Shown here piece by piece: positions 1 to 64,000 of a DNA stretch of 64,000 nt. The stretch comes from an uncultured Lachnospiraceae bacterium (GTDB lineage Bacteria; Bacillota; Clostridia; Lachnospirales; Lachnospiraceae): contig CALWES010000001.1 of the NCBI GenBank assembly GCA_944377405.1, positions 62,001 to 126,000 on the forward strand, read 5' to 3'. Position numbers and translations under genes: made by a program. Under the pieces are notes generated by a model. The model had not been told where the DNA came from. It saw nothing but the letters and a program-made list of their open reading frames with translations, and searched no databases. Within the stretch, counting starts at the first letter, position 1, and each line of letters starts with the position of its first letter.

Positions 1-348
1 GACCGGTTTTATTTTATCATCGGTGAGGACGCCCTTTTACAGCTCCGGCACTGGTATCACCCGGAGATCCTCTTCCGTTACGGGGTGATCCTCTGTGCAA
101 AACGGCCGGAGGGTCCGGATGAGGAGGAGCGGGGTCAGGCCCTTCTGGAGGAGATCCGGGCCCTGAAGAGGGATTTTTCCCACAGCGGCTGCGATATCCG
201 CCTGATCCATTGCAGGGAAATGGACCTTTCCTCTACGGAGATCCGGGAACGGGTCCGGGAAGGAAAATCCATAGAGGGACTGGTGCCTGCTTCCGTGGAG
301 GCCTTTATCAGGGAGCAGGGGCTTTACAGGAGCGGGGCAAATAGTTAA
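1..348 (+). CDS. nadD: Nicotinate-nucleotide adenylyltransferase, C-terminal part (5' end outside window)
   Basis: The open frame enters from the left edge and ends at TAA 346-348. The visible residues include FIIGEDALLQLRHW near the start, and STEIRERVREGKSIEGLVP followed by VEAFIREQGLY near the end. These are the substrate-site and ISSTxIR motifs of bacterial NadD, which adenylates nicotinate mononucleotide in NAD synthesis. Only about 115 of roughly 200 residues are present. In Clostridia nadD is usually followed by yqeK and rsfS; here sepF follows instead, with its own promoter. The call is firm for the family; the N-terminal nucleotide-binding motif is not visible. Confidence 0.88.
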   Translation, partial: DRFYFIIGEDALLQLRHWYHPEILFRYGVILCAKRPEGPDEEERGQALLEEIRALKRDFSHSGCDIRLIHCREMDLSSTEIRERVREGKSIEGLVPASVEAFIREQGLYRSGANS

Positions 349-406
349 GAATTTCTTAATACCCCCATATTTTGTGGTGTTTGATCGAAAAAACGGCAAT
401 TCCTTG

Positions 407-435
407 TTGACATATCCCGGGCTTTTGTTGATAAT
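407..435 (+). promoter_or_regulatory. sigma-A promoter for sepF-lspA-rluD
   Basis: TTGACA at 407-412 and GATAAT at 430-435 are separated by exactly 17 bases. The promoter lies in the only gap between nadD and sepF and points at sepF. Confidence 0.7.
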
Positions 436-485
436 ATAAGAGATATATGTGTGCATTGCACACAGTTTTAATAGGAGAAACAGGA

Positions 486-1016
486 ATGAGTATTTTAGGT
501 AAATTCATGGACAGTGTGAAGTTCAATTCCGAAGATGAGGACGACGACTACTTCTTAGATGACGAATATGATGATGAGGGATATGACGAGGGCTCTGAGG
601 GCAGAAAGGGCGGCCTTTTCGGAAAGAAGGCTGCTTATGAGGAGAAGCCTTCAGGAGAGCGCAGATCCGGCGGCTTCCTGAACAGGAAGGTGGTTCCCAT
701 CAGACAGGGTGCAGGCGGCATGGAAGTGACCATGATCAAACCGTCTTCCATTGAGGACTCCAGAGATATCTGCGATTACCTTCTGGCAGGTAAGGCAGTG
801 GTCCTGAACATGGAAGGCATGAACATGGACGTGGCACAGCGTATCATCGATTTCACCTCCGGTGCAACCTATTCCATGGACGGAAACCTCCAGATGATCT
901 CGAAGTATATCTTCATTGCAACTCCGGGCAGCGTGGAGCTTTCCGGGGACTTCCAGGATATCCTTTCCGGAGGAGGAAAGGCACAGCCTGTAAACGGACT
1001 TGGATTTAATGTATAA
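486..1016 (+). CDS. sepF: Cell division protein SepF
   Basis: The product is 176 aa. SepF binds FtsZ polymers and the membrane and supports septum formation in Gram-positive bacteria. The N-terminus MSILGKFMDSVKF is the typical amphipathic membrane-targeting helix. An acidic, Asp/Glu/Tyr-rich linker follows (about residues 15-60). The conserved SepF core (about residues 80-170) contains KPSSIEDSRDICDYLLAGKAVVLN and ends in the SGDF strand. The ATG at 486 was chosen because AGGAG lies 9 bases upstream and the amphipathic helix begins there; a longer in-frame extension to 447 has no such support. The 3' end overlaps lspA by a few bases. Confidence 0.93.
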   Translation: MSILGKFMDSVKFNSEDEDDDYFLDDEYDDEGYDEGSEGRKGGLFGKKAAYEEKPSGERRSGGFLNRKVVPIRQGAGGMEVTMIKPSSIEDSRDICDYLLAGKAVVLNMEGMNMDVAQRIIDFTSGATYSMDGNLQMISKYIFIATPGSVELSGDFQDILSGGGKAQPVNGLGFNV

Positions 1017-1512
1017 TCACAGCAGATGGAAGCTCAAAAGGCTTTCTGCCGTTTTGGCAGTTGTCTGCCTGCTTGTTCTTTTTGATCAGTGGACAAAGGG
1101 ACTGGCAGTCAGCTGTCTGAAGGGGAGAGAGCCTTTCGTTCTTGTGAAGGGAATCCTGGAGCTTCTTTACGTGGAAAACACTGGAGCAGCCTTTGGAATG
1201 CTGAAGGGCATGCACGGCTTTTTTTATGTGATCGGGATCGGCGTCACCCTGGGGGCGCTCTTTGCCCTGAACAGGATGCCCTCCGGAAGGCGGTATCTGC
1301 CTCTTTACGGAGTTACCTCCATGATCATTGCCGGTGCCATAGGAAACCTCATCGACCGGATGAAGCAGTCCTATGTGGTGGATTTTATCTATTTCAAACC
1401 CATCGACTTTCCTGTGTTCAATGTGGCGGACATCTATATCACCTGTGGCTGTCTGCTTCTGGTGCTATTGTTCCTGTTCTATTATAAGGAAGATGAATTG
1501 CAGTTTCTATGA
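1009..1512 (+). CDS. lspA: Lipoprotein signal peptidase (signal peptidase II)
   Basis: The product is 167 aa, an integral membrane aspartic peptidase that cleaves prolipoprotein signal peptides after diacylglyceryl transfer. Four hydrophobic segments are visible. Family motifs are VENTGAAFGML, IGNLIDRM with the first catalytic Asp, and FNVADIYI with the second. The ATG at 1009 overlaps the end of sepF; a TTG three codons upstream is possible but less likely. The last bases overlap the rluD start as ATGA, so translation is probably coupled. The window contains several lipoprotein substrates (the solute-binding proteins at 9.9, 17.1 and 55.1 kb). Confidence 0.94.
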   Translation: MYNHSRWKLKRLSAVLAVVCLLVLFDQWTKGLAVSCLKGREPFVLVKGILELLYVENTGAAFGMLKGMHGFFYVIGIGVTLGALFALNRMPSGRRYLPLYGVTSMIIAGAIGNLIDRMKQSYVVDFIYFKPIDFPVFNVADIYITCGCLLLVLLFLFYYKEDELQFL

Positions 1513-2420
1513 TCCTGAAATACGATAAACCTGAAAAAACGCGGATCGACTCATATCTTTCAGAGGTGCTTGAAGATATGAGTCGTTCTCATATACAGAA
1601 GAAGATCCGGGAAGGCGCTATCACGGTTTTTGGAAAACCGGTAAAAAGCGGCTTCCTTCTTTCCCAGGGGGATGAGATCGCCCTTCCGGAGGAAGAGGAG
1701 CCGGAGCCCATGGAGGCGGAACCGGAGGATATCCCCCTGGACATCGTCTATGAGGATCAGGATGTGATCGTCATTAATAAGCCCAAGGGGATGGTGGTGC
1801 ATCCCGCGGCGGGGCATGCCACGGGGACTCTGGTAAATGCCCTTCTGTATCATTGCGGAAGCAGTCTCTCCGGGATCAACGGGATCCTGAGGCCCGGTAT
1901 CGTCCATCGTATCGATAAGGACACCACGGGGCTTCTGATGGTGTGCAAGAACGATGCAGCCCATACAGCCCTTTCGGAGCAGCTGGCGGTCCACAGCATT
2001 ACAAGACGGTACCTGGCCCTGGTGCGGGGAAACATCCGCCAGGAGGAGGGTACGGTGGACCTGCCCATTGCCCGCTCCGACAAGGACCGTAAGAAGATGG
2101 CGGTGGCATCCCCCGGAAAGGGACGGAGGGCCGTGACCCACTTCAGGGTGCTGGAGCATTTCCGGGACGCAGCCCTTCTGGAGTGCCGACTGGAGACGGG
2201 CAGGACCCATCAGATCAGGGTCCATATGGCCCACATAGGACACCCCCTTTTCGGAGACCCGGTCTACGGGATCAAAAAGGATCCCTACATCGGGGAAGGA
2301 CAGTTCCTTCATGCGGCAGTGCTGGGATTCCGGCATCCCTCCACAGGGGAATACATGGAGTTTACAGCCCCTCTTCCGGAGTACTTCAGCCGGATGCTGG
2401 AGAAGCTGCGAAATAATTAA
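1509..2420 (+). CDS. rluD: RluA-family 23S rRNA pseudouridine synthase (RluD/YlyB type)
   Basis: The product is 303 aa. An N-terminal S4 RNA-binding domain spans roughly residues 10-75 (RIDSYLSEVL...SRSHIQKKIREG). The catalytic RluA domain follows, with HRIDKDTTGLL at 133-143; Asp136 is the expected catalytic residue. RTHQIRVHMAHIGHPLFGDPVYG near the C-terminus completes the family pattern. The gene overlaps lspA by four bases, the usual lspA-rluD order in Firmicutes. Which uridines it modifies cannot be read from sequence. Confidence 0.92.
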   Translation: MILKYDKPEKTRIDSYLSEVLEDMSRSHIQKKIREGAITVFGKPVKSGFLLSQGDEIALPEEEEPEPMEAEPEDIPLDIVYEDQDVIVINKPKGMVVHPAAGHATGTLVNALLYHCGSSLSGINGILRPGIVHRIDKDTTGLLMVCKNDAAHTALSEQLAVHSITRRYLALVRGNIRQEEGTVDLPIARSDKDRKKMAVASPGKGRRAVTHFRVLEHFRDAALLECRLETGRTHQIRVHMAHIGHPLFGDPVYGIKKDPYIGEGQFLHAAVLGFRHPSTGEYMEFTAPLPEYFSRMLEKLRNN

Positions 2421-2459
2421 AAAAAATATTTGGAAAACTTAAAAAAGGCCGGAAGGCCT

Positions 2460-2478
2460 TGTGCTATAGTATATCATT
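2460..2478 (+). promoter_or_regulatory. Extended -10 promoter immediately before the NlpC/P60 gene
   Basis: TGCTATAGT at 2462-2470 is an extended -10 element. Initiation 6-8 bases further on would put the transcript start at or next to the ATG at 2479. No Shine-Dalgarno sequence lies between them. No good -35 box is visible. Confidence 0.45.
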
Positions 2479-4662
2479 ATGCAGACGAACGGATTGAATC
2501 AAAAACAGATCATTGCAGTGTCACTGATATCCCTTTTGCTTGTGGGATCTGCAGTGGGCGTCGATATGCTGATCAAGGCACAGCCCGAGGGAAGGGCAGA
2601 GGAGACGGCAACGGTATCCACTGCCTCCAGCAGCAGGGAAGCCTATCAGTACGCGGATATTTCATCAAAGCTTACGGAGATCGTGGAGGAGACCCCTTAT
2701 GAGCCTACACCCTCCGTACTGAACCTTGCCTATTTTTACCCGGAGGGGGCGGACACCTCGGATGTTATCAATTCCTACGCAGGAAGGCTCTACACGGAGC
2801 TGACCACGGAGGAGGCAAGATATCTGGCGGATCTTTATGATCTCAGCGACCGGGAGCCCCTTACCATGGCAAAGGAGCTTGGGCTCCCCACGGCCAGGGT
2901 CATGGGAAAGTATAATCCCACGGATCCCTCCCAGGATCCGGACAATCCGGCTACCTGGATCATAAAGAATTTCAAGAATGCCAACGTGGCCTTCTATGAC
3001 GGAGACGGAAACCGGATCAACGCCTACTCCGCCGTAAAGGAGATCATGTCCATGGCTTCCGTGTATTCCTATTTCCATGACATGCACGATGCAGAGGGAA
3101 TGAAGGCCTATGCGGAGAACCTCTGGAAGCATTCTCACAGCTATAAGATCAGCATGGGAAATGTTTATTACTGCTCAGGCTGTCTCAACAAGACGATCCA
3201 GGAGGAGGCTGAGGAGGCCATTGCCCAGGAAGAGCAGCAGAGGCTCCTGGAGGAATCCCTTGCAAAGCGGACAGCGGCTTCCTCAGGCGATGTGACGATA
3301 TATATGCCGGCCAGCACGGACGGACCGGCAAACGATATGACAGAGAGGGCTGAGGCAGAGGAAGCGACCCTGTTTTTTGATGCCGGCTCCGAGGAAAGCA
3401 GCGAAGAGGATGCTGCCCTGGGGACCACGGAGGAAAGCTCCTCCGAGACTCCTGCAGTCATCATGGCAGGGAACGGTGCTTCCGCAGAGGACAGGACGGA
3501 AGGAACCACGGAAGGCACCACGGCTTCTTCCACCACTGTAGCTCCCGCCACCGTTCCGGAGACAGCAGCCCAGGAAACAACGGCTCCCGTCACGGCGGCT
3601 CCGGCTGCGGAAGCTCCGGAAACCGCCCCTGAGGCAACTCTTGCAGGCTTTTCCGCAGCCATGGGGGCTGAAGGCCTCAGATATCAGGGAAAACTGATCC
3701 TGGCTGAGGGCAATGAAGCGACCATGTTCGGAGGAGAGGCTCCTGCAGAAACCGCTGCAGCCACCCAGGCACCGGAAACAACTGCTGCTGCGGCAGCCAC
3801 GGTTCCTGAGACAAGCACGGCCCGGGAGACGACAGCCAGCCCTGCAGCAGACCTGGAAAGCAGCTCTTCCCAGAGCCCGGAGGAGGGGACCCTGGCAGCT
3901 GTGGAGGAGAGCAGCCAGGCCAGCCGCAGCACCACCGTATCCGGCTGCCCGGGACACATCGACCTCTACATTACCGTTACGATCTACGGCATCGATGACA
4001 TCAACGGACTGATGCAGTTCGACACCATAGGCAACGATCCTGCCAATTTCAATGAGGAGTGGCAGGGTTGGACGGATGAGATGAAGGAATACGCCAGACA
4101 GCTGAACGCTGAGGACTGGTTCAAGCGCTACGGTCTGACCATTTCAGCCATCAATGTGACCAATCCGCTGACGGAAAGCGAGATCCAGGATTACCTGAAC
4201 CGGATCCCGGACAGCGTTTCCCAGCAGAGGAAGGATATCGTAAGCTTTGCCCTTCATTCCGTGGGCAAGGTACCCTATTACTGGGGAGGAAAGCCCAGTG
4301 CCCCCAGCTATGAACGAAACGGTTTCGGGACCCTGGTGGCACCGGATACCAAGGGAAGGGTACTGCGGGGTCTTGACTGCTCCGGATGGATCAACTGGGT
4401 CTACTGGTCCGTCCTTGGCCAGAGACTGGCAGGAGAGAGTACGGGAACCCTGATCGGCTGCGGCGAAAGGATCGCCAGAGCAGATCTGCAGCCGGGAGAT
4501 ATCATCGTCCGTACAGGAGCGGACGCCCATGTTGTGATGTTCCTGGAATGGGCAGGGAACGGAAACATGATCGTGGTACATGAGACAGGAGGCGTTACCA
4601 ATAACGTAACGGTTTCAGAGATGTCTGCCAACTGGCCCTATTACCGGAAGCTGGTACAGTAG
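2479..4662 (+). CDS. Secreted or membrane-anchored NlpC/P60 (C40) cell-wall hydrolase with Ala/Thr/Glu-rich linker
   Basis: The product is 727 aa. Residues 10-30 form a signal/anchor segment. A mixed region to about 230 contains a CSGC pair. A long low-complexity Ala/Thr/Glu/Pro linker runs from about 255 to 490. A module beginning CPGHIDLYITVTIYG follows, then the NlpC/P60 domain (about 590-727). The probable catalytic residues are Cys634 in LDCSGW, His684 in DAHVVMF and His701 in VVHETGG. The family cleaves peptide bonds in peptidoglycan stems. The gene starts without a visible ribosome site, directly after a -10-like element. A terminator follows, so it is probably monocistronic. Confidence 0.88.
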   Translation: MQTNGLNQKQIIAVSLISLLLVGSAVGVDMLIKAQPEGRAEETATVSTASSSREAYQYADISSKLTEIVEETPYEPTPSVLNLAYFYPEGADTSDVINSYAGRLYTELTTEEARYLADLYDLSDREPLTMAKELGLPTARVMGKYNPTDPSQDPDNPATWIIKNFKNANVAFYDGDGNRINAYSAVKEIMSMASVYSYFHDMHDAEGMKAYAENLWKHSHSYKISMGNVYYCSGCLNKTIQEEAEEAIAQEEQQRLLEESLAKRTAASSGDVTIYMPASTDGPANDMTERAEAEEATLFFDAGSEESSEEDAALGTTEESSSETPAVIMAGNGASAEDRTEGTTEGTTASSTTVAPATVPETAAQETTAPVTAAPAAEAPETAPEATLAGFSAAMGAEGLRYQGKLILAEGNEATMFGGEAPAETAAATQAPETTAAAAATVPETSTARETTASPAADLESSSSQSPEEGTLAAVEESSQASRSTTVSGCPGHIDLYITVTIYGIDDINGLMQFDTIGNDPANFNEEWQGWTDEMKEYARQLNAEDWFKRYGLTISAINVTNPLTESEIQDYLNRIPDSVSQQRKDIVSFALHSVGKVPYYWGGKPSAPSYERNGFGTLVAPDTKGRVLRGLDCSGWINWVYWSVLGQRLAGESTGTLIGCGERIARADLQPGDIIVRTGADAHVVMFLEWAGNGNMIVVHETGGVTNNVTVSEMSANWPYYRKLVQ

Positions 4663-4722
4663 GACAAAATCATATAAGAATCAGAACTGCCGCCTGCGGC
4701 GATGCATTGGAAAAGCGTGCAT

Positions 4723-4743
4723 CTGCCGTGACGGCAGTTTTTT
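4723..4743 (+). terminator. Intrinsic terminator after the NlpC/P60 gene
   Basis: CTGCCG/CGGCAG stem with a 3-base loop followed by six T. It sits inside a larger folded region (4685-4740) in which AACTGCCG also pairs with CGGCAGTT. Confidence 0.8.
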
Positions 4744-4779
4744 GTGTTCTGAAATTGAAACGGGATATATGCGCCGGTC

Positions 4780-5403
4780 CTATAGGAAACGCATCAGGCC
4801 GATGACCTTTCCCAGGATCTCGCAGTGGGAAAGGATGATGGGCTCCATACTGTCGTTTTCCGGCTGCAGACGGTAATGGCCCTCCTCCCGGAAGAAACGC
4901 TTTACGGTGGCGGAATCCTCCACAAGGGCTACGACGATGTCACCGTTTTCCGCAGTGGACTGACGGGATACGATGACCTGATCTCCGTTCAGGATGCCGG
5001 CATTGATCATGGAATCCCCCCGGATCCGGAGCATGAAGGCATCCTTGCCGGCGACTCTGTCAGCCGGTACCGGAACATGATCCATGATATTCTGCTCCGC
5101 CAGGATGGGCTGGCCTGCGGCTACGGTGCCAAGGAGGGGAAGGATCACGACTTCTTTTTCCATGCCGGTAAAATCGGGATCCAGGATCTCCAGACAGCGG
5201 GGAAGGGAAGGGTCCCTCCGGATATAGCCGAAGCGCTCCAGGGCGTTCAGATGGGCATGAACGGAGGAGGTGGATTTCAGGCCCACTGCTCCGCAGATAT
5301 CCCGGACAGAAGGCGGAAAATGCCGCGTCAGGATATAGTCCTTGATATAGGCAAGGATCTCAGCCTGCTTGGGACTGAGGCCTTCGCTGCGCTTTCTTGG
5401 CAT
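4780..5403 (-). CDS. lexA: SOS repressor LexA
   Basis: The product is 207 aa. The N-terminal winged helix (1-70) carries KSTSSVHAHLNALERFGYIRR. The cleavage site Ala96-Gly97 lies in GTVAAGQP. The S24 autoprotease dyad is Ser131 (GDSM) and Lys168 (ATVKRFF). It represses DNA-damage genes until RecA-stimulated self-cleavage. It is transcribed alone, with a possible LexA box overlapping its own ribosome-site region, suggesting autoregulation. Confidence 0.96.
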   Translation of the reverse strand: MPRKRSEGLSPKQAEILAYIKDYILTRHFPPSVRDICGAVGLKSTSSVHAHLNALERFGYIRRDPSLPRCLEILDPDFTGMEKEVVILPLLGTVAAGQPILAEQNIMDHVPVPADRVAGKDAFMLRIRGDSMINAGILNGDQVIVSRQSTAENGDIVVALVEDSATVKRFFREEGHYRLQPENDSMEPIILSHCEILGKVIGLMRFL

Positions 5404-5415
5404 AGGCTTTACCTC

Positions 5416-5429
5416 CGAACATGTATTTG
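5416..5429 (-). promoter_or_regulatory. Possible LexA box upstream of lexA
   Basis: The plus strand reads CGAACATGTATTTG, which has one good CGAAC half-site of the Gram-positive LexA consensus (CGAAC-N4-GTTCG) and a degenerate second half. It abuts the GGAGG ribosome site of lexA. Confidence 0.4.
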
Positions 5430-5474
5430 TTTTATTTTATCATGCCGGAGGGGAAAAAGCAAACTGCCGTGTCA

Positions 5475-5897
5475 TCAATCAGGGATCTGCCCCTCCTTAC
5501 TTGTAAAAAACTCGATCAGAGAGGCAAGCAGGATGAGGATTGCGGCGCCTCTGCTCCAAAGAGCAGTGCCATGACAGCTCATTTCCGCATTGGCGCAGAT
5601 ACCGATCAGGCTGCCGAATACCAGGAACAGAACAATGGCAGCTACGGCGTTTACTGCCATGAGGCCTTTATGTCCACCCTTTTTCTGGAGCAGTCCGATC
5701 ACGGCAGCTGCAAGGATGATGACGGCGATTCCAAGGGCAGCCTGGCCTGCATAGTGACATTTCATGGGTGTCTGATTGCCGTTTGCGAGCTCCAGAAGTC
5801 CGCTGCAGGTGGGAGCCCAGAGCTTTATGGCTCCCATGGTGCATACGGCGGCTGCTGCCTGCAGCAGGAGCAGAAGATTAGACAGTTTCGTTTTCAT
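5475..5897 (-). CDS. Small polytopic membrane protein, DUF4418-like
   Basis: The product is 140 aa with four predicted membrane segments. A conserved-looking segment between the first two contains CSGLLELANGNQTPMKCHYAGQA, with Cys and His in PMKCHY. A second Cys pair (ICANAEMSCHG) lies before the last segment. It resembles the DUF4418 family, which I recall beside FtsX/MacB-type ABC exporters; the start overlaps the ATPase gene by 20 bases here too. Function is unknown. The paired Cys/His loops on one face could bind metal or form disulfides, but that is inference. Confidence 0.7.
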   Translation of the reverse strand: MKTKLSNLLLLLQAAAAVCTMGAIKLWAPTCSGLLELANGNQTPMKCHYAGQAALGIAVIILAAAVIGLLQKKGGHKGLMAVNAVAAIVLFLVFGSLIGICANAEMSCHGTALWSRGAAILILLASLIEFFTSKEGQIPD

Positions 5898-6582
5898 GTT
5901 TCGGATCCTCCTTATTTTCTTCCATTACATTGATCAAAAGCCCATTTTCCAGTCTGTAGCGTCTGTCTGCCTGACCGGCAAATAAGGGATTATGAGTTAC
6001 CATAACGACTGCGGCTCCCTGGGCAGCCTGTTCCTTCAGGATACAGATGATCTCCTCAGCCCAATGCTCATCCAGGTCATTGGTGGGTTCGTCTGCCAGG
6101 ATAAGCTGCGGTTTATGGATCAGGGCTCTTGCAGCCATGGCGCGACGACGCTGGCCTCCGGAAAGCTGGAAGGGAAAAAAGTTCTCCCGGTCCTTCAGCT
6201 CAAAGCGCTCCAAAAGGGCATCGATCCGATGGCTGTCCGTTTTTTCTCCGATGCTCTGGGAAAAGGCAAGGTTTTCCCGGAGCGTAAGTGCCTGGAGCAT
6301 GGTGCTGTCCTGAAAGAGAAATCCGATCTTTTTGGCTCTCAGGACCGATTTTTCCCTGTCGCTGAGCTTTGAGACATCCTTTCTTTCAAAGAAATAGTCT
6401 CCTTCATCACTTTTCAGCAAAGTTCCCATGACATAAAGCAAGGTGCTTTTTCCGATGCCGGAGGGTCCTTCAATGGCGATGAAATCACCGGAATCGACGG
6501 TAAGGGAAATATCCTTTAAAGGAGTTACGATCTCCCCCATACGGTAGTCCTTATGAATGTGTTCCAGTCTGCAGATCTCCAT
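5878..6582 (-). CDS. ABC transporter ATPase, MacB/LolD type
   Basis: The product is 234 aa, a single ABC domain: Walker A GPSGIGKS, Q-loop region FLFQD, signature LSGGQRRR, Walker B LILADEPT and a switch His in VMVTHNP. This subfamily couples ATP hydrolysis to FtsX/MacB-type permeases that act on envelope substrates. It starts one base after the permease stop, so the two are translationally coupled. The substrate is not evident. Confidence 0.9.
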   Translation of the reverse strand: MEICRLEHIHKDYRMGEIVTPLKDISLTVDSGDFIAIEGPSGIGKSTLLYVMGTLLKSDEGDYFFERKDVSKLSDREKSVLRAKKIGFLFQDSTMLQALTLRENLAFSQSIGEKTDSHRIDALLERFELKDRENFFPFQLSGGQRRRAMAARALIHKPQLILADEPTNDLDEHWAEEIICILKEQAAQGAAVVMVTHNPLFAGQADRRYRLENGLLINVMEENKEDPKHENETV

Positions 6583-6583
6583 A

Positions 6584-7789
6584 TCAGTTTACCTCCCCTT
6601 GTGTAATCGCAGCCTGCGGATCCATGGAAGCGCTCTTCCATGCAGACGGGACTGCAGAAATAAAGCTGATCAGCACTGCCACCAGAAGCCCTGCTGCTCC
6701 GCAGGATAAGGCAAGTGGAACCGTCCAGATCGAATTGGAAAGTCTGAAGGCATCCTTCAGAAGACTGATCATGGGGTCCATGCATAAGAGGGCAATGGTG
6801 CTTCCCAGGAATCCGCCTATCAGGGCCATAAGACAGGTCTCTCCAATAATCAGGAAGAAGACCTGGCCCCTGGTGAGTCCAATGGCGCGGAGAAGGCCGA
6901 TCTCCTTCTTACGTTCCCGTGCCAGAGCATTGAACCGTCCCGTAAGGGAGAGGACCGCAATAAGCAGAAGCGCGATCCACAGCGCAAACATGACCTGCAT
7001 GATGGTATCCAGCTGTTCCTGCAGGGAAGATATGGTATCTCCCGTCAGGAGGCATTTGGCTTCGATACCGGAATCCTCCACCTGCTGCAAAAAGGCCTCC
7101 GGGTCAACTCCTTCCTTAAATTTAATCAGGATGACGGAAACATAATCATGGGGATCCTTATCCTGCCAGTCTGCCTTGAGTACGTCCGATGAAAGGCAGA
7201 TGTCCTGGGCAGTGGAGAAATCCATAAAAAGGGTACTGTCCATACCTGTCCCGGTAGGCTCCAGCATGCTTACTACCTTGAACTGCTTTCCCAGGACCAG
7301 GTAATTATAGCCCACCAGGTCGTCATCCTCAAAATTCCGGCCGACCACCATTTCCTCGGGGCCGATCCCGTTGCGGCTCGCATCATCCAGATAGGGCTTC
7401 AGAATAAAGTCCGTAGAGGAATCATAGCCTATGATCCTTGCCTCTTCACCGGGCTCACAGCAGGAAAGGGCCAGGGTCTGACAGTAAAACTGGGGCGTCA
7501 TGGCTGCGATGCCATCCAGGCCCTTTGCCTGTTCGATGGTTTCAATGGGCATGTAAATGTTCTCCGGAAGAGCGGTAAACAGCAGATCTCCGCCGTCGGC
7601 AGTGGAGTATTGGGGAACCAGTACGGCATCTGCGCCGAGCCGTTCCCGGCTCAGGGAAAGCCCCTGATTTACGATCTGAAAGATCCCCATTACCATAACG
7701 AAGACCAGGACGGTCAGCATGGTGATGGTGACCGTCAGAGCTGAACGGGCCCGCCTCCGGGCGATATTCTTCCATATAAGTTTCAGCAT
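6584..7789 (-). CDS. ABC transporter permease, MacB/FtsX family
   Basis: The product is 401 aa. It has an N-terminal membrane segment (about 18-40, after MLKLIWKNIARRRARSALT), a large extracytoplasmic MacB periplasmic-core-like domain (about 45-260), and three C-terminal membrane segments with the FtsX motif RKKEIGLLRAIGLTRGQVF. It is the first gene of a three-gene minus-strand operon with the ATPase and the DUF4418-like protein. Members mediate export or mechanotransduction rather than import. No adaptor (MacA) gene is adjacent. Confidence 0.88.
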   Translation of the reverse strand: MLKLIWKNIARRRARSALTVTITMLTVLVFVMVMGIFQIVNQGLSLSRERLGADAVLVPQYSTADGGDLLFTALPENIYMPIETIEQAKGLDGIAAMTPQFYCQTLALSCCEPGEEARIIGYDSSTDFILKPYLDDASRNGIGPEEMVVGRNFEDDDLVGYNYLVLGKQFKVVSMLEPTGTGMDSTLFMDFSTAQDICLSSDVLKADWQDKDPHDYVSVILIKFKEGVDPEAFLQQVEDSGIEAKCLLTGDTISSLQEQLDTIMQVMFALWIALLLIAVLSLTGRFNALARERKKEIGLLRAIGLTRGQVFFLIIGETCLMALIGGFLGSTIALLCMDPMISLLKDAFRLSNSIWTVPLALSCGAAGLLVAVLISFISAVPSAWKSASMDPQAAITQGEVN

Positions 7790-8005
7790 TTCTTTCTCCT
7801 TGTTTTTCCTTAATATTAAAGAACAAAAGAAAGTCTATCATAGGAGGAGTGGCTTTACCATACCGGCTGGCTTTGCATATAAAATTCTAATAAGCCCTTG
7901 TCACATTATTGAAAAAATTTATAAAACTTTACTTGCAATTTATAAATAAAATACAATACAAAATGAATTTTTATTTAGAAAGAAAAAAATAGCAAGGAGT
8001 GTAAG

Positions 8006-9058
8006 ATGCAGGCACAACAAAATGAAACCGGCAATCTTCAGGAACTGACCAGAAGGCAGCTTTTGGAGCTGGAAAGAGAGAAAAAAACAAAACTCCAGCT
8101 TTGGTTGGATCTGATCATCTGGCTTTTGCCTTTTGCAGCAGGTATCGTTGCTGTACTGGAATATACCCAGATCCCGGATAACAGCATGAACAGGAATCCG
8201 CAGGTATATCTGGTATTTTTGATCCTTCTGATCGTGGCATATGGCGTTTACAGCGTCGTTTCTCTGATCGCTCTGCGGGCAGGGAACAGGGATATCATTG
8301 ATAAGCAGCGCTATCGGGCGCCCCTTTTTTCTGCCCTGTTCCTGCTGCTGGCCTTCTATGATTATATGACTTTAAAAACGGGGATCCTGACCCAGCCCTT
8401 CGTTCCCTGTCTGAATTTCGTGATCAATGCCGCCTGGAGCGACAGAGCTATGATCATAGACTGTACGCTTCACACTCTGGTCCTGCTGTTTGAAGGATAT
8501 TTTATCGGTGTGGTTCTTGGACTGATCACAGGTGTTACCTGCGGTTATTCAAAACGCTGCCGTTATTGGGTAGACCCCGTGATCAAATTCCTCGGGCCGA
8601 TCCCCACTTCTACCTGGATCCCCATTATGATGGTCGTTGCATCCTCTCTGTATGGAGGAGCAGTATTTATCATCGCCCTTGGCTCCTGGTTTGCCGTAAC
8701 GGTGGCTTCCATGACGGGGATCTCAAATGTGGATCCGGAATACTTTGAGGCTGCAAAGACCCTCGGGGCTTCTGACCGGCAGCTTATTTTCCGGGTAGCC
8801 ATTCCTCATGCCATGCCTTCTATTTTCCAGGGCTGTACTCAGGCCATGAGCAGCTCCTGTACAGCCATTATGATCGCAGAAATGCTTGGTGTTAAATCAG
8901 GATTGGGCTGGTATATGAACTGGAGCAAATCCTGGGCGAGCTATGACAAAATGTTTGCAGCCCTGTTTGTGATCTGCTTTATTTTCACCATCGTAACCAA
9001 GACCCTGGAGGCTGTAAAACGCCATGTACTGCGCTGGCAGGTAGGAGTGGAAAAGTAA
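8006..9058 (+). CDS. ABC importer permease, NitT/TauT (SsuC-like) family
   Basis: The product is 350 aa. Six or more membrane segments are visible. The EAA loop that contacts the ATPase reads EAAKTLGASDRQLIFRVAIPHAMPSIFQG. The N-terminus has an additional charged stretch (residues 1-30) and two extra hydrophobic segments before the usual core, making it longer than the typical ~260 aa. AAGGAG lies upstream of the ATG. The upstream gap (7790-8005) is very AT-rich and probably holds promoters for both divergent units, but none is clear. The last base overlaps the ATPase start (TAATG). Confidence 0.88.
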   Translation: MQAQQNETGNLQELTRRQLLELEREKKTKLQLWLDLIIWLLPFAAGIVAVLEYTQIPDNSMNRNPQVYLVFLILLIVAYGVYSVVSLIALRAGNRDIIDKQRYRAPLFSALFLLLAFYDYMTLKTGILTQPFVPCLNFVINAAWSDRAMIIDCTLHTLVLLFEGYFIGVVLGLITGVTCGYSKRCRYWVDPVIKFLGPIPTSTWIPIMMVVASSLYGGAVFIIALGSWFAVTVASMTGISNVDPEYFEAAKTLGASDRQLIFRVAIPHAMPSIFQGCTQAMSSSCTAIMIAEMLGVKSGLGWYMNWSKSWASYDKMFAALFVICFIFTIVTKTLEAVKRHVLRWQVGVEK

Positions 9059-9840
9059 TGAGTAAGAATGTTGTTTTAAAAATGGATAATGTATCCAAGG
9101 GATTTGCAAAGATAGAAACGGATGAGGTCACCAATGCCCTGAATCAGGTATCCGCAACCATGAAGAGCGGAGAGTTCATCAGTCTGGTTGGTCCTTCCGG
9201 CTGCGGAAAATCAACGATCCTGCGGCTGATCGCGGGACTGATCCAGCCCACAACGGGAACCATCACCATAGATGATAAGCCGGTGGGAGAGCCGGGACCG
9301 GACAGAGGACTGATGTTCCAGAAGGCTACCCTGTTTCCCTGGCTTACGGTATGGGATAATGTTGCCTTTTCCTTACGGATGCAGGGAAAGCTGAAGGGCA
9401 ACGAGGATAAGGTGGAAAACATGATCAACGTCATCGGACTGAAGGACTTCAGGGATGACTATCCCGGACAGCTTTCAGGAGGTATGGCCCAGAGAGTTGC
9501 TCTGGTCCGCTGTTTGATCAATGAACCGGATATCCTGCTCCTGGACGAGCCTCTGGGGGCGCTGGATGCCTTCACCCGTATGAATATGCAGGATGAGATC
9601 CTGAAGATCTGGCAGAGAAGACAGCAGCTTGCGATCATGGTGACCCACGATGTGGATGAAGCAATCTACATGGGGACCAGGGTCCTGGTCATGGATGCCC
9701 ATCCGGGACGGGTGATCTCCGATATCACCATTGATCTGCCCATGCCAAGGGACAGATCCTCCAGAGAATTCGTGGCCTACAGGAATGATATCCTGAACAA
9801 GCTTCATTTTGGCGGGACCAGCAAGGCTGAGGAGGCCTGA
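9058..9840 (+). CDS. ABC importer ATPase, NitT/TauT (SsuB/TauB-like)
   Basis: The product is 260 aa: Walker A GPSGCGKS, Q-loop MFQKATLFPWLTVWDNV (typical of nitrate/sulfonate/taurine ATPases), signature LSGGMAQR, Walker B ILLLDEPLGALD and switch MVTHDVDEA. It energises the permease that precedes it. Substrate class for the family ranges over nitrate, sulfonates, taurine and pyrimidine precursors; this copy cannot be assigned. Confidence 0.92.
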   Translation: MSKNVVLKMDNVSKGFAKIETDEVTNALNQVSATMKSGEFISLVGPSGCGKSTILRLIAGLIQPTTGTITIDDKPVGEPGPDRGLMFQKATLFPWLTVWDNVAFSLRMQGKLKGNEDKVENMINVIGLKDFRDDYPGQLSGGMAQRVALVRCLINEPDILLLDEPLGALDAFTRMNMQDEILKIWQRRQQLAIMVTHDVDEAIYMGTRVLVMDAHPGRVISDITIDLPMPRDRSSREFVAYRNDILNKLHFGGTSKAEEA

Positions 9841-9940
9841 TGGACCTGGAAACAGAATGGATGTAATCACTGAGATCGGTTCAACTTGCGGCGGATCGTC
9901 CGCATTTGGATAAATTATTTTTCTTAGAGGAGATTGAGTT

Positions 9941-11164
9941 ATGAACAAAGCAAGAGCAAGCAAAAAGATCTGTGCTCTTACCATGGCAACTGCCATGGCA
10001 CTGACTGCCTGCGGCGGTGCATCTTCCGATGCATCTGCAGTAACAGAGGCGGATGGACAGCTGGCAGGAGATCTGAACAATGACGGACAGATCGAAATGG
10101 GGCAGGATGGCGTAGAAGTGGACGTTAATGTATCAGATGTCCACATGAATGCAGCAGATGCTTCTGCATCCGGCAACTGGGAAGCCCTGTTTACTCCCAT
10201 TGAGGTGGACGGCCGTGCCATCGACATGGCTGACATCGATCTGACTCCCACAGCGGAAGAGAAGGCGGCCATGGAGGCAGAGCCTGCTTACGGACAGCCC
10301 GTAAAGTACTATATGTCTGATGGATGTACTGCAGGCCCCACAGTGGCTGATGACCTTGGTTACTATGAGGAAGCAGGACTTACCGCAGAGGGATTCAAGG
10401 GAACCTCCTACACAGAGGCCCTTGGTACACAGCAGGCGACCGTAGCGGTTGGCCATATCGCAACCATGCTGGTACCCATCACAAACGGCGTTGACCTGAC
10501 CTTCGTAGGCGGTGCTCATATTGGATGCAAATCCCTGTATGTCCTTGCAGACAGCGAGTATGATACCACAGAGGATCTGAAGGGAACCAAGGTTTCCGTA
10601 CCGAACGGTATCGGTGCTTCCGACTATAACATCACCTGTCTGCTTCTTGATGCGGACGGAATCAATCCCCAGACAGATCTGGAGCTGACTCAGGTATCAT
10701 CTGATGCCTGCGTGGCAGCTATGGAGCGTGGAGAGATCTCTGCAGCGCTTCTGAGCGACACCTTCGCATATGCCATGATGAAGGACGGAAAGCTTAAGTG
10801 CATCCGTTCCCTGCTGGATGAGGACTTTGCAGATGAGAACTGCTGCGTGATCGCCATGAACCGTACCTTCGTTCAGGATAACCCGGTTCACGCAAAGAAG
10901 ATCGTTCAGGCAGTCCAGAAGGCACATTCCTGGATGCGTGAGAACCCGGAGGAAGCTACCGAGCTGCTTCTGGAGCGTGGATGGAACGGCGGAGATTATG
11001 AGATGAACGTTATGATCAACAACTCTCTGCAGTTTGGCGTAGATCAGGACTTCACCGGTAACTCCCTGAGGGATGTAACGGAGCGTTACGTTCGCCTTGG
11101 CCTGATCACCAATATGGACGATGTAGATGAGATCATGAGCCTTGCATGGACTCCGGTCCTCTAA
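9941..11164 (+). CDS. Substrate-binding lipoprotein of the NitT/TauT-type importer
   Basis: The product is 407 aa. A lipoprotein signal ends at ALTACGG. An acidic stretch (about 25-110, rich in Asp/Ala) includes a Ca-site-like DLNNDGQIE. The NMT1/SsuA-like binding fold follows, with KYYMSDGCTAGPTVADDLGYYEEAGL, AVGHIATMLVPITNGVDLTFVGG, LKGTKVSVPNG and SDACVAAMERGEISAALLSD. A small GCGGA/TCCGC hairpin (9891-9903) separates it from the ATPase gene and may protect or tune the downstream message. A strong terminator follows. The acidic insert is unusual for this family. Confidence 0.87.
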   Translation: MNKARASKKICALTMATAMALTACGGASSDASAVTEADGQLAGDLNNDGQIEMGQDGVEVDVNVSDVHMNAADASASGNWEALFTPIEVDGRAIDMADIDLTPTAEEKAAMEAEPAYGQPVKYYMSDGCTAGPTVADDLGYYEEAGLTAEGFKGTSYTEALGTQQATVAVGHIATMLVPITNGVDLTFVGGAHIGCKSLYVLADSEYDTTEDLKGTKVSVPNGIGASDYNITCLLLDADGINPQTDLELTQVSSDACVAAMERGEISAALLSDTFAYAMMKDGKLKCIRSLLDEDFADENCCVIAMNRTFVQDNPVHAKKIVQAVQKAHSWMRENPEEATELLLERGWNGGDYEMNVMINNSLQFGVDQDFTGNSLRDVTERYVRLGLITNMDDVDEIMSLAWTPVL

Positions 11165-11222
11165 AGAGCAGGATCGTTAAAACAGGCTATTACCAATAGC
11201 GTTTCTCCCAAGTAGATAAATG

Positions 11223-11284
11223 AAAAGAAGGATCCCGTTTCGGCGGCTGCAGAAGCAGCAGGCCGGAGCGGGATCCTTCTTCTA
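11223..11284 (+). terminator. Intrinsic terminator after the NitT/TauT-type operon
   Basis: A long stem pairs AAGAAGGATCCCG with CGGGATCCTTCTT around a GC-rich loop, ending in T-rich sequence. It lies between convergent genes and could stop transcription from both sides. Confidence 0.8.
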
Positions 11285-11299
11285 TTGATTAGGTTGGAT

Positions 11300-11833
11300 T
11301 TAGATGAGAGAGCCTTTTGTGTTAGAAAAGTTTTTATTTATATATGCAGTACATAAGGACTCATCCACGGTAAATTTGCAGCAACGGTTGGAGAGAGTAC
11401 TCCATGCCTGTTCATCCACAATTAGACGGTAAAGCTTTTCCGCTTGCTTTAAGATCAGTTCTCTATGGGAATTACACCAGGTCAGCTGGTTTGATAAAAG
11501 GTTTTTATAAGCCCTGTCAGACGATGAGTCAGTTTCAGAAATGCGCATTTCGACTTTGGTTAAACTATAGGGATGCACAGGAATCATGTTGTTGAGATTT
11601 ATGGCACCCCATTCTCCACCTTGGATTTTTATAAAATCGATCTGATTTTTCATATGCAGATGTTTTGGCTTTGGAGATGTAAGAGGTGCATAATAATGGA
11701 AACCGTTGACAGAAAAGACAATCCCGATAAACGGGCGATTTTCCTTACGATCCATTGTATAGGGAACACGAGGATCGGATTTTCTCAAATAGTCGCAGTA
11801 GCAGGTATCAACCGTATAAAAAGAAAAATTCAT
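11300..11833 (-). CDS. toxN: Type III toxin-antitoxin endoribonuclease, ToxN/AbiQ family
   Basis: The product is 177 aa, close to ToxN (171) and AbiQ (182). The family pattern is clear: FYTVDTCYCDYL, VPY, RPFIGIVFSVNGFHYYAPLTSPKPKH (active-site LTSPK at 51-55), then GAINLNNMIPV at 76-86. The C-terminal half is helical and Cys-containing. The RNase cleaves mRNAs and its own repeat RNA, and is held inactive by the pseudoknot RNA made upstream. GAGGAGG lies upstream of the ATG. Directly upstream on the same strand are the terminator, the three repeats and a consensus promoter, exactly the type III layout. Such systems often abort phage infection. Confidence 0.93.
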   Translation of the reverse strand: MNFSFYTVDTCYCDYLRKSDPRVPYTMDRKENRPFIGIVFSVNGFHYYAPLTSPKPKHLHMKNQIDFIKIQGGEWGAINLNNMIPVHPYSLTKVEMRISETDSSSDRAYKNLLSNQLTWCNSHRELILKQAEKLYRLIVDEQAWSTLSNRCCKFTVDESLCTAYINKNFSNTKGSLI

Positions 11834-11855
11834 GTTGACCTCCTCTCAAGAATAT

Positions 11856-11883
11856 AAAAGGGCCGGATCGCAGGATCCAGCCC
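11856..11883 (-). terminator. Terminator between antitoxin RNA and toxin gene
   Basis: Two 10-base arms (11860-11869 and 11874-11883) pair around CTGC/GCAG, with one G-U pair, followed by TTTT on the minus strand. In type III loci such a terminator makes most transcripts stop after the antitoxin and lets a minority read into the toxin. Confidence 0.88.
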
Positions 11884-11884
11884 A

Positions 11885-11987
11885 GCTTTTTTAGCTCCCA
11901 CTCATGGTAGGGTACACCGCTTTTTTAGCTCCCACTTTGTGGTAGGGTACACCGCTTTTTTAGCTCCCACTCATGGTAGGGTACACC
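11885..11987 (-). repeat. Three tandem 34-35 nt antitoxin repeats
   Basis: Units lie at 11885-11918 (34), 11919-11953 (35) and 11954-11987 (34). The outer two are identical. The middle one differs only in the loop between CTACCA and AGTGGG (CAA instead of TG on the minus strand). There are no unique spacers, so this is not CRISPR. Confidence 0.95.
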
Positions 11988-12017
11988 GCTTTTTGAGTAT
12001 TTCTACTCGGTAAATTT

Positions 12018-12046
12018 ATTATACATGGTAGTTGCTGAAGAGTCAA
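12018..12046 (-). promoter_or_regulatory. Consensus sigma-A promoter of the toxin-antitoxin operon
   Basis: On the minus strand TTGACT (12041-12046) and TATAAT (12018-12023) are spaced by exactly 17 bases. The -35 box begins only seven bases after the stop codon of the upstream reductase gene. Confidence 0.85.
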
Positions 12047-12053
12047 TCTTCTA

Positions 12054-13208
12054 TTAGCTCAGCATCTCAAGGAATGCACCGATTCTTGTGGCGATCTGGC
12101 CCTTGTCTGCCTGGGAGTAGTCGGTCTCGAGGCTCAGATAGGGTACGCCTTTTTGTTCTGTTACAAAGCGTTTAACATTATAGGACTCCACGTTGAAGGT
12201 GTGACAGGCCTGAAGGATCACTTCGATGACACCGTCTACCTGGAATTCATCCATCAGTGTTCCCATCATGTCAAAGCGGGGCTTATTGGGAGACATGACG
12301 GAACAGGTGATATCGATATACTTTTCGGCCAGAGCGGTATATACATCGCCGCTTTCTTCTACCTTCTGCATCTGGGTACGGATACCGCCGCAGGTATCGA
12401 TAAGAACGATATCTCCTCCGAGCTCCTCAATGGTTTTTAAGAGCTTGTCCCGGACACCGCCGTTGGGGCAGCCTGTTACCATAATGCGGGGCCGGTCAGA
12501 GAATTTACCCTTTCGCTCCGTCTCCCAATAATGCTGCACCTCTGCAGTCCGGGTATCGAAGGACTGGATCCGGTCATTGATATCAAAGGTAAAAGCAGAG
12601 GCATCCATTTTGGTGCCCATTTCATAACCGCTTAAGGCCGGCGGAACCAGCTTTCCAAGCTCAAGATAGGTCTGAAAGGCTACCCGTTCTTTGTTCTTCA
12701 GTTTGATAGCTTCTCTGATCTGGTCCTCTGTGATGGTAATATTGTAAAAATCTTCCAGTTTTTCTTTCAGACGTATGATCTCGGAACGCCAGGCAGCTAC
12801 AGCAGCTTCCCTTGGCTCCCGGCTGTTTGGAAGACTCATGACAAAGGTCTCCTTCAGTTCGTTCATGAGCTCGAACATTTTTTTCTTTCCGTCACAGGTC
12901 GTCTCACCGATGACAAAATCAGAAAAATAGAAGTAAGGACACTTCTCGGTCAGAGCGAATCCGTAGCTGGCTTTGATCAGAGGGCAAAGATTTCTGGGAA
13001 GCCGTGTTTCTCCTGCGGGGATCGGCTCTTCAGAGCTGGCACAAAGTCCGACAGGAATCGCATTTGCCGCATAGATCAGTTCGGTGGGAACATAGGAGCA
13101 GAAGACACCCACTACACGGCGGCCCTGATCCTTCAGTTCCTTCAATGCCAGAAAGCCCCTTTGTCTGGCTTCGTCATAAGTTTCAAAATTATCCGGAAGC
13201 TTTTGCAT
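12054..13208 (-). CDS. Double-cubane-cluster-type reductase / 2-hydroxyacyl-CoA dehydratase-like protein, copy 1
   Basis: The product is 384 aa and belongs to the HgdB/FldB/YjiM superfamily of ATP-activated iron-sulfur reductases. Conserved features are [16 protein letters not shown] (Cys37), [11 protein letters not shown] (Cys56), [16 protein letters not shown] (Cys75), EKCPYFY (Cys90) and [13 protein letters not shown] (Cys105). [26 protein letters not shown] and QACHTFN follow. This pattern fits the single-subunit double-cubane-cluster proteins rather than two-subunit dehydratases; no partner subunit is adjacent. It lies alone on the minus strand, divergent from the DUF3798 importer. The activator it needs is probably the one at 19.6-20.5 kb. 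The substrate is unknown. Confidence 0.85.
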
Positions 13209-13407
13209 AACTTATAATCTCCTCATTTTTTAAGCATTTTCGTTCAGCGTATGGATAAATATTGGCTTTGTCTATATTTATATAAAAATTTTATAAATGT
13301 ATTTTTATATATGGGAAAATGAAATAATGAATTGCGAACAAATCGTGTATTTTTTGTAAATTTTTTGCTATTCTGACATCAATACATCCTTGGAGGGTTC
13401 CATTTAT

Positions 13408-14943
13408 ATGATAGAAGTAAAGGGTCTGTCAAAAAAATTTGACAGCGGATATGTTCTGAAGGACATAGATCTTCAGATCGAAGACGGAGAAATATATGGA
13501 ATCATAGGTGCAAACGGATCAGGAAAAAGTACTTTTCTGAATATCCTGAACGGGAAAGACACGATCGTTAAAACCGGAGGCTATGAAGGAGACATTTTCA
13601 TTGATGGAGAAAAGGTCCGGATTCTGGACCACCAGCATTCCGTTTCCCACGGAATCTCCATGGTACACCAGGAACTGGCCCTTTTTCCAGGTATGCGTGC
13701 TGTGGATAACATCAAGATCAATCATGAAAATGTTAAATGGGAGCTGCCGGTCATTCCGGAGCTTTCCCGCCTGGACGAAAAAAAGAATCTGGAAGATGCA
13801 AAAACAGCTCTGGAGAGGATCGGAACGGAGCTGGATCCGGTAAGGAATATAGATAATCTGAGCCTGAATCAGAAGCAGTTTGTGGAGATCGCCAGAGAGC
13901 TGGATCATCAGAATATCCGGCTTCTGATGCTGGATGAACCAACCAGTTCTCTGAATATTACAGAAACAGAAAAGCTCCTTTCCTGTGTACAGGAGATCGC
14001 ATCAAGAGGGATCTCTGTCATTTTCGTTTCCCACAGACTGGAAGAGATTGAGAAGATCTGTCACAGAGTTTCCGTATTCAGAGACGGAAGACTGATCTCC
14101 ACATACAAAAAAGCGGATTTCGATCTGAACAGGTTTGCAGAAGATATGGTGGGACAGAAGATCGTAAAGGCAGCCAGAGAGAGGAGACAGCTATCGGAAG
14201 AAACGATACTGGAGTACAGGTGCAGGGATGACGATGGAAATACGCTGACTATAAAAAAAGGAGAGATCCTGGGAATCACAGGACTTGCGGGGCAAGGGCA
14301 GGAGCAGTTTTTGGCCGGTCTTTTCGGCCTTGCAAAAACGAACTATACCACAAGCTTCAAGGGGGAGATGCTGAAGGATGGAGATACCCATGGGCTGATC
14401 GGAAAAGGGATATATTATATTTCTGAAAACAGGGGAGTAGACAGCCTGCTTCTGGACAGCAGTATCTGGGAAAATATGATATTCGGGACAGAGGGAAAGC
14501 ATCAGGATTTTCTGTCCCTGTCCCGTATACCGGGACTGTCCTTTCTGAAAAGGGACAGGATCAGATCCTATACGGAACAGATGATAGAAAAACTGAACAT
14601 CGTCTGCGCGGACCCTCAGCAGCCGGTCAGGGAGCTCAGCGGTGGAAATCAACAGAAAGTATGTATCGGAAGAGCCCTTACCTTTGAGCCGGAGCTCCTG
14701 GGCATTGGAGAGCCCACAAGAGGGATCGATATTTATTCCAAGGAGCTTATTTTGAACTGGATCTTAAAGATGAATCAGGAGATGAATACAACAGTAGTGG
14801 TAGTATCGGGAGAACTGGAAGAGCTTATGCGTATCTGTGACCGGATTGCGGTCATGTATCAGGGGAAGATCCATCGTATCTTTAATACGGGAGTTTCTCC
14901 TGAGGAGCTTTCTCTTGCACTGTACGGAAAGGCTGCATCATGA
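13408..14943 (+). CDS. Sugar-type ABC importer ATPase with two ABC domains (RbsA/MglA-like)
   Basis: The product is 511 aa. Domain 1 has Walker A GANGSGKS, MVHQELALFPGMRAVDNI, an atypical signature LSLNQKQFVEIAREL and Walker B LLMLDEPTSSL. Domain 2 has a degenerate P-loop (GLAGQGQEQF, normal for this family), LSGGNQQKVCIGRAL and IGEPTRGIDI. The ATG at 13408 follows GGAGGG by ten bases; an upstream TTG at 13390 lies in the ribosome site itself. The stop overlaps the first permease (ATGA). Usual RbsA partners import sugars or nucleosides; here the binding protein is DUF3798, so the ligand may differ. Confidence 0.92.
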   Translation: MIEVKGLSKKFDSGYVLKDIDLQIEDGEIYGIIGANGSGKSTFLNILNGKDTIVKTGGYEGDIFIDGEKVRILDHQHSVSHGISMVHQELALFPGMRAVDNIKINHENVKWELPVIPELSRLDEKKNLEDAKTALERIGTELDPVRNIDNLSLNQKQFVEIARELDHQNIRLLMLDEPTSSLNITETEKLLSCVQEIASRGISVIFVSHRLEEIEKICHRVSVFRDGRLISTYKKADFDLNRFAEDMVGQKIVKAARERRQLSEETILEYRCRDDDGNTLTIKKGEILGITGLAGQGQEQFLAGLFGLAKTNYTTSFKGEMLKDGDTHGLIGKGIYYISENRGVDSLLLDSSIWENMIFGTEGKHQDFLSLSRIPGLSFLKRDRIRSYTEQMIEKLNIVCADPQQPVRELSGGNQQKVCIGRALTFEPELLGIGEPTRGIDIYSKELILNWILKMNQEMNTTVVVVSGELEELMRICDRIAVMYQGKIHRIFNTGVSPEELSLALYGKAAS

Positions 14944-15968
14944 AAAGACTTACCTTGAATCCGCCGCAGATCATTATGTTCTGCTTTATGCTGTTACTGC
15001 TGGCCATGGCCTTTTTTATCGACATGGACCTGGCGGGCATACTGAATGATTCTCTTATTAAATGGGCAATGAATGGGGTGATCGTTCTTTCATTGATCCC
15101 AATGATCAATGTGGGAGCGGGAAGGAATTTTGGTATCCCCATCGGCCTTTCTGCCGGCCTGTGCGGAATGATCTTTGCCCTGGATCGGAGGCTTACAAGC
15201 TGGATTGGCTTTTTCTCATCGATCCTTCTGGGAATGCTTGTAGCGGTGGTGTTCGGCTTTTTATATGCCAAGCTTCTGAACCGTCTTAAGCTGAATGAAG
15301 AGATTGTAGGGACCTTTGCCGGGTACTCCTTTATTCCCATTATGAATCTGTTTTACACCTTTGTTCCGGTGACGAACCGGCAGATGCTTTACCCCATCGG
15401 CGGACAGGGACTGCGGCCAAAGGTGAACCTGGATCAGTATTTCGGACAGATCCTGGATAATTTCCTGCAGCTTCGGATCGGGCCTGTGGTGATCCCTCTG
15501 GGATTGCTCTTATTTTTCTTCGGGATCGCCTGGCTTATCTGGTTATTTGGGAAAACCAGGACAGGACTCGTTTTTTCTGCCATTGCAGAGAACGAAAATT
15601 TTGTAAGACTTTCCGGGATCAACGTGAATTTTTACAGGACTCTTGGCATCATCCTTTCAACCGTGATCGCAGCCATAGGAGTAGTGGTGTACTCTCAGAG
15701 TTACGGGATCCTGCATCTTTATGACGGCCCCTTTATGATGAGCTTTCCTGCGGTATCAGCCATCGTGATAGGGGGAGCATCCCCCAAAAAAGCTACCGTG
15801 GCAAATGCCATGATCGGGACTTTTTTATATCAGACAACGTATTTGCTGTCCATACCGGTGGCCAATGCATTGCTTATCCCGGAAATGGCTGAGATCTTCA
15901 GAACGATCATCACCAGCGGTATTATTCTGTACGCCTTCATCTTTGAGAGGAAACCTAAAAGAGCATGA
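14940..15968 (+). CDS. ABC importer permease 1, BPD_transp_2 (RbsC-like) family
   Basis: The product is 342 aa with about eight to ten hydrophobic segments. It shows the family landmarks GRNFGIPIGLSAGLCG, LNEEIVGTFAGYSFIPIMN and a late VSAIVIGGASPKKATVANAMIG loop. It overlaps the ATPase by four bases and the second permease by four bases. The two permeases are distinct and probably form a heterodimeric channel. Confidence 0.88.
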   Translation: MKRLTLNPPQIIMFCFMLLLLAMAFFIDMDLAGILNDSLIKWAMNGVIVLSLIPMINVGAGRNFGIPIGLSAGLCGMIFALDRRLTSWIGFFSSILLGMLVAVVFGFLYAKLLNRLKLNEEIVGTFAGYSFIPIMNLFYTFVPVTNRQMLYPIGGQGLRPKVNLDQYFGQILDNFLQLRIGPVVIPLGLLLFFFGIAWLIWLFGKTRTGLVFSAIAENENFVRLSGINVNFYRTLGIILSTVIAAIGVVVYSQSYGILHLYDGPFMMSFPAVSAIVIGGASPKKATVANAMIGTFLYQTTYLLSIPVANALLIPEMAEIFRTIITSGIILYAFIFERKPKRA

Positions 15969-17011
15969 AACATATCAAGAACAATTTAGTGCCGGTATGT
16001 ATCTTCTTACTGGCAGTGATCTCATTTTATTTTGCGGATGTAAGCGGGAAATACCTGGCCAGTGAAATTTACACACGGTTTATCAGAAATGCGCTTTTCG
16101 TACTGGCTTTGATCCTGCCCATCAGCTGTGGAATGGGAATCAATTTTGCCATCGTAGTAGGCGCGATATCGGCGCAGATGGCCATCGTCTTTGCCATAGA
16201 CCTTATGCTGGAGGGACCTGCAGCTCTTTTGTTTACCATGTCTGTGAGCATTTTCCTGTCGATCGTTTTCGGGCTTATGGTGGCGGCTCTTCTGAATCGG
16301 GCAAAGGGGCGGGAGATGATCGTATCGATCATGATCGGCCAGCTAAGCTCCGTACTGTACCAGTTTGTCTTTATGGTTGCCTTTGGCCTGATCATAACGC
16401 CCCATAACGAGGCGATCCTGCTGGACCGGGGGATCGGCGTCAGGAGCATGATCGATGCAAAAAACATCAGCTCCGTGATCGACGGGATCTTTCCCTTTCA
16501 GCTGGATGGGAAGACCTATTCTCTGTTCCCTTTGATCATCATAGCGGTCTTTGCATTGCTGCTATTTTATATCCAGAGATCCAGGCTTGGAGTCCTGGCA
16601 AAGGCAGTTGGAAAAAACATCCATACAGCGGATGTCCTTGGACTGAAGACGAATAAGATCCGCAGTCTTTGTATCGTGATCTCCACCATATTTGCAGCCA
16701 TGAGTCAGATCTTATATGTGACAGATTTTGGGACAGTGAATGTATATACAGGCCATATCGGCATGGATACGAATGCGGCAGCTGCCATATTGGTGGGAGG
16801 AGCCACCTTAAAGGGGGCATCCATGAAAAACTGTTTTCTGGGGCTCATATTGTTCCATGCATTGTTTATTACATCTCCCATGGCGGGACAGAATCTGTTC
16901 CAGAATCCTTCGGTAGGAGAGTACTTCAGATCCTTCCTGGCATATGGCGTCATTATCATTGCTCTGATCATGAATCTGAAAACAGAAAAGAAAAAAGCAT
17001 CTTTTGCCTAA
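15965..17011 (+). CDS. ABC importer permease 2, BPD_transp_2 (RbsC-like) family
   Basis: The product is 348 aa, polytopic, with SCGMGINFAIVVGAISAQMA near the N-terminus and AAAILVGGATLKGASMKNCFLG near the C-terminus, matching the corresponding loops of permease 1. The start overlaps permease 1 (ATGA). A 57-base gap follows before the binding-protein gene, which has its own AAGGAG site, allowing higher expression of the binding protein. Confidence 0.88.
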   Translation: MKHIKNNLVPVCIFLLAVISFYFADVSGKYLASEIYTRFIRNALFVLALILPISCGMGINFAIVVGAISAQMAIVFAIDLMLEGPAALLFTMSVSIFLSIVFGLMVAALLNRAKGREMIVSIMIGQLSSVLYQFVFMVAFGLIITPHNEAILLDRGIGVRSMIDAKNISSVIDGIFPFQLDGKTYSLFPLIIIAVFALLLFYIQRSRLGVLAKAVGKNIHTADVLGLKTNKIRSLCIVISTIFAAMSQILYVTDFGTVNVYTGHIGMDTNAAAAILVGGATLKGASMKNCFLGLILFHALFITSPMAGQNLFQNPSVGEYFRSFLAYGVIIIALIMNLKTEKKKASFA

Positions 17012-17068
17012 ATATGGAAAGTTAGGGGAATTCCCATAACTATAAATCAATTTAAGGAGAGAGGAAGT

Positions 17069-18286
17069 ATGAAGAAAAAACTTTTATGTACGGCTTTGCT
17101 GCTGTCTGCCACAGTAATCGCAGCCTGCGGGGCAAATACGGCAGAGAGTGCAGCTCCGGAAACTACGACGGAAGCCAAGGCACAGGAGCAGTCAGCAGAG
17201 AAAACTGAGGATACTGCAGCTGCTGAAGAAAGCCAGGAGAGCGAGGAGACTGAACCTTATAAGATCGGTATCGTTACCCCGACGCTTACCGTCAGCGAGG
17301 ACGAATTCCGGGGAGCCGCAGAAATGGTAGAGAAATATCCGGATATCGTCGTTCACAAGACGCTTCCGGAAAACTTTGCCACAGACAAAGAGGGTTGTAT
17401 TTCCGTTGTAACCAGTCTGGCTGATGATCCGGAAATCAAGTATATCCTGTTTAATAACGGAATGGAGGGAATCGTGCCTGCGTTCCAGACAGTCCGGGAA
17501 AAGAGACCGGATATCGTGACCATGGTATCCTGTAATGACGATCCTGCTCTGTTAAATGAATATGTAGATATTTCCCTGACCACCGACTGGAACAGAAGAG
17601 GCGTTACCATTCCCACGAAGGCACACGAGATGGGAGCTGAGACCTTTGTGTTCTATTCCTTCCCAACACATATGGCAACAGAGAGCAAGTCTATCATGAG
17701 AGACAATATGAAGAAGACCTGCGAAGAACTGGGTATGACCTGGGTAGAGGAGAGCACACCGGATCCCCAGACCGGAAACGGAACTGCTGCCATGCTTCAG
17801 TATCTGAGGGAGGATATTCCGAGAAAGATCGAAGAGTACGGCCCCAATACGAACATTTTTGGAACCAACTGCCCGATGTATGACGTGATTCTGGATGAAG
17901 CTTTCAAGCTGAAGTTTATCGTGGCTGAGCAGTGCTGCCCGACGCCTACACAGGCATATCCCACAGTACTGAACCTTGAGATCACGGAAGATGATCTGGG
18001 AGATTATACCAAGATCAACAATATGATCTCTGAGAAGGCTGCAGAAGCAGATATGACAGGACGTCTTTCCGGATGGGCAATGCCTTCTTCCGTATACGTT
18101 CCGCAGCTGCAGGTTGAGCTTGCCAAGTATATGCACGATAATGATCTGACTCCGGATGACGTAAGGAGCGTAGAGTTCCTGAACAAGTTTACGGAAGAGC
18201 ATATGCCTACCGGTGCAGACTTCCAGACTGGCGGAGAAGGACTGGATAACTATTTCATGCTGATCCTCCAGGACGTATTCTATTAA
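17069..18286 (+). CDS. DUF3798-family substrate-binding lipoprotein
   Basis: The product is 405 aa. The lipoprotein signal ends at VIAACGAN, followed by an Ala/Glu/Thr-rich tether (25-60). The body starts KIGIVTPTLTVSEDEFRGA and includes LADDPEIKYILFNNGMEG, LTTDWNRRGVTIPTKAHEMGAETFVFYSFP and GTNCPMYDVILDEAF. It ends with EQCCPTPTQAYPTVL, the pattern I associate with DUF3798. That fold is related to periplasmic-binding-protein type 1. It completes the importer encoded by the three upstream genes. A terminator lies just downstream. The ligand is not known; the neighbouring reductases suggest the imported compound is reduced inside the cell (inference). Confidence 0.85.
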   Translation: MKKKLLCTALLLSATVIAACGANTAESAAPETTTEAKAQEQSAEKTEDTAAAEESQESEETEPYKIGIVTPTLTVSEDEFRGAAEMVEKYPDIVVHKTLPENFATDKEGCISVVTSLADDPEIKYILFNNGMEGIVPAFQTVREKRPDIVTMVSCNDDPALLNEYVDISLTTDWNRRGVTIPTKAHEMGAETFVFYSFPTHMATESKSIMRDNMKKTCEELGMTWVEESTPDPQTGNGTAAMLQYLREDIPRKIEEYGPNTNIFGTNCPMYDVILDEAFKLKFIVAEQCCPTPTQAYPTVLNLEITEDDLGDYTKINNMISEKAAEADMTGRLSGWAMPSSVYVPQLQVELAKYMHDNDLTPDDVRSVEFLNKFTEEHMPTGADFQTGGEGLDNYFMLILQDVFY

Positions 18287-18324
18287 ATCTATTCATTTAA
18301 AAATTAAAGAAAGATACCGATGAA

Positions 18325-18380
18325 AAGGACCCGTTGGGAGAGAAGAATGAATGTTCTTCCCCAACGGGTCCTCCTTTTTT
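18325..18380. terminator. Intrinsic terminator between convergent genes
   Basis: GGACCCGTTGGG pairs with CCCAACGGGTCC across a 21-base loop and is followed by T-rich sequence on the plus strand. It separates the DUF3798 gene from the convergent second reductase. Confidence 0.85.
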
Positions 18381-18422
18381 ATTTACGATAGGATATATGC
18401 AGAGATTTTACAGAATCCTGTT

Positions 18423-19574
18423 TTACCCCAGCATCTCCAGGAATGCACCAAGCCTTGTGGCGATCTGGCCCTTGTCAGCCTGGGAGTAGTCGGTCTCAAG
18501 GCCCAGATAGGGCAGGCCCTTTTCCTCGGTGACGTAGCGCTTTACATTGTAGGATTCAATATTAAAGGTATGGCAGGCCTGCAGGATTACCTCGATGACT
18601 CCGTCTACCCGGAACTCATCGATGAGACGGCCCATCTCTTCAAAGCGGGGCTGGTTGGGAGACATGACGGAGCAGGTCACATTGAGGTACTTCTTTGCCA
18701 GAGCATCGTAAACGTCTCCGGTCTCCTCCACCTTGTCCAGCTGGGTGCGGATACCGTTACAGGTATCGATCACGACGCAGTCGGCTCCCAGCTCCTCAAC
18801 GGCCTTTATGATCTTATCCCGCACACCCATATTGGGGCAGCCGGTCACCAGCAGTCTTGGGCGATCGGAGGTGGTACCCTTTATATGCTCCTCCCAGTAC
18901 TGCTTCAGTTCCTCCGTACGGGCCGCAAAGGTCTTACATCTTTCTTCGATATCGAAGCTGAAGCCAGCTGCATCCGTCCTTGAGCCCATTTCGTAGCCGC
19001 TGATGGCTGCGGGGTAGAGCTTTCCAAGGCTCAGATATTCTGTCATGACCTCACGCTCCTTGTTCTTCATGCGGATCGCTTCCCGGATCTTGTCCTCGGT
19101 GATGGTGATGCCGTAGAAGTCCTCCAGCTTTTCCTTGAAGCGGATGATCTCGCTGCGCCATTCCTTCAGAGCCTCCGGATAATCCCGGCTGTTGGGCAGC
19201 TTCAGTACATAGGTCTCCTTGATCTCGTTCAGGAGCTCGAACATTTTTTTCTTACCGTCGCAGGTGGTCTCACCTACGATCAGGTCGGAATAGTAGAAGT
19301 AGGGGCACTTGTCCGTCAGGGCAAAGCCGTAGCTGGCCTTGATCAGGGGACAGAGGTTTCTGGGCAGAACGGATTCTGCCTCCGGAATGGGTTCCTCGGA
19401 GCTTGCGCAGAGGCCGCAGGGAACTGCGTCGGCCGCGTAGATGATCTCACAGGGCACATAGGAACAGAAGGTGCCGATGACCCGTTTTCCGCTTTCCTTA
19501 AGCTCCTTTACCTTCAGGAAACCGGCCTTTCTGGTCTCATCGTAGGTTTCAAAATTACCGGGTAATTTCTGCAT
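18423..19574 (-). CDS. Double-cubane-cluster-type reductase / 2-hydroxyacyl-CoA dehydratase-like protein, copy 2
   Basis: The product is 383 aa and is very similar along its whole length to copy 1 at 12.05-13.2 kb. It shares [84 protein letters not shown] and the C-terminal [17 protein letters not shown]. Cys37, 56, 75, 90 and 105 are all kept; Cys42 and Cys53 are additional here. It lies 62 bases downstream of the activator gene on the same strand, so they form an operon. The two copies bracket the importer, suggesting duplication with divergence of substrate or regulation. Substrate unknown. Confidence 0.86.
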
Positions 19575-19636
19575 GTCTTTTTGTCTCCCTTCGCATATAT
19601 GATTGATCGTTATTTTTTCAAAGACATTTCTCGTGA

Positions 19637-20467
19637 TTATGAATCCGCCTGAAGCCTGCTGCGGCGTTCTCCAAGCTTTTTGGCTGTCATGGCAGCCCCC
19701 AGAGCACCGGCATAGCGGCCTTCAGAGGAATTTTCCACAGGCTGTCCGAGACGGTCGGAGAGCAGTGCAGCAAAGTAGCTGTTGCTGCTTAATCCACCGG
19801 TCAGAACCACCTTCTCCGCCAGTTTCTGACGCTTGCACATGGTGGCGACCTTATTTGCTACGGAGGCGATGACGCCGCTGGCAATGTCCTCACGGCTGCG
19901 GCCCTCGGCAATGTAGCTGATGACCTCCGATTCAGCAAAGACGGTACAGAGAGCGGAGATGGGGATAGGCTCTCCTGCCTTGGCCAGTGCGAACATATCG
20001 TCAATGTCTACGTTCAGGCGGTTTGCCATGACCTCGATGAACTTGCCTGTGCCGGCAGCGCATTTGTCATTCATCAGAAAGTCTGAGACAATGCCGTTTT
20101 CCACCAGAATGACCTTGGTGTCCTGTCCGCCTACATCAATGACGCTGACGGCCTTTTCCTTCTGGAAGAGGACCTGAGCGCCCTTGGCATGGCAGGTTAT
20201 CTCCGTGACCTGTTTATCGGAAAAATCCACGGCTTCCCGTCCGTAGCCTGTGGAGACTACCACGGAGTTCTTCCCGTGCTCCTCTGTATCCGTGACATAA
20301 ATTCCCTTGCCGGACAGAAGCTCGGCAATGTTTTTGGCAGCCATGCGGCTGCTCCATCCTGTGGGGATCACAAATTCCTCAAGGACCTCTCCGGTCTCGG
20401 AGAGGACGACGATCTTGGCGGCTGTTGAGCCGATATCAATTCCTGTATAGTACATAAGCTTCTCCAT
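19637..20467 (-). CDS. ATP-dependent activator of 2-hydroxyacyl-CoA dehydratase/double-cubane reductases (HgdC/YjiL type)
   Basis: The product is 276 aa, of the BadF/BadG/HgdC ASKHA-ATPase family: phosphate-1 motif [26 protein letters not shown], adenosine motif [13 protein letters not shown] and C-terminal [11 protein letters not shown]. The bridging [4Fe-4S] cluster ligands are the Cys in [12 protein letters not shown] and the Cys in [14 protein letters not shown]. The protein hydrolyses ATP to push an electron at very low potential into its partner reductase. It is co-transcribed with copy 2 and presumably also serves copy 1, which has no activator next to it. Start: MEKLMYY; MYYTG four codons later is an alternative. 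Confidence 0.92.
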
Positions 20468-20496
20468 TTCATATCATGAGATAAAGTATACCATTA

Positions 20497-20549
20497 AAAA
20501 AAGACTTCCGGCGAAGTATTGCATTTTTTTATATACCGGAAGTCTTTTA
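20497..20549 (-). terminator. Intrinsic terminator downstream of the recombinase/small-peptide genes
   Basis: AAAGACTTCCGG pairs with CCGGAAGTCTTT; on the minus strand it is followed by TTTTTTT. The stem core AAAGACTTCC/GGAAGTCTTT recurs in the terminator at 31421-31474. Confidence 0.82.
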
Positions 20550-20573
20550 TTACGGATTTTTATAAATCCTTTG

Positions 20574-20699
20574 TTAGCAGTGTCTGCCGTGTCCGTGGCC
20601 GGAATGCCCTCCGCATCCTGTGCCAGGGTGATCGCAGATCCCGTCCCCATCCTTATATATTACGCCTCCCTGGTTCTGTCCATGGCGGATTGGAGTCAT
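20574..20699 (-). CDS. 41-aa Gly/His/Cys-rich peptide
   Basis: The frame runs from ATG at 20699 to TAA at 20574. It encodes 41 residues with a DGDGICDHPGTGCGGH core and a GHGHGRHC tail. DGDGICD-type segments with nearby His/Cys are seen in many short Firmicutes ORFs and look metal-binding. It starts 18 bases after the recombinase stop codon and ends before a terminator, so it could ride on the recombinase transcript. No good ribosome site is visible (the nearest GGGAGG is about 22 bases away), which lowers confidence. Function unknown. Confidence 0.5.
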   Translation of the reverse strand: MTPIRHGQNQGGVIYKDGDGICDHPGTGCGGHSGHGHGRHC

Positions 20700-20717
20700 G
20701 GTACTTTTTACAGCGCT

Positions 20718-21779
20718 TCAGTCCTCCCGCAGATGCACCGCATCCCGGGCCATCCGCCGGCGGTCATCTTCAATAGCGGCATAGTGTTTTTTCGTGGTAT
20801 TGACGTCTGCATGTCCAAGTACATCCGCCACCAGGTAGATATCCCCGGTCTCCCGGTAAAGGGCGGTGCCGTAGGTGCTCCGGAGCTTGTGAGGGGTAAT
20901 GTGCTTTAAGGGAGCGGCTGCCCGGGCATATTTTTTCACCAGGTTTTCCACGCTGCGGACACTTAAACGTTTTTTCTGCAGGGAGAGGAAGAGGGCATCC
21001 TCATGGCCGCTTTCCGGAATGGTGTGGTGCCGTTCCTCCAGATAGGGCAGGAGCGCTTCCTTTACATCGTCTCCGAAATAGACGGTGGCAGTCTTGCCGC
21101 CCTTCCTGCGGATCCGCACGCCGTTTTCCTCCAGATTCAGGTCGGAAAGATCGATTCCCACACATTCGGATACACGCATGCCGGTGCCCAGGAGGAGGGA
21201 GAGAAGAGCAGTATCCCGTATTCTGGTCTTTTCGTGATAATCCTGCTGACGCTTCGACAGATGAGCGCCGGTATCGGCCTCCTCCAGGAAACGGTTCATT
21301 TCTGAGCGGTTCAGCCGCACGATATCCTTCTGATGCAGCTTCGGCAGACGGACCCTGGCGGCGGGGTTCGTATCGATCATTTCGTTGTTATAGAAATAGT
21401 TGTAGAAGGACTTTAAGGATGCAATCTTGCGTTTGATCCCGTTTTCTCTGTTGGCGATCTCTTCACCTTCCTCACCGGGGCGGTATTTGAGATACTCCAT
21501 GTATTCCTCCAGATCCTGGACACCAACCCGGTCCAGGTCCCGGATCCGGAAATCGGAGATATCCTGATAGCGCTTATGGAAGGAGGGATTTTCCTGAAGC
21601 AGGAAATGAAAGAACACATTCAGATCATAGGCATAGGCAAGGCGGGTCCTGGACTGGGTCCTGGGTTCGATGCCCCGGAAAAACTGCTTACAGAATGGCG
21701 GAAGCTTCCAGATCAGTTCCCTGAGCCGTTCATGGTTGATCCGGTCCTGCTGATCGTGATAGGAGAGATTTTTAGGCAT
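20718..21779 (-). CDS. XerS-like tyrosine recombinase
   Basis: The product is 353 aa. The N-terminal SAM-like core-binding domain covers about 25-150, and the catalytic domain about 155-345. The probable catalytic set is Arg202 (TGMRVSEC), Lys226 (RRKGGKT), His297 and Arg300 (TPHKLRSTYG), His323 (LGHADVNTT) and Tyr333 (KKHYAAI). The insert DTGAHLSKRQQDYHEKTRIRD before the first catalytic Arg and the overall length recall single-recombinase XerS. The start at 21779 follows GGGAGG by nine bases. Codon use is GC-rich like the chromosome and unlike the adjoining prophage. The attachment repeat lies about 80 bases upstream, as xerS lies beside difSL in streptococci. Confidence 0.85.
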   Translation of the reverse strand: MPKNLSYHDQQDRINHERLRELIWKLPPFCKQFFRGIEPRTQSRTRLAYAYDLNVFFHFLLQENPSFHKRYQDISDFRIRDLDRVGVQDLEEYMEYLKYRPGEEGEEIANRENGIKRKIASLKSFYNYFYNNEMIDTNPAARVRLPKLHQKDIVRLNRSEMNRFLEEADTGAHLSKRQQDYHEKTRIRDTALLSLLLGTGMRVSECVGIDLSDLNLEENGVRIRRKGGKTATVYFGDDVKEALLPYLEERHHTIPESGHEDALFLSLQKKRLSVRSVENLVKKYARAAAPLKHITPHKLRSTYGTALYRETGDIYLVADVLGHADVNTTKKHYAAIEDDRRRMARDAVHLRED

Positions 21780-21852
21780 GGTTTTGTACCTCCCGGGCCC
21801 TGTAGGAAGGGCCTGATTGTGAAACTGCAGAGGGGCATTGTCCCATATCAAA

Positions 21853-21964
21853 CTATTCGCAAAACACAGGTTTAACGAAGAGTTAGTAGCGGAAATGCCT
21901 TATTTTGCAGGTTTTTTCTGGTTTTGGATCTATTCGCTTTTTCCAGTATGTTTTGCGAATAGAT
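21853..21964. repeat. Left attachment repeat (attL) of the inovirus prophage
   Basis: The stretch 21863-21964 is repeated directly at 28333-28433 with about eight differences. It contains two palindromic sites. The first is CTATTCG (21853-21859) facing CGAAGAG across AACACAGGTTTAACGAA. The second is ATCTATTCGC (21928-21937) and GCGAATAGAT (21955-21964), perfect 10-base arms around 17 bases. The 14-mer CTATTCGCAAAACA (21853-21866) recurs inverted at 21949-21962. Confidence 0.85.
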
Positions 21965-21976
21965 GAAGGGATTGCT

Positions 21977-23359
21977 ATGAAGAATTATACTCTTAAGTTA
22001 TTAGTTTGTGCAATGGGTATTTGTCTTTCTGTGCCTTTCTTTTCTTATGCTGAATTTGATCAGTATAACTATTATGATTCTCCGGTGTCTGAAATGGGGC
22101 CGACTATTCGTGACTTTAAGGGTAATTCATGGCGTGGAACTAATACTTTAGGTGACTGGAATCTGTATTTCAAAGTAAATCCGGATTGGGATCCTCTTGA
22201 TCCTGCTTCTCCTATGTATGTTTGGGGTCCGTCTCGCTTTGATATGGATTCCGTTAAATTTACCGGTACTAATTATATCGGTCTTATAAATGCTTTTTAT
22301 GGTGGTGGTTACTACAATATCGTTGATTCCACGTTTGAATCTGATGATGGTAAGTATGGTACTCAGATCTCTAATACTGACCTTAATGGAAATGCTATTA
22401 AGGACGGTATGTACGAGATAACTACTTCGTTGTTTCGGGATAGTACTTCTGTTGCTGTTAATCCGCAGTCTGATGGTGGTTCTCCCGGTGTTGAAATTTC
22501 CGGATCTACATTTCAGGATAATACGGATATTAATGTCGCCGATGGTGGCACTCTATCTATTAATGACAGTGTTATTAATTTGGCTAATGAGGATATTATG
22601 GATCGGTATTTAGGTACTTCTTCGCCTCTCTATTCTCTTATGCAATGGTTTTTTAATACTGTAGCTAGTAAGCTTTACTGGGGCATGTCTCAATTAAGGA
22701 TTATTCAAGATTTTTTAACTTCTTATCGTCTTGAGTATGAGCCTACTCTTGTTTCTTTAGAACCCGGTTATTCGGAATATTATCTTCCTAACGTCTTTGT
22801 TGTTGCTTATTATTATCAGGATGAACATTTAGTTTATACCGAAGAAACTTATTATTGCTCTTTTCCCGGTGCTATTCAAGCTTATTTTCGCGGTCTTGGA
22901 ATTACTCTTAATAGTATTGGCACAATGTTTTCTAACTGGTTTTATCCACTTGATCCTGATGCGCCTTACTGGCGTTATTGGAATACTGATACCGGTGAGC
23001 AGGAAGCTACGAATTTAGCAGGTGTTTTGTATAACATCACTTGGTATTTGGGTGAGATTTATAAAACTGATGACTGGGACGCTGGATCCGGATTTCAGGA
23101 GGCTACTGATAAAATGGATCAGTTGACTTCTGATATGAATGAGGCTGAGTCTGCTATAACTGATTCTGTATTAGGCAATGTTCAGGATTTTGTACCGGAT
23201 CCGGATGATGTAACTTCTTTAGCTGCTCTTGGATATATTGGGGATTACCTGCAGCGGATCTATGTTGCCCTGGGTGGTTTTGGTATTCCGGTTCTTTTGT
23301 CTTTGGTTCTTGCCGTATGTATGCAGTTGATCGGTTACTTTAAGTATAAGGGGGATTAA
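21977..23359 (+). CDS. Inovirus adsorption/minor coat protein (pIII-like)
   Basis: The product is 460 aa. A signal peptide (MKNYTLKLLVCAMGICLSVPFFSYA) starts it and a single C-terminal membrane anchor with a short basic tail (IPVLLSLVLAVCMQLIGYFKYKGD) ends it, the topology of pIII. Residues about 85-205 have repeated short strands (FTGTNYIGLINAF, YNIVDSTFES, MYEITTSLFRDST, VEISGSTFQDNTDINV, LSINDSVINL) that suggest a right-handed beta-helix receptor-binding module. A helical stalk region precedes the anchor. The ATG at 21977 follows AAGGG and begins the signal peptide. It is the first gene after the left repeat. Confidence 0.82.
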   Translation: MKNYTLKLLVCAMGICLSVPFFSYAEFDQYNYYDSPVSEMGPTIRDFKGNSWRGTNTLGDWNLYFKVNPDWDPLDPASPMYVWGPSRFDMDSVKFTGTNYIGLINAFYGGGYYNIVDSTFESDDGKYGTQISNTDLNGNAIKDGMYEITTSLFRDSTSVAVNPQSDGGSPGVEISGSTFQDNTDINVADGGTLSINDSVINLANEDIMDRYLGTSSPLYSLMQWFFNTVASKLYWGMSQLRIIQDFLTSYRLEYEPTLVSLEPGYSEYYLPNVFVVAYYYQDEHLVYTEETYYCSFPGAIQAYFRGLGITLNSIGTMFSNWFYPLDPDAPYWRYWNTDTGEQEATNLAGVLYNITWYLGEIYKTDDWDAGSGFQEATDKMDQLTSDMNEAESAITDSVLGNVQDFVPDPDDVTSLAALGYIGDYLQRIYVALGGFGIPVLLSLVLAVCMQLIGYFKYKGD

Positions 23360-23360
23360 T

Positions 23361-23582
23361 ATGATCGGTTTCTTGCAGTCTCTTGCGGATTTCTTCGGAT
23401 CTATTATAGATTTCGTTGTATCTATCTTTATGATGATTGTTAATCTTTTCTTACTGATCCCGAAGGGCCTTACTTATATTGTTACCTTGGTCGGTTATCT
23501 TCCGGATTTCATGGTTCCGGTCATTATAGTATCGGTTTCTGTGTCGGCTCTGCTGATGGTCGTGAATCATGGAGGTGACTGA
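23361..23582 (+). CDS. Small inovirus membrane protein (73 aa)
   Basis: Two hydrophobic segments (about 12-33 and 40-68) separated by a short PKG turn. It starts two bases after the adsorption gene. Its place after pIII fits pVI or another cap/minor coat protein, but the family is not recognised. The stop overlaps the next start as TGATG. Confidence 0.65.
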   Translation: MIGFLQSLADFFGSIIDFVVSIFMMIVNLFLLIPKGLTYIVTLVGYLPDFMVPVIIVSVSVSALLMVVNHGGD

Positions 23583-23743
23583 TGACAGCTTTTCTTGATT
23601 TTTTTATTACTGCTATTGGTTCATTGGTTTCCATGTTGTTTTCCTGGGATCTTTTTTCCGGTATTTCCGTTGGTGATTTTCTTGTTGCGATTATGGTTGT
23701 TGTAATATTGATCGGTGCTTTGAGGTTGCGTGTTCGTGATTAA
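23582..23743 (+). CDS. Small inovirus membrane protein (53 aa)
   Basis: A 53-residue frame begins with MTAFLDFFITAIGSLVSMLF and ends with an anchor VAIMVVVILIGAL followed by RLRVRD. The basic tail after a hydrophobic helix resembles filamentous-phage coat or cap proteins (pVII/pIX size class). GGAGG lies seven bases upstream, inside the preceding gene. It overlaps the next gene. Confidence 0.65.
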   Translation: MTAFLDFFITAIGSLVSMLFSWDLFSGISVGDFLVAIMVVVILIGALRLRVRD

Positions 23744-24509
23744 GTTTCGTTTTACAATTTGCCTGGCTTTATCCATACTCTCCTCTCCTGCTGTTGTATA
23801 TGCTGCTGAAGCTACACCTTCGGCAGCTGTCCAGCAGGAGGATCAGAGCGTGGATCAGAGCGTGGATCCGGTTCAGGATGTAAATCCTTATGATTCCGAA
23901 GCTCCTTCTTCCTGGGTTCCGGATGATGGTGAGGTTATTGGTGGCTCCGGTGCTGGCAAGCTTGATGATCCTTCGGATTTCTCTACTGGCTCGGTTCCGG
24001 TTGAGTATATTGATTATATTGAGAGGCATAGCGATGAACTGGAAGCATTTTCTGATCCGTCTGTTTTCGATACTTACCATAGGAATATTGTTGTTTATAC
24101 GGGTACTTTCGGAGATACGCAATATGATTTGATAGTCCCATTTTCTGCTTATTCCGTGTTGGATGTATATGATGGCCTGCTGCTTAATGTTGGACCCGAT
24201 ACCGTGGTTGGTCGTCTGGAGCCTGTAGGTGGTGTCATTGATCCTTCGGAATATGATTACATGACTTATACATTAAGCCCTGTATATGGCAGTTCTCAGA
24301 ACGTATATGAGTATGGCAGCCTTAATTACATGACTCATTATTATAAGGATTCCCGCTATGATCGGATCACATCGTCTCGTACTTATGGGGCGTTTGAGGT
24401 AGAGGATACTGTGCTGCATTATGGCGCAGCGGATCGTACTTATTACATTCTGATCTGTATCTTGGCTGCTTTGATAGGAGGTACTTGGATATGCAGACAA
24501 CCGCATTAA
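23736..24509 (+). CDS. Second secreted, C-terminally anchored inovirus surface protein (257 aa)
   Basis: A signal peptide (IKFRFTICLALSILSSPAVVYAA) is followed by a Ser/Asp/Pro-rich linker to about residue 75 containing the repeat QSVDQSVDP. An extracellular domain of about 150 residues rich in Tyr/Asp/Val comes next, then a C-terminal membrane segment (YYILICILAALIGGTWICRQPH). This again is pIII-like topology. GTG at 23736 is preferred over GTG at 23730 because GAGG is ten bases upstream of it. I do not recognise the domain. It could be a second tip protein or a host-surface or exclusion factor. Confidence 0.68.
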   Translation: MIKFRFTICLALSILSSPAVVYAAEATPSAAVQQEDQSVDQSVDPVQDVNPYDSEAPSSWVPDDGEVIGGSGAGKLDDPSDFSTGSVPVEYIDYIERHSDELEAFSDPSVFDTYHRNIVVYTGTFGDTQYDLIVPFSAYSVLDVYDGLLLNVGPDTVVGRLEPVGGVIDPSEYDYMTYTLSPVYGSSQNVYEYGSLNYMTHYYKDSRYDRITSSRTYGAFEVEDTVLHYGAADRTYYILICILAALIGGTWICRQPH

Positions 24510-24670
24510 TTTCTTTGTTGGATCTTTTTGAGGCTTTTCTTGGTCCTATTCCTCCGGAGGTTGTCCCGCTGGCTTATCTTCTATGCTTTTATCTTCTTCT
24601 TTTTGGTGTCCGGGAGATCTTTGATCTTTTCCGTTTTCTTCTGGGGGTGATCTTTAAGTGGAGGCATTAA
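24491..24670 (+). CDS. Small inovirus membrane protein (59 aa)
   Basis: One or two hydrophobic stretches with a PIPPEVVP turn and a basic end (FKWRH). AGGAGG lies nine bases upstream of the ATG at 24491. It overlaps both neighbours by a few bases. No family recognised. Confidence 0.65.
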   Translation: MQTTALISLLDLFEAFLGPIPPEVVPLAYLLCFYLLLFGVREIFDLFRFLLGVIFKWRH

Positions 24671-24816
24671 ATTCAACTTTGAACTGGGTTGTTGAGTCCC
24701 TTACTTCTCTTTTTTCTGCTTGTACTTCTGGGGATTTTGGCCTTTTGGGTTTTGCTCTTGTTGGTTTTCTTTTAATTCGGCAGTTTGCGAAAGCTTTTCA
24801 TATTATCAAAAAATAA
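24658..24816 (+). CDS. Small inovirus membrane protein (52 aa)
   Basis: A GTG-started frame with a GGGGGTGAT ribosome site eight bases upstream. A hydrophobic helix (FGLLGFALVGFLLI) is followed by a basic tail RQFAKAFHIIKK. Size and charge pattern resemble a coat or cap protein. It directly precedes the major coat gene. Confidence 0.6.
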   Translation: MEALNSTLNWVVESLTSLFSACTSGDFGLLGFALVGFLLIRQFAKAFHIIKK

Positions 24817-24826
24817 GGAGGTTTAT

Positions 24827-25141
24827 ATGTTTACCGCTTTTAAAAATCGTGTGAAACGTATGGTTTCAGATTGTAAGGCTGCATGTTCTCTTATGTTCGG
24901 CCTTGGCTTTTCTGCTGTTATGGCGTTTCCGGCTCTGGCTTCTGGTGGGGGTGGTGAGGCTGAGGCAGCTGATATTAGCTCTTTCCTTGATACATCTTCT
25001 ACCCTTTTTGCTTGGATCCTCGATGAGATGGGGAATCTTATCTCCTTTGTAATGGCTAATCCGTTTCTTGCGGTTGGTCTTTCACTGTTTATCGTTGGTG
25101 CGGTCATCGCTTTCTTTGTCCGGATCAAGATGTCTGTGTAA
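24827..25141 (+). CDS. Inovirus major coat protein candidate (pVIII-like)
   Basis: The product is 104 aa. A long basic signal sequence ends at FPALA, with cleavage likely before SGGGG. The mature part of about 65 residues starts acidic (GEAEAADISSFL), continues into an amphipathic/hydrophobic helix (FLAVGLSLFIVGAVIAFF) and ends basic (VRIKMSV). This matches the pVIII plan of acidic surface, membrane helix and basic DNA-facing end. It has the best ribosome site in the prophage, AAGGAGG five bases before the ATG, fitting high expression. Confidence 0.8.
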   Translation: MFTAFKNRVKRMVSDCKAACSLMFGLGFSAVMAFPALASGGGGEAEAADISSFLDTSSTLFAWILDEMGNLISFVMANPFLAVGLSLFIVGAVIAFFVRIKMSV

Positions 25142-25162
25142 CTTGAATTTCGGGAGGGCAGT

Positions 25163-25321
25163 ATGTTAGCTTTATTATCCTCGTATTTTACCGTTTTGTA
25201 TGAGTTTGTGTCGCTGCAGAGCTTTTCGCAATCTGTGCTTGTACTGCCCTTCTATCTTCTTTTACCTGTTGGGGTTGTTGGTCTTTTAAAGCTTTTGAAG
25301 GATAGTATATGTTCTATGTAA
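25163..25321 (+). CDS. Small inovirus membrane protein (52 aa)
   Basis: A frame of 52 residues with GGGAGG seven bases upstream. The hydrophobic helix SVLVLPFYLLLPVGVVGLL is followed by KLLKDSICSM. It overlaps the start of the Zot-like gene by 13 bases. Possible pVI or assembly helper; not recognised. Confidence 0.6.
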   Translation: MLALLSSYFTVLYEFVSLQSFSQSVLVLPFYLLLPVGVVGLLKLLKDSICSM

Positions 25322-26196
25322 TACTCTTTTCTTTTTTTCTTCTGCTGCTTTTCCTGCTTTGGAATATGTGGAAGTTCCGGAATCCTTATAAGCTGTATTT
25401 GGTTTTTGGTCCTAAGGGTTCCGGTAAAACTACCCTTATTACTAAGTTGTCGTTTAAGTATCGTAAAAAGGGCATGAAGGTTTATTCTTCCGTCTGGGTT
25501 CCTGGCGTCTATTATTTCAATACTGATGATATGGGATCTATTCGGTTTGAGCCTAACAGTGTGATCTTCTGTGATGAAGCTGGCATTGTTTTTGATAACC
25601 GTGATTTTAAGACTTTCAGTAAGAATAAGCGTGACTTTTTCAAGTATCAGCGCCAGTACCGTATTATCATCTATCTTTTTTCACAGGCGTTCGACGTCGA
25701 TAAGAAGATCCGTGATCTTACTGATTATCTCTATATATTGAAAATCTGGTTTAATTGTATCTCTGTGGCTCTCCGGATCCGTAAGGCCCCTAAGGTTGTT
25801 CAATCGCAGACTGATGGATCTGATACGATCGGGGAAAAATTGGAGTTTAGCAGTGTTTTGTCCTGGCCTTTTGGTGGTGCCATATTTACATGGGTTCCCC
25901 ATTGGGTCAAGTTTTTTAAATCTTTTGATCCCCCGGCTCTGCCGGAGGGTGATTTTACTTATGTGGAGGCGGTTGAAAATGTCACTATATTATCTCGTCT
26001 TGTATCTTATGTTGTCGGGCCTCGTGGCTCATGTGCTGATCCTGCGGAAGGTGGTGCTTTGGCTGCGTCGGATGATAGTGCAGCGTGTGGAGACGTCGAA
26101 GGAGCGGCCGAAGAAGCTTCCGGCCGGAGCTCCGGAGAAACAGTTCCCGCAGGGGGATCCCCCGGCTTTAGCGGGGGACCGCCAGGCGGGCGATGA
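25309..26196 (+). CDS. Zot/pI-like inovirus assembly ATPase
   Basis: The product is 295 aa. A membrane segment (2-17) is followed by Walker A GPKGSGKT (34-41), Walker B VIFCDEA (85-91) and the Zot-type FFKYQRQYRIIIYLFSQAFDVDKKIRDLTDY. It drives extrusion and coating of the ssDNA through the membrane. Unlike M13 pI the membrane helix is at the N-terminus. From about residue 224 the frame is overlapped by a second frame and becomes Gly/Ala/Ser/Pro-rich low complexity (to 295), encoded by locally GC-rich DNA. The true C-terminus may therefore carry little constraint. Confidence 0.88.
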   Translation: MFYVILFSFFLLLLFLLWNMWKFRNPYKLYLVFGPKGSGKTTLITKLSFKYRKKGMKVYSSVWVPGVYYFNTDDMGSIRFEPNSVIFCDEAGIVFDNRDFKTFSKNKRDFFKYQRQYRIIIYLFSQAFDVDKKIRDLTDYLYILKIWFNCISVALRIRKAPKVVQSQTDGSDTIGEKLEFSSVLSWPFGGAIFTWVPHWVKFFKSFDPPALPEGDFTYVEAVENVTILSRLVSYVVGPRGSCADPAEGGALAASDDSAACGDVEGAAEEASGRSSGETVPAGGSPGFSGGPPGGR

Positions 26197-26230
26197 GCTG
26201 CCGTTCCTGTGCTCAGATCTTTGGGATTGA
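25979..26230 (+). CDS. Overlapping inovirus ORF within the Zot 3' end (83 aa)
   Basis: The ATG at 25979 has GGAGG nine bases upstream. The frame starts with a hydrophobic helix (MSLYYLVLYLMLSGLVAHVLIL). A basic run (RKVVLWLRRMIVQRVETSKERPKK) and an acidic/Pro end follow. It overlaps 218 bases of the Zot-like gene in another frame and extends past it. The sensible membrane-then-charged pattern and the ribosome site support it as a real gene. Function unknown; M13 also makes a second assembly protein (pXI) from the pI region. Confidence 0.6.
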   Translation: MSLYYLVLYLMLSGLVAHVLILRKVVLWLRRMIVQRVETSKERPKKLPAGAPEKQFPQGDPPALAGDRQAGDELPFLCSDLWD

Positions 26231-26243
26231 TGATTCTTCCCGA

Positions 26244-26296
26244 CGGTTTCTTTTCGCTAGAAAAAAACCGCCGGAACAGCACAGCTTGCTGTGCTG
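26244..26296 (+). other. Two adjacent hairpins between Zot and Rep: candidate packaging signal/origin region
   Basis: The first is CGGTTT..TTTT facing AAAA..AAACCG (26244-26270). The second is the perfect CAGCACAGC/GCTGTGCTG with almost no loop (26277-26296). They lie in the only gap between the assembly ATPase and Rep. That is the place where M13 carries its packaging signal and replication origins, between genes IV and II. Confidence 0.5.
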
Positions 26297-26341
26297 CTAT
26301 ACTTGATTGTACAGTAACTTAACCGACGTTTCGGAGGTTTT

Positions 26342-27205
26342 ATGTATAATGTTTTAAAGCGTGATTTTCCTTATTTTACGGAGTTTTACGTGTATTCCAG
26401 TGATATATTTGATGGTGCTGATTTGTGTGACGTTCGGCAGCGTAAAAGATCTGTAAAACTGCCTCGGTCAGATCTTGGAGATGGTTTTTTAAAGTGTCCT
26501 GTTTCTCCTTTTGATGATGAGGATTTTTCCGGGATCTATTTTGAGGATGATAGATCTGATCAGTTCCAGATCTGGAACTGTAATAAGTCCATAAACAGGA
26601 TCTTTGATCTTGCCCGTTGTAATGATTGGGAATATTTCGTTACTTTGACTTTTAATCCCTCTGTGGTTGATAGTACATCTTATGAGGCGTGTTCTAAGGT
26701 TCTTTCTCAGTGGTTTGATGCCTTAGCGCATAAATATAAGCGTAAGGGCGTTAAACTCTCGTATTTGGTCGTTCCTGAGCTTCATAGCGATGGTTTAAAG
26801 TATCATTTCCATGCGCTTATGAGTGGGATTCCTCCGGATGAACTTACTTTTGCCATGTATAAGTGGCGTAAACGTAAGAGGTACAAAGTTTATAATTGGG
26901 ATTCCTATTCTTTCGGGTTTACTACTGTTGTTGAGGTTTATGATAGTCAGGGTGCTGCCAAGTATCTTTCCAAGTATCTTACTAAGGAGCTGATTAATTC
27001 AGTTCCCAAGGGTAAGAAAAAGTTTTGGTATTCCCGGGATCTCTTGGATCCGGTTGATACTAAATACTTTGTTCCGGATGATCAGTTGCAGGCCTTTATG
27101 GTTCAGCTGTATGATAACAGTAGTTTCTGTAAAAGGGTTGATTTCCCTAATGTGTCTATACGTAAGTATATTTATACGGTCAATAATGGGGATTGTTGTC
27201 CGTAG
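26342..27205 (+). CDS. HUH-type rolling-circle replication initiator (Rep, pII-like)
   Basis: The product is 287 aa. Motif 1 is YFVTLTF (98-104). Motif 2 is LHSDGLKYHFHALM, with His155 and His157 as the metal-binding HUH pair. Motif 3 is AAKYLSKYLTKE, with Tyr208 or Tyr212 as the nicking residue. Such Reps nick the plus strand and start rolling-circle synthesis of inovirus or plasmid DNA. GGAGG lies four bases upstream of the ATG. The nicking site is not identified; hairpins lie on both sides of the gene. Confidence 0.88.
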   Translation: MYNVLKRDFPYFTEFYVYSSDIFDGADLCDVRQRKRSVKLPRSDLGDGFLKCPVSPFDDEDFSGIYFEDDRSDQFQIWNCNKSINRIFDLARCNDWEYFVTLTFNPSVVDSTSYEACSKVLSQWFDALAHKYKRKGVKLSYLVVPELHSDGLKYHFHALMSGIPPDELTFAMYKWRKRKRYKVYNWDSYSFGFTTVVEVYDSQGAAKYLSKYLTKELINSVPKGKKKFWYSRDLLDPVDTKYFVPDDQLQAFMVQLYDNSSFCKRVDFPNVSIRKYIYTVNNGDCCP

Positions 27206-27218
27206 TACCACCATCCCC

Positions 27219-27248
27219 CTTGTGTGGCTGCTTCTCAAGCCGCACAAG
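27219..27248 (+). other. Strong hairpin just downstream of rep
   Basis: CTTGTGTGGCT (27219-27229) pairs with AGCCGCACAAG (27238-27248) over 11 bases, with one G-T pair and an 8-base loop. CCC/GGG outside can extend it. No T-run follows, so it is not a simple terminator; a replication origin or packaging element is possible. Confidence 0.5.
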
Positions 27249-27276
27249 CGTGGGACGGAGGACAACTTTTTATTTG

Positions 27277-27420
27277 GTGATCTTCTTGATTGCTATGATG
27301 ATCACTGTTGCGATGGCTGCTATTATTGTTGGTATTCTAAAGATTGGTTGGGACCAGATGAAGTCTTTTAGCATATCTATCAATTTTAGCAGCCATTTTC
27401 CTATTTCTATAAAATCTTGA
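27277..27420 (+). CDS. Possible small inovirus membrane protein (47 aa)
   Basis: A GTG- or TTG-started frame (27277 or 27274) encodes a clear membrane helix (IFLIAMMITVAMAAIIVGIL) and a polar tail ending at TGA 27418-27420. A GGAGG lies 12-15 bases upstream, slightly too far. It follows the strong post-rep hairpin. Weak candidate. Confidence 0.4.
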   Translation: MIFLIAMMITVAMAAIIVGILKIGWDQMKSFSISINFSSHFPISIKS

Positions 27421-27433
27421 ATGAACTGCATTT

Positions 27434-27601
27434 CTATTTAGCGCCCCCCCCTATGCTTTCTTTTTCACATTCTAGTATGTATTTTATGTATTCCGTTCTA
27501 TTCATCTTTCTTTTCTCTCTTTCTTGGTCAATAAATTCCCATAGTTCGTCTGGTATTCTTAGTTTGAATTCTCTGCATTTGTATTTGCCGTATTTTGCCA
27601 T
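27434..27601 (-). CDS. Ribbon-helix-helix repressor of the inovirus (55 aa)
   Basis: The product is 55 aa. A basic arm and beta strand (YKCREFKLRIP) are followed by helix A (DELWEFIDQEREKRK) and helix B (NRTEYIKYILECEKES), the Arc/MetJ fold. AAGGAGG lies five bases upstream of the ATG at 27601. It is the only prophage gene on the minus strand. Its upstream region holds three identical palindromes, very likely its operators, so it probably maintains lysogeny and controls its own synthesis. Confidence 0.82.
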   Translation of the reverse strand: MAKYGKYKCREFKLRIPDELWEFIDQEREKRKMNRTEYIKYILECEKESIGGGAK

Positions 27602-27615
27602 TTTTCCTCCTTTTC

Positions 27616-27644
27616 TTGACACTAGGGCCCTACTGTGCTATAAA
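27616..27644 (+). promoter_or_regulatory. Rightward inovirus promoter with operator inside the spacer
   Basis: TTGACA (27616-27621) and TATAAA (27639-27644) are spaced by 17 bases. The first TAGGGCCCTA palindrome (27623-27632) lies within the spacer, so a bound repressor would block polymerase. It reads toward the three small genes at 27.7-28.3 kb. Confidence 0.78.
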
Positions 27645-27671
27645 TGGATTAGGGCCCTACATAGGGCCCTA
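27623..27671. promoter_or_regulatory. Three TAGGGCCCTA operator palindromes
   Basis: Identical 10-base perfect palindromes lie at 27623-27632, 27650-27659 and 27662-27671. Start-to-start spacing is 27 and 12 bases. They stand between two promoters that face each other, next to the repressor gene. They are strikingly GC-rich in AT-rich DNA. Confidence 0.85.
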
Positions 27672-27690
27672 GAAAACTATAAATTTATTA

Positions 27691-27720
27691 ATTATACCAT
27701 TCCACGGTGGTATAAGTCAA
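27691..27720 (-). promoter_or_regulatory. Leftward promoter for the repressor gene
   Basis: On the minus strand TTGACT (27715-27720) and TATAAT (27691-27696) are spaced by 18 bases. The spacer region also forms a TATACCA/TGGTATA inverted repeat. Transcripts would run through all three operators before reaching the repressor ATG. Confidence 0.78.
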
Positions 27721-27736
27721 AAGGAGGTTCGTGTGT

Positions 27737-27982
27737 ATGAAGGTTATAGGTTGGAATGAGTATTCAGGTGTTTTTGAGGGCAAGCCGTATCTTGGCTATT
27801 ATCTGTATCTTTCTATGCCTCATCCGGCAGGTACTAAGAACTGCTGCGGTGAACGTGTCCGGATTGAGAAGGTGCGTAAGTCTTCTGCAGCTTTCGGTCA
27901 GATCCCTATGCTGCAGGCCGGCGATGAGATCCAGCAGGTTTATTATGATCGGCGTGGAAACGTGGAGGAACTTAAGTTATGA
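27737..27982 (+). CDS. Small inovirus protein, possible ssDNA-binding (pV-like) (81 aa)
   Basis: The product is 81 aa, beta-rich, reading MKVIGWNEYSGVF, then YLGYYLYLSMP, then GERVRIEKV and GDEIQQVYYDRRGNVEEL. The size and strand pattern suit a small OB-fold ssDNA-binding protein such as pV. Similar small proteins occur in Clostridial plasmids and inoviruses. AAGGAGG is nine bases upstream of the ATG. It is the first gene of the rightward operator-controlled unit. The functional call is an inference. Confidence 0.65.
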   Translation: MKVIGWNEYSGVFEGKPYLGYYLYLSMPHPAGTKNCCGERVRIEKVRKSSAAFGQIPMLQAGDEIQQVYYDRRGNVEELKL

Positions 27983-28164
27983 TTGATGATCAGCGTGAGG
28001 ATCTTTTTTGTAACCGTATCGACTTTTTAACTTCTACGCTTGTGGATCTTAGTAAGTCTGTGGATCGGTTTTATAAGTTTGCTTGTTCGGCTTTGATCAT
28101 TTCTTTTGCTCTTTTTGTTGTTTCTTTTTGTTTTTTGGGCGTTGTGTTTTTCTTGGCTGCATGA
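27979..28164 (+). CDS. Small inovirus membrane protein (61 aa)
   Basis: A charged N-terminal half (MIDDQREDLFCNRIDFLTSTLVDLSKSVDRFYK) precedes a C-terminal membrane helix (ALIISFALFVVSFCFLGVVFFL). It overlaps the gene before by four bases (ATGA) and the gene after by four bases. Not recognised. Confidence 0.6.
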   Translation: MIDDQREDLFCNRIDFLTSTLVDLSKSVDRFYKFACSALIISFALFVVSFCFLGVVFFLAA

Positions 28165-28334
28165 AAATTAAACTAAACAAAGAAGAGGTACTCTTTTTGG
28201 AGTACCTCTTGATGAATGAATTTACTTTTTATGATGGTCGTCTTGATAATCCTACTATATCGTACAAGGAACGGATTGAAGCTGTACGACGTCGTAAGCT
28301 TATCAAGAATCTTCTCCGGAAAATTTCTCGTTAA
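28161..28334 (+). CDS. Small basic inovirus protein (57 aa)
   Basis: MKIKLNKEEVLFLEYLLMNEF begins it and a strongly basic helix RIEAVRRRKLIKNLLRKISR ends it. It overlaps the previous stop (ATGA) and reaches to the edge of the right repeat. The 5' end of the frame is occupied by a perfect 11-base hairpin (28183-28210). Not recognised. Confidence 0.55.
   Translation: MKIKLNKEEVLFLEYLLMNEFTFYDGRLDNPTISYKERIEAVRRRKLIKNLLRKISR
28183..28210 (+). other. Perfect 11-bp hairpin inside the last inovirus gene
   Basis: AAGAGGTACTC (28183-28193) and GAGTACCTCTT (28200-28210) pair perfectly around a 6-base TTTTTG loop. It is placed about 120 bases before the right repeat. Confidence 0.6.
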
Positions 28335-28433
28335 CACAGGTTTAACGAATAGTTATCGGTGGAAATACCTTATTTTGCAGGTTTTTCTGGTTTTGGATCT
28401 ATTCGATTTTTCCAGTATGTTTTGCGAATAGAT
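28328..28433. repeat. Right attachment repeat (attR) of the inovirus prophage
   Basis: 28333-28433 is the second direct copy of the left repeat. TCGTTAA (28328-28334) and TTAACGA (28342-28348) form an inverted repeat around CACAGGT. The second palindrome is ATCTATTCGA (28397-28406) and GCGAATAGAT (28424-28433), with one mismatch compared with the left copy. Confidence 0.85.
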
Positions 28434-28456
28434 CTATTTACCATTATACTGCAGCC

Positions 28457-28496
28457 AAAAAAAAGCTGCAAGCCGGAGCCTGCAGCTTTTCTTTAC
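28457..28496 (-). terminator. Terminator of the GntR/ABC-2 operon
   Basis: GCTGCA (28465-28470) pairs with TGCAGC (28481-28486); on the minus strand eight T follow. On the plus strand a shorter TTTT follows, so it may also close the prophage side. Confidence 0.78.
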
Positions 28497-28531
28497 TTTC
28501 TTCCTTTAATTAATCCTTTTATCCTTATCAG

Positions 28532-29356
28532 TTATTCCAGGTTCAGCCTCTTATCCAGTATATAGTGGGTCGGAAGCATTTCCGCGGCCAGCCACAGTCC
28601 CTCTGCCAGGATGATCAGGATCATGACCGCATGTGCTGCTGTCAGCGTGTCTGTGAAAATCTCCGGGACACCCGTAAAACCCGTTGCCAGGATGCTGAGG
28701 GCGGTCCAGCTTGCGATCCACTGTATTACGGAGATCCCGATGTACCAAAGAATCGACCATACTACCCGGTTATTCCGGAATAACTGTCCAAGAGACATGG
28801 AAAGGTAAAAATGATATACCCAGGTGAACATCCATATGACGGCCATCAGCAGGAGCTCCAGGCAAAAGAAAACTGCATGGGGAATCAGCTCCGGGACCTG
28901 GCTGAGCTCCTGATTCAGGAAAATAAGGGCTCCGGGTATGGACAGGAAGGCATCGATGAAATCCACACCCCCCAGGATACAGATGGAAAGGACTGCCACC
29001 AGGAAGGATAGGATACAGATCAGGATGGACACCAGGGCTTTGGAAAGAGCCAGAGCCCAGGATCTTACCGGAAGTGTGAACATCAGGTAGCCCTCTTCCT
29101 TTAAAAGGCCGTTATAAAAGCGCTGTACCACCAAAAGGATGGTGATGGCCACAAGGCCTACCATAAGTCCGAAGTAAACAAAGGCACTGAGGGCCTGGAT
29201 GGCTCCGAACAGGGTGTCCTCCAGAGGCAGATCCGTCCAGAGGATATCCCTGTAAAGAAAATAATTCAGTGCTGCCACGGCGATCACTGCAACATAGATG
29301 GGGACCATCTTCCGGATCATGGCGATCCATTCGTATTTGACAAGTTTTATAAACAT
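28532..29356 (-). CDS. ABC-2-type membrane permease subunit
   Basis: The product is 274 aa with six hydrophobic segments, starting MFIKLVKYEWIAMIRKMVPIY. It lies four bases after the ATPase gene in a regulator-ATPase-permease operon. This arrangement matches YtrA-type bacitracin/envelope-stress or BcrAB-like exporters. The substrate is unknown. Confidence 0.78.
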   Translation of the reverse strand: MFIKLVKYEWIAMIRKMVPIYVAVIAVAALNYFLYRDILWTDLPLEDTLFGAIQALSAFVYFGLMVGLVAITILLVVQRFYNGLLKEEGYLMFTLPVRSWALALSKALVSILICILSFLVAVLSICILGGVDFIDAFLSIPGALIFLNQELSQVPELIPHAVFFCLELLLMAVIWMFTWVYHFYLSMSLGQLFRNNRVVWSILWYIGISVIQWIASWTALSILATGFTGVPEIFTDTLTAAHAVMILIILAEGLWLAAEMLPTHYILDKRLNLE

Positions 29357-29360
29357 AGGT

Positions 29361-30113
29361 TTACGCTCCTTCCCTGCTGTCTGTCATATTCTGAAGGCCT
29401 GAGCTCTGATCCGTTACGGCGAAGATCTCCCGGAACAGGCTGTCCACGGACTTCTCTTCCTTTTCCCGCAGGTCATCCACCAGCTCCTGCCTCACAAGGC
29501 GTCCCTCTTTCAGAAAAATCACCTCATCCAGGACCTTTTCCACGTCTGCGATCAGATGGGTAGAGATCACTACGGTGGCATTTTCCGAATAGTTGGTCAG
29601 AATGGTACGAAGGATAAAATCCCTGGAGGCGGGATCCACACCGCCGATGGGCTCGTCCAGAAGATAAAGCTCCGCCTCCCGGCTCATGACCATGATCAGC
29701 TGTACCTTTTCCCTCGTTCCCTTGGACATGGTCCGGATCCTGTCCTTCTCACCGATCCCAAGGCTTCTGAGCATGCCCTCCGCCTTTTCCCGGTTAAAAT
29801 CCTTATAGAAGTCTGAAAAAAGCTTCAGCAGATCCCGTACCCGCATCCAATCTGCAATATACATCCGGTCCGGCAGGTAGGAAACAATGGCTTTGGTACC
29901 GGGACCGGGCCTAAGCCCATTGATTTCGATGCTTCCCCGGTCCGGCTTGATCAGGCCGTTCATAAGCTTCATGAGGGTGGTTTTTCCGGAACCGTTAGGC
30001 CCCAGAAGACCGATGATCCTGCCCCGGGAGAGGCTCAGATCCATATCCGACAGGGCCTTTGTCTTTCCAAAATGTTTTTCAAGTCCTTTTATCTCTACAA
30101 ATCCTGCTTCCAT
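29361..30113 (-). CDS. ABC transporter ATPase (YtrB/BcrA-like)
   Basis: The product is 250 aa: Walker A GPNGSGKT, signature MSKGTREKVQL (the MSKG form typical of YtrB-like ATPases), Walker B LYLLDEPIGGVDP and switch VISTHLIADVE. It starts directly after the regulator stop and is followed by the permease. Family members export peptides or antibiotics, or sense envelope stress. Confidence 0.88.
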   Translation of the reverse strand: MEAGFVEIKGLEKHFGKTKALSDMDLSLSRGRIIGLLGPNGSGKTTLMKLMNGLIKPDRGSIEINGLRPGPGTKAIVSYLPDRMYIADWMRVRDLLKLFSDFYKDFNREKAEGMLRSLGIGEKDRIRTMSKGTREKVQLIMVMSREAELYLLDEPIGGVDPASRDFILRTILTNYSENATVVISTHLIADVEKVLDEVIFLKEGRLVRQELVDDLREKEEKSVDSLFREIFAVTDQSSGLQNMTDSREGA

Positions 30114-30491
30114 TTACACTTCCTCCTTTTTTTCCTTCATGGTGTCCTCCAGAACGGAGCGGATCTCTCCGGAGCTAAAGCCCAGATCCTCCATCTTTTT
30201 CAGAAAGCCCAGGACCTCCTGCCGGACCTTTTCTCCCCGGAGCTTCTGAATGGCTTCCATATCTCCGGTGACGTTCCTGCCGGCTGTCCGGTTGGTGACG
30301 ATGAGGCCCCTGCTCTCCAGCTCACTGAGGGCCCGCTGCATGGTATTGGGGTTGACCCCTGCTTCCGCAGCAAACTCTCTGACGGAAGGAAGACGGCTTC
30401 CGGGAGGAAAGCCTCCGGATATGATCTCCGTCTGGAGCTGTTCTGCAAGCTGCATCCAGATGGGACTGCTGTCATTGATCTTCCATTTCAT
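30114..30491 (-). CDS. GntR-family regulator, YtrA subfamily
   Basis: The product is 125 aa, the short YtrA length. The winged helix lies at the N-terminus (SPIWMQLAEQLQTEIISGGFPPGSRLPSVREFAAEAGVNPNTMQRALSELESRGLIVTNRTAGRNV). A short helical dimerisation tail follows. The ATG at 30491 is preceded by AAAGGAG at six bases; an upstream ATG at 30512 lacks a site. It is the first gene of the operon and probably represses it through the palindrome at 30516-30535. Confidence 0.9.
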   Translation of the reverse strand: MKWKINDSSPIWMQLAEQLQTEIISGGFPPGSRLPSVREFAAEAGVNPNTMQRALSELESRGLIVTNRTAGRNVTGDMEAIQKLRGEKVRQEVLGFLKKMEDLGFSSGEIRSVLEDTMKEKKEEV

Positions 30492-30515
30492 TTGGAACTC
30501 CTTTAACTGCATTGC

Positions 30516-30535
30516 TGTATTAGTTATCTAATACA
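30516..30535. promoter_or_regulatory. GntR/YtrA operator palindrome
   Basis: TGTATTAG and CTAATACA are perfect 8-base arms around four bases. The site sits immediately downstream of the -10 box, over the expected transcript start. Confidence 0.82.
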
Positions 30536-30563
30536 AGTATACAGCCAAATATGGATTTGTCAA
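30536..30563 (-). promoter_or_regulatory. Promoter of the GntR/ABC-2 operon
   Basis: On the minus strand TTGACA (30558-30563) and TATACT (30536-30541) are spaced by 16 bases. Confidence 0.75.
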
Positions 30564-30590
30564 CAGAAAAATCATTTTTTCAGATTGTGC

Positions 30591-30619
30591 TTTTCAGCGG
30601 GAAGCATATCCTGTATAAT
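30591..30619 (+). promoter_or_regulatory. Probable promoter for the TtcA-family gene
   Basis: TATAAT (30614-30619) with a weak TTTTCA (30591-30596) 17 bases upstream. Confidence 0.5.
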
Positions 30620-30662
30620 AAAGCCCTGACTAAGAACGATACAGCAGACGGGAGGCAAAAGG

Positions 30663-31406
30663 ATGGAACTGCAGAAATTATTAAGTCTTACAAGAAAAGG
30701 GATCGATACCTACCGCATGATCAATGTAGGGGACCACATTGCCGTAGGCGTTTCCGCCGGAAAGGATTCCCTCTCCCTTCTCTATGCCATGAAAGCCCTC
30801 CAGCGCTTCTATCCGAAGCATTTTGAACTTTCAGCCATTACCGTTGACCTGGGACTGGGAAATCTGCTCCTGGAGCCTGTCAGGGCCCTCTGCAGGGATC
30901 TGGATGTGCCATACTACGTGGTGGAGACCGGGATCGGAGAGATTCTCTTTGAGACCAGGAAGGAAACGAACCCCTGCTCTCTCTGCGCCAAGATGCGCAA
31001 GGGTGCTCTCAATGACAAGGCAAAGGAGATCGGGGCCGGAAAGATCGCTTACGCCCATCACAGGGATGACCTGATCGAGACCATGATGATGTCCCTGATC
31101 TACGAGGGCCGCTTCCATGCCTTCTCTCCCGTTACTTACCTGGACCGGATGCAGCTTTATGTGATCCGCCCCTTCCTCTTTGTGGAGGAGGGAGACATCG
31201 TAAGCTTTGCAAGGGACATGAAGCTTCCGGTCTGCAAAAATCCCTGCCCGGTGGACGGCAATACCAAGCGGCAGTATACAAAGGAACTCCTGGGGCAGAT
31301 CTACCGGGAGAATCCAGGAGCGGACAAACGGCTTTTCCGGGCGATCCTGGACGGAAACCTGGCGGGCTGGCCGGAGGCAGTGGCCCATCCCCGCTATGAA
31401 AAATAA
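30663..31406 (+). CDS. TtcA-family tRNA thiolation enzyme (PP-loop ATPase)
   Basis: The product is 247 aa. The PP-loop is SAGKDSLSLLYAM, a slight variant of SGGKDS. CSLCAKMRKGALNDKAKEIG gives the CxxC pair and is followed by AYAHHRDDLIETMMMSL, as in TtcA. A later CKNPCPVDG supplies further Cys. The family adenylates and thiolates C32 of tRNA using an iron-sulfur cluster. TilS is less likely, given the CxxC motif and the short length. GGGAGG lies upstream of the ATG. A terminator follows. Confidence 0.82.
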   Translation: MELQKLLSLTRKGIDTYRMINVGDHIAVGVSAGKDSLSLLYAMKALQRFYPKHFELSAITVDLGLGNLLLEPVRALCRDLDVPYYVVETGIGEILFETRKETNPCSLCAKMRKGALNDKAKEIGAGKIAYAHHRDDLIETMMMSLIYEGRFHAFSPVTYLDRMQLYVIRPFLFVEEGDIVSFARDMKLPVCKNPCPVDGNTKRQYTKELLGQIYRENPGADKRLFRAILDGNLAGWPEAVAHPRYEK

Positions 31407-31420
31407 GGCCATAAACACGA

Positions 31421-31474
31421 AAAAAGACTTCCCGGAGGAACCGGTATATCCGGCCTCTCTGTGGAAGTCTTTTT
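31421..31474. terminator. Bidirectional terminator between convergent genes
   Basis: AAAAAGACTTCC pairs with GGAAGTCTTTTT, with an inner CCGG-containing loop. A/T runs on both sides suit both directions. Confidence 0.85.
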
Positions 31475-31502
31475 ATGATCAGAAATCCTTTTGTATGATC
31501 GG

Positions 31503-32906
31503 TCAACGGTAGATCAGCTGTCCTTCGTTTACCGTTTCCGCATCCAGTACGATATGATCGTATACGGACAGACCGTAGCTGGAATTCTTCCGGATGATGC
31601 AGTAATCGTTGGCCTTCTCCAGGGGCTCGATCCGTTTGAATACGGCATAGCCCTTGTTGATGTTGTATACGCCCTCCAGAGCCTTTGTGGGACCGATCTG
31701 ATACCGGTCATCCCCCAGGGGGCTTTCCACATAATCTCCTGCCTTTAAGGGTGAATCCTCGGCAGTGTCGATGTAGCAGTATTCCTCATCCATATTGTAG
31801 AGCTCCGGCTGGACGAACTCCGTCGTGGTACCGCTTTCGGAGATGACTTCCTTCAGGAAGCCCTGCTCTCCGTTCTCCATGGTCTGGAGATAGGAAACGG
31901 GGATCACGTAAAAATCCTTTGTGGTGATGGATTTTTCGGGGATCTTCAGGCCGGAAACGTCATTGGTAACGATCTCAAAGTCCAGATAGCGCTGAGAGGT
32001 GAACTGTACCAGATAGCGGCTGAGGGTCAGCACGCCGTAATCAGCTCCGTCGGTTCCCTGGATCTGGGTAAAATCCGCCATGGTGGAGATGTTGTTCTCC
32101 GGGAAACGGATCTTCAGCTCCTTCACATCCGTAAACTCGTGGATATCCTCCCGGTCCATGGGAAATACGATGTTCCACTCGTCGGAGGTGATGAGCTTGT
32201 AGACCGGAGTTCCCTCGGCGATCTGGTCCCCTGTCTTGGCAATGGTCCTCTGATACTGGGATTTGTCAAACAGGACTCCCGTGATATCGGACAGGGTGAT
32301 ACTCTCCATACCGTCCACGGCATAGGAGACGATCCCGGACTTGTCGGCGGCAAAGGAACTGAATACGATGCCTGCCTCCGCCAGTTTGTCGGAAAGGGCC
32401 GACATGGTATTGAAGTTGGAATACTCCAGCACCTGGGCCGTCAGGGAAGCGTTTACGTCGTAAAGCTCCCGGAAGTTGACGTCAGAATAGGTGTTCACAT
32501 AATTGGACAGCATGGAACGCAGCTCGGAAACATTGGAATCGCTGAGGGTATTCAGGTCCTCCGGGTGGTCGCTCAAATACTGATTGAGGCTTCCGGTCTC
32601 GTCGATGGAGTATACGTTCGTGCCTTTGGCTGCCTTCTTTCCGTCAGGGATATAATAATTGAGATATCCGCTGGAAGCGGCATTCACCACTTCTTCCTGA
32701 CGCAGGATCAGACCGCTGTAGGTATGCTCTTTTACGATGCTCCCCTCTTCTACCTCGTAGAACTTGACCTGGTCCCGTTTCATATATGCCGAAAGGCTAA
32801 AAACAATGTAGACAGCTATGAGTAAAAACATCAGCGTGCCTACATTGAATTTTAACTGCCTTCGCAGTCGGATTATTTTGTTGTTCTTTTTCTTTTTTTT
32901 AGACAT
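31503..32906 (-). CDS. HlyD-like membrane adaptor protein
   Basis: The product is 467 aa. A very basic start (MSKKKKKNNKIIRLRRQLK) precedes one membrane anchor (VGTLMFLLIAVYIVFSLSA). An extracytoplasmic part follows. It has a lipoyl/biotinyl-like half-motif (VEEGSIVKEHTYSGLILRQEEVVNAASSGYLNYYIPDGKKAAKGTNVY), an alpha-helical hairpin region and beta domains with LKIPEKSITTKDFYVIPVSYL. This resembles HlyD/RND adaptors, but no transporter is adjacent. It is the last gene of the minus-strand cell-wall cluster, suggesting an envelope role. Exact function unknown. Confidence 0.72.
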   Translation of the reverse strand: MSKKKKKNNKIIRLRRQLKFNVGTLMFLLIAVYIVFSLSAYMKRDQVKFYEVEEGSIVKEHTYSGLILRQEEVVNAASSGYLNYYIPDGKKAAKGTNVYSIDETGSLNQYLSDHPEDLNTLSDSNVSELRSMLSNYVNTYSDVNFRELYDVNASLTAQVLEYSNFNTMSALSDKLAEAGIVFSSFAADKSGIVSYAVDGMESITLSDITGVLFDKSQYQRTIAKTGDQIAEGTPVYKLITSDEWNIVFPMDREDIHEFTDVKELKIRFPENNISTMADFTQIQGTDGADYGVLTLSRYLVQFTSQRYLDFEIVTNDVSGLKIPEKSITTKDFYVIPVSYLQTMENGEQGFLKEVISESGTTTEFVQPELYNMDEEYCYIDTAEDSPLKAGDYVESPLGDDRYQIGPTKALEGVYNINKGYAVFKRIEPLEKANDYCIIRKNSSYGLSVYDHIVLDAETVNEGQLIYR

Positions 32907-32915
32907 CCCTCAGTT

Positions 32916-33335
32916 TTACAGAACAACGCTTACGTACTTCTTGCAGTCCTCAGGAAGCTCTTCTGCGTCCATGGAAACGCTTACGATGAAGTTGACGTGA
33001 TACTTTTCGGAAAGCTCTGCCAGCTTGTTTACGGATCCGGTGATGTCTGCGCCATACAGGTTGGCGATCTTTAAATAGCTGTCAAGGAACATATATTCAA
33101 GGTCATGATCCTGAGAGATCACACCGCTGATAAATCCGATGAAACCATCCTCTGAATCTACCGGGAAATTGCTGACATTGATCAGACGGATGCGGTTCGG
33201 CAGCTCGTACATATGCTGGGAACTCTTATCCAGATATACAACGCTTCCGTTTGCTGCCTTTACAGCCTCGTCAGCTCTCTTCAGAAGCTCTTTTGTTTTG
33301 CCTTTTCCCTTGCTTCCAACGATTAACTCTACCAT
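32916..33335 (-). CDS. Small P-loop protein
   Basis: The product is 139 aa beginning MVELIVGSKGKGKT, a Walker A at residues 7-14. EYMFLDSYLKIAN could serve as a Walker-B-like strand. No further domain is visible. GGAGG precedes the ATG at 33335. It stands between the D,D-carboxypeptidase and the HlyD-like gene. It is similar to short proteins sometimes labelled PilT-like ATPase in Clostridia; a real function is not known. Confidence 0.75.
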   Translation of the reverse strand: MVELIVGSKGKGKTKELLKRADEAVKAANGSVVYLDKSSQHMYELPNRIRLINVSNFPVDSEDGFIGFISGVISQDHDLEYMFLDSYLKIANLYGADITGSVNKLAELSEKYHVNFIVSVSMDAEELPEDCKKYVSVVL

Positions 33336-33436
33336 AACTCTCCTCCTAAGGTGTATATGTCTTTGTGAATAAATTATATTACAGACTGCGCTCTTTATCA
33401 AGGGCAATGTGTAATTTATAAGCGGTCAGAACGGTT

Positions 33437-34402
33437 TCAGCTTCTGGATTTTTCCAACAGTGTGGTCATCCCTGTATAAAGCTTGCTGTAGCTTCCAGCT
33501 TTGAATACAACGGAAATATAATCTCTGCCGTCATCAGCAGTCTCTCCCATGACAAGGCAGTAGCCGGCAGCCTCCGTATGTCCGGTCTTTCCGGCTGTAT
33601 AGCTGATCCCTGCAGGAAGATCATACTCCCCTCTCAGGTACAGATTGCCGCTGTCCCAGCGGATGGTGCGGCTCTCTCCGTCTGCACCGGTGACCTGGGC
33701 CTCGTGGCTGCGGGAACCGGCGATCTCCCGGAAAGTGTCGTTCTTCATGGCTGCATTGAAGATCAGGTACATGTCATAGGGCGTCGTATAATGGTTATCA
33801 TCCGGCAATCCATGGGGATTGACAAAATGAGACTGGGTGGCCCCGAGACTTCTGGCCTTCTGATTCATCATCTCCGCAAAGGCTTCAGAGCTTCCGGCAA
33901 TATGATAGGCAATGGCCTCTGCGGCGTCGTTTCCGCTGGGGACCATAAGGCCGTAAAGCAGGTCCGACAGACTGATCTTGTCGCCTACCCGCAGGTTTGC
34001 CATGGAAGAACCGGATACCGTGATGTTCGCAGCCTCCGGGACCGTCACCGTATCATTCAGATCGCCCTCCTCCAGGGCGATCAGACAGGTCAGGATCTTC
34101 GTGGTGGAGGCAGGATAGACCCGGCTGAAGATGTTCTGCTGGGCGATCACGGACTGATCGTCCAGGGAAAACAGGGCAAAGGCCTCTGCCTCAACGCCGT
34201 CGGCATTGAGCTGTTCGTAGTTGCCGGGAATACACAGATCCGCAGCAAAGCCATCCGCCAGAAAATCACTGCCCACATCGAACTGGGCCAGGTCCAGATC
34301 CTGCATATTGTAGGCATTTTTGAAGTTGTTTCCGCCGCATGCGGACAATAAAAGACAAGACAGGAGGCACAGGGCCGCCAGGATCTGATTTTTACATTTC
34401 AC
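33437..34402 (-). CDS. D-alanyl-D-alanine carboxypeptidase (S11 penicillin-binding protein), lipoprotein
   Basis: The product is 321 aa from GTG 34402. The signal ends with LLLSACGGN, so it is probably lipid-anchored. The catalytic motifs are SxxK in YPASTTKILT, SxN in MVPSGNDAAEA and KTG in YTAGKTGHTEAAGYC. The enzyme trims the terminal D-Ala of pentapeptide stems. The C-terminal DacA-type domain is absent, which fits the short length. It overlaps the end of mgsA by 11 bases. Confidence 0.9.
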   Translation of the reverse strand: MKCKNQILAALCLLSCLLLSACGGNNFKNAYNMQDLDLAQFDVGSDFLADGFAADLCIPGNYEQLNADGVEAEAFALFSLDDQSVIAQQNIFSRVYPASTTKILTCLIALEEGDLNDTVTVPEAANITVSGSSMANLRVGDKISLSDLLYGLMVPSGNDAAEAIAYHIAGSSEAFAEMMNQKARSLGATQSHFVNPHGLPDDNHYTTPYDMYLIFNAAMKNDTFREIAGSRSHEAQVTGADGESRTIRWDSGNLYLRGEYDLPAGISYTAGKTGHTEAAGYCLVMGETADDGRDYISVVFKAGSYSKLYTGMTTLLEKSRS

Positions 34403-34781
34403 GCCACTCAAGATCTCCGTTTTCAAGTGCTCTGATCAGAAGCTCTGCCGTCGCCAGATTGGTGGCGATGGGAATGTTATAGGTATCGCAGAGCCTTACC
34501 ACATCGTTTACATCAGGCTCATGGGACTTCGGATGCTGCGGGTCCCTGAGGAATATGATCATATCAAGTCCGTTATTCGTGATCTGGGCTGCCATCTGCT
34601 GCTGCCCTCCCAGATGTCCGGCCAGGTATTTGTGGACACGCAGGTTGGTGACCTCCTCGATCAGTCTTCCGGTGGTACCGGTGGCATACAGTTCGTTCTT
34701 TGAAAGGATCCCTCTGTATGCGATGCAGAAATTCTGCATGAGTTTTTTCTTTGAGTCATGTGCGATCAGGCCGACATTCAT
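34392..34781 (-). CDS. mgsA: Methylglyoxal synthase
   Basis: The product is 129 aa. Motifs are IAHDSKKKLM, ATGTTGRLIEE, GHLGGQQQMAAQI and IFLRDPQHPKSHEPDVNDVVRLCD, followed by IPIATNLATAELLI. The enzyme converts dihydroxyacetone phosphate to methylglyoxal and phosphate. Its position just after rodA is normal for Clostridia. Confidence 0.95.
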   Translation of the reverse strand: MNVGLIAHDSKKKLMQNFCIAYRGILSKNELYATGTTGRLIEEVTNLRVHKYLAGHLGGQQQMAAQITNNGLDMIIFLRDPQHPKSHEPDVNDVVRLCDTYNIPIATNLATAELLIRALENGDLEWREM

Positions 34782-34870
34782 ACACTTCTCCCTTCTGTTT
34801 CATTCCTTCCTTCCCATATAAACCCCATATATACCCCGGGGAAGGAAAAATGCCTGTTAGATTGAATCTG

Positions 34871-36004
34871 TTATTTATAAGCTTTGGATTTTCTCTGGAG
34901 TCCCACGTTCAGGACGATCCCCATTCCGATATAGATACTCAACAGGGAGGATACACCCCTGCTGAAGAACGGAAGCGTGACGCCGGTGTTGGGAAAAAGA
35001 CCTGTTGCAACTGCAATATTCGTAAAGGTCTGAAATCCCAGCCACATGGCCATGCCTACGCAGATCAGCTTACCTCCCGTATCCTTTGCCTTTGCTGCAA
35101 GGCTCAGAGTCAGCAGGATCACCAGAAGAAAACCTGCGAAGATCAGCATCGTACCGCGGAATCCAAGCTCCTCTCCTATGATGGCGAAGATGAAGTCCGT
35201 ATCCTCCTCAATGAGGAAGTTGCCGGCCTTCACGGAGCTGATATCCGTATTGTAAAGTCCCTTTCCTGCAAGTCCTCCGGAGCCGATGGCCGTAATGGAC
35301 CGAAGCTGCTGCCTGTAGGTATCCGGATTTGAGGAAGGATCCAGGAATCCCAGGATCCTCTGCTTCTGATAATCCAGAAGGAAGGGAAGCTTTTCATAAA
35401 GCCCTGTCTTGAAGGTATAGAGAAGCAGCCCCACAAAGGCACCCCCTGCCAGAAGAATCCCCAGAACCCACCGCAGATTCAGGCCTCCGCAGAAAACAAT
35501 GGAGGCAAAGATCACCGCAATGATGATGGTGGTACTCAGGTTGGGCTCCAGCAGGATCAGAAGAGCCGGAACCGCAAACAGCACACAGGCCTTAAAGAAG
35601 GTCTTTGCTGTCCGGGCCGTATCTCCGTGCTTTTCGTAATAGCCGGCAAAAAAGATGATGATACCGATCTTTACGAATTCTGCAGGCTGAACCTGTCCCA
35701 GGAAAGGCAGTACGATCCAGCGGCCGGCACCCTTATGGACGGCACCCCAACCCAGGACCGCCAGCAGGATAATGACGCAGGCGATGTAGATCAGGTTGGA
35801 ATACTTCAGGAGCTTCCGGTAATCGATAAAGGAAAATACGATACAGAAGCAGATTCCGGCAAGGGAGCCTATGATCTGTCGGGAAACCACTGCTTCATCC
35901 ATGTTGGAAGCAGATCTCACGATGAGGATCCCGCAGATATTCAGGGCCGCGATGAGGATCAGCAGGAAAAAATTATAGTATTTGATGTCGTAATCGATCT
36001 TCAT
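34871..36004 (-). CDS. rodA: SEDS peptidoglycan glycosyltransferase RodA
   Basis: The product is 377 aa with about ten membrane segments. Motifs include GAGRWIVLPFLGQVQPAEFVKIGIIIFFAGY, LEPNLSTTIIIAVIFASIVFCGG and FIEEDTDFIFAIIGEELGFRG as NFLIEEDTDFIFAIIGEE. The C-terminal NTGVTLPFFSRGVSSLLSIYIGMGIVLNV is also typical. It polymerises glycan strands together with the class B PBP encoded just upstream. Confidence 0.94.
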   Translation of the reverse strand: MKIDYDIKYYNFFLLILIAALNICGILIVRSASNMDEAVVSRQIIGSLAGICFCIVFSFIDYRKLLKYSNLIYIACVIILLAVLGWGAVHKGAGRWIVLPFLGQVQPAEFVKIGIIIFFAGYYEKHGDTARTAKTFFKACVLFAVPALLILLEPNLSTTIIIAVIFASIVFCGGLNLRWVLGILLAGGAFVGLLLYTFKTGLYEKLPFLLDYQKQRILGFLDPSSNPDTYRQQLRSITAIGSGGLAGKGLYNTDISSVKAGNFLIEEDTDFIFAIIGEELGFRGTMLIFAGFLLVILLTLSLAAKAKDTGGKLICVGMAMWLGFQTFTNIAVATGLFPNTGVTLPFFSRGVSSLLSIYIGMGIVLNVGLQRKSKAYK

Positions 36005-36054
36005 TTGCTTATTAGGTTAAGTATACACTTTTTTTGGCAGATTGTCACGGAAAA

Positions 36055-38946
36055 TCAACCTGCGGAAATGTTTATGGTCTGGATGCCCCGGGCTGTGGAA
36101 CCGGTGATGGTGGACAGGTCCGTTGCACCGTAATAAAGCTCATATACCCGCTTCGCTACGTTGGCTGCATTTCCTGAGGTGTAACCGAAGGGAATAGAGA
36201 CCGTAACGGCGATCTCGGGGTTTTCATAAGGCGCATAGGAAATGAAAAAGGCATGGTTTGCCCTGGTCTTCATCTCCTCCGCCGTACCGGTCTTTCCGGC
36301 GATGGATACCGTATCAAAGCCACTGAACACACGGCTTGCAACACCGGTGGTGATGACCTTCCGGAGTCCGCTGTGGACTACGTTCCAGCTGGATTCAGAG
36401 ATATCTACGGTACCTGTCTGGGTGGCGGGGAATTCCTGGACCAGGTTGCCCTGGGAATCCGTTTCCTTCTGCAGAAGTGTCAGATCAAAGACCTTTCCGT
36501 TGTTGGCAAGGGCCGTGGTGTATCTGGCCAGCTGTACGTTGTTGAAGGAATGGGTACCCTGTCCGAAGGCACTTCGCTCCGGGTCTTCGTCGGAGATATG
36601 AGGCTCCCGTTCGTCGATCTGGATACCGCTCTTACGGTCCAGTCCGAACATGGCCGCATATTTGGACAGCCGTTCGATACCCAGGGTGGTGGAATAATTT
36701 CCTTCCTCATCCGTTGCCAGCCGGTGGCCGAAGTCTGCAAAGCAGTAGTTGCAGGAGTTTTCGATGGCGCCCTCCACGGTAAGGGGGCCGTGGCCCGGAA
36801 CCCCCAGCCAGCATTTGATGGGGGGATCCGTTTCCGTATATTCACCGGTACAGTCCACAAGATCGCTGGTGCCGATCTTCTGCTCCTCCAGTACCGCGAT
36901 GGCAGACAGGGGCTTGAAGGTGGAACCCGGGGCCTTATTGGTCTGGGTGGCGGAGTTGATGAGGGGCAGGGACAGGTCGTTCAGGCATCTGCTGAAGTAG
37001 TCTGCATCATTGATCCGGTTGTTGTCATAGCCCGGATAGGTCACCAGGGCCTTAACCTCCCCTGTATTCACATCCGTTACCACCACGGATCCCATACAGG
37101 GATCCAGGGCCAGCTGCGCCGGAGTGATGTCGATGTCCAGGATCCGGTCGATGAAGAAGCTGTAGGCATAGCTCTCATCTCCCCCTCCAAGGGCATTGTA
37201 GAGATCCGTGTTCATCTCCAGGACGCCCTGCTCGTAAAGGGCCATGCAGAGGAGACTTCCCGTAACCTCCGTTCCGGAGATGATCATGTGCCGGTAAATG
37301 GTCTTATCGAAGCCCTGATCATTGGCGATCGCGTCCATGATGTACTCCACCAGCTGCTGATAGAGCTCATCCGCATTGGTGTAAAGGGACTGATCCTCAC
37401 TCTGGATCTTCGTGGTGTCGATCCAGTCTGCAGAGATACCGGAGTAAAGGTAATTCCGCAGGCTGATGGTATCCTCTCTCCAGGCCAGGTAGGTGTCGGA
37501 CTGGGTATCGATCCGTTCTGTCCGTACGATCCCTACATCCTGGGAAGACAGGTAATTGTAGATATATACCATGTAGGAGGCCAGCTCCTGGGGAAGCTCA
37601 GCCATGGTTCTTGCGCCTGGATCCTCCAGCTCGGAGCGCACCTGACCAAGGACCTGTTCCTTGTGGGCGGAAAAGGCGGCTCCAAGCCTGCCCTCCGCAT
37701 ATCCGGCATCGCTGTCAAAGAAAGCGTTGGTATCCAGCACGTTATTGTTGATGAGCTGGTAATAGGCGTCGTCGATGGAGATCTGGATCTTGGAGGCGTC
37801 CGTGGACTTTTCGATCTGATCATTGGGAAGATTTACGATCTTTCCTGCCAGGACGCTGGCAAGCTGCTGCTCCAGGATATGGTAGGCACCGATCTGCAGG
37901 TTCTGCTGGATGGTAAGATAGATGTTATCTCCTGCCTGGGACTCCGTTTCGGAAATGATCTCCAGGATCTGGCCGTAGCTGTCCACATACATCTTCCGCT
38001 GTCCTTTTACGCCCTGGAGGGCAGTCTCCATGGTCTTTTCCACACCGGTGGCACCCACGGTGTCGTTGATGGAATAGCTGGGATTGGCTTTCTGCAGCTC
38101 CGCCAGCTGGGTCTCATCCTGCACGGCACCGGTATAGCCGATGATATGGGAAAAATACTTTGCGTTATTGTAGCGGCGGATGTAGTTCTCCTCCACATCC
38201 ACGCCCTGAAGGTTGGCCTGGTTTTCCAGGATCTCAGCCATGCACATCTCATCGATGCCCCGGGCAATGGTGGTGGTCTCATATTTCTGGAAGGCCGTCT
38301 GTCTCATGGTAAAGAGGATCTTGACCATGTCCAGCATGGTGGCCTCCTCCGGCACGATGGGAAGGCCGTCCTCTCCCTTGATGGAGGTGAAGGCATATTT
38401 ATCCGCAGCATACATGAAAAGATCATAGGCGCTGATATCCGACGGATGCTCCCCGGACTCGTCATCCAGGCTGTCTTGGGAGACTCCGTAAACTGCTGCC
38501 ACGAAGCGGCGTCTTGCGGATTCGCTCCTGGTGGTATAGACGAAGTTTCCGGAATCGTCCAGATCTACGTAAAACTGGGAGACCACCGGGACCTCATGCT
38601 TTTCCAGGATCCCTGCAAGCTCATAGAGCATGATGTTTCTGGCGTTGTAGTCTCCGAGATAAGCGTCGTTGTCCCGGATGGTAACATCATAGCTCAGCAG
38701 GTTATAGGCCAGCAGGTTCCCGTCGGCGTCATAGATATTGCCGCGGCTTCCCGGGATCTCGGTGGTGACCTCGATATCCGCGATATGCTGCTGCTGCAGC
38801 TCATCTCCCTGGATGATCTGGAGCTGGAAGAGCCGGCCCGTAAGGATGCAGAACAGGGCTGTGAGGAGGACCCCCACAGCGAAGATCCGGCTCTGGAAAA
38901 GCCGGACGAAAAATTCTTTTATGATCTCAAGAAGTTCTCTAAGCAA
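36055..38946 (-). CDS. mrdA: Class B penicillin-binding protein 2 (elongation transpeptidase)
   Basis: The product is 963 aa. One membrane anchor lies at about 18-40, followed by a dimerisation domain beginning FQLQIIQGDELQQQHIADIEVTTEIPGSRGNIYD. The transpeptidase domain has SxxK (PGSTFK, about 675), SxN (IENSCNYC) and KTG (GKTGTAEE, about 885). It crosslinks peptidoglycan during cell elongation. It is about 300 residues longer than usual PBP2; the excess is a largely acidic region between the dimerisation and catalytic domains (roughly 350-620). It overlaps mreD by eight bases. Confidence 0.93.
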   Translation of the reverse strand: MLRELLEIIKEFFVRLFQSRIFAVGVLLTALFCILTGRLFQLQIIQGDELQQQHIADIEVTTEIPGSRGNIYDADGNLLAYNLLSYDVTIRDNDAYLGDYNARNIMLYELAGILEKHEVPVVSQFYVDLDDSGNFVYTTRSESARRRFVAAVYGVSQDSLDDESGEHPSDISAYDLFMYAADKYAFTSIKGEDGLPIVPEEATMLDMVKILFTMRQTAFQKYETTTIARGIDEMCMAEILENQANLQGVDVEENYIRRYNNAKYFSHIIGYTGAVQDETQLAELQKANPSYSINDTVGATGVEKTMETALQGVKGQRKMYVDSYGQILEIISETESQAGDNIYLTIQQNLQIGAYHILEQQLASVLAGKIVNLPNDQIEKSTDASKIQISIDDAYYQLINNNVLDTNAFFDSDAGYAEGRLGAAFSAHKEQVLGQVRSELEDPGARTMAELPQELASYMVYIYNYLSSQDVGIVRTERIDTQSDTYLAWREDTISLRNYLYSGISADWIDTTKIQSEDQSLYTNADELYQQLVEYIMDAIANDQGFDKTIYRHMIISGTEVTGSLLCMALYEQGVLEMNTDLYNALGGGDESYAYSFFIDRILDIDITPAQLALDPCMGSVVVTDVNTGEVKALVTYPGYDNNRINDADYFSRCLNDLSLPLINSATQTNKAPGSTFKPLSAIAVLEEQKIGTSDLVDCTGEYTETDPPIKCWLGVPGHGPLTVEGAIENSCNYCFADFGHRLATDEEGNYSTTLGIERLSKYAAMFGLDRKSGIQIDEREPHISDEDPERSAFGQGTHSFNNVQLARYTTALANNGKVFDLTLLQKETDSQGNLVQEFPATQTGTVDISESSWNVVHSGLRKVITTGVASRVFSGFDTVSIAGKTGTAEEMKTRANHAFFISYAPYENPEIAVTVSIPFGYTSGNAANVAKRVYELYYGATDLSTITGSTARGIQTINISAG

Positions 38947-39481
38947 CGTTTTGTCCCCGTTTTTGTTCTATGGTATCCAGCCGCTTGTTGGCCTTCAGGA
39001 AGATCCTGTAGATGAACAGGGTCACGATGAGGGAAAACAGAAGCTCCGGCAGGATGATATCAACAAAATAAAAGCCGATGTCCAGCTTTCCCCTTACCAG
39101 GAAGCGGGCTACATAGATATAAAGGTGATAGGCGAGTTCATTGATGCCGCAGAGGATCAGCGGCAGCGTAATGAAGTCATCATAGTAATACTTTGTGAAA
39201 ATTCCGTTAAAATACCCGATATAGATAAATACCAGGCTGTAGAAGCCGAAGGGGCCGCCGGAAAACAGATCCATGAGGATCCCGGCAAAGAGCCCGCAGA
39301 GCATTCCCGTGACACTGCCGTAGATGAAGCCAAGGGAAAAAGTAAGGATCAGCAGCAGGTTCGGCACGGATGAAAAGACCGGAAGCAGCGGAAAGACTCC
39401 TGTCTGGATCATGAAGGCCAGAAGGATCAGGAGCATATAAACCAGGATACGCTTCAGGGTACGTCTGATCTTCAGGCTCAA
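38939..39481 (-). CDS. mreD: Rod-shape-determining protein MreD
   Basis: The product is 180 aa with five or six membrane segments and the family pattern PNLLLILTFSLGFIYGSVTGMLCGLFAGILMDLFSGGPFGFYSL. It overlaps mreC by four bases and mrdA by eight. It is part of the elongasome membrane core. Confidence 0.9.
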   Translation of the reverse strand: MSLKIRRTLKRILVYMLLILLAFMIQTGVFPLLPVFSSVPNLLLILTFSLGFIYGSVTGMLCGLFAGILMDLFSGGPFGFYSLVFIYIGYFNGIFTKYYYDDFITLPLILCGINELAYHLYIYVARFLVRGKLDIGFYFVDIILPELLFSLIVTLFIYRIFLKANKRLDTIEQKRGQNVA

Positions 39482-40332
39482 GACTCCTCTCCTCCCTCCT
39501 GCTGCATATCTGCTTTTTTCTGGGTGATGACAAAGACCTCCTGAAGGTTGTCAAAATCAGCCACCGGGATCAGGGTTCCGGACTTGGTAAGCTGCTGGGC
39601 ATCCACCTGGATATCCGCCGCATAGCCGATGAGGATACCCGGAAGGAACTTGGTGCTGATATTGGAGGTGACGATGGCATCTCCGTCGGAAATACCGGCG
39701 TTCTTGTCGATGTTGGAGATCCGGAGGCGTCCGTCCTCAAAAAGCTGCAGATCCCCTGCCACGATACAGGTATCCGCGGACACCTGGGACATGGCGGAGA
39801 CCCTGGACTCGTCATCTATGATGGAACGGACCGTGGCGTAATTGGCTCCCACGTCCGTTACGATCCCCAGAAGGCCGCCGCCGCAGAGCACGTTCATGTC
39901 CGGCTCGATGCCGTCGGCAGAGCCCTTGTCGATCCGGAAGACCTGGAACCATTTTTCCGAGTCCTTTGCAATGACTCTGGCAGCCACCTTGGGATACTGC
40001 ATGTAGTCCTGATCCAGCTGATAAAGCTCTCGAAGCCGGGCAAGCTCCAGAGTGTCGGATTTCAGACGGTTGTTCTCCTCCAGCAGGGTATCGATCTGGG
40101 CCCTGAGCTCCTGGTTCTCCCGGGAGGCGTTCCGGAGGCTTTCCGCATCGCTGACTGCATTGTAGATACCGGTCCCTACGGAGTTGATCCCCTTCTGGAT
40201 CGGCACGAGAACATATCCCACCGCATTCCGCAGGGGATTGATGTAGCCGCTTTCAATGGAGCTGAGAACGATCAGCACGACGCAAAGCACCGTCAGAACG
40301 ATCAGCATATATTTGGAAGCTCTGTTGTCCAT
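39478..40332 (-). CDS. mreC: Rod-shape-determining protein MreC
   Basis: The product is 284 aa. An N-terminal membrane helix is followed by a coiled coil (about 60-105, AVSDAESLRNASRENQELRAQIDTLLEENNRLK) and the MreC beta domain. That domain includes YPKVAARVIAKDSEKWFQVFRIDKGSADGIEPDMNVLCGGGLLGIVTDVG. It organises PBP2/RodA outside the membrane. No mreB gene lies upstream: the next gene is radC, seven bases away. Confidence 0.92.
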   Translation of the reverse strand: MDNRASKYMLIVLTVLCVVLIVLSSIESGYINPLRNAVGYVLVPIQKGINSVGTGIYNAVSDAESLRNASRENQELRAQIDTLLEENNRLKSDTLELARLRELYQLDQDYMQYPKVAARVIAKDSEKWFQVFRIDKGSADGIEPDMNVLCGGGLLGIVTDVGANYATVRSIIDDESRVSAMSQVSADTCIVAGDLQLFEDGRLRISNIDKNAGISDGDAIVTSNISTKFLPGILIGYAADIQVDAQQLTKSGTLIPVADFDNLQEVFVITQKKADMQQEGGEES

Positions 40333-40338
40333 ATCCGC

Positions 40339-41040
40339 TTATACCTCTTTTAAAATATCCCTTTCCAGAAAACTGAAATAACAGTTATCCCCGATGATCA
40401 CGTGATCCCTCAGTAGGATGCCCAGCTCCTCTCCGCCCCTTCTGACCCTGGAGGTAAGAATGAGATCCTCCCGGCTTGGGGAGGGATCGCCGCTGGGGTG
40501 ATTGTGGATCAGGATGATGCCGCAGGCCCGATGGGCCAGGGCGGCCTTGAAGATCTCCCTGGAGGAGACGGCAGCAGCCTGCATGCTGCCCCTTGCGATG
40601 CAGAGGCTCTTCCGCAGGTTATCCCGCCCGTCCAGAAGCATCAGACAGACGCATTCATAGTCCAGATGCCGGAGTTCCTCCATATAAAAATCAGCTACGG
40701 AGGCGGCACTTTTCAGATCCAGCCGCTTAATGGCCTCCCGCCGCCAGATGCGCCGGGAAAGTTCCGCAATGCAGAGAAGCTGCAGGGCTTTGACCCTGCC
40801 GATTCCCCTTACGGAGAGAAAATCCTCCAGGGAATAGTGCATCAGATTCAGCAGCCCGTTTTCAGAGTCGTGAAGACGAAGGATCTCCTCCGAAAGAAGG
40901 ACGGAATTCTTATGGCGGCAGCCGCTGCGAAGGATCACCGCAAGAAGCTCCGCGTCGCTTAAGGCCTCCGCTCCATAAGCTTCACATTTTTCGTAGGGCC
41001 GCTGGCCTTCCGGAAGATCCATGATTCTTTTTTCCTGCAT
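40339..41040 (-). CDS. radC: RadC/JAB-domain protein
   Basis: The product is 233 aa. An N-terminal helix-hairpin-helix region (LLNLMHYSLEDFLSVRGIGRVKALQLL) precedes the JAMM-like metal site IILIHNHPSGDPSPSREDL. The historic repair role is doubtful. It is the usual neighbour of the mre genes and appears to be the first gene of this operon. Confidence 0.92.
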   Translation of the reverse strand: MQEKRIMDLPEGQRPYEKCEAYGAEALSDAELLAVILRSGCRHKNSVLLSEEILRLHDSENGLLNLMHYSLEDFLSVRGIGRVKALQLLCIAELSRRIWRREAIKRLDLKSAASVADFYMEELRHLDYECVCLMLLDGRDNLRKSLCIARGSMQAAAVSSREIFKAALAHRACGIILIHNHPSGDPSPSREDLILTSRVRRGGEELGILLRDHVIIGDNCYFSFLERDILKEV

Positions 41041-41188
41041 AAAGCTCCTTTCCGCAGGGGCGGGGAAGCCTCCTGCCGGTCCCCTTTCCGGGTCCTCTCT
41101 TCAGGCACTTTAATGCATATTAGATAATTTTATCACAAAACAAAAGCAGTGTGAACAAAAAACACACTGCTTTAAAAAAAATGTAAGA

Positions 41189-42481
41189 TTAAAGGAGCTG
41201 CTCTTTTTTGACGAAACCGTCTTCCACCATCTGCTGCAGGCTCATCATGACGCCGAATTTGCTGTGGTACCAGGTAAGTCCTCCCTGGAAATACACGGTG
41301 TAGGGCTCCCGCAGGGGGCCGTCACAGGAAAGCTCGATGGAGGATCCGGAGATAAAGCAGCCGGCCGCCATGATGACCTGATCGCTGTATCCCGGCATGG
41401 GGGCAGGCTCCGGAGTCACGAAGGCATCCACGGGAGCCGCCTTCTGGATCCCCTTTGAGAAGGAAATGACGCCTCTGGGATCGTGGAAGGTGATGGCCTG
41501 TATGATATCGTCCCGGGGTTCCGTACCGTTGGGGGTGACGTCAAAGCCCAGTCCCTCATAGATATTGGCTGCAAAAATGGCGCCCTTTACGGCAGAGGCC
41601 GCCACATGGGGTCCCATGAAGAAACCCTGATAAAGGAGCCGGCTGTTTCCGAGGGAGGGGCCTACCTCCTTCAGAAGGCCGGGAGCCGTAAGCCTTGCGG
41701 CTGCGTTCTCCACACATTCCCTGGTTCCGGCAATGTAACCGCCCACAGGAGCGATACCGCCGCCGGGGTTTTTGATGAGGGAACCTACGATCATATCCGC
41801 TCCCACATCCGTGGGTTCTGTCCGCTCGATGAATTCTCCGTAGCAGTTGTCCACCATGATGATGATATCCTTTTTGATCCCCCGGATGAAGCGGATCAGC
41901 TCTCCGATCTCCGGAACGGAAAGGGTATGCCGGTCTGCGTAGCCCCGGCTGCGCTGGATGGTGACCAGACGGGTCCGCTCATTGATCCCCTGGCGGATTC
42001 CCTCGTAGTCAAAGGCTCCGGTAGGCAGCAGGTCCACATAATGGAAGCTGACGCCGTACTCCTTCAAAGAGCCTCTGGAATCCCGGAGACCGATCACCTC
42101 CTGGAGGGTATCGTAGGGAAGGCCCACGGGAGAAAAGATCTCATCCCCCGGACGGGTGTTCCCGAAGAGGGCCGTGGCCAGGGCGTGGGTGCCGCAGACG
42201 ATCTGGCTCCGCACCAGGGCATCCTCCGTATGGAAGGTCCTGGCGTAGACCTCCTCCAGAGTGTCCCGGCCGATGTCGTTATAGCCGTAGCCGGTGGTCT
42301 CCAGCATGCAGGCTTCGGAAACATGCGCCTCCTGCATGGCCCGGAGGACCTTGATCTGATTGTATTCCGCAGTTTCATCGATCTGCGCAAATCGTTCCTT
42401 CAGGGAATCGGCGATCTTCTGACAGTAATGGAATACCTCGTCACAGATCCCGAAATCCCTATAGATATTTTCTGAGTTCAT
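41189..42481 (-). CDS. ynbB: PLP-dependent YnbB-type protein (aluminium-resistance / methionine gamma-lyase-like)
   Basis: The product is 430 aa, a fold-type I PLP enzyme. Motifs are SQIVCGTHALATALFGNTRPGDE, VTIQRSRGYADRHTLSVPEI, IIMVDNCYGEFIE and the PLP lysine in MIVGSLIKNPGGGIAPVGGYI. The family sits beside miaA/hfq/mutL in Firmicutes. The reaction has not been established for this protein. It overlaps the end of miaA by 23 bases. Confidence 0.88.
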   Translation of the reverse strand: MNSENIYRDFGICDEVFHYCQKIADSLKERFAQIDETAEYNQIKVLRAMQEAHVSEACMLETTGYGYNDIGRDTLEEVYARTFHTEDALVRSQIVCGTHALATALFGNTRPGDEIFSPVGLPYDTLQEVIGLRDSRGSLKEYGVSFHYVDLLPTGAFDYEGIRQGINERTRLVTIQRSRGYADRHTLSVPEIGELIRFIRGIKKDIIIMVDNCYGEFIERTEPTDVGADMIVGSLIKNPGGGIAPVGGYIAGTRECVENAAARLTAPGLLKEVGPSLGNSRLLYQGFFMGPHVAASAVKGAIFAANIYEGLGFDVTPNGTEPRDDIIQAITFHDPRGVISFSKGIQKAAPVDAFVTPEPAPMPGYSDQVIMAAGCFISGSSIELSCDGPLREPYTVYFQGGLTWYHSKFGVMMSLQQMVEDGFVKKEQLL

Positions 42482-43400
42482 TCAATACATCCTCTGTTTT
42501 ACTTCTGTCGATCCAGATCACGGAAGGCTCCCGCTTAAACCAGGTGAGCTGGCGCTTTGCATAGTGTCTGGAGTTCCGCTTGATCTGTTCGATGGCCTCC
42601 GGAAGACTGCATTCTCCCAGGAGGGCGGCATAGATCTCCCGGTAGCCGATGCCCTGCATGGCGGTGCTCTCCCGGGGGACCCCTGCTTCCATCAGGCCTC
42701 TGACCTCACGGACCAGACCGTTTTGTACCATAAGATCCACCCGTTTGTCAATCCTTTCATAGAGGGCCCCGCGGTCATCCGTCAGCACAAAGAACCGGAG
42801 ATCATAGGGGGAATCCGCCTTGCGGGCCTCCTGCCGGCGGTTGTGCTCCGAGATCCGTTCTCCATGGAGCTCGAAAAACTCCAGGGCCCGGATCACCCGC
42901 TTGATATTGTTCTTCGGGATCTTTTCAGCCGCCTCCGGGTCCACCTCCTGAAGCCTGTGGTGGAGAAAGGCTGCCCCCTCCGGCCCCCGCTTTTCCGCTT
43001 CCTTAAGAAGATCCCGCCGGAAGGGATTGTCCTTCTCTGCGGAAGGCTCCTCCGTAAAGTCGATGTCATAGATCAGGGCCTGGATATAAAAGCCCGTTCC
43101 TCCGCAGATGATGGGGACATGTCCCCTTTCCGCCACCTGTCGGATGGCCTCCTTTGCCATGGACTGGAAACGGACCACATTGTAGTCCTCAAAGGGACTG
43201 ATGACATCGATGAGGTGGTGGGGGACCCCAAGGGTCTCCTCAGGAGTCACCTTTGCGGTGCCGATGTCCATCCCCCGGTAGACCTGCATGCTGTCTGCGG
43301 AGATCACCTCGCCGCCGATCTCCTGGGCAAGGGCTGCTGCCGTCCCGCTTTTTCCAACGGCTGTGGGGCCGGCAATGATGATCAGCTTCTGCTTATCCAT
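42459..43400 (-). CDS. miaA: tRNA dimethylallyltransferase
   Basis: The product is 313 aa. The P-loop is IAGPTAVGKSGTAA. DSMQVYRGMDIGTAKVT, VPHHLIDV and ICGGTGFYIQALI follow, and the C-terminal RHYAKRQLTWFKRE. It transfers dimethylallyl to A37 of tRNAs reading U-initial codons; MiaB, also in this cluster, methylthiolates the product. No Hfq gene is adjacent. Confidence 0.96.
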   Translation of the reverse strand: MDKQKLIIIAGPTAVGKSGTAAALAQEIGGEVISADSMQVYRGMDIGTAKVTPEETLGVPHHLIDVISPFEDYNVVRFQSMAKEAIRQVAERGHVPIICGGTGFYIQALIYDIDFTEEPSAEKDNPFRRDLLKEAEKRGPEGAAFLHHRLQEVDPEAAEKIPKNNIKRVIRALEFFELHGERISEHNRRQEARKADSPYDLRFFVLTDDRGALYERIDKRVDLMVQNGLVREVRGLMEAGVPRESTAMQGIGYREIYAALLGECSLPEAIEQIKRNSRHYAKRQLTWFKREPSVIWIDRSKTEDVLNELRKYL

Positions 43401-43412
43401 GGCAGTCCTCCC

Positions 43413-45266
43413 TTAAACGATCCGCTTGAACTTTTTATCAAGCTCGTATTTGCTCATGCTGATGATGGTGGGCCGTCCGTGGGGACAGGCATAGGGGTTC
43501 TCCAGAGTCAGAAGCTCCTGGATCAGGGCTTCCATCTCCTCCCGGGACAGGTAGTTGTTCCCCTTTACCGCAGCCTTACAGGACATGGTGGCGATCCGGT
43601 CCCGCAGAAGATCCGGAGGCAGATTGCTTCCCCGTTCCTCCGACAGGCCGTCCAGGATTTCCAGAAGGAGCTCCTTTGAAGCTATGGAATACAGGTTTGA
43701 GGGAACGGCCCGGACCAGGAAATCCCGGTCGCCGTTTTCATCGATCTCATAGCCCAGGTCCTGAAAGAGCTGCAGGTTCTTCTGAAGGAGCAGGGCCTCT
43801 CCTGCACTCAGGGTTAGGAAAATGGGCGGCAGGATCATCTGGGATTCCGGCTGCTTCTTCCGGAAGGCTGCCATCATGCGTTCGTAATTGACCTTCTCAT
43901 GGGCGGCATGCTGGTCGATGATATAGAGTTTGTCGGAAAACTCGATGAGCCAGTAGGTCTCAAAGAGCTGGCCGATCATCCGGAAGGAGGGAAGGGAGGC
44001 CGGGTCCAGGAACTTCTTACCGGGATTTTCCGGCTGCTTCTCTTCTGCTCCTTTGGGAGCCTTCTGGTAACCCGTCTCCGGGGCCCTGTCAGAGAGGACC
44101 GGGAGCTCAGAGGGGATCTCCGAGGGAAGGGGAGCTGTCTTAAGCAGCAGGCTTTGCTGTTCATAACGTTCCTTTTTCTCCTCAAAGGGTTCCGCCTTCC
44201 GTTCCTTTTCCACGGGAAGGGAGCTTATGCCCATGGAAGGCTTTTCGCTCTTTTCCGGCTCCGGCTTTACCTCCGTAATGAGCTCCCGGCCCATAAGGGC
44301 ATTGGAGACCGTCTCATATACCGCCTGATAGATCCCTTCGTTGTCGGAAAAACGCACCTCCATCTTTTTCGGATGAACGTTCACATCCACCCGCTCCGGA
44401 TCGGTTTCGATATTGAGGAGCACAAAGGGGAAGCGATGGAGCATCATAAAGGGATGGTAGGCATCCTCTACGGCCTTTTCCACGATGGAAGAACGGACAT
44501 AGCGCCGATTCACGAAATAGACCTCAAAGTCCCGCTTTGCCCGGGCGATCACGGGCTTTCCGATATAGCCCCTGACGGTGATGCCCTCCCTGCTGTGCTC
44601 CACGGGGATCAGATTTTCAGAGATCTCCCGTCCGTATATGGTATAGATCACATCCAGAAGCTTTCCGGAGCCTGCGGTGTGGAGCTGGTTCCTTCCGTCG
44701 GCAGTCAGCCGGAAGCTGATCTCCGGATGGGAAAGGGCCTCCTTTTCCACCATATCCGTAATATGGGAGGTCTCGGTCTGCTTTGACTTTAAGAACTTTT
44801 TTCTGGCAGGCACATTGTAAAAAAGGTTCCTGGCGATGACGGTGGTCCCTTCGGGAGCCCCGATCTCCGTAAGGTCCAGCTCCCTGCCGCCGCTGATCCG
44901 GTAACGATAGCCGAACATGGATCCCTGCTCTCTGGTGATCATCTCCACCTCGGATACGCCGCTGATGGAGGCCAGGGCCTCACCCCGGAAGCCCATGGTA
45001 TGGATCCGGAAGAGATCGGAAGCTTCGGAAAGCTTCGAGGTGGCATGCCGGAGGAAGGCCTTCGGGATATCCTCCTTTTCGATGCCGCAGCCATTGTCGG
45101 TGACCCGGATCAGGCCTGTGCCCCCCTCCCGGATCTCAATGCTGATGCTTTTGGCACCGCTGTCGATGGAATTTTCCAGAAGCTCCTTTACCACGCTGTC
45201 GGGCCGTTCGATCACCTCTCCCGCAGCGATCTTGTCTATGGTTTCCCGGTTCAGTAAATTGATCAT
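43413..45266 (-). CDS. mutL: DNA mismatch repair protein MutL
   Basis: The product is 617 aa. The GHKL ATPase N-terminus includes GEVIERPDSVVKELLENSIDSGA, RVTDNGCGI and FRGEALASI. A charged linker (about 330-420) follows. The C-terminal domain has QHAAHEKVNYERMM (the QHAxxEx2Yx endonuclease-type motif), SCKAAVKGNNYL and CPHGRPTI. It is thus an endonuclease-type MutL, as expected for a genome without MutH. It overlaps mutS by four bases. Confidence 0.96.
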   Translation of the reverse strand: MINLLNRETIDKIAAGEVIERPDSVVKELLENSIDSGAKSISIEIREGGTGLIRVTDNGCGIEKEDIPKAFLRHATSKLSEASDLFRIHTMGFRGEALASISGVSEVEMITREQGSMFGYRYRISGGRELDLTEIGAPEGTTVIARNLFYNVPARKKFLKSKQTETSHITDMVEKEALSHPEISFRLTADGRNQLHTAGSGKLLDVIYTIYGREISENLIPVEHSREGITVRGYIGKPVIARAKRDFEVYFVNRRYVRSSIVEKAVEDAYHPFMMLHRFPFVLLNIETDPERVDVNVHPKKMEVRFSDNEGIYQAVYETVSNALMGRELITEVKPEPEKSEKPSMGISSLPVEKERKAEPFEEKKERYEQQSLLLKTAPLPSEIPSELPVLSDRAPETGYQKAPKGAEEKQPENPGKKFLDPASLPSFRMIGQLFETYWLIEFSDKLYIIDQHAAHEKVNYERMMAAFRKKQPESQMILPPIFLTLSAGEALLLQKNLQLFQDLGYEIDENGDRDFLVRAVPSNLYSIASKELLLEILDGLSEERGSNLPPDLLRDRIATMSCKAAVKGNNYLSREEMEALIQELLTLENPYACPHGRPTIISMSKYELDKKFKRIV

Positions 45267-47881
45267 TTCAGTTTATCCTGCAATTGATTGATGAAAAGCA
45301 GGGCCTCGATGGGGGTCAGGCTCTGGACATCCCGCTCCTGAAGCTCCTTAAGGACTGCCTGCTGTTTTTTGAATTCTTCCTTCGTCAGGTCTACCCGAAG
45401 CTTTCCTTCATGGCTTCCGGAGGCATTTGCTCCGATCCGGGCAGCTGCCTTTGTGATGTCTGCGTCGGAAAGCTCTTCGGAGATCTCCGTTGCCCGCCGG
45501 ATCACCTCCAGGGGGACGCCGGCCAGCTTTGCCACGGCGATACCGTAGGATTTGTCAGCTCCGCCGGGGATGATCTTCCGGAGGAATACCAGATCGTCTT
45601 CATTTTCCTTTACGGCGATACAGTAGTTGTGTACCCCGCTGATCTTGCCCTCCAGCTCCGTCAGCTCATGATAATGGGTGGCAAAGAGGGTCTTTGCGCC
45701 GATGGCCTCTCCTGCGATGTACTCCACCACAGCCCAGGCAATGGAAAGGCCGTCGAAGGTGGAGGTGCCCCTTCCGATCTCATCCAGGATCAGAAGGCTG
45801 TTTCTGGTGGCGTTCCGGAGGATGTTGGCCACCTCCGTCATCTCCACCATGAAGGTGGACTGGCCGCTGGCCAGGTCATCGGAGGCCCCCACTCTGGTAA
45901 AGATCCTGTCGCAGACGCAGATGTTGGCACTGTGGGCAGGTACGAAGGAGCCGATCTGGGCCATCAGGACAATGAGGGCCACCTGACGCATATAAGTGGA
46001 CTTTCCCGCCATGTTGGGGCCCGTGATGATGCTGAGCCGGTCCTCTCCGCTGTTCAGATGGGTGTCGTTAGCCACGAACTGCCCCTCAGAGATCATAAGC
46101 TCCACCACAGGGTGCCTTCCGTCCCGGATATCGATGAGACCGTTTTCATTGATCTTTGGCCGTACGTAATTATTCCGCAGGGCCACCACGGAAAGGGAAC
46201 AGAGGACGTCAAGCATTGCCAGGGAACGGCTGAGCCGGTGGATCCTGGAAGCCTCCGCCCCTACCCGGTCCCGGACCTGGCAGAAGATCTCGTATTCCAG
46301 GGCCCGGAGCTTCTCTTCCGCTCCCAGGATGGTCTGGGCCAGTTCCTCCAGTTTATCCGTGGTATAGCGCTCCCCGGTGGTCAGGGTCTGCTTGCGGATA
46401 TAGTCGGAGGGCACATTGTTTTTAAAGGAATTGCTGACCTCGATGCAGTAGCCGAAGACCTTGTTGAATTTGATCTTTAAGGTGCGGATACCGGTGCGCT
46501 CCCGCTCCTCCTGCTCAAGCTTCAGGAGCCAGTCCTTTCCCTGGGATTTGGCATCGAAAAGCCGGTCCGCCTCCTGGGAGTAGCCCCGTTTGATCATGCC
46601 CCCGTCCCGAAGGGAAACGGGAGCCTCCTCGTCAATGGCCCGCTCCAGCATGTCCGCGATCTCCGGCAGCTCATCCAGGCCCTCAAAGATCTCCCGAAGG
46701 AGGGGGGCTTCGAAGCTTTTTAAGACGGTCTTTACCGCAGGCACCATCTGCAGGGACTGGCGGAAGGCCAGCAGGTCCCTGGGATTTGCAGTCTGGGTAC
46801 TGATGCGGGACAAAAGCCGCTCCAGGTCATAAACAGGACGCAGGTATTCCAGGATCTCCTCCCGGTCGATAAAGCGTTCATTCAGCTCCGCCACCGCCTC
46901 CTGCCTGCGGAGGATCTCCTCCCTGGAAAGAAGGGGCTCCATGATGATGCTGCGCAGAAGCCTTGCTCCCATGGCTGTCCTGGTCTTATCCAGGACCCAC
47001 AGGAGGCTTCCCCGTTTTTCCTTTTCCCGCAGGGTCTCCAGAAGCTCCAGGTTCCGTACCGTGGAGGAATCCAGGATCATATACTGGCCCACATGATAGG
47101 GCTTGATATCCGTAATGTGTTCCACGGTGGAAAACTGGGTGTCGTAGACATAGCGCAGGGCTGCCCCTGCGGCGATAACGCCGGCAAAATAATCCGTAAG
47201 CCCAAGGCCGGACAGATCCGCCTTGAAATGCTCCTTCAGAAGCTGCCGGTCCTGGTCTTCGTCGAAGTAATGTCTTGGGGCCGTGTTCAGGGTCACGTGG
47301 AAGCGGTGCTTAAGCTCCTCGATGTCTGCCCCGGAAAAGAGGAATTCATCGTTGCAGATGATCTCCGAAGGGGAAAAACGGCTGATCTCATCCCAGAGCT
47401 CCTTCAGCTCCCGGACCTGGGTCAGAAGGAAGTCCCCCGTGCTGATGTCCAGGGTGGAGATGCCGAAGGTATTGCAGACATAGGCAATACTCATGAGATA
47501 GTTGTTCCGGCCCTCCTCCAGAGCCTCGTCCGCAGTAATGGTACCGGGGGTAACGATGCGGATGACCTCCCGCTTCACGAGGCCCTTTGCCAGCTTCGGA
47601 TCCTCCATCTGCTCGGCAATGGCCACCTTGTAGCCCTTCTTTACCAGACGGGTGATATAGTTTTCCGCAGCATGGAAGGGGATCCCGCACATGGGGGCCC
47701 GCTCCTTAAGGCCGCAGTCCTTTCCCGTCAGCACCAGCTCCAGCTCTGAGGCAGCGGTCTTTGCGTCCTCAAAGAACATTTCATAAAAATCTCCCAGACG
47801 GTAAAAAAGGATACAGTCGGGATACTGTTTTTTCGTTTCCAGATAGTGCGCCATCATGGGCGACAGCTTTTCTTCACTCAT
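45263..47881 (-). CDS. mutS: DNA mismatch recognition ATPase MutS
   Basis: The product is 872 aa. The mismatch-binding domain starts MMAHYLETKKQYPDCILFYRLGDFYEMFFEDA, which contains the FYE wedge motif. The ATPase domain has Walker A ITGPNMAGKSTYMRQ and the Walker B region LLILDEIGRGTSTFDG. The following THYHEL is also present. Length is normal. It starts 33 bases after miaB. Confidence 0.97.
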   Translation of the reverse strand: MSEEKLSPMMAHYLETKKQYPDCILFYRLGDFYEMFFEDAKTAASELELVLTGKDCGLKERAPMCGIPFHAAENYITRLVKKGYKVAIAEQMEDPKLAKGLVKREVIRIVTPGTITADEALEEGRNNYLMSIAYVCNTFGISTLDISTGDFLLTQVRELKELWDEISRFSPSEIICNDEFLFSGADIEELKHRFHVTLNTAPRHYFDEDQDRQLLKEHFKADLSGLGLTDYFAGVIAAGAALRYVYDTQFSTVEHITDIKPYHVGQYMILDSSTVRNLELLETLREKEKRGSLLWVLDKTRTAMGARLLRSIIMEPLLSREEILRRQEAVAELNERFIDREEILEYLRPVYDLERLLSRISTQTANPRDLLAFRQSLQMVPAVKTVLKSFEAPLLREIFEGLDELPEIADMLERAIDEEAPVSLRDGGMIKRGYSQEADRLFDAKSQGKDWLLKLEQEERERTGIRTLKIKFNKVFGYCIEVSNSFKNNVPSDYIRKQTLTTGERYTTDKLEELAQTILGAEEKLRALEYEIFCQVRDRVGAEASRIHRLSRSLAMLDVLCSLSVVALRNNYVRPKINENGLIDIRDGRHPVVELMISEGQFVANDTHLNSGEDRLSIITGPNMAGKSTYMRQVALIVLMAQIGSFVPAHSANICVCDRIFTRVGASDDLASGQSTFMVEMTEVANILRNATRNSLLILDEIGRGTSTFDGLSIAWAVVEYIAGEAIGAKTLFATHYHELTELEGKISGVHNYCIAVKENEDDLVFLRKIIPGGADKSYGIAVAKLAGVPLEVIRRATEISEELSDADITKAAARIGANASGSHEGKLRVDLTKEEFKKQQAVLKELQERDVQSLTPIEALLFINQLQDKLK

Positions 47882-47914
47882 AAAAGCTCCGTTTCGTGAT
47901 CGGTATATATCCCA

Positions 47915-49396
47915 TCAGACCATCTGTCCGATGTAGTAAAAGCCCCTGGACTCCACAAGCTTTACGGGAAGGATCTTTCCCACAAGCTCTGCCGGTCCCG
48001 GGAAGTGTACCAGGATATTGTTGGAAAGGCGGCCTGTAAGGAGCCCCGTTTCCGGCTGCTGCTCCTCCACAAGGACCGGAAGGGTCTTTCCCCGGTCCCG
48101 TCCGCTTTCCTCCCTTGCGATCCGGTCCACCAGCTTCAGAAGCCGGTCGAAGCGCTCCTTCACCACATCCTCCGGCACCTGGTCTTCCATTTTGGCAGCA
48201 GGGGTTCCGGTCCGCTTGGAATAGATAAAGGTGAAGGCTGCGTCAAAGCGGCACTGCTCCACCACGGAAAGGGTATCCTGAAAATCCTCCTCGGTCTCTC
48301 CCGGGAATCCCACGATGATATCCGTGGTGAGACTGATATCCGGGATGGCCCTTCTGATCTTCTCCACCAGCTCCAGATAGCCCTCTCTGGTATAGCGTCG
48401 GTTCATGGCCTTCAGGATCCGGCTGGAGCCGGACTGCATGGGAAGGTGGAGATGACGGCAGATCTTTGGCTCCTCTGCCATGACCCGGATCAGCTCCTCG
48501 GAGAGATCCTTGGGATGGGAGGTCATGAAGCGGACCCGCTGGATCCCGTCGATGCGGCAGACCTGTCTGAGAAGCTCCGGGAAGGACATCTCCGAGGGAT
48601 CGTCGTTTCCGTAGGAATTGACGTTCTGTCCCAGGAGCATCACCTCCAGGACTCCGTCGGCTGCAAGGCCTCTGATCTCGGAAAGGATATCCTCCGATCG
48701 TCTGCTCCGCTCCCGTCCCCGGACATAGGGCACGATACAGTAGGTGCAGAAATTGTTGCAGCCAAAGGAGATATTGACCCCCTGCTTGAAGGGATACTTT
48801 CTGGCATTGGGAAGCTCCTCTACGATGCGCTCCGCCTCCGGCAGAAGCTCCACCACCCGGCGCTCCCGGGCCTTTTTATTGTGTTCATCCTGCCGCTTCA
48901 TGAAAAGCCGGAACAGAAGCTCCGCCAGACTGTAGAGGTTATGGGTCCCGAAGATCAGATCCACATAGGGATATTTCTCCTGTACCTTTTCCACCTCGTC
49001 TGCTTCCTGCATCATGCAGCCGCAGATGGCGATGATCCTTTCAGGGTGTTCCTTCTTGCAGTGCTTCAGGTGTCCGAGGCGGCCGTAAAGATGCTCGTTG
49101 GCATTTTCCCGGATGGTACAGGTGTTGAACAGCACAAAGTCTGCATCCTCCTCCCGGTCCGTTTCCCGGTAGCCTGCGGCCTTAAGGGTTCCCAGGATCT
49201 TTTCACTGTCCCTGGCGTTCATCTGGCAGCCAAAGGTCACCACGCAGCAGGAGGGAGCCTGTCCGCCCCTCTCCTGCCCCTGGCTGGAAATGATCTGCTT
49301 TAGTGCGTCTATGAAATAGTACTGTCTTGCCGGTTCCTCCGAAGGAGCCTCCCGCAGGATCTCTTCATATCTGGTTAAATCTGTCTGATGATTCAT
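47915..49396 (-). CDS. miaB: tRNA-2-methylthio-N6-dimethylallyladenosine synthase
   Basis: The product is 493 aa. The N-terminal methylthiotransferase domain has CCVVTFGCQMNARDSEK and CGCMMQEADE. The radical SAM CxxxCxxC is in GCNNFCTYCIVPYVRGRERSR. A C-terminal TRAM domain follows (PVLVEEQQPETGLLTGRLSNNILVHF). It adds methylthio to the i6A37 made by MiaA. It leads the miaB-mutS-mutL-miaA-ynbB cluster. Confidence 0.96.
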   Translation of the reverse strand: MNHQTDLTRYEEILREAPSEEPARQYYFIDALKQIISSQGQERGGQAPSCCVVTFGCQMNARDSEKILGTLKAAGYRETDREEDADFVLFNTCTIRENANEHLYGRLGHLKHCKKEHPERIIAICGCMMQEADEVEKVQEKYPYVDLIFGTHNLYSLAELLFRLFMKRQDEHNKKARERRVVELLPEAERIVEELPNARKYPFKQGVNISFGCNNFCTYCIVPYVRGRERSRRSEDILSEIRGLAADGVLEVMLLGQNVNSYGNDDPSEMSFPELLRQVCRIDGIQRVRFMTSHPKDLSEELIRVMAEEPKICRHLHLPMQSGSSRILKAMNRRYTREGYLELVEKIRRAIPDISLTTDIIVGFPGETEEDFQDTLSVVEQCRFDAAFTFIYSKRTGTPAAKMEDQVPEDVVKERFDRLLKLVDRIAREESGRDRGKTLPVLVEEQQPETGLLTGRLSNNILVHFPGPAELVGKILPVKLVESRGFYYIGQMV

Positions 49397-49464
49397 GCAA
49401 TTTCCTCATTCCTGTCTGCCCGCTCTGTATCCGGGCATGCTGACCATATATTATAGCACAGAAC

Positions 49465-49497
49465 CATAAAAAATAGGAAGGCCAAAGAGGCCTTCCT
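49465..49497 (-). terminator. Terminator of the oligopeptide importer operon
   Basis: AGGAAGGCC (49475-49483) pairs with GGCCTTCCT (49489-49497) around five bases. On the minus strand ATTTTTTA follows. Confidence 0.82.
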
Positions 49498-49518
49498 GAT
49501 GGATGAAATTTTTTGGGA

Positions 49519-50502
49519 TCAGTCCGTGATCTCCTCTGCCCTGTGGCAGGCCACGAAATGGCCCTTCTCCAGTTCCCGAAGCTGAGGCCGTTCTGCCTTG
49601 CAGACCTCCGTAGCATAGGGGCATCTGGGAGCAAAGGGGCAGCCTGCCGGCACCTTCAGGGGGCTTGGAAGCTCTCCCACCAGCTTGATACGGCGGTTTG
49701 CCCTTGCCCGCTTCGGATCCGCCACGGGCCTTGCGGAAAGCAGGGCCTTTGTATAGGGATGCATGGGGCGCTCATAAAGGGTATCGCTCTCCGTAAGCTC
49801 CACAAGATTGCCGAGGTACATAACGCCGATACGGGTACTGATGTAACGCATCATGCTGAGGTCATGGGAGACAAAGAGATAGGTCAGTCCCATCTCATGC
49901 TGCAGATCCTCCAGCATATTGACCACCTGAGCCTGAATGGAGCAGTCAAGGGCTGCAATGGGCTCGTCGCACATGATGAATTCCGGGTTTACCGTAAGGG
50001 CTCTTGCGATACCGATACGCTGACGCTGTCCGCCGGAGAACTCATAGGGGAACTTCACCATATCGTCGGGCTTCATTCCCACCTTATTCAGGAGATATTC
50101 GATCCGGTCCTTCCGTTCGCCCTCTCCCATTCCGATCTGCTTTAATGGCTCCTGCAGGATCTCATCCACGTTCCAGAAGGGATTCAGGGAGGAGTAGGGA
50201 TCCTGGAAGATGATCTGGATCTTGTTCTGGAACTGCTGCATATCCTTGGGGGTGGCATTGGTGATGTCGGTGCCCTTATAGCTGACAGTTCCGCCGGTTA
50301 CATCATACATCCGGATCATGGTACGTCCCAGGGTGGATTTTCCGCATCCGGACTCTCCTACAAGACCGAAGGTCTCGCCCTTATAGATATCCATGGTGAT
50401 GCCGTCTACCGCTTTGACATACTGGGGTTTTCCGCCAAGGAAGCGCTTTACCGGAAAATATTTTTTCAGGTCTTTCAGTTCAAACATTTTTTCCGCGCTC
50501 AT
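49519..50502 (-). CDS. oppF: Oligopeptide/dipeptide ABC importer ATPase (OppF/DppF-like)
   Basis: The product is 327 aa: Walker A GESGCGKST, signature FSGGQRQRIGIARAL, Walker B FIMCDEPIAALD and switch FVSHDLSMM. A C-terminal oligopeptide extension has the Cys cluster typical of OppD/F (AGCPFAPRCPYATEVCKAERP), which in relatives binds a 4Fe-4S cluster. It follows oppD with no gap. Confidence 0.92.
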   Translation of the reverse strand: MSAEKMFELKDLKKYFPVKRFLGGKPQYVKAVDGITMDIYKGETFGLVGESGCGKSTLGRTMIRMYDVTGGTVSYKGTDITNATPKDMQQFQNKIQIIFQDPYSSLNPFWNVDEILQEPLKQIGMGEGERKDRIEYLLNKVGMKPDDMVKFPYEFSGGQRQRIGIARALTVNPEFIMCDEPIAALDCSIQAQVVNMLEDLQHEMGLTYLFVSHDLSMMRYISTRIGVMYLGNLVELTESDTLYERPMHPYTKALLSARPVADPKRARANRRIKLVGELPSPLKVPAGCPFAPRCPYATEVCKAERPQLRELEKGHFVACHRAEEITD

Positions 50503-51507
50503 TTAATTGCCTCCTTTCCGGGATTCCTCCTCACACAGATGGCACATGGCCCTGTGGGTGTCGGAGAAGGTATGGTAGGACGGAAGCTCCTTGCGGCAGC
50601 GCTCCGTCGCATATTCACAGCGCTCTGCGAAGGGGCAGCCCGCCGGAGGATCGATGAGGGAAGGCGGAAGGCCTTCGATGGCCTGAAGCCGCTCTCCTTC
50701 CTTCAGTTCCGTGGAAGGGATGGCCCGAAGGAGGGCCTTGGTATAGGGATGCTTCGGATCGTAGAAGATCTCATCGGAAGTTCCCGTCTCCATGATCAGT
50801 CCGCCGTACATGATGGCAATACGCTGGCATACGGTGGCCACCACACCCATGTCATGGGTAATGAGAACGATGGAGGTATGGTACTGCTCCTCCAGCTCCT
50901 GAAGAAGGTCCAGGATCTGGGCCTGAATGGTCACGTCCAGGGCCGTGGTGGGCTCGTCTGCGATCAGCATCTTGGGATTGCAGGCAAGGGCCATGGCGAT
51001 CAGAACTCTCTGACGCATACCGCCGGAGAACTCGTGGGGATACTGCTTCAGTCTGGACTCTGGTGCGGGAATGCCCACCTTGTCCAGCATTTCAATGGAT
51101 TTTTTACGGATCTCAGCCTTATCCGTCATGCCCAGATTTCTGCGAAGTACCTCTTCCATGTGCCTGCCGACGGTCATGACCGGATCCAGGGCCGTCATGG
51201 GATCCTGGAAGATCATGGTCATATCCCGGCCCCGGAGTTTCCTGTACTCCTCATCGGAAAGGGCCGTCATCTCCGTATCGTGGAGCTTCAGGCTTTCGGC
51301 CTGGATGGTGGCATTGTCGGGGAGGATTCCCAGAACAGCCTTCATGGTGACGGACTTTCCGGAACCGGACTCTCCTACGATGCCGACGATCTCACCCTGA
51401 TAAACGTCGAGATTCACGCCTCTGACAGCCTTTACTTCCTGACCTCTGGCATGGAAGGTGACGTTCAGGTCTCTGACTTCTAATACTTTTTCCCTGTTAT
51501 CAAGCAT
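50503..51507 (-). CDS. oppD: Oligopeptide/dipeptide ABC importer ATPase (OppD/DppD-like)
   Basis: The product is 334 aa: Walker A GESGSGKSV, signature FSGGMRQRVLIAMAL, Walker B MLIADEPTTALD, and the C-terminal Cys cluster AGCPFAERCEYATERCRKELP. ATG 51507 is preferred to the GTG three codons upstream, which lies in the ribosome-site sequence AGGTGAG. It overlaps oppC by eight bases. Confidence 0.92.
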   Translation of the reverse strand: MLDNREKVLEVRDLNVTFHARGQEVKAVRGVNLDVYQGEIVGIVGESGSGKSVTMKAVLGILPDNATIQAESLKLHDTEMTALSDEEYRKLRGRDMTMIFQDPMTALDPVMTVGRHMEEVLRRNLGMTDKAEIRKKSIEMLDKVGIPAPESRLKQYPHEFSGGMRQRVLIAMALACNPKMLIADEPTTALDVTIQAQILDLLQELEEQYHTSIVLITHDMGVVATVCQRIAIMYGGLIMETGTSDEIFYDPKHPYTKALLRAIPSTELKEGERLQAIEGLPPSLIDPPAGCPFAERCEYATERCRKELPSYHTFSDTHRAMCHLCEEESRKGGN

Positions 51508-52384
51508 CTTTCTCACCTGCCTGTACTCTGGGCTCTACGAATACGCGGAGCACGTCGCCCAGTTTATTAAATGAGTATACGGTCAAAATGATCAGTACAC
51601 CCGGAAGGATAGCCATGTAAGGAGCCATCTGCAGGTACTGCTGGGCCTGCTGCAGGAGGGATCCCCAGGAAGACATGGGCTGCTGGATACCAAGACCCAG
51701 GAAGGAAAGGGAAGACTCCGTCATGATGGCATTTGCGATGGCTGCAGTTGCCGCCGTGATAATGGTGGGGAATACGGAAGGCAGCACGTGCTTCAGCATG
51801 ACGGCAAAGGAATTGACGCCGATAAACTTTGCATACTGCACATATTCCCGCTCCTTGGAGCTCAGCACCTCGGAGCGCACCAGTCTGGCAATGGGCATCC
51901 AGGAGAAGAGACCGATTACGAAGATGATGGAGAAAAGGCCCTTCTTGAAGATGATACCTACTACCGTTACCATGATGATCCAGGGAATGGACTGGAATAC
52001 ATCCACAAGGCGCATCAGGAGGCTGTCAATGAAACCGCCGAAATAACCGGATACGGTTCCCACCACAACACCGAATACGATACAGGTCAGCATGGCAAGG
52101 ACACCTACCACAAGGGAGATCCTGCCGCCGTAAAGTACCCGGGCAAAGTAGTCTCTGCCCATGTTATCGGTACCGAACCAATGGGCTGCGCTGGGGCCCT
52201 GGAGCTTGTTCACCACATCGATGGCGTCCGGATCCAGGCTCGGAACGAATACCACGAAGATACTTACGAGGATGACAAGGATCAGGTAGATGGCCGCAAA
52301 CATGGCCTGCTTATTATGCTTGAACTCATAGATGACGTTTTCAATACGCCGGTTCTTTTTCTTGCTGGTCGTTTCTTTACTCAT
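51500..52384 (-). CDS. oppC: Oligopeptide ABC importer permease (OppC/DppC-like)
   Basis: The product is 294 aa. Six membrane segments follow a cytoplasmic basic start (SKETTSKKKNRRIENVIYEFKHNKQAMF). It has HWFGTDNMGRDYFARVLYGGRISL, the family hallmark, and the ATPase-contact loop REYVQYAKFIGVNSFAVMLKHVLPSVFPTI. Confidence 0.92.
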   Translation of the reverse strand: MSKETTSKKKNRRIENVIYEFKHNKQAMFAAIYLILVILVSIFVVFVPSLDPDAIDVVNKLQGPSAAHWFGTDNMGRDYFARVLYGGRISLVVGVLAMLTCIVFGVVVGTVSGYFGGFIDSLLMRLVDVFQSIPWIIMVTVVGIIFKKGLFSIIFVIGLFSWMPIARLVRSEVLSSKEREYVQYAKFIGVNSFAVMLKHVLPSVFPTIITAATAAIANAIMTESSLSFLGLGIQQPMSSWGSLLQQAQQYLQMAPYMAILPGVLIILTVYSFNKLGDVLRVFVEPRVQAGEKDA

Positions 52385-52399
52385 ATCCTGCTCCCCTCC

Positions 52400-53350
52400 T
52401 TACTGCATGGATTTGATTCTCGGGTCTACTACGCAGTAGAGGATATCCGACAGGAGGTTTCCGAGAATAACAAGGCTGCTGGAAAGGACCAGGATCGCCA
52501 TAACGATGGGATAATCCAGTCCCTGGACTGCCTTAACGAAATAGTTTCCGATCCCCGGCCAGGAGAATACGGTCTCCGTGATAACGGCACCTGTCACCAG
52601 CTGGGGAAGGGCCATGCCGAGTTTCGTTACAAGGGGGATCATGACGTTTCTTACGATATGGTGGAACAGGATCTCCACCTTCTTGGCACCAAAGGCCTGC
52701 TGTACCGTAACGTAGTCCTCCTTGAACTGGCCGATGGTGGATCCCCGGACGAAACGGGTCAGATCCGGCAGGAAGCCTACCGTAAGGGTCACATAGGGAA
52801 GTACGAAATGCAAAAGGAAATCCCCGATGGAGTTATCTCCCACCGTATGCATACCCATGATGGGAAGGATCTTCAGCTTGAAGCCAAAAAGATACATCAG
52901 GATCATGGAGAACCAGAAGGTGGGCATGGAGATACCGATGGAACAAAGACCGTCGATGATCTTGTCAGCCCATTTGTTCTTGTTGCTTCCTGCCAGAAGG
53001 CCCAGCACGATGGAAAGCAGGTATGCGGTCGCATAGGATGGCAGCACCAGTTTGATGGTGTTGGGGATACGGATCAGAAGATCGTACTTGATACTGGTGT
53101 GGGAAAGCAGGGAATAACCGAAATTTCCGTGCAGAATGTTGTTGAGCCAGCGGATATACTGAACATAAACGGGATCGTTCAGTCCATAGGCTTCTCTTCT
53201 CGCTTCGATCTCAGCGGCGCTCATGTCCGGAGTGGTAATGGCGTCCACTGCATCGTAGGGGGCCATATTGATCAGGACAAAGCAGATCACGGTGATGAGG
53301 ATCAGAAGCGGGATCGCCTGGGCAATACGCTTAATGATATACTTTAGCAT
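52400..53350 (-). CDS. oppB: Oligopeptide ABC importer permease (OppB/DppB-like)
   Basis: The product is 316 aa with six membrane segments. It starts MLKYIIKRIAQAIPLLILITVICFVLINMAPYD and has QYIRWLNNILHGNFGYS, RGSTIGQFKEDYVTVQQAFGAKKVEILFHHIVRNVMIPLVT and ETVFSWPGIGNYFVKAV, all typical of OppB. It partners OppC. Confidence 0.92.
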   Translation of the reverse strand: MLKYIIKRIAQAIPLLILITVICFVLINMAPYDAVDAITTPDMSAAEIEARREAYGLNDPVYVQYIRWLNNILHGNFGYSLLSHTSIKYDLLIRIPNTIKLVLPSYATAYLLSIVLGLLAGSNKNKWADKIIDGLCSIGISMPTFWFSMILMYLFGFKLKILPIMGMHTVGDNSIGDFLLHFVLPYVTLTVGFLPDLTRFVRGSTIGQFKEDYVTVQQAFGAKKVEILFHHIVRNVMIPLVTKLGMALPQLVTGAVITETVFSWPGIGNYFVKAVQGLDYPIVMAILVLSSSLVILGNLLSDILYCVVDPRIKSMQ

Positions 53351-53417
53351 GTCATTTCTCCTTCAAATGCCCTTCGGCCCATGGTTTCTGTTTCCATGGA
53401 CGGGCCTAATACAGAGA

Positions 53418-53449
53418 GAGTTACCATGTAATCGCTTGCATGGTAACTC
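53418..53449 (-). promoter_or_regulatory. Stable hairpin between binding-protein and permease genes
   Basis: GAGTTACCATG (53418-53428) pairs perfectly with CATGGTAACTC (53439-53449). No T-run follows, so it is probably an mRNA 3'-stabilising or partial attenuating structure giving more binding protein than permease. Confidence 0.65.
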
Positions 53450-53490
53450 ACTGTCTGCATCGCCTCCCGGAAGGGAGACATGTTCATAAA

Positions 53491-55104
53491 TTACTCGTTG
53501 ATGGTGAGCTTTGACAGATCCTTGATGGAGTAGATCGGAACAAGTCCGGCCTCTTCTACGTTGCCGACTCTTGCGTTGGTCACAAGGGTCCTCATGTTGG
53601 ATCCCAGAGGATAGAAGATCGCATCCTCCTGAAGCATAGCCTGGATCTGGCTGTACAGAGGCTTTCTGGCCTCGACGTCGGTAACCTGGTCTGCCTGTAC
53701 CCAGAGCTCATCCACATCATCTCTGCTGTAACGGAAGCTGTTGTCGCCGTCCTGTGAGAACAGAGGTGCATAGAGGTTCGGGTCGGTGCCCATGATGTAG
53801 CCGCCAAGGTACATATCGAAGTCGCCGTTCTCCTTATCCTGGTAAGCTGCGGTCCATGCTGCGGACTCAACACCGTTGAGCTCTACATTGATGCCGATCG
53901 CCTTCAGCTCAGCCTGGATGGTAAGAGCCATACGCTCCTGCTGTGCGTCGCTGACAAGGTACATGATGTTGATATCGGTGGGGCCGCCTGCAGTCAGTTC
54001 CTTTGCAAGCTCTACATTCTGCTCATACTTCTCTACTGCAGAATCATCGTAGTACTCGTTGACCGGCGGAAGGAAGGTGTAGCCTGCCTCGTAGAATTCC
54101 GGATCGGAGTAAGCAGCCATGAGGATCTCGTCCTTGTTCAGGGCATAGAAGATACCTCTTCTGTAGTCTGCATCCTGCATCTTCTCAGAGGTGGGATTCA
54201 GAGCCATGTAAGCCACACGGCCTTCGGTGTAGTTGTAGATGTTGAAGTTCTCATTGCCCTCATAGGGAAGCAGCTGCTCCGGAGTGGAAGCCATCCAGGC
54301 ATCAACTTCGCCGTTCTGAAGAGCCAGGGTTGCGGTATCCTCGTTCTCAACGACTCTGTATACCACGTTCTCAATGCTGGGCTTACCCAGTACATAGTTC
54401 GGGTTTGCCTTGAACTGCAGATACTGGCCGGTCTCGTACTTCTCCAGTACATAGGGGCCGTTTCCTACAGGCTGCTCCTCCAGCATGTTCACATCAAAGG
54501 TTCCCTTATCTGCGAAGTAGTGCTCCGGAAGCATGAAGAGCTCTGCGGAAAGCAGCTCGAACATGGAGGCGGAGGGTGCCGGAAGGATGAACTTTACGGT
54601 AAGGTCGTCAACCTTCTCCACAGTGATGGGCTGGTTGTTGACATAGAGCAGCGGTCCATTCTCGTTCTGGGCGTTGATGGTGAATACCACGTCGTCAGCA
54701 GTGAGGGGCTCTCCGTCAGACCACTTCAGGTCCGGCTTCAGCTTGCAGGTCCACTCGGTAGCGTCCTCGTTGGCCTCCATGCTCTCAGCCAGGATGTAGT
54801 CCACGGTACCGTCCAGGTTGATGTAGTACAGCGGAGCGTACAGTACCTTACAGGTCATAAGACCGTAACGGTCGTCTGCCGTAAGGGGATTCAGGGTGTT
54901 TCCGGTATCACCTGCGATGGCGTAGGTGAAGGTGCTTCCGCCGCCGGTGGTGGTGGCAGCAGCTCCCTCTGTTCCGGTGGCAGCAGCGCCTTCAGCAGCA
55001 GTTTCTGAGGGTGCAGCCTCTTCCACTACAGTGCCGCTGCAGCCGGCCAGAAGAGATGCGGCCATGGACATAGCCATAAGGCCGGTAAGAAGTCTCTTTT
55101 TCAT
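53491..55104 (-). CDS. Oligopeptide-binding lipoprotein (SBP family 5)
   Basis: The product is 537 aa. The lipoprotein signal ends AASLLAGCSGT, followed by an Ala/Thr/Gly tether to about residue 55. The family-5 fold includes LNPLTADDRYGLMTCKVLYAPL, WTCKLKPDLKWSDGEPLTADDVVFTI, PVGNGPYVLEKYETGQYLQFKANPNYVLGKPSIENVVYRVV and DYRRGIFYALNKDEIL. It is the first gene of the opp operon and sets substrate specificity, which cannot be read here. Confidence 0.92.
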   Translation of the reverse strand: MKKRLLTGLMAMSMAASLLAGCSGTVVEEAAPSETAAEGAAATGTEGAAATTTGGGSTFTYAIAGDTGNTLNPLTADDRYGLMTCKVLYAPLYYINLDGTVDYILAESMEANEDATEWTCKLKPDLKWSDGEPLTADDVVFTINAQNENGPLLYVNNQPITVEKVDDLTVKFILPAPSASMFELLSAELFMLPEHYFADKGTFDVNMLEEQPVGNGPYVLEKYETGQYLQFKANPNYVLGKPSIENVVYRVVENEDTATLALQNGEVDAWMASTPEQLLPYEGNENFNIYNYTEGRVAYMALNPTSEKMQDADYRRGIFYALNKDEILMAAYSDPEFYEAGYTFLPPVNEYYDDSAVEKYEQNVELAKELTAGGPTDINIMYLVSDAQQERMALTIQAELKAIGINVELNGVESAAWTAAYQDKENGDFDMYLGGYIMGTDPNLYAPLFSQDGDNSFRYSRDDVDELWVQADQVTDVEARKPLYSQIQAMLQEDAIFYPLGSNMRTLVTNARVGNVEEAGLVPIYSIKDLSKLTINE

Positions 55105-55167
55105 TTGTAGGTCCTCCCTTATTAATTTCCAGAAGATGAATTTTTATTCATCTTAATTCTTCGCTAA

Positions 55168-55196
55168 AAATAACATAAAAAAAGAAGCTTTGTCAA
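55168..55196 (-). promoter_or_regulatory. Promoter of the oligopeptide importer operon
   Basis: On the minus strand TTGACA (55191-55196) and a weak TTATTT (55168-55173) are spaced by 17 bases. Just beyond, 55244-55265 carries two tandem copies of ATATCAGCTAG in an otherwise AT-rich gap. Confidence 0.5.
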
Positions 55197-55299
55197 TAAA
55201 ACTGGCAAAACTTCATAATATTTTTTATCACATTATTAATAATATCAGCTAGATATCAGCTAGAGGGATGTTTTATATAACCAAAAGTCATACCGGTTA

Positions 55300-55737
55300 T
55301 TACCGGGAAAGGCAATAGTCCTTCAGGCAGAGAATCGCCTCCCGGTAACCCTCAAAGCCCATTCCATAGAAGGTCTTCAGGCAGGCTGCCGAAATGAAGG
55401 AGTGATGCCGGAATTCTTCCCGTTCATAGATATTGGAAAGATGTACCTCGCAGGCCGGGATACTGACTGCCTTCAGGGCGTCCAGGATGGCGACGCTGGT
55501 ATGGGTGTAGGCGGCGGGATTGATGACTATGCCGTCATACAGACCGTAGGCCCGCTGGATCTCGTCCACGATGGCCCCCTCATGATTGGACTGGAAGAAA
55601 TCCGCCTGGATGTCCTCTTTTTTGCAGACCTCCCGGATAAAATCCAGAAGTCCCTCATAGGTCTCGCTTCCGTAGATATTTTTTTCCCGGATCCCCAGCA
55701 TATTCAGATTGGGACCGTTGATGATCAGAAATTTCAT
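55300..55737 (-). CDS. aroQ: Type II 3-dehydroquinate dehydratase
   Basis: The product is 145 aa: IINGPNLNMLGIREKNIYG with the catalytic Tyr, FFQSNHEGAIVDEIQRA, INPAAYTHTSVAILDAL and EVHLSNIYEREEFRHHSFIS. It makes 3-dehydroshikimate. It is the last gene of the aromatic operon and overlaps aroE-aroK by four bases. No clear T-tailed terminator follows. Confidence 0.95.
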   Translation of the reverse strand: MKFLIINGPNLNMLGIREKNIYGSETYEGLLDFIREVCKKEDIQADFFQSNHEGAIVDEIQRAYGLYDGIVINPAAYTHTSVAILDALKAVSIPACEVHLSNIYEREEFRHHSFISAACLKTFYGMGFEGYREAILCLKDYCLSR

Positions 55738-57038
55738 GGCTTCTCCTCTCCTTTGCCCTGATGTTCAAAAAGTCTTTGGATCGCTTCTGCACAGGCTTTT
55801 GCAGAACCGTTATTTTCCACCTGCGCCTCCGCCCAGGCCTGATACAGGGGCAGCCGTTCCCGGTACATGCGGCACAGGGTCTCATGATCCCTGGAAAGGG
55901 GACGCCCCTCTGTTTCCAGGGACTGAAGCTCCCGTTCCAGGAAAAAGATACGGCCGTTCTGCCGAAGGGCTCCGTAATTTTCCCTTCGCAGCACTACCCC
56001 GCCGCCGCAGGCGATGACGATCCCCTGGCGGCTTCCGATCTTCTGACAGATCAGGCTCTCCTTTTTCCGGAAGCCCTCCTCTCCCTCCAGGGAAAAGATC
56101 TCCGGGATGGACTGGCCGTATTCCTCCTCCAGAGCCGTATCCAGGTCCACAAAGGGACGCCCGAGCTCCTCGGCAATGATCCGGCCAACCGTGGACTTGC
56201 CGGAGGAAGGCATGCCGATGAGCACCAGATCTGTAAGGTCTTCCGTAAGCTTTCTGTAGATCCCTCTGATCTGCTCCAGGTCTTCCTCCGGGATCCGTTC
56301 CGGGGAAAAGTCCTCAGCTTTGCCGGAAAGAAGCGTTTCGTCTCCGGCAAAGAACAGGTCGGAAGCAAATTTGGCCTGAGCCACCAGCATGAAAAGACCG
56401 TTGGTACAGGGGATGCCAAGCTCCTCCGCTTCCAGAAGCAGAGGGGTCCTGAGGGGATTGTAGATCACATCGATCACCCCTTCGCATGCTGGAAAATCGG
56501 AAAGCCTGATAAGGCTTTCCCCGTTTCCTGGATACATGCCCACAGGGGTGGTATTGATTATGACCTGACTGTCATAATGAGCTGAGAGATTATTGTAGTT
56601 ATGTTCGCCCTTCCGTGATACCACGATGATCTCAGCTGCTCCCCCATCCTCCGCCACAGCCTGTGCCGTCAGGGAGGTGCCTCCGCTGCCGAGGATCAGG
56701 ACCTTTTTCCCGGAAAAGCTGATCCCTGTCTCATGGGCCATGCAGGCAAGCCCCATATAGTCCGTATTGTCACCGTAAAGGCTTCCGTCGGAAAGCTTTA
56801 CCACCGTATTGACACTCCCGATCTTTCCGGCCCGCTGAGAGATCCGGAACAGGAAGGGGATCACCTCCCGCTTATAGGGGATGGTAACGTTGAGGCCGGA
56901 AAATTCCCTTCTCCGGAAAAAATCGGAAAGGGCTTCCTTTGGCAGTGGGATCAGACCGTAGTCCGGGTTTCCCAGCATATTGTGGATAAGGGGAGAAAAG
57001 CTATGTCCCAGCTTTTCTCCCAGAAGTCCGTACTTCAT
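55734..57038 (-). CDS. aroE-aroK: Bifunctional shikimate dehydrogenase-shikimate kinase fusion (AroE-AroK)
   Basis: The product is 434 aa. Residues 1-255 are shikimate dehydrogenase: GHSFSPLIHN, GLNVTIPYKREV with catalytic Lys56, GDNTDYMG and the NADP loop LGSGGTSLTAQAV. After a short linker, residues 268-434 are shikimate kinase: P-loop IGMPSSGKST (274-283), FVDLDTALEE, and ACGGGVVLRREN, with a lid region ETEGRPLSRD. Both sets of active residues are present, so two consecutive pathway steps are on one chain. Confidence 0.95.
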   Translation of the reverse strand: MKYGLLGEKLGHSFSPLIHNMLGNPDYGLIPLPKEALSDFFRRREFSGLNVTIPYKREVIPFLFRISQRAGKIGSVNTVVKLSDGSLYGDNTDYMGLACMAHETGISFSGKKVLILGSGGTSLTAQAVAEDGGAAEIIVVSRKGEHNYNNLSAHYDSQVIINTTPVGMYPGNGESLIRLSDFPACEGVIDVIYNPLRTPLLLEAEELGIPCTNGLFMLVAQAKFASDLFFAGDETLLSGKAEDFSPERIPEEDLEQIRGIYRKLTEDLTDLVLIGMPSSGKSTVGRIIAEELGRPFVDLDTALEEEYGQSIPEIFSLEGEEGFRKKESLICQKIGSRQGIVIACGGGVVLRRENYGALRQNGRIFFLERELQSLETEGRPLSRDHETLCRMYRERLPLYQAWAEAQVENNGSAKACAEAIQRLFEHQGKGEEKP

Positions 57039-57048
57039 CTTATGCTCC

Positions 57049-58191
57049 TCAGATCATTTCAGAATAGCTTCCCAGGAAGGTGAACGGATCGAATTCATCG
57101 TCGAACTCTCCCAGAAGCTCCGGTACCTTTTCGTCATAGATGCTGGCATTCAGATCGAAATAGAAAAGGAATTCAAAGTCCTTTCCTGGCATGGGACGGC
57201 TCTCCAGCTTGGTCAGGTTGAGCCCCAGGGTGGAAAATCTGGAAACCACGTTGTAAAGGGTACCGGGCTTATGGGCAATGGAGAACATCATGCTGACCTT
57301 GTCGGCCCCGGGATAGATCTCCAGGGACTTGGAGATGCAGATGAAACGGGTATAGTTGTTGTCATTGTTCTGGACCGTATTGGACAGGACGGAAAGGCTG
57401 TAAAGCTCTGCGCAGTTCTTGGAGGAAATGGCTGCCACGTCGTTCCGTTCTGATTCCGCCACAAATTTTGCGGCAACGGCAGTATTCTCGCATACGGTGA
57501 TCTTGACGCCCTTTAAGCTCTTCAGGAATTCGCTGCACTGGTCCAGGGCCTGCTGATGGGAATAGATCTCCTTGATGTCGGAGAGCTTCGTACCCTTTTT
57601 CGCCAGCAGGTTATGATCGATGCGGAGCTTGATGCTGCGGACGATATAGAAGTTGTGCTTTTTCATCAGGTCGTAGACCTCATTGACGGAGCCTGCCGTA
57701 CTGTTTTCAATAGGCAGGATGCCATAGCGGCACAGTCCGCTCTCCACTGCCTGAAATACGCCGGAGAAGCTATTGAAATATATGATGTTGGGAAGGGAGA
57801 AAAGCTTGTCGCAGGCATTCTGGGAATAGGCCCCTTCCACGCCCTGGCAGGCCACCACGGCCCTCGAGGGAAATACGGGATCCGTATTCCGGATGGCTTC
57901 CTGCACCCGCTCCTTCAGGGAGGAGGTGGCGCCGATGAGCTGTCTCTGATAGGAACGGCTCACATCCAGCAGGGTGCCGTAGAGGACCCGGATATAGCTT
58001 TCAAAATCCTTTCCCGCCAGGTCACAGACATGGTTTATCACCTCCCGCTCCCGGCTGCGGTCAAATACGGACATGTGATTATCCTTTTTGTAGGCCGCGA
58101 TCTCCTTGGAGAGCTCCATACGCTTTACGAAAAGGGAGGTAAGCTCCTCGTCGATCCGGCTGATGCTGTTTCTTGCTTCCTGTAAATCCAT
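57049..58191 (-). CDS. pheA: Bifunctional chorismate mutase / prephenate dehydratase
   Basis: The product is 380 aa. An AroQ-type chorismate mutase (1-90: ARNSISRIDEELTSLFVKRMELSKEIAAYKK) leads into prephenate dehydratase (about 105-290: CQGVEGAYSQNACDKLF, GILPIENSTAGSVNEVYDLM, EIYSHQQALDQC, NNYTRFICI). A C-terminal ACT domain (about 300-380) contains KPGTLYNVVSRFSTLGLNLTKLESRP, the phenylalanine-sensing ESRP region. ATG 58191 was chosen because GGAG of the aroC end is nine bases upstream. Confidence 0.95.
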   Translation of the reverse strand: MDLQEARNSISRIDEELTSLFVKRMELSKEIAAYKKDNHMSVFDRSREREVINHVCDLAGKDFESYIRVLYGTLLDVSRSYQRQLIGATSSLKERVQEAIRNTDPVFPSRAVVACQGVEGAYSQNACDKLFSLPNIIYFNSFSGVFQAVESGLCRYGILPIENSTAGSVNEVYDLMKKHNFYIVRSIKLRIDHNLLAKKGTKLSDIKEIYSHQQALDQCSEFLKSLKGVKITVCENTAVAAKFVAESERNDVAAISSKNCAELYSLSVLSNTVQNNDNNYTRFICISKSLEIYPGADKVSMMFSIAHKPGTLYNVVSRFSTLGLNLTKLESRPMPGKDFEFLFYFDLNASIYDEKVPELLGEFDDEFDPFTFLGSYSEMI

Positions 58192-58195
58192 TTTT

Positions 58196-59353
58196 TTATA
58201 CTCCATTTCTGTTTATTCTGCTGTTCTGATGTTCTGCCTCCAGATAAAGGTCCCAGAGGGCGATGGCAAGGGCTGCCTCCATACAGGGGACTGCCCTGGG
58301 GACGATGCAGGGATCATGCCTTCCATGGATCTGAAGCCCTGTCTCCTCCATCCGGGACAGGGATACGGAGGCCTGCTCCTTTGCAATGGAAGGGGTAGGC
58401 TTAACGGCGGCCCGAAAGATCAGGGGCATGCCGGTGGTGATACCCCCAAGGATCCCTCCTGCGTGATTGGTCTTTGTACGGACCTCTCCATCTGCGATCT
58501 CATAGGGGTCGTTATGCTCGCTTCCCCGGAGAACTGCAGCCCGGAAGCCCTCTCCGAATTCAAGGCCTTTAACCGCAGGGATCCCGAAGACGATCTGGGC
58601 GATCTTATTTTCCACGCCGTCAAAGATGGGCTCTCCCAGGCCGCAGGGAAGACCGATGGCGGCGCATTCGATGATGCCGCCCACAGAATCCCCCTCCTGC
58701 CGTGCGGAGGCGATGAGATCCTGCATTTTCTCTCCCTGTCCCGGATCATTTACCGGAAAGTCTCCGGCTCCGGCTGAAAGAAGGACTTCCGGATCCAGAT
58801 TCACGGGATCATAGGGCTGATCCTGGATGGAGCCGATGGCGGCGATATGGGCTCCCAGGAGGATGCCTCGTTTTGCCAGCATCTGGCGGCAAAGAGCCCC
58901 GGCAAAACATAAGGGGGCTGTCAGCCGGCCGGAAAAATGCCCGCCGCCCCGGATATCATGGAAGTTCCCATACTTCACATAGGCGGGGTAATCCGCATGG
59001 GATGGCCTTGGCACATCCCGAAGGCCGGAATAATCTTTGGAGCGCTGATCTCTGTTTTGGATGACTGCGCAGACGGGAGCACCGCAGCTAACAAGACAGC
59101 CGCAGGCTCCGGTAGAAGTGCCTGCATCTCCTTCCTCCGGCAGCAGTCCCGAAAGAATCTCCGGAAGGTCCTCCTCCTTCCTTGCGGTGGAATAGGCGTT
59201 TTGTCCCGGAGCCCTCCGCTTCATGAAGGCCTTTACCGCCTCCATGTCGAAGCGCTCTCCTGCGGGGATTCCATCCATCACCACTCCGATGCCCTGGGAA
59301 TGGGACTGACCGAAAATGGAGATCCGTATATTTTTACCGTATTCAGATGACAT
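58196..59353 (-). CDS. aroC: Chorismate synthase
   Basis: The product is 385 aa: FGQSHSQGIGVVMDGIPAG, RRAPGQNAYSTARKEEDLPEILSGL, RPSHADYPAYVKYG and GGHFSGRLTAPLC. The C-terminal NHAGGILGGITTGMPLIFRAAVKPTPSIAKEQ and GRHDPCIVPRAVP complete the family pattern. The enzyme needs reduced FMN. ATG 59353 follows GGAGG by eight bases and overlaps the aroA stop by 11 bases. Confidence 0.96.
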   Translation of the reverse strand: MSSEYGKNIRISIFGQSHSQGIGVVMDGIPAGERFDMEAVKAFMKRRAPGQNAYSTARKEEDLPEILSGLLPEEGDAGTSTGACGCLVSCGAPVCAVIQNRDQRSKDYSGLRDVPRPSHADYPAYVKYGNFHDIRGGGHFSGRLTAPLCFAGALCRQMLAKRGILLGAHIAAIGSIQDQPYDPVNLDPEVLLSAGAGDFPVNDPGQGEKMQDLIASARQEGDSVGGIIECAAIGLPCGLGEPIFDGVENKIAQIVFGIPAVKGLEFGEGFRAAVLRGSEHNDPYEIADGEVRTKTNHAGGILGGITTGMPLIFRAAVKPTPSIAKEQASVSLSRMEETGLQIHGRHDPCIVPRAVPCMEAALAIALWDLYLEAEHQNSRINRNGV

Positions 59354-60581
59354 CCGTTTTACCTCCAAGTTGATTCAGATCCGCAAAAAAGGCGGGATAG
59401 GATTTGCTGACGGTTTCTGCCCCGGTAATGACCACGGGAGCGTCGCAGGCGGAGGCCAGGAGGGCTGCAGTCATGACGATACGGTGATCGTTGCAGCCAT
59501 CTACGGACACGCCTCCAGGAAGCCTCTCCTTTCCATGGATCAGAAGGCCATCCGGAAGCTCGGCCACATCGGCCCCCAGGGCTGAAAGAAGTCCGGAAAC
59601 GGCTGCCAGACGGTCGCTTTCCTTAAGCCGCAGACGTTCCGCCCGGATGAACCTTGTGACGCCGGGGGATATGGCAGCCAGGGCAGAAAGGATCGGTACC
59701 AGATCCGGGATACCGGAGGCGTCGATCACCCGCTCACCATCCCTGGGAGGACCGGAGAAAAGTCCGGAAAGGATCTCCTTCACTGCCCTGTCTCCCTGAA
59801 GGGAATCCGATCTGAGACCCGAGACCCGGATCTGATTTTCTCCCATCCGGTCTCCGCAGAGCCAGAAGGCGGCGTTGGACCAGTCTCCCTCCGCTTCATA
59901 GAGCTCCGGGGCATGATATCCGGTGGATCCGTCATAGAAAAACCGGTTTCCCTCCCGGCGGATCCTTACGCCGAAGCGCTGCATGGTATCGAGGGTCATG
60001 TCCACATAGGCAGCGGACTGAAGCTCCGTGGTAAGCTGAAGCTCCGAAGGACCCCCCAGTAAGGGAAAGGCCAGAAGAAGCCCTGTAATATACTGTGAGC
60101 TGATATTGCCGGGAAGAAGGAAGCTCCCGTTTCTGAGTCCTCCCTCTGTGGTAAGGGGCAGCTGATCTCCCGTAACCACTGCTCCGTGCTCCCGCAGAAG
60201 GGAGGTCAGAAGGGAGATGGGACGCTCCGGAAGCTTCCCTGCTCCGCTGAAGTCACAGCGAAGCTTCAGGGCTGACATGACCGGCAGCAGAAAGCGCAGG
60301 GTGGATCCGCTCTCTCCGCAGAAAATCCCGGCGGTACCTTCCTTTGTTCCGGAAATAGGAATTACCCGGAGCAGTGCCTCTTCCTCCGAATAGCGGATCC
60401 CGGCACCTGCGGCATTGAGACAGCGGACCGTGGCCTCAATATCCCTGGAATAGACATTACAGCGTATGCTGCAGGGGTTGTGGGACAGGGCTGCGCAGAT
60501 CAGGGCCCTGTGGACATCGGATTTGGAAGAAATGGCAGAAAGGGTTCCGGACAGCCTTCCGGGATAGATTCTGATATCCAT
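59343..60581 (-). CDS. aroA: EPSP synthase (3-phosphoshikimate 1-carboxyvinyltransferase)
   Basis: The product is 412 aa: SSKSDVHRALICAAL, GESGSTLRFLLPVMSAL, SSQYITGLLLAFPLL, DWSNAAFWLC and RLKESDRLAAVSGLLSALGADV, then DGCNDHRIVMTAALLAS. The first motif differs from the usual SKS.xxRAL only slightly. In the second motif Ser follows Gly-Glu (GESGSTLRF, where many enzymes have GNAGTALR), which resembles the divergent class II EPSP synthases of Firmicutes. Confidence 0.95.
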   Translation of the reverse strand: MDIRIYPGRLSGTLSAISSKSDVHRALICAALSHNPCSIRCNVYSRDIEATVRCLNAAGAGIRYSEEEALLRVIPISGTKEGTAGIFCGESGSTLRFLLPVMSALKLRCDFSGAGKLPERPISLLTSLLREHGAVVTGDQLPLTTEGGLRNGSFLLPGNISSQYITGLLLAFPLLGGPSELQLTTELQSAAYVDMTLDTMQRFGVRIRREGNRFFYDGSTGYHAPELYEAEGDWSNAAFWLCGDRMGENQIRVSGLRSDSLQGDRAVKEILSGLFSGPPRDGERVIDASGIPDLVPILSALAAISPGVTRFIRAERLRLKESDRLAAVSGLLSALGADVAELPDGLLIHGKERLPGGVSVDGCNDHRIVMTAALLASACDAPVVITGAETVSKSYPAFFADLNQLGGKTDVI

Positions 60582-60583
60582 GC

Positions 60584-61651
60584 TTATCCTCTCCCTTCTT
60601 CTATTCCGTAAGCTATAAGCTCAGACAGGCGGGACACCGGTACCGGATAGAGGCGGCAGCTTCCGATGGACTCAGGAAGGATCAGGGTGATCTCATCTCC
60701 CCGGCGCTTTTTATCTGACAGGGCCACCTGGGCCAGTTCCTCCGGTCCGTAGGGGGAGGTCACGGGAAGTCCCTGCCGCAGAAGGGTCCTGCGGATCCGT
60801 TCCGGCACCTCCGGGCTGCAGAGGCCAAGGTGACGGGCAATGCCTGCGGCAATGACCGTGCCGATGGAGACTGCATGGCCGTGGGTGACGGTAAAGTGAC
60901 TCAGCTTTTCCACCCCATGGCCTATGGTATGGCCCAGATTCAGAAGCTGTCGGGTCCCATGATCGAATTCATCCGTCAGTACTACATCCCGTTTGATGGA
61001 AACGCACTCCTCAATGATCTCCGGAAGCTTTTCCCTCACATCTCCTGACTCAAAGATTCCGAAGAGCTCCGGGGAAGAAAGGATCCCGTATTTTACCGCT
61101 TCTGCGGAGCCGTCGGCAAAGACCTCCTCAGGAAGGGTGGAAAGAGTCCCGTGATCGCAGATCACAAGGGAAGGCTGCCAGAAGGCACCCGCCAGGTTCT
61201 TTCCGCTCTGAAGATCGATTCCCGTTTTTCCACCAACGGAGGAATCGATGGCGGCAAGGAAGGTGGTGGGGATCTGTACGAAGGGGATCCCCCTCAGGTA
61301 GGTGGCGGCGGCAAAGCCTGCCATATCTCCCGTCACACCGCCTCCAAGGGCCACCAGAAGGTCGCTTCTGGTAAGCTGTTCCCTGGCCAGAAATTCCAGG
61401 ATATCGATGTAGACTGTGGCGTTCTTTGAGGCCTCTCCGTTTGGAAATACGTATTTGCAGACAGAGTAGCCTGCCCTTTCCAGGGAATCCTCCACGGTGG
61501 AGCTATAAAGCCCATCCACGATATCATCCGTTACAAGGGCGATCCGGCAGGGCTTCTTTACTTCCCTGATCAGTTCTCCCGTATCCGGAAGCAGACCCTT
61601 TCCGATGAGGATCCTGTAAGGTGTATTTGTATTGACATCAACTGTTTTCAT
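60584..61651 (-). CDS. aroB: 3-dehydroquinate synthase
   Basis: The product is 355 aa from ATG 61651: YIDILEFLAREQLTRSDLLVALGGGVTGDMAGFAAATYLRGIPFVQIPTTFLAAIDSSVGGKTGID is the NAD/active-site block, followed by RQLLNLGHTIGHGVEKLS with metal-binding His residues. An open extension upstream to 61837 is a different frame of tyrA and was not included. The start overlaps the tyrA stop by 14 bases. Confidence 0.95.
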   Translation of the reverse strand: MKTVDVNTNTPYRILIGKGLLPDTGELIREVKKPCRIALVTDDIVDGLYSSTVEDSLERAGYSVCKYVFPNGEASKNATVYIDILEFLAREQLTRSDLLVALGGGVTGDMAGFAAATYLRGIPFVQIPTTFLAAIDSSVGGKTGIDLQSGKNLAGAFWQPSLVICDHGTLSTLPEEVFADGSAEAVKYGILSSPELFGIFESGDVREKLPEIIEECVSIKRDVVLTDEFDHGTRQLLNLGHTIGHGVEKLSHFTVTHGHAVSIGTVIAAGIARHLGLCSPEVPERIRRTLLRQGLPVTSPYGPEELAQVALSDKKRRGDEITLILPESIGSCRLYPVPVSRLSELIAYGIEEGRG

Positions 61652-62507
61652 AGCTGTCGATTCCCTCCTTGCATTCCCGGCCTTCCCTAAGGAGCCGGAA
61701 GAGCATGTCCCTGTTTCCATCAGACAGGGCATCCCGGTATTCCGTAAGACGCTGGATGATCCCATCCACCTCTGTAAGGAGGCTGTCCCGGTTGTCCAGA
61801 AAGAGCTCCGTCCACATGGTCTCATTGAGCCTTGCAACCCGGGTCAGATCCTTATAGCTCCCGGCGGAAAATCCGTAGTGCTGCCTGGCCGTGGGACTTT
61901 TTACATAGGCACTGGATACCACGTGGGCCAGCTGGGAGGTAAAGGCGATCACCCGGTCGTGCTCCTGAGCTGTGGTCAGGGTGATCCTTCCGAAGCCCAG
62001 GGACAGAAAGAATTCTTCCGCAAGCTTCAGGGTGCCGTTCTGCTCAAGGTCCTCTCTCCTGCCCTCCGGCGGAACCAGGATCATGGAAGCTCCCCGGAAC
62101 AGATCCCTGTCTGCATTTTCATAGCCGCTTTTTTCCTTTCCCGCCATGGGATGGCCTCCTAGGTAGCGAAGCTTCGAGCCCTCCGGGGAGGAAATAAGCT
62201 CTTCCATGGGGCCCATGACTGCCTGCTTCACGCCGCAGAGGTCTATCAGGAGACAGCCGGGCCGGAGCCTCTCCAGGTGGGAACGGATATATTCCACGGA
62301 AGCTGCCGGATAAAGGGCCAGAAGCAGCAGATCGCAGTCCGGAAGGTTCTCCTCCCCAAGGACATCCTGGATCCCTCCGTCGGAAAGGGCTGCGGAAAGC
62401 ACGGCTTCATCAAGGTCAAAGCCCAGGACGCGGTGGTCCGTAAAGGCGGAGGCAGCCTTTGCCATGGATCCGCCTATGAGGCCCAGGCCTGCGATTCCAA
62501 TGATCAT
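61638..62507 (-). CDS. tyrA: Prephenate dehydrogenase
   Basis: The product is 289 aa. The Rossmann motif is IAGLGLIGGSMAKA. LGGHPMAGKEKSGYENADRDLFRGA is the prephenate-site block, and VIAFTSQLAHVVSSAYV plus YKDLTRVARLNETMWTELFLDN follow. No ACT domain is present at the C-terminus, so feedback by tyrosine may rest on the first enzyme and on attenuation. It overlaps the DAHP synthase gene by four bases. Confidence 0.94.
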   Translation of the reverse strand: MIIGIAGLGLIGGSMAKAASAFTDHRVLGFDLDEAVLSAALSDGGIQDVLGEENLPDCDLLLLALYPAASVEYIRSHLERLRPGCLLIDLCGVKQAVMGPMEELISSPEGSKLRYLGGHPMAGKEKSGYENADRDLFRGASMILVPPEGRREDLEQNGTLKLAEEFFLSLGFGRITLTTAQEHDRVIAFTSQLAHVVSSAYVKSPTARQHYGFSAGSYKDLTRVARLNETMWTELFLDNRDSLLTEVDGIIQRLTEYRDALSDGNRDMLFRLLREGRECKEGIDSYENS

Positions 62508-63523
62508 AAAGCGATCTCCTTCTTTCCGACTACGGGAAGGATCTGATTCAGCTCCTTTGTCAGGGATGCAAAGGCATCCGGCGTGATGGACTGGGGCCCG
62601 TCACATTTTGCATGGGGCGGATCGTTGTGGACTTCGATGATGAGTCCGTCTGCTCCTGCCGCTGCCGCCGCAAGGGACATGGGGCGGACCATCCGGGCGA
62701 TGCCTGTGGCATGGCTTGGATCTACGATCACCGGCAGATGGGAAAGCTCCTTGATCACCGGGATGGCGGACAGGTCCAGGGTGTTCCTGGTATAGGTCTC
62801 GAAGGTACGGATGCCTCTTTCACAGAGGATGACCTGCTCATTGCCGCCGGCCATGATATACTCCGCACTCATGAGAAGCTCCTGGATGGTGTTGGCCAGT
62901 CCCCGCTTCAGAAGGATGGGCTTCCGGATATGTCCAAGCTCCTTCAGAAGCTCAAAGTTCTGCATGTTCCGGGCTCCTACCTGGATCACGTCCACATCTT
63001 CAAACAGGGGCAGGTGGGAGGCGTCCATGATTTCCGTTACGATGGGAAGCCCCGTCTTTTCCTTGGCCTTCAGAAGAAGCTTGAGTCCCTCTGCCCGCAT
63101 TCCCTGGAAGGCATAGGGGGAGGTGCGGGGCTTGAAGGCCCCGCCCCGGAGCATGGTGGCGCCGGCCTTTTTCACTTCCTCTGCAATGGTGCAGATCTGC
63201 TCCTCGGATTCCACGGAACAGGGACCGGCGATCACCTGGAAGTAGCCGCCTCCGATCCGGCTTCCTCCCACTTCCACGATGGTATCGTCGGGATGGAATT
63301 TACGGTTGGCATTTTTGAAGGGCTCCTGGATCCGCTTGACGGATTCCACGAATTCCAAACCCTGCAGCAGGTCCTCGTCCACCACGGAGGTATCCCCCAC
63401 AAGGCCAAGGATCGTCTGGTATTTTCCAACGGAAAGGTGGGTCTCCACCCCCATGGACTTCAGCCAGGTGATCAGATTGTCGATCTGGTTCTGCTGTGTG
63501 TTTTCCTTCAGTACAAGTATCAT
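62504..63523 (-). CDS. aroF: 3-deoxy-7-phosphoheptulonate (DAHP) synthase, type I-beta with N-terminal regulatory domain
   Basis: The product is 339 aa. Residues 1-70 form the ferredoxin-like (ACT-like) regulatory domain seen in I-beta enzymes. The barrel has VIAGPCSVESEEQI, GATMLRGGAFKPRTSPYAFQG, QVGARNMQNFELLKELG, PILLKRGLANTI, RGIRTF and VDPSHATGIARMV, then EVHNDPPHAKCDGPQSI. It commits erythrose-4-phosphate and PEP to the shikimate pathway. It is the first structural gene after the Phe/Tyr leader. Confidence 0.96.
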   Translation of the reverse strand: MILVLKENTQQNQIDNLITWLKSMGVETHLSVGKYQTILGLVGDTSVVDEDLLQGLEFVESVKRIQEPFKNANRKFHPDDTIVEVGGSRIGGGYFQVIAGPCSVESEEQICTIAEEVKKAGATMLRGGAFKPRTSPYAFQGMRAEGLKLLLKAKEKTGLPIVTEIMDASHLPLFEDVDVIQVGARNMQNFELLKELGHIRKPILLKRGLANTIQELLMSAEYIMAGGNEQVILCERGIRTFETYTRNTLDLSAIPVIKELSHLPVIVDPSHATGIARMVRPMSLAAAAAGADGLIIEVHNDPPHAKCDGPQSITPDAFASLTKELNQILPVVGKKEIAL

Positions 63524-63590
63524 TTTCTTCCTCCTTATCCTGTTCCGCTCCGGCAGTCCTGCCTGTTCCTGCGCGGAGCCCCGGTTTCAT

Positions 63591-63623
63591 AAAAAAAGCT
63601 CCGCAGTGTTTTCCTGCGAAGCT
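63591..63623 (-). terminator. Attenuator terminator upstream of aroF
   Basis: On the minus strand AGCTTCGCAG (63614-63623) pairs with CTGCGGAGCT (63597-63606) around seven bases, then seven T follow. It lies 68 bases before the aroF ATG and 40 bases after the leader peptide stop. Confidence 0.85.
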
Positions 63624-63662
63624 CAGCTTTTGTTTTGATATCCTGACAAAAATGTTGAGTTT

Positions 63663-63755
63663 TTATTTTGCAGCAAAACACGAATAAACCTTACCCTTCT
63701 CGAAGGTAAAGTAAAAGTAAAAGTAATATGCAGCTGCATTTACGATCTGCTTCAT
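63663..63755 (-). CDS. Aromatic leader peptide (Phe/Tyr attenuator), 30 aa
   Basis: The frame runs from ATG 63755 (GGAG seven bases upstream) to TAA 63663. Its core reads AYYFYFYFTF, eight aromatic residues of ten, with further Tyr and Phe later (KVYSCFAAK). Coding for the repeat overlaps an RNA hairpin, CTTTACCTTC facing GAAGGGTAAGG, that would act as the pause stem. Ribosome stalling at Phe/Tyr codons would break it and favour read-through of the terminator at 63591-63623. This is the logic of pheA/pheST leaders in enterobacteria, here in front of the whole aromatic operon. Confidence 0.9.
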   Translation of the reverse strand: MKQIVNAAAYYFYFYFTFEKGKVYSCFAAK

Positions 63756-63786
63756 GTTCGTGCTCCAAAATAAATTTACGCCATCA

Positions 63787-63815
63787 ATCATAGCATAATC
63801 ATTTAGTGATGTAAA
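63787..63815 (-). promoter_or_regulatory. Promoter of the aromatic operon
   Basis: On the minus strand TTTACA (63810-63815) and TATGAT (63787-63792) are spaced by 17 bases. The transcript would start about 25 bases before the leader ATG. Confidence 0.75.
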
Positions 63816-63860
63816 GTGGGAAAATGCCCTTTTTCCGTTTTTTTGAATGCAGGGACCGGA

Positions 63861-64000
63861 TCATCCGAAGAGCTCCTCTGCGATCTGTTTCCAGGCCCGG
63901 ATGGAAGCCTGAAGTTTTTCATGGGAAACGCAGTAGGCGATCCGCACATATCCCTCTCCCCGGAAGGAGGATCCGGGAACCACCAGGATACAGTGTTTTT
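63861..64000 (-). CDS. PLP-dependent aminotransferase, C-terminal part (5' end outside window)
   Basis: The last ~46 residues are visible, ending at TGA 63861-63863. They include LVVPGSSFRGEGYVRIAYCVSHEKLQASIRAWKQIAEEL, the C-terminal substrate-carboxylate Arg motif (GYVRIAYC) of class I aminotransferases (AspC/PatA type). Its place directly before the aromatic operon suggests it could transaminate phenylpyruvate and 4-hydroxyphenylpyruvate, but the substrate cannot be known from this fragment. Confidence 0.85.
   Translation of the reverse strand, partial: KHCILVVPGSSFRGEGYVRIAYCVSHEKLQASIRAWKQIAEELFG

Follow-up and report, generated by a model that had tools for sequence, protein, structure and literature searches.

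Double-cubane reductases and a DUF3798 importer in a Lachnospiraceae genome: a candidate uptake-and-reduction module

Described systems and the reductase pair

The DCCP/DCCP-R system of Carboxydothermus hydrogenoformans (6ENO, 7YYL) combines a double-cubane cluster protein with an ASKHA-type ATP-dependent activase, and electron transfer from the activase to the double-cubane cluster is a known mechanism in this pair. DCCP-type proteins reduce acetylene, azide and hydrazine in vitro, with their natural function stated as unknown, and the [8Fe-9S] cluster of BzdN is held by six Cys ligands (PMC11971306). Three further systems offer comparisons for the locus discussed here, namely the CUT2-type importers together with the type I binding protein 3QI7 of Clostridioides difficile, the SAO (selenocysteine-assisted organometal) transporters, whose operons are tied to organometal chemistry (PMC13188914), and the Type I mlp gene clusters, in which dicubane proteins have been reported and for which methyl-selenide recycling has been proposed (PMC10418091). 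Two papers were found to name DUF3798, in tables of proteins only, and neither connects it with the reductases.

The locus lies at positions 12054–20467 of the window, a 64-kb stretch of the genome of an uncultured Lachnospiraceae bacterium, and all its genes are intact. Two short-type reductases, A (12054–13208; 384 aa) and B (18423–19574; 383 aa), both on the minus strand, contain the HGD-D domain (Pfam scores of 373.6 and 375.6 bits) and belong to the NCBIfam double-cubane family NF040772, scoring 499.6 and 500.7 bits, respectively, against its equivalog cut-off of 350. They share 73% identity over an alignment with a single one-residue gap and are sisters with 100/100 support within group A of the reductase tree, a pair that we regard as a recent duplication. 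Thus, the original prediction of two closely similar HgdB/YjiM-type reductases is borne out. The solved structures nearest to reductase B are those of the double-cubane cluster protein (7yyl/6eno, E about 1e-74; about 4e-74 in the comparison placing the window reductases in the DCCP family), while BzdN and the 2-hydroxyacyl-CoA dehydratases are matched far more weakly (E of 1e-18 to 1e-20). All short and long reductases in the alignment share eight invariant Cys, and the window proteins have the same Cys set as DCCP. In reductase B, Cys37, 75, 105, 272, 301 and 334 align with Cys of BzdN, and, judging from the alignment, each subunit is predicted to carry the full six-Cys ligand set for an [8Fe-9S] cluster. 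The window differs from the DCCP system in having two paralogues instead of one, in their shorter N termini, and in their placement around an importer.

The activase gene (19637–20467, minus strand) lies 62 bases upstream of reductase B. Its product, an HgdC/DCCP-R-type protein with the BcrAD_BadFG domain, scores 244.7 bits with TIGR00241 (cut-off 125.4) and has 1hux as its nearest structure, with which both of its cluster-binding Cys motifs align. At this locus the two reductases do share one activator, as had been anticipated. The genome codes for a third reductase of the long type (G000 C1:208786), situated beside a Sec-lyase-like gene, with no activase found in the surrounding 13 kb.

Two importers with Cys-bearing binding proteins

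Between the reductases, on the plus strand, are the genes of a complete importer, in keeping with the earlier claim; all its component families were recovered. It comprises a sugar/CUT2-type ATPase with two fused ABC domains (13408–14943; two ABC_tran stretches), two BPD_transp_2 permeases (14940–15968, 69.9 bits; 15965–17011, 64.9 bits), and a DUF3798 substrate-binding lipoprotein (17069–18286; PF12683, 369.1 bits against a gathering score of 24.6). The start of the ATPase is most likely the ATG at 13408, which follows a GGAGG motif, rather than the TTG at 13390. The best NCBIfam models for the ATPase are those of the xylose, arabinose and GguA ATPases, all of which it matches below their cut-offs. 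Nevertheless, the fused double ATPase, paired permeases and type I binding protein identify the system as a CUT2-type importer. The structure model of the DUF3798 protein (pLDDT 88) adopts the type I binding-protein fold and is closest to 3qi7 (Z 46.7), and its other Foldseek/VIA matches are general type I binding proteins only. Of 83 distinct DUF3798 sequences whose alignment covers all three positions, or nearly so, 82 have a triad formed by Cys268, Cys289 and Cys290. 3qi7, one of the minority lacking it, has Ser-Asn at the positions of the window's Cys289-Cys290. Being nearly family-wide, the triad was rejected as a mark of the reductase-linked subclade described below. It could be a structural disulphide, and the position of these Cys with respect to the cleft was judged solely from the loops that follow strands. 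Ergothioneine was also considered as a ligand, given a histidine-ammonia-lyase-like gene near seven canonical DUF3798 loci, and discarded: none of these loci is in that subclade, and the single lyase examined has true HutH as its nearest match (468 bits), ergothionase being far more distant (255 bits).

Reductase A and the importer genes diverge from the intergenic region at 13209–13407, whereas a stem-loop with A/T runs on either side lies between the 3' ends of the convergent DUF3798 and reductase B genes. Its extent, approximately 18325–18380, was read by eye; it is a likely bidirectional terminator, and a terminator consensus scan did not list it. As the importer and the reductases lie on opposite strands, the set forms at least three transcripts and not a single operon. 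A ToxIN locus and a XerS-like recombinase flank the region, one on each side.

We also found a second importer on the plus strand at 8006–11164, composed of a permease (8006–9058), an ATPase (9058–9840) and an NMT1-type binding lipoprotein (9941–11164). The best curated models for the ATPase and the permease are SaoA (267.5 bits; cut-off 360) and SaoP (106.7 bits; cut-off 295), while the binding protein matches SaoX at 70.7 bits (cut-off 300), second to SsuA_fam. Thus, it resembles the SAO transporters, with all its proteins falling below the curated cut-offs. It further differs from them in having reductases as partners and Cys instead of selenocysteine, the frame at 9941–11164 being open without an in-frame TGA. 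Cys129, 196, 301 and 302 are invariant in the SAO-like binding proteins, such that the binding proteins of both importers have conserved Cys including a Cys-Cys pair. The closest relatives found of this importer stand directly upstream of reductase–activase genes in two genomes of another family (G942 and G950). Hence, we regard it as a candidate second partner of the reductases; the importer and this placement of its relatives are new here.

Linkage of a DUF3798 subclade to the reductases

The window protein falls within a sharply separate subclade of DUF3798, defined by scores above 620 bits with our profile A1, as against less than 390 for all other DUF3798 proteins; the single lower score in the subclade (463) is that of a fragment at a contig end. 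Across a phylum-wide sample, only 11 of 68 DUF3798 genomes have a reductase above the NF040772 cut-off, as compared to 19 of 21 subclade genomes (G259 being among those without one). A reductase gene is next to the importer in 10 of the 18 testable subclade genomes (G000, G711, G526, G821, G858, G854, G015, G330, G979 and G307), spanning six families and several gene orders, and the two are apart in the remaining eight. In contrast, none of the 19 non-subclade genomes with both has them adjacent (Fisher p 1.3e-4, uncorrected for kinship). In several genomes, G858 and G330 among them, only a few bases separate the reductase gene from the DUF3798 gene on the same strand, or the two overlap. The linked reductases belong to groups A and B of the tree, two clades far apart, which, together with the several gene orders, indicates that the pairing arose more than once.

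These results divide the original prediction, which had set rarity of DUF3798 importers near the reductases as its refutation beforehand: for DUF3798 as a whole the survey comes close to refuting it, and for the subclade it speaks in its favor. Accordingly, the proposal that a compound is taken up and then reduced is a good inference for the subclade, where the reductase recurrently adjoins the importer, with some of the genes touching on one strand, and not for the family at large. The accompanying view of DUF3798 as the specificity clue proves too strong. Among 199 genomes of one order, group-A reductases are found in seven of the eight subclade genomes as opposed to 9 of 191 others (p 4e-8); however, 9 of the 16 group-A genomes lack the subclade importer, sometimes having other importers instead, and the window itself offers a second candidate importer.

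Competing readings and implications

We give an even chance to the reading that the locus is an uptake-and-reduction module. Capture of a small external compound would fall to the DUF3798 lipoprotein and probably to the SAO-like binding protein as well, and the ABC importer, going by its component families, would carry it inside. The activase would then hand over single electrons, with ATP spent per electron, from its own [4Fe-4S] cluster to the double-cubane [8Fe-9S] cluster of A or B, a mechanism carried over from DCCP/DCCP-R in light of the conserved cluster Cys, and the reductase would reduce the imported compound or a product thereof. A and B might each form homodimers, and the second copy may increase enzyme dose, be expressed from the divergent promoter alongside the importer, or broaden the substrate range. 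This flow of substrate from importer to reductase is what we infer from the linkage. The Cys triad of DUF3798, the invariant Cys of the SAO-like proteins, the organometal link of SAO and the selenium and methyltransferase neighbors of the reductases hint weakly at a thiophilic ligand as the most likely class, either an organic selenium or sulfur compound or a metal(loid)-organic one. Counting against this module are the separate transcription of importer and reductases in the window, the eight unlinked subclade genomes, and Pseudoflavonifractor gallinarum, whose importer is the closest relative (DUF3798 81% identical) and is without an adjacent reductase, none being encoded in the roughly 6 kb upstream or 10 kb downstream. 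The latter case fits a reading that we hold to be unlikely, wherein reductases and subclade importer are independent accessory modules that travel together in islands of strict anaerobes. The 15 other genomes sampled from the window's family yielded no DUF3798, hence the importer was probably acquired, and the flanking ToxIN and recombinase genes suit such a view. However, mere neighborhood sits poorly with an adjacency seen in six families, in different gene orders and with distant reductase clades, often tightly on one strand, and never for non-subclade DUF3798.

A possible alternative, less probable than the uptake-and-reduction module, gives the reductases a general function in selenium or one-carbon metabolism, for instance releasing or recycling methylated selenium or sulfur by reduction, with the importers as replaceable feeders; DUF3798 would then say little about the direct substrate. 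Short-type reductases, mostly ones other than A and B, adjoin selD/yedF/yqeB/yqeC/xdhC (L197–L201) and Sec-lyase-like genes, or UroD/MtaA methyltransferases and corrinoid proteins (L186, L202, L203 and L207); glycine-reductase-like genes are a further reductase neighbor (L144). The presence of dicubane proteins in mlp clusters and of group A without DUF3798 points the same way. The methyltransferase and corrinoid genes of two reductase–DUF3798 loci (G015 and G307) recall the Type I mlp clusters, from which the window differs in that no such gene was recognized in its 8–21 kb region. In one set of 59 DUF3798 genomes, selD is present in all 32 with a reductase above the cut-off versus 18 of the 27 without one, counts confounded by kinship. 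It was rejected as a marker specific to the subclade, since 20 of 21 genomes inside it and 30 of 38 outside have the gene. Against the general task, no selenium gene was recognized within the island, and the twins lie outside the long-type clade that holds the third reductase with its Sec-lyase neighbor. We consider it highly improbable that A and B are instead subunits of one heterodimeric 2-hydroxyacyl-CoA dehydratase or benzoyl-CoA-reductase-like enzyme. Two HGD-D proteins with an activase do resemble dehydratase operons, and some canonical DUF3798 importers adjoin a heterodimer of this type (L039–L041); but the window proteins reach at most 106.4 bits against the cut-off of 700 for HadC and 86.4 against 453.8 for BzdN, far below these cut-offs and far above that for double-cubane proteins, and they are 73% identical sisters from non-adjacent genes with all cluster Cys kept in both.

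Under the uptake-and-reduction reading, a binding protein with a genetic tie to the enzyme allows the search for a substrate, otherwise open-ended, to be run as a ligand-binding assay on a soluble protein. The subclade threshold narrows the DUF3798 proteins worth using for this, and touching reductase and DUF3798 genes mark suitable loci (G858, G854, G330, G711 and that of Tissierella). The SAO-like protein provides a second, independent binding protein, and any ligand that it has in common with DUF3798 would rank as a strong candidate substrate. A bolder and doubtful version holds that the two importers, unrelated but both with Cys-bearing binding proteins, supply the double-cubane pair with an organoselenium or metal(loid)-organic compound for nitrogenase-like ATP-driven reduction; if true, this would be the first physiological role for DCCP-type enzymes.

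Double-cubane reductases and locus layout

Reductases A (12054-13208, minus strand) and B (18423-19574, minus strand) are of the short type and score about 500 bits with the curated model NF040772, against a cut-off of 350. Eight cysteines are invariant across the aligned short and long reductase types. Exactly six of them have cysteine counterparts in the alignment with BzdN, in which six cysteines ligate the [8Fe-9S] cluster (PMC11971306). Judged by the curated model and these cysteines, both belong to the double-cubane family. The curated models rule out an identity as heterodimeric dehydratase or benzoyl-CoA reductase subunits. The two are 73% identical and each other's sisters with 100/100 support in a tree of 59 reductases, which points to a fairly recent duplication in the lineage of the window.

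The genes listed in the original prediction are all intact: besides the twin reductases, a CUT2-type importer (13408-17011, plus strand), its DUF3798 lipoprotein (17069-18286, plus strand) and an activase (19637-20467, minus strand). The reductases literally bracket the importer, but importer and reductase are not co-transcribed within the window. Reductase A diverges from the importer operon across a 199-base gap, while DUF3798 and the activase-reductase B pair are transcribed towards each other, with a stem-loop (~18325-18380) between them; hence, the locus comprises at least three transcription units. Beyond it, a XerS-like tyrosine recombinase adjoins a block resembling a filamentous phage (20718-27205), with a small exported coat-like protein, a P-loop ATPase and a replication protein with a REP_ORF2-G2P domain (53 bits).

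In the double-cubane cluster protein and its activase (DCCP/DCCP-R), ATP-driven single electron transfer is followed by substrate reduction at the [8Fe-9S] cluster. By family membership, single electrons would likewise leave the [4Fe-4S] cluster of the window activase in an ATP-driven manner and be gathered by the [8Fe-9S] cluster of the reductase to reduce a substrate, which, given the gene linkage, may be handed on by the importer.

A subclade-restricted association with the importer

DUF3798 occurs in 68 of 398 genomes of a phylum-wide sample and only 11 of these carry a reductase over the cut-off; thus, the family as a whole is no reductase marker, and the proposed co-occurrence holds only for the subclade with the window protein. 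A profile built from nine DUF3798 sequences closely related to the latter separates this subclade cleanly (621-742 bits versus at most 387 for all others listed; 463 for one member truncated at a contig end). A reductase over the cut-off is present in 19 of the 21 subclade genomes found, one without being G259.

Comparing gene coordinates of DUF3798, importer and reductase among the sampled genomes, we found the reductase adjoining the importer in 10 of 18 testable subclade genomes with both (G000, G711, G526, G821, G858, G854, G015, G330, G979, G307), versus none of 19 non-subclade DUF3798 genomes with both (p = 1.3e-4, uncorrected for kinship). It lies elsewhere in G845, G777, G787, G134, G975, G969, G960 and G990; in G776 and G991 a contig edge cuts the locus short, and they fall outside the testable set. 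The chance that any one reductase and any one gene lie no more than 7 kb apart is about 0.6%, and the ten genomes come from six families. The reductase and DUF3798 genes overlap in G330 and are separated by a few bases in G858, where both lie on the same strand; in G307 the distance between them is about 4 kb, and the reductase stands at the importer operon's end. The reductases involved belong to group A of the reductase tree in the window and Tissierella-like genomes, to group B in G711, G307, G330 and G979, and to neither in G015. As these are distant clades and gene orders differ, the pairing was made repeatedly. In G015, nitrogenase-like NifH/NifD/NifK-type genes, named by eye, adjoin the reductases, DUF3798 importer, a corrinoid protein and methyltransferases (L036:2718-5978).

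Across 199 genomes of one order, group-A reductases (at least 680 bits with their profile) occur in 16, the DUF3798 subclade in 8 and both in 7 (p = 4e-8), with the importer absent from 9 of the 16. The dependency is one-sided: the importer is nearly always accompanied by a reductase, while a group-A reductase often lacks the importer. The closest importer, from Pseudoflavonifractor gallinarum (DUF3798 81% identical, same gene order), has no reductase within the 21 kb examined around it. The association is real and better supported than could originally be known, but only for the subclade. No DUF3798-reductase link was found in the openly accessible literature searched.

A second importer and the candidate ligand

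Among the neighborhoods of short-type reductases, an operon in G950 and G942, of another family, encodes two binding proteins, permease, ATPase, reductase and activase in that order. Its importer's closest relative among all loci examined is the window importer at 8006-11164 (permease scores of 317 and 310 bits versus 80 for the runner-up; binding protein scores of 202-211 bits versus 60); thus, the window probably holds two reductase-linked importers with a ToxIN toxin-antitoxin locus between them. That type III locus (11300-11994, minus strand) encodes ToxN (PF13958, 166 bits), preceded by 3.2 copies of a 34-base toxI-like repeat and a stem-loop terminator. By curated models, the second importer is nearest the SAO transporter (SaoA, SaoP), always under cut-offs, with SaoX the second-ranked model, also under cut-off, for its binding protein. 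The name SAO abbreviates selenocysteine-assisted organometallic; a role as metal(loid) ligands has been discussed for the selenoproteins of this system (PMC13188914). DUF3798 as the specificity clue is consequently worth testing but too strongly put, being one of two candidate binding proteins.

A cysteine triad (window Cys268, 289 and 290) is present in all complete DUF3798 rows but one (83 distinct rows, one cut short). In the predicted model (pLDDT 88) these residues occupy loops after second-lobe strands, where type I binding proteins usually have their ligand cleft; going by the secondary structure of the model, the triad would thus lie at the cleft. The SAO-like binding proteins (model pLDDT 73) have four invariant cysteines, including a Cys-Cys pair. 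Elsewhere, short reductases adjoin selenium genes (selD, yedF, yqeB, yqeC, xdhC and a Sec-lyase-like gene) or UroD/MtaA methyltransferases with corrinoid proteins, by-eye names here being readings of sequences rather than model matches. The methyltransferase-corrinoid context is in line with mlp clusters, for which dicubane proteins are reported and methyl-selenide recycling was proposed (PMC10418091). As triad, SAO-like cysteines and these contexts agree, none strongly, we tentatively favor a thiophilic compound as the imported ligand.

In L197-L201, a short-type reductase and activase lie within clusters of selD, yedF, yqeB, yqeC, xdhC and related selenium/molybdenum-hydroxylase genes. selD is present in 32 of 32 genomes with a reductase over the cut-off (from a set of 59). 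The window genome's own selD (C2:206001-206924) has an in-frame TGA and its SelD is thus probably itself a selenoprotein.

Canonical DUF3798 neighborhoods

Near canonical DUF3798 importers, seven loci from two families (L039, L041, L043, L052, L061, L074, L075) carry a histidine-ammonia-lyase-like gene; in the single case tested, the nearest structure identifies the product as a true HutH. In L039, L040 and L041, such importers lie next to an activase and a heterodimeric pair of HGD-D proteins resembling a dehydratase, another link of DUF3798 to the same enzyme superfamily, here of the dehydratase type.
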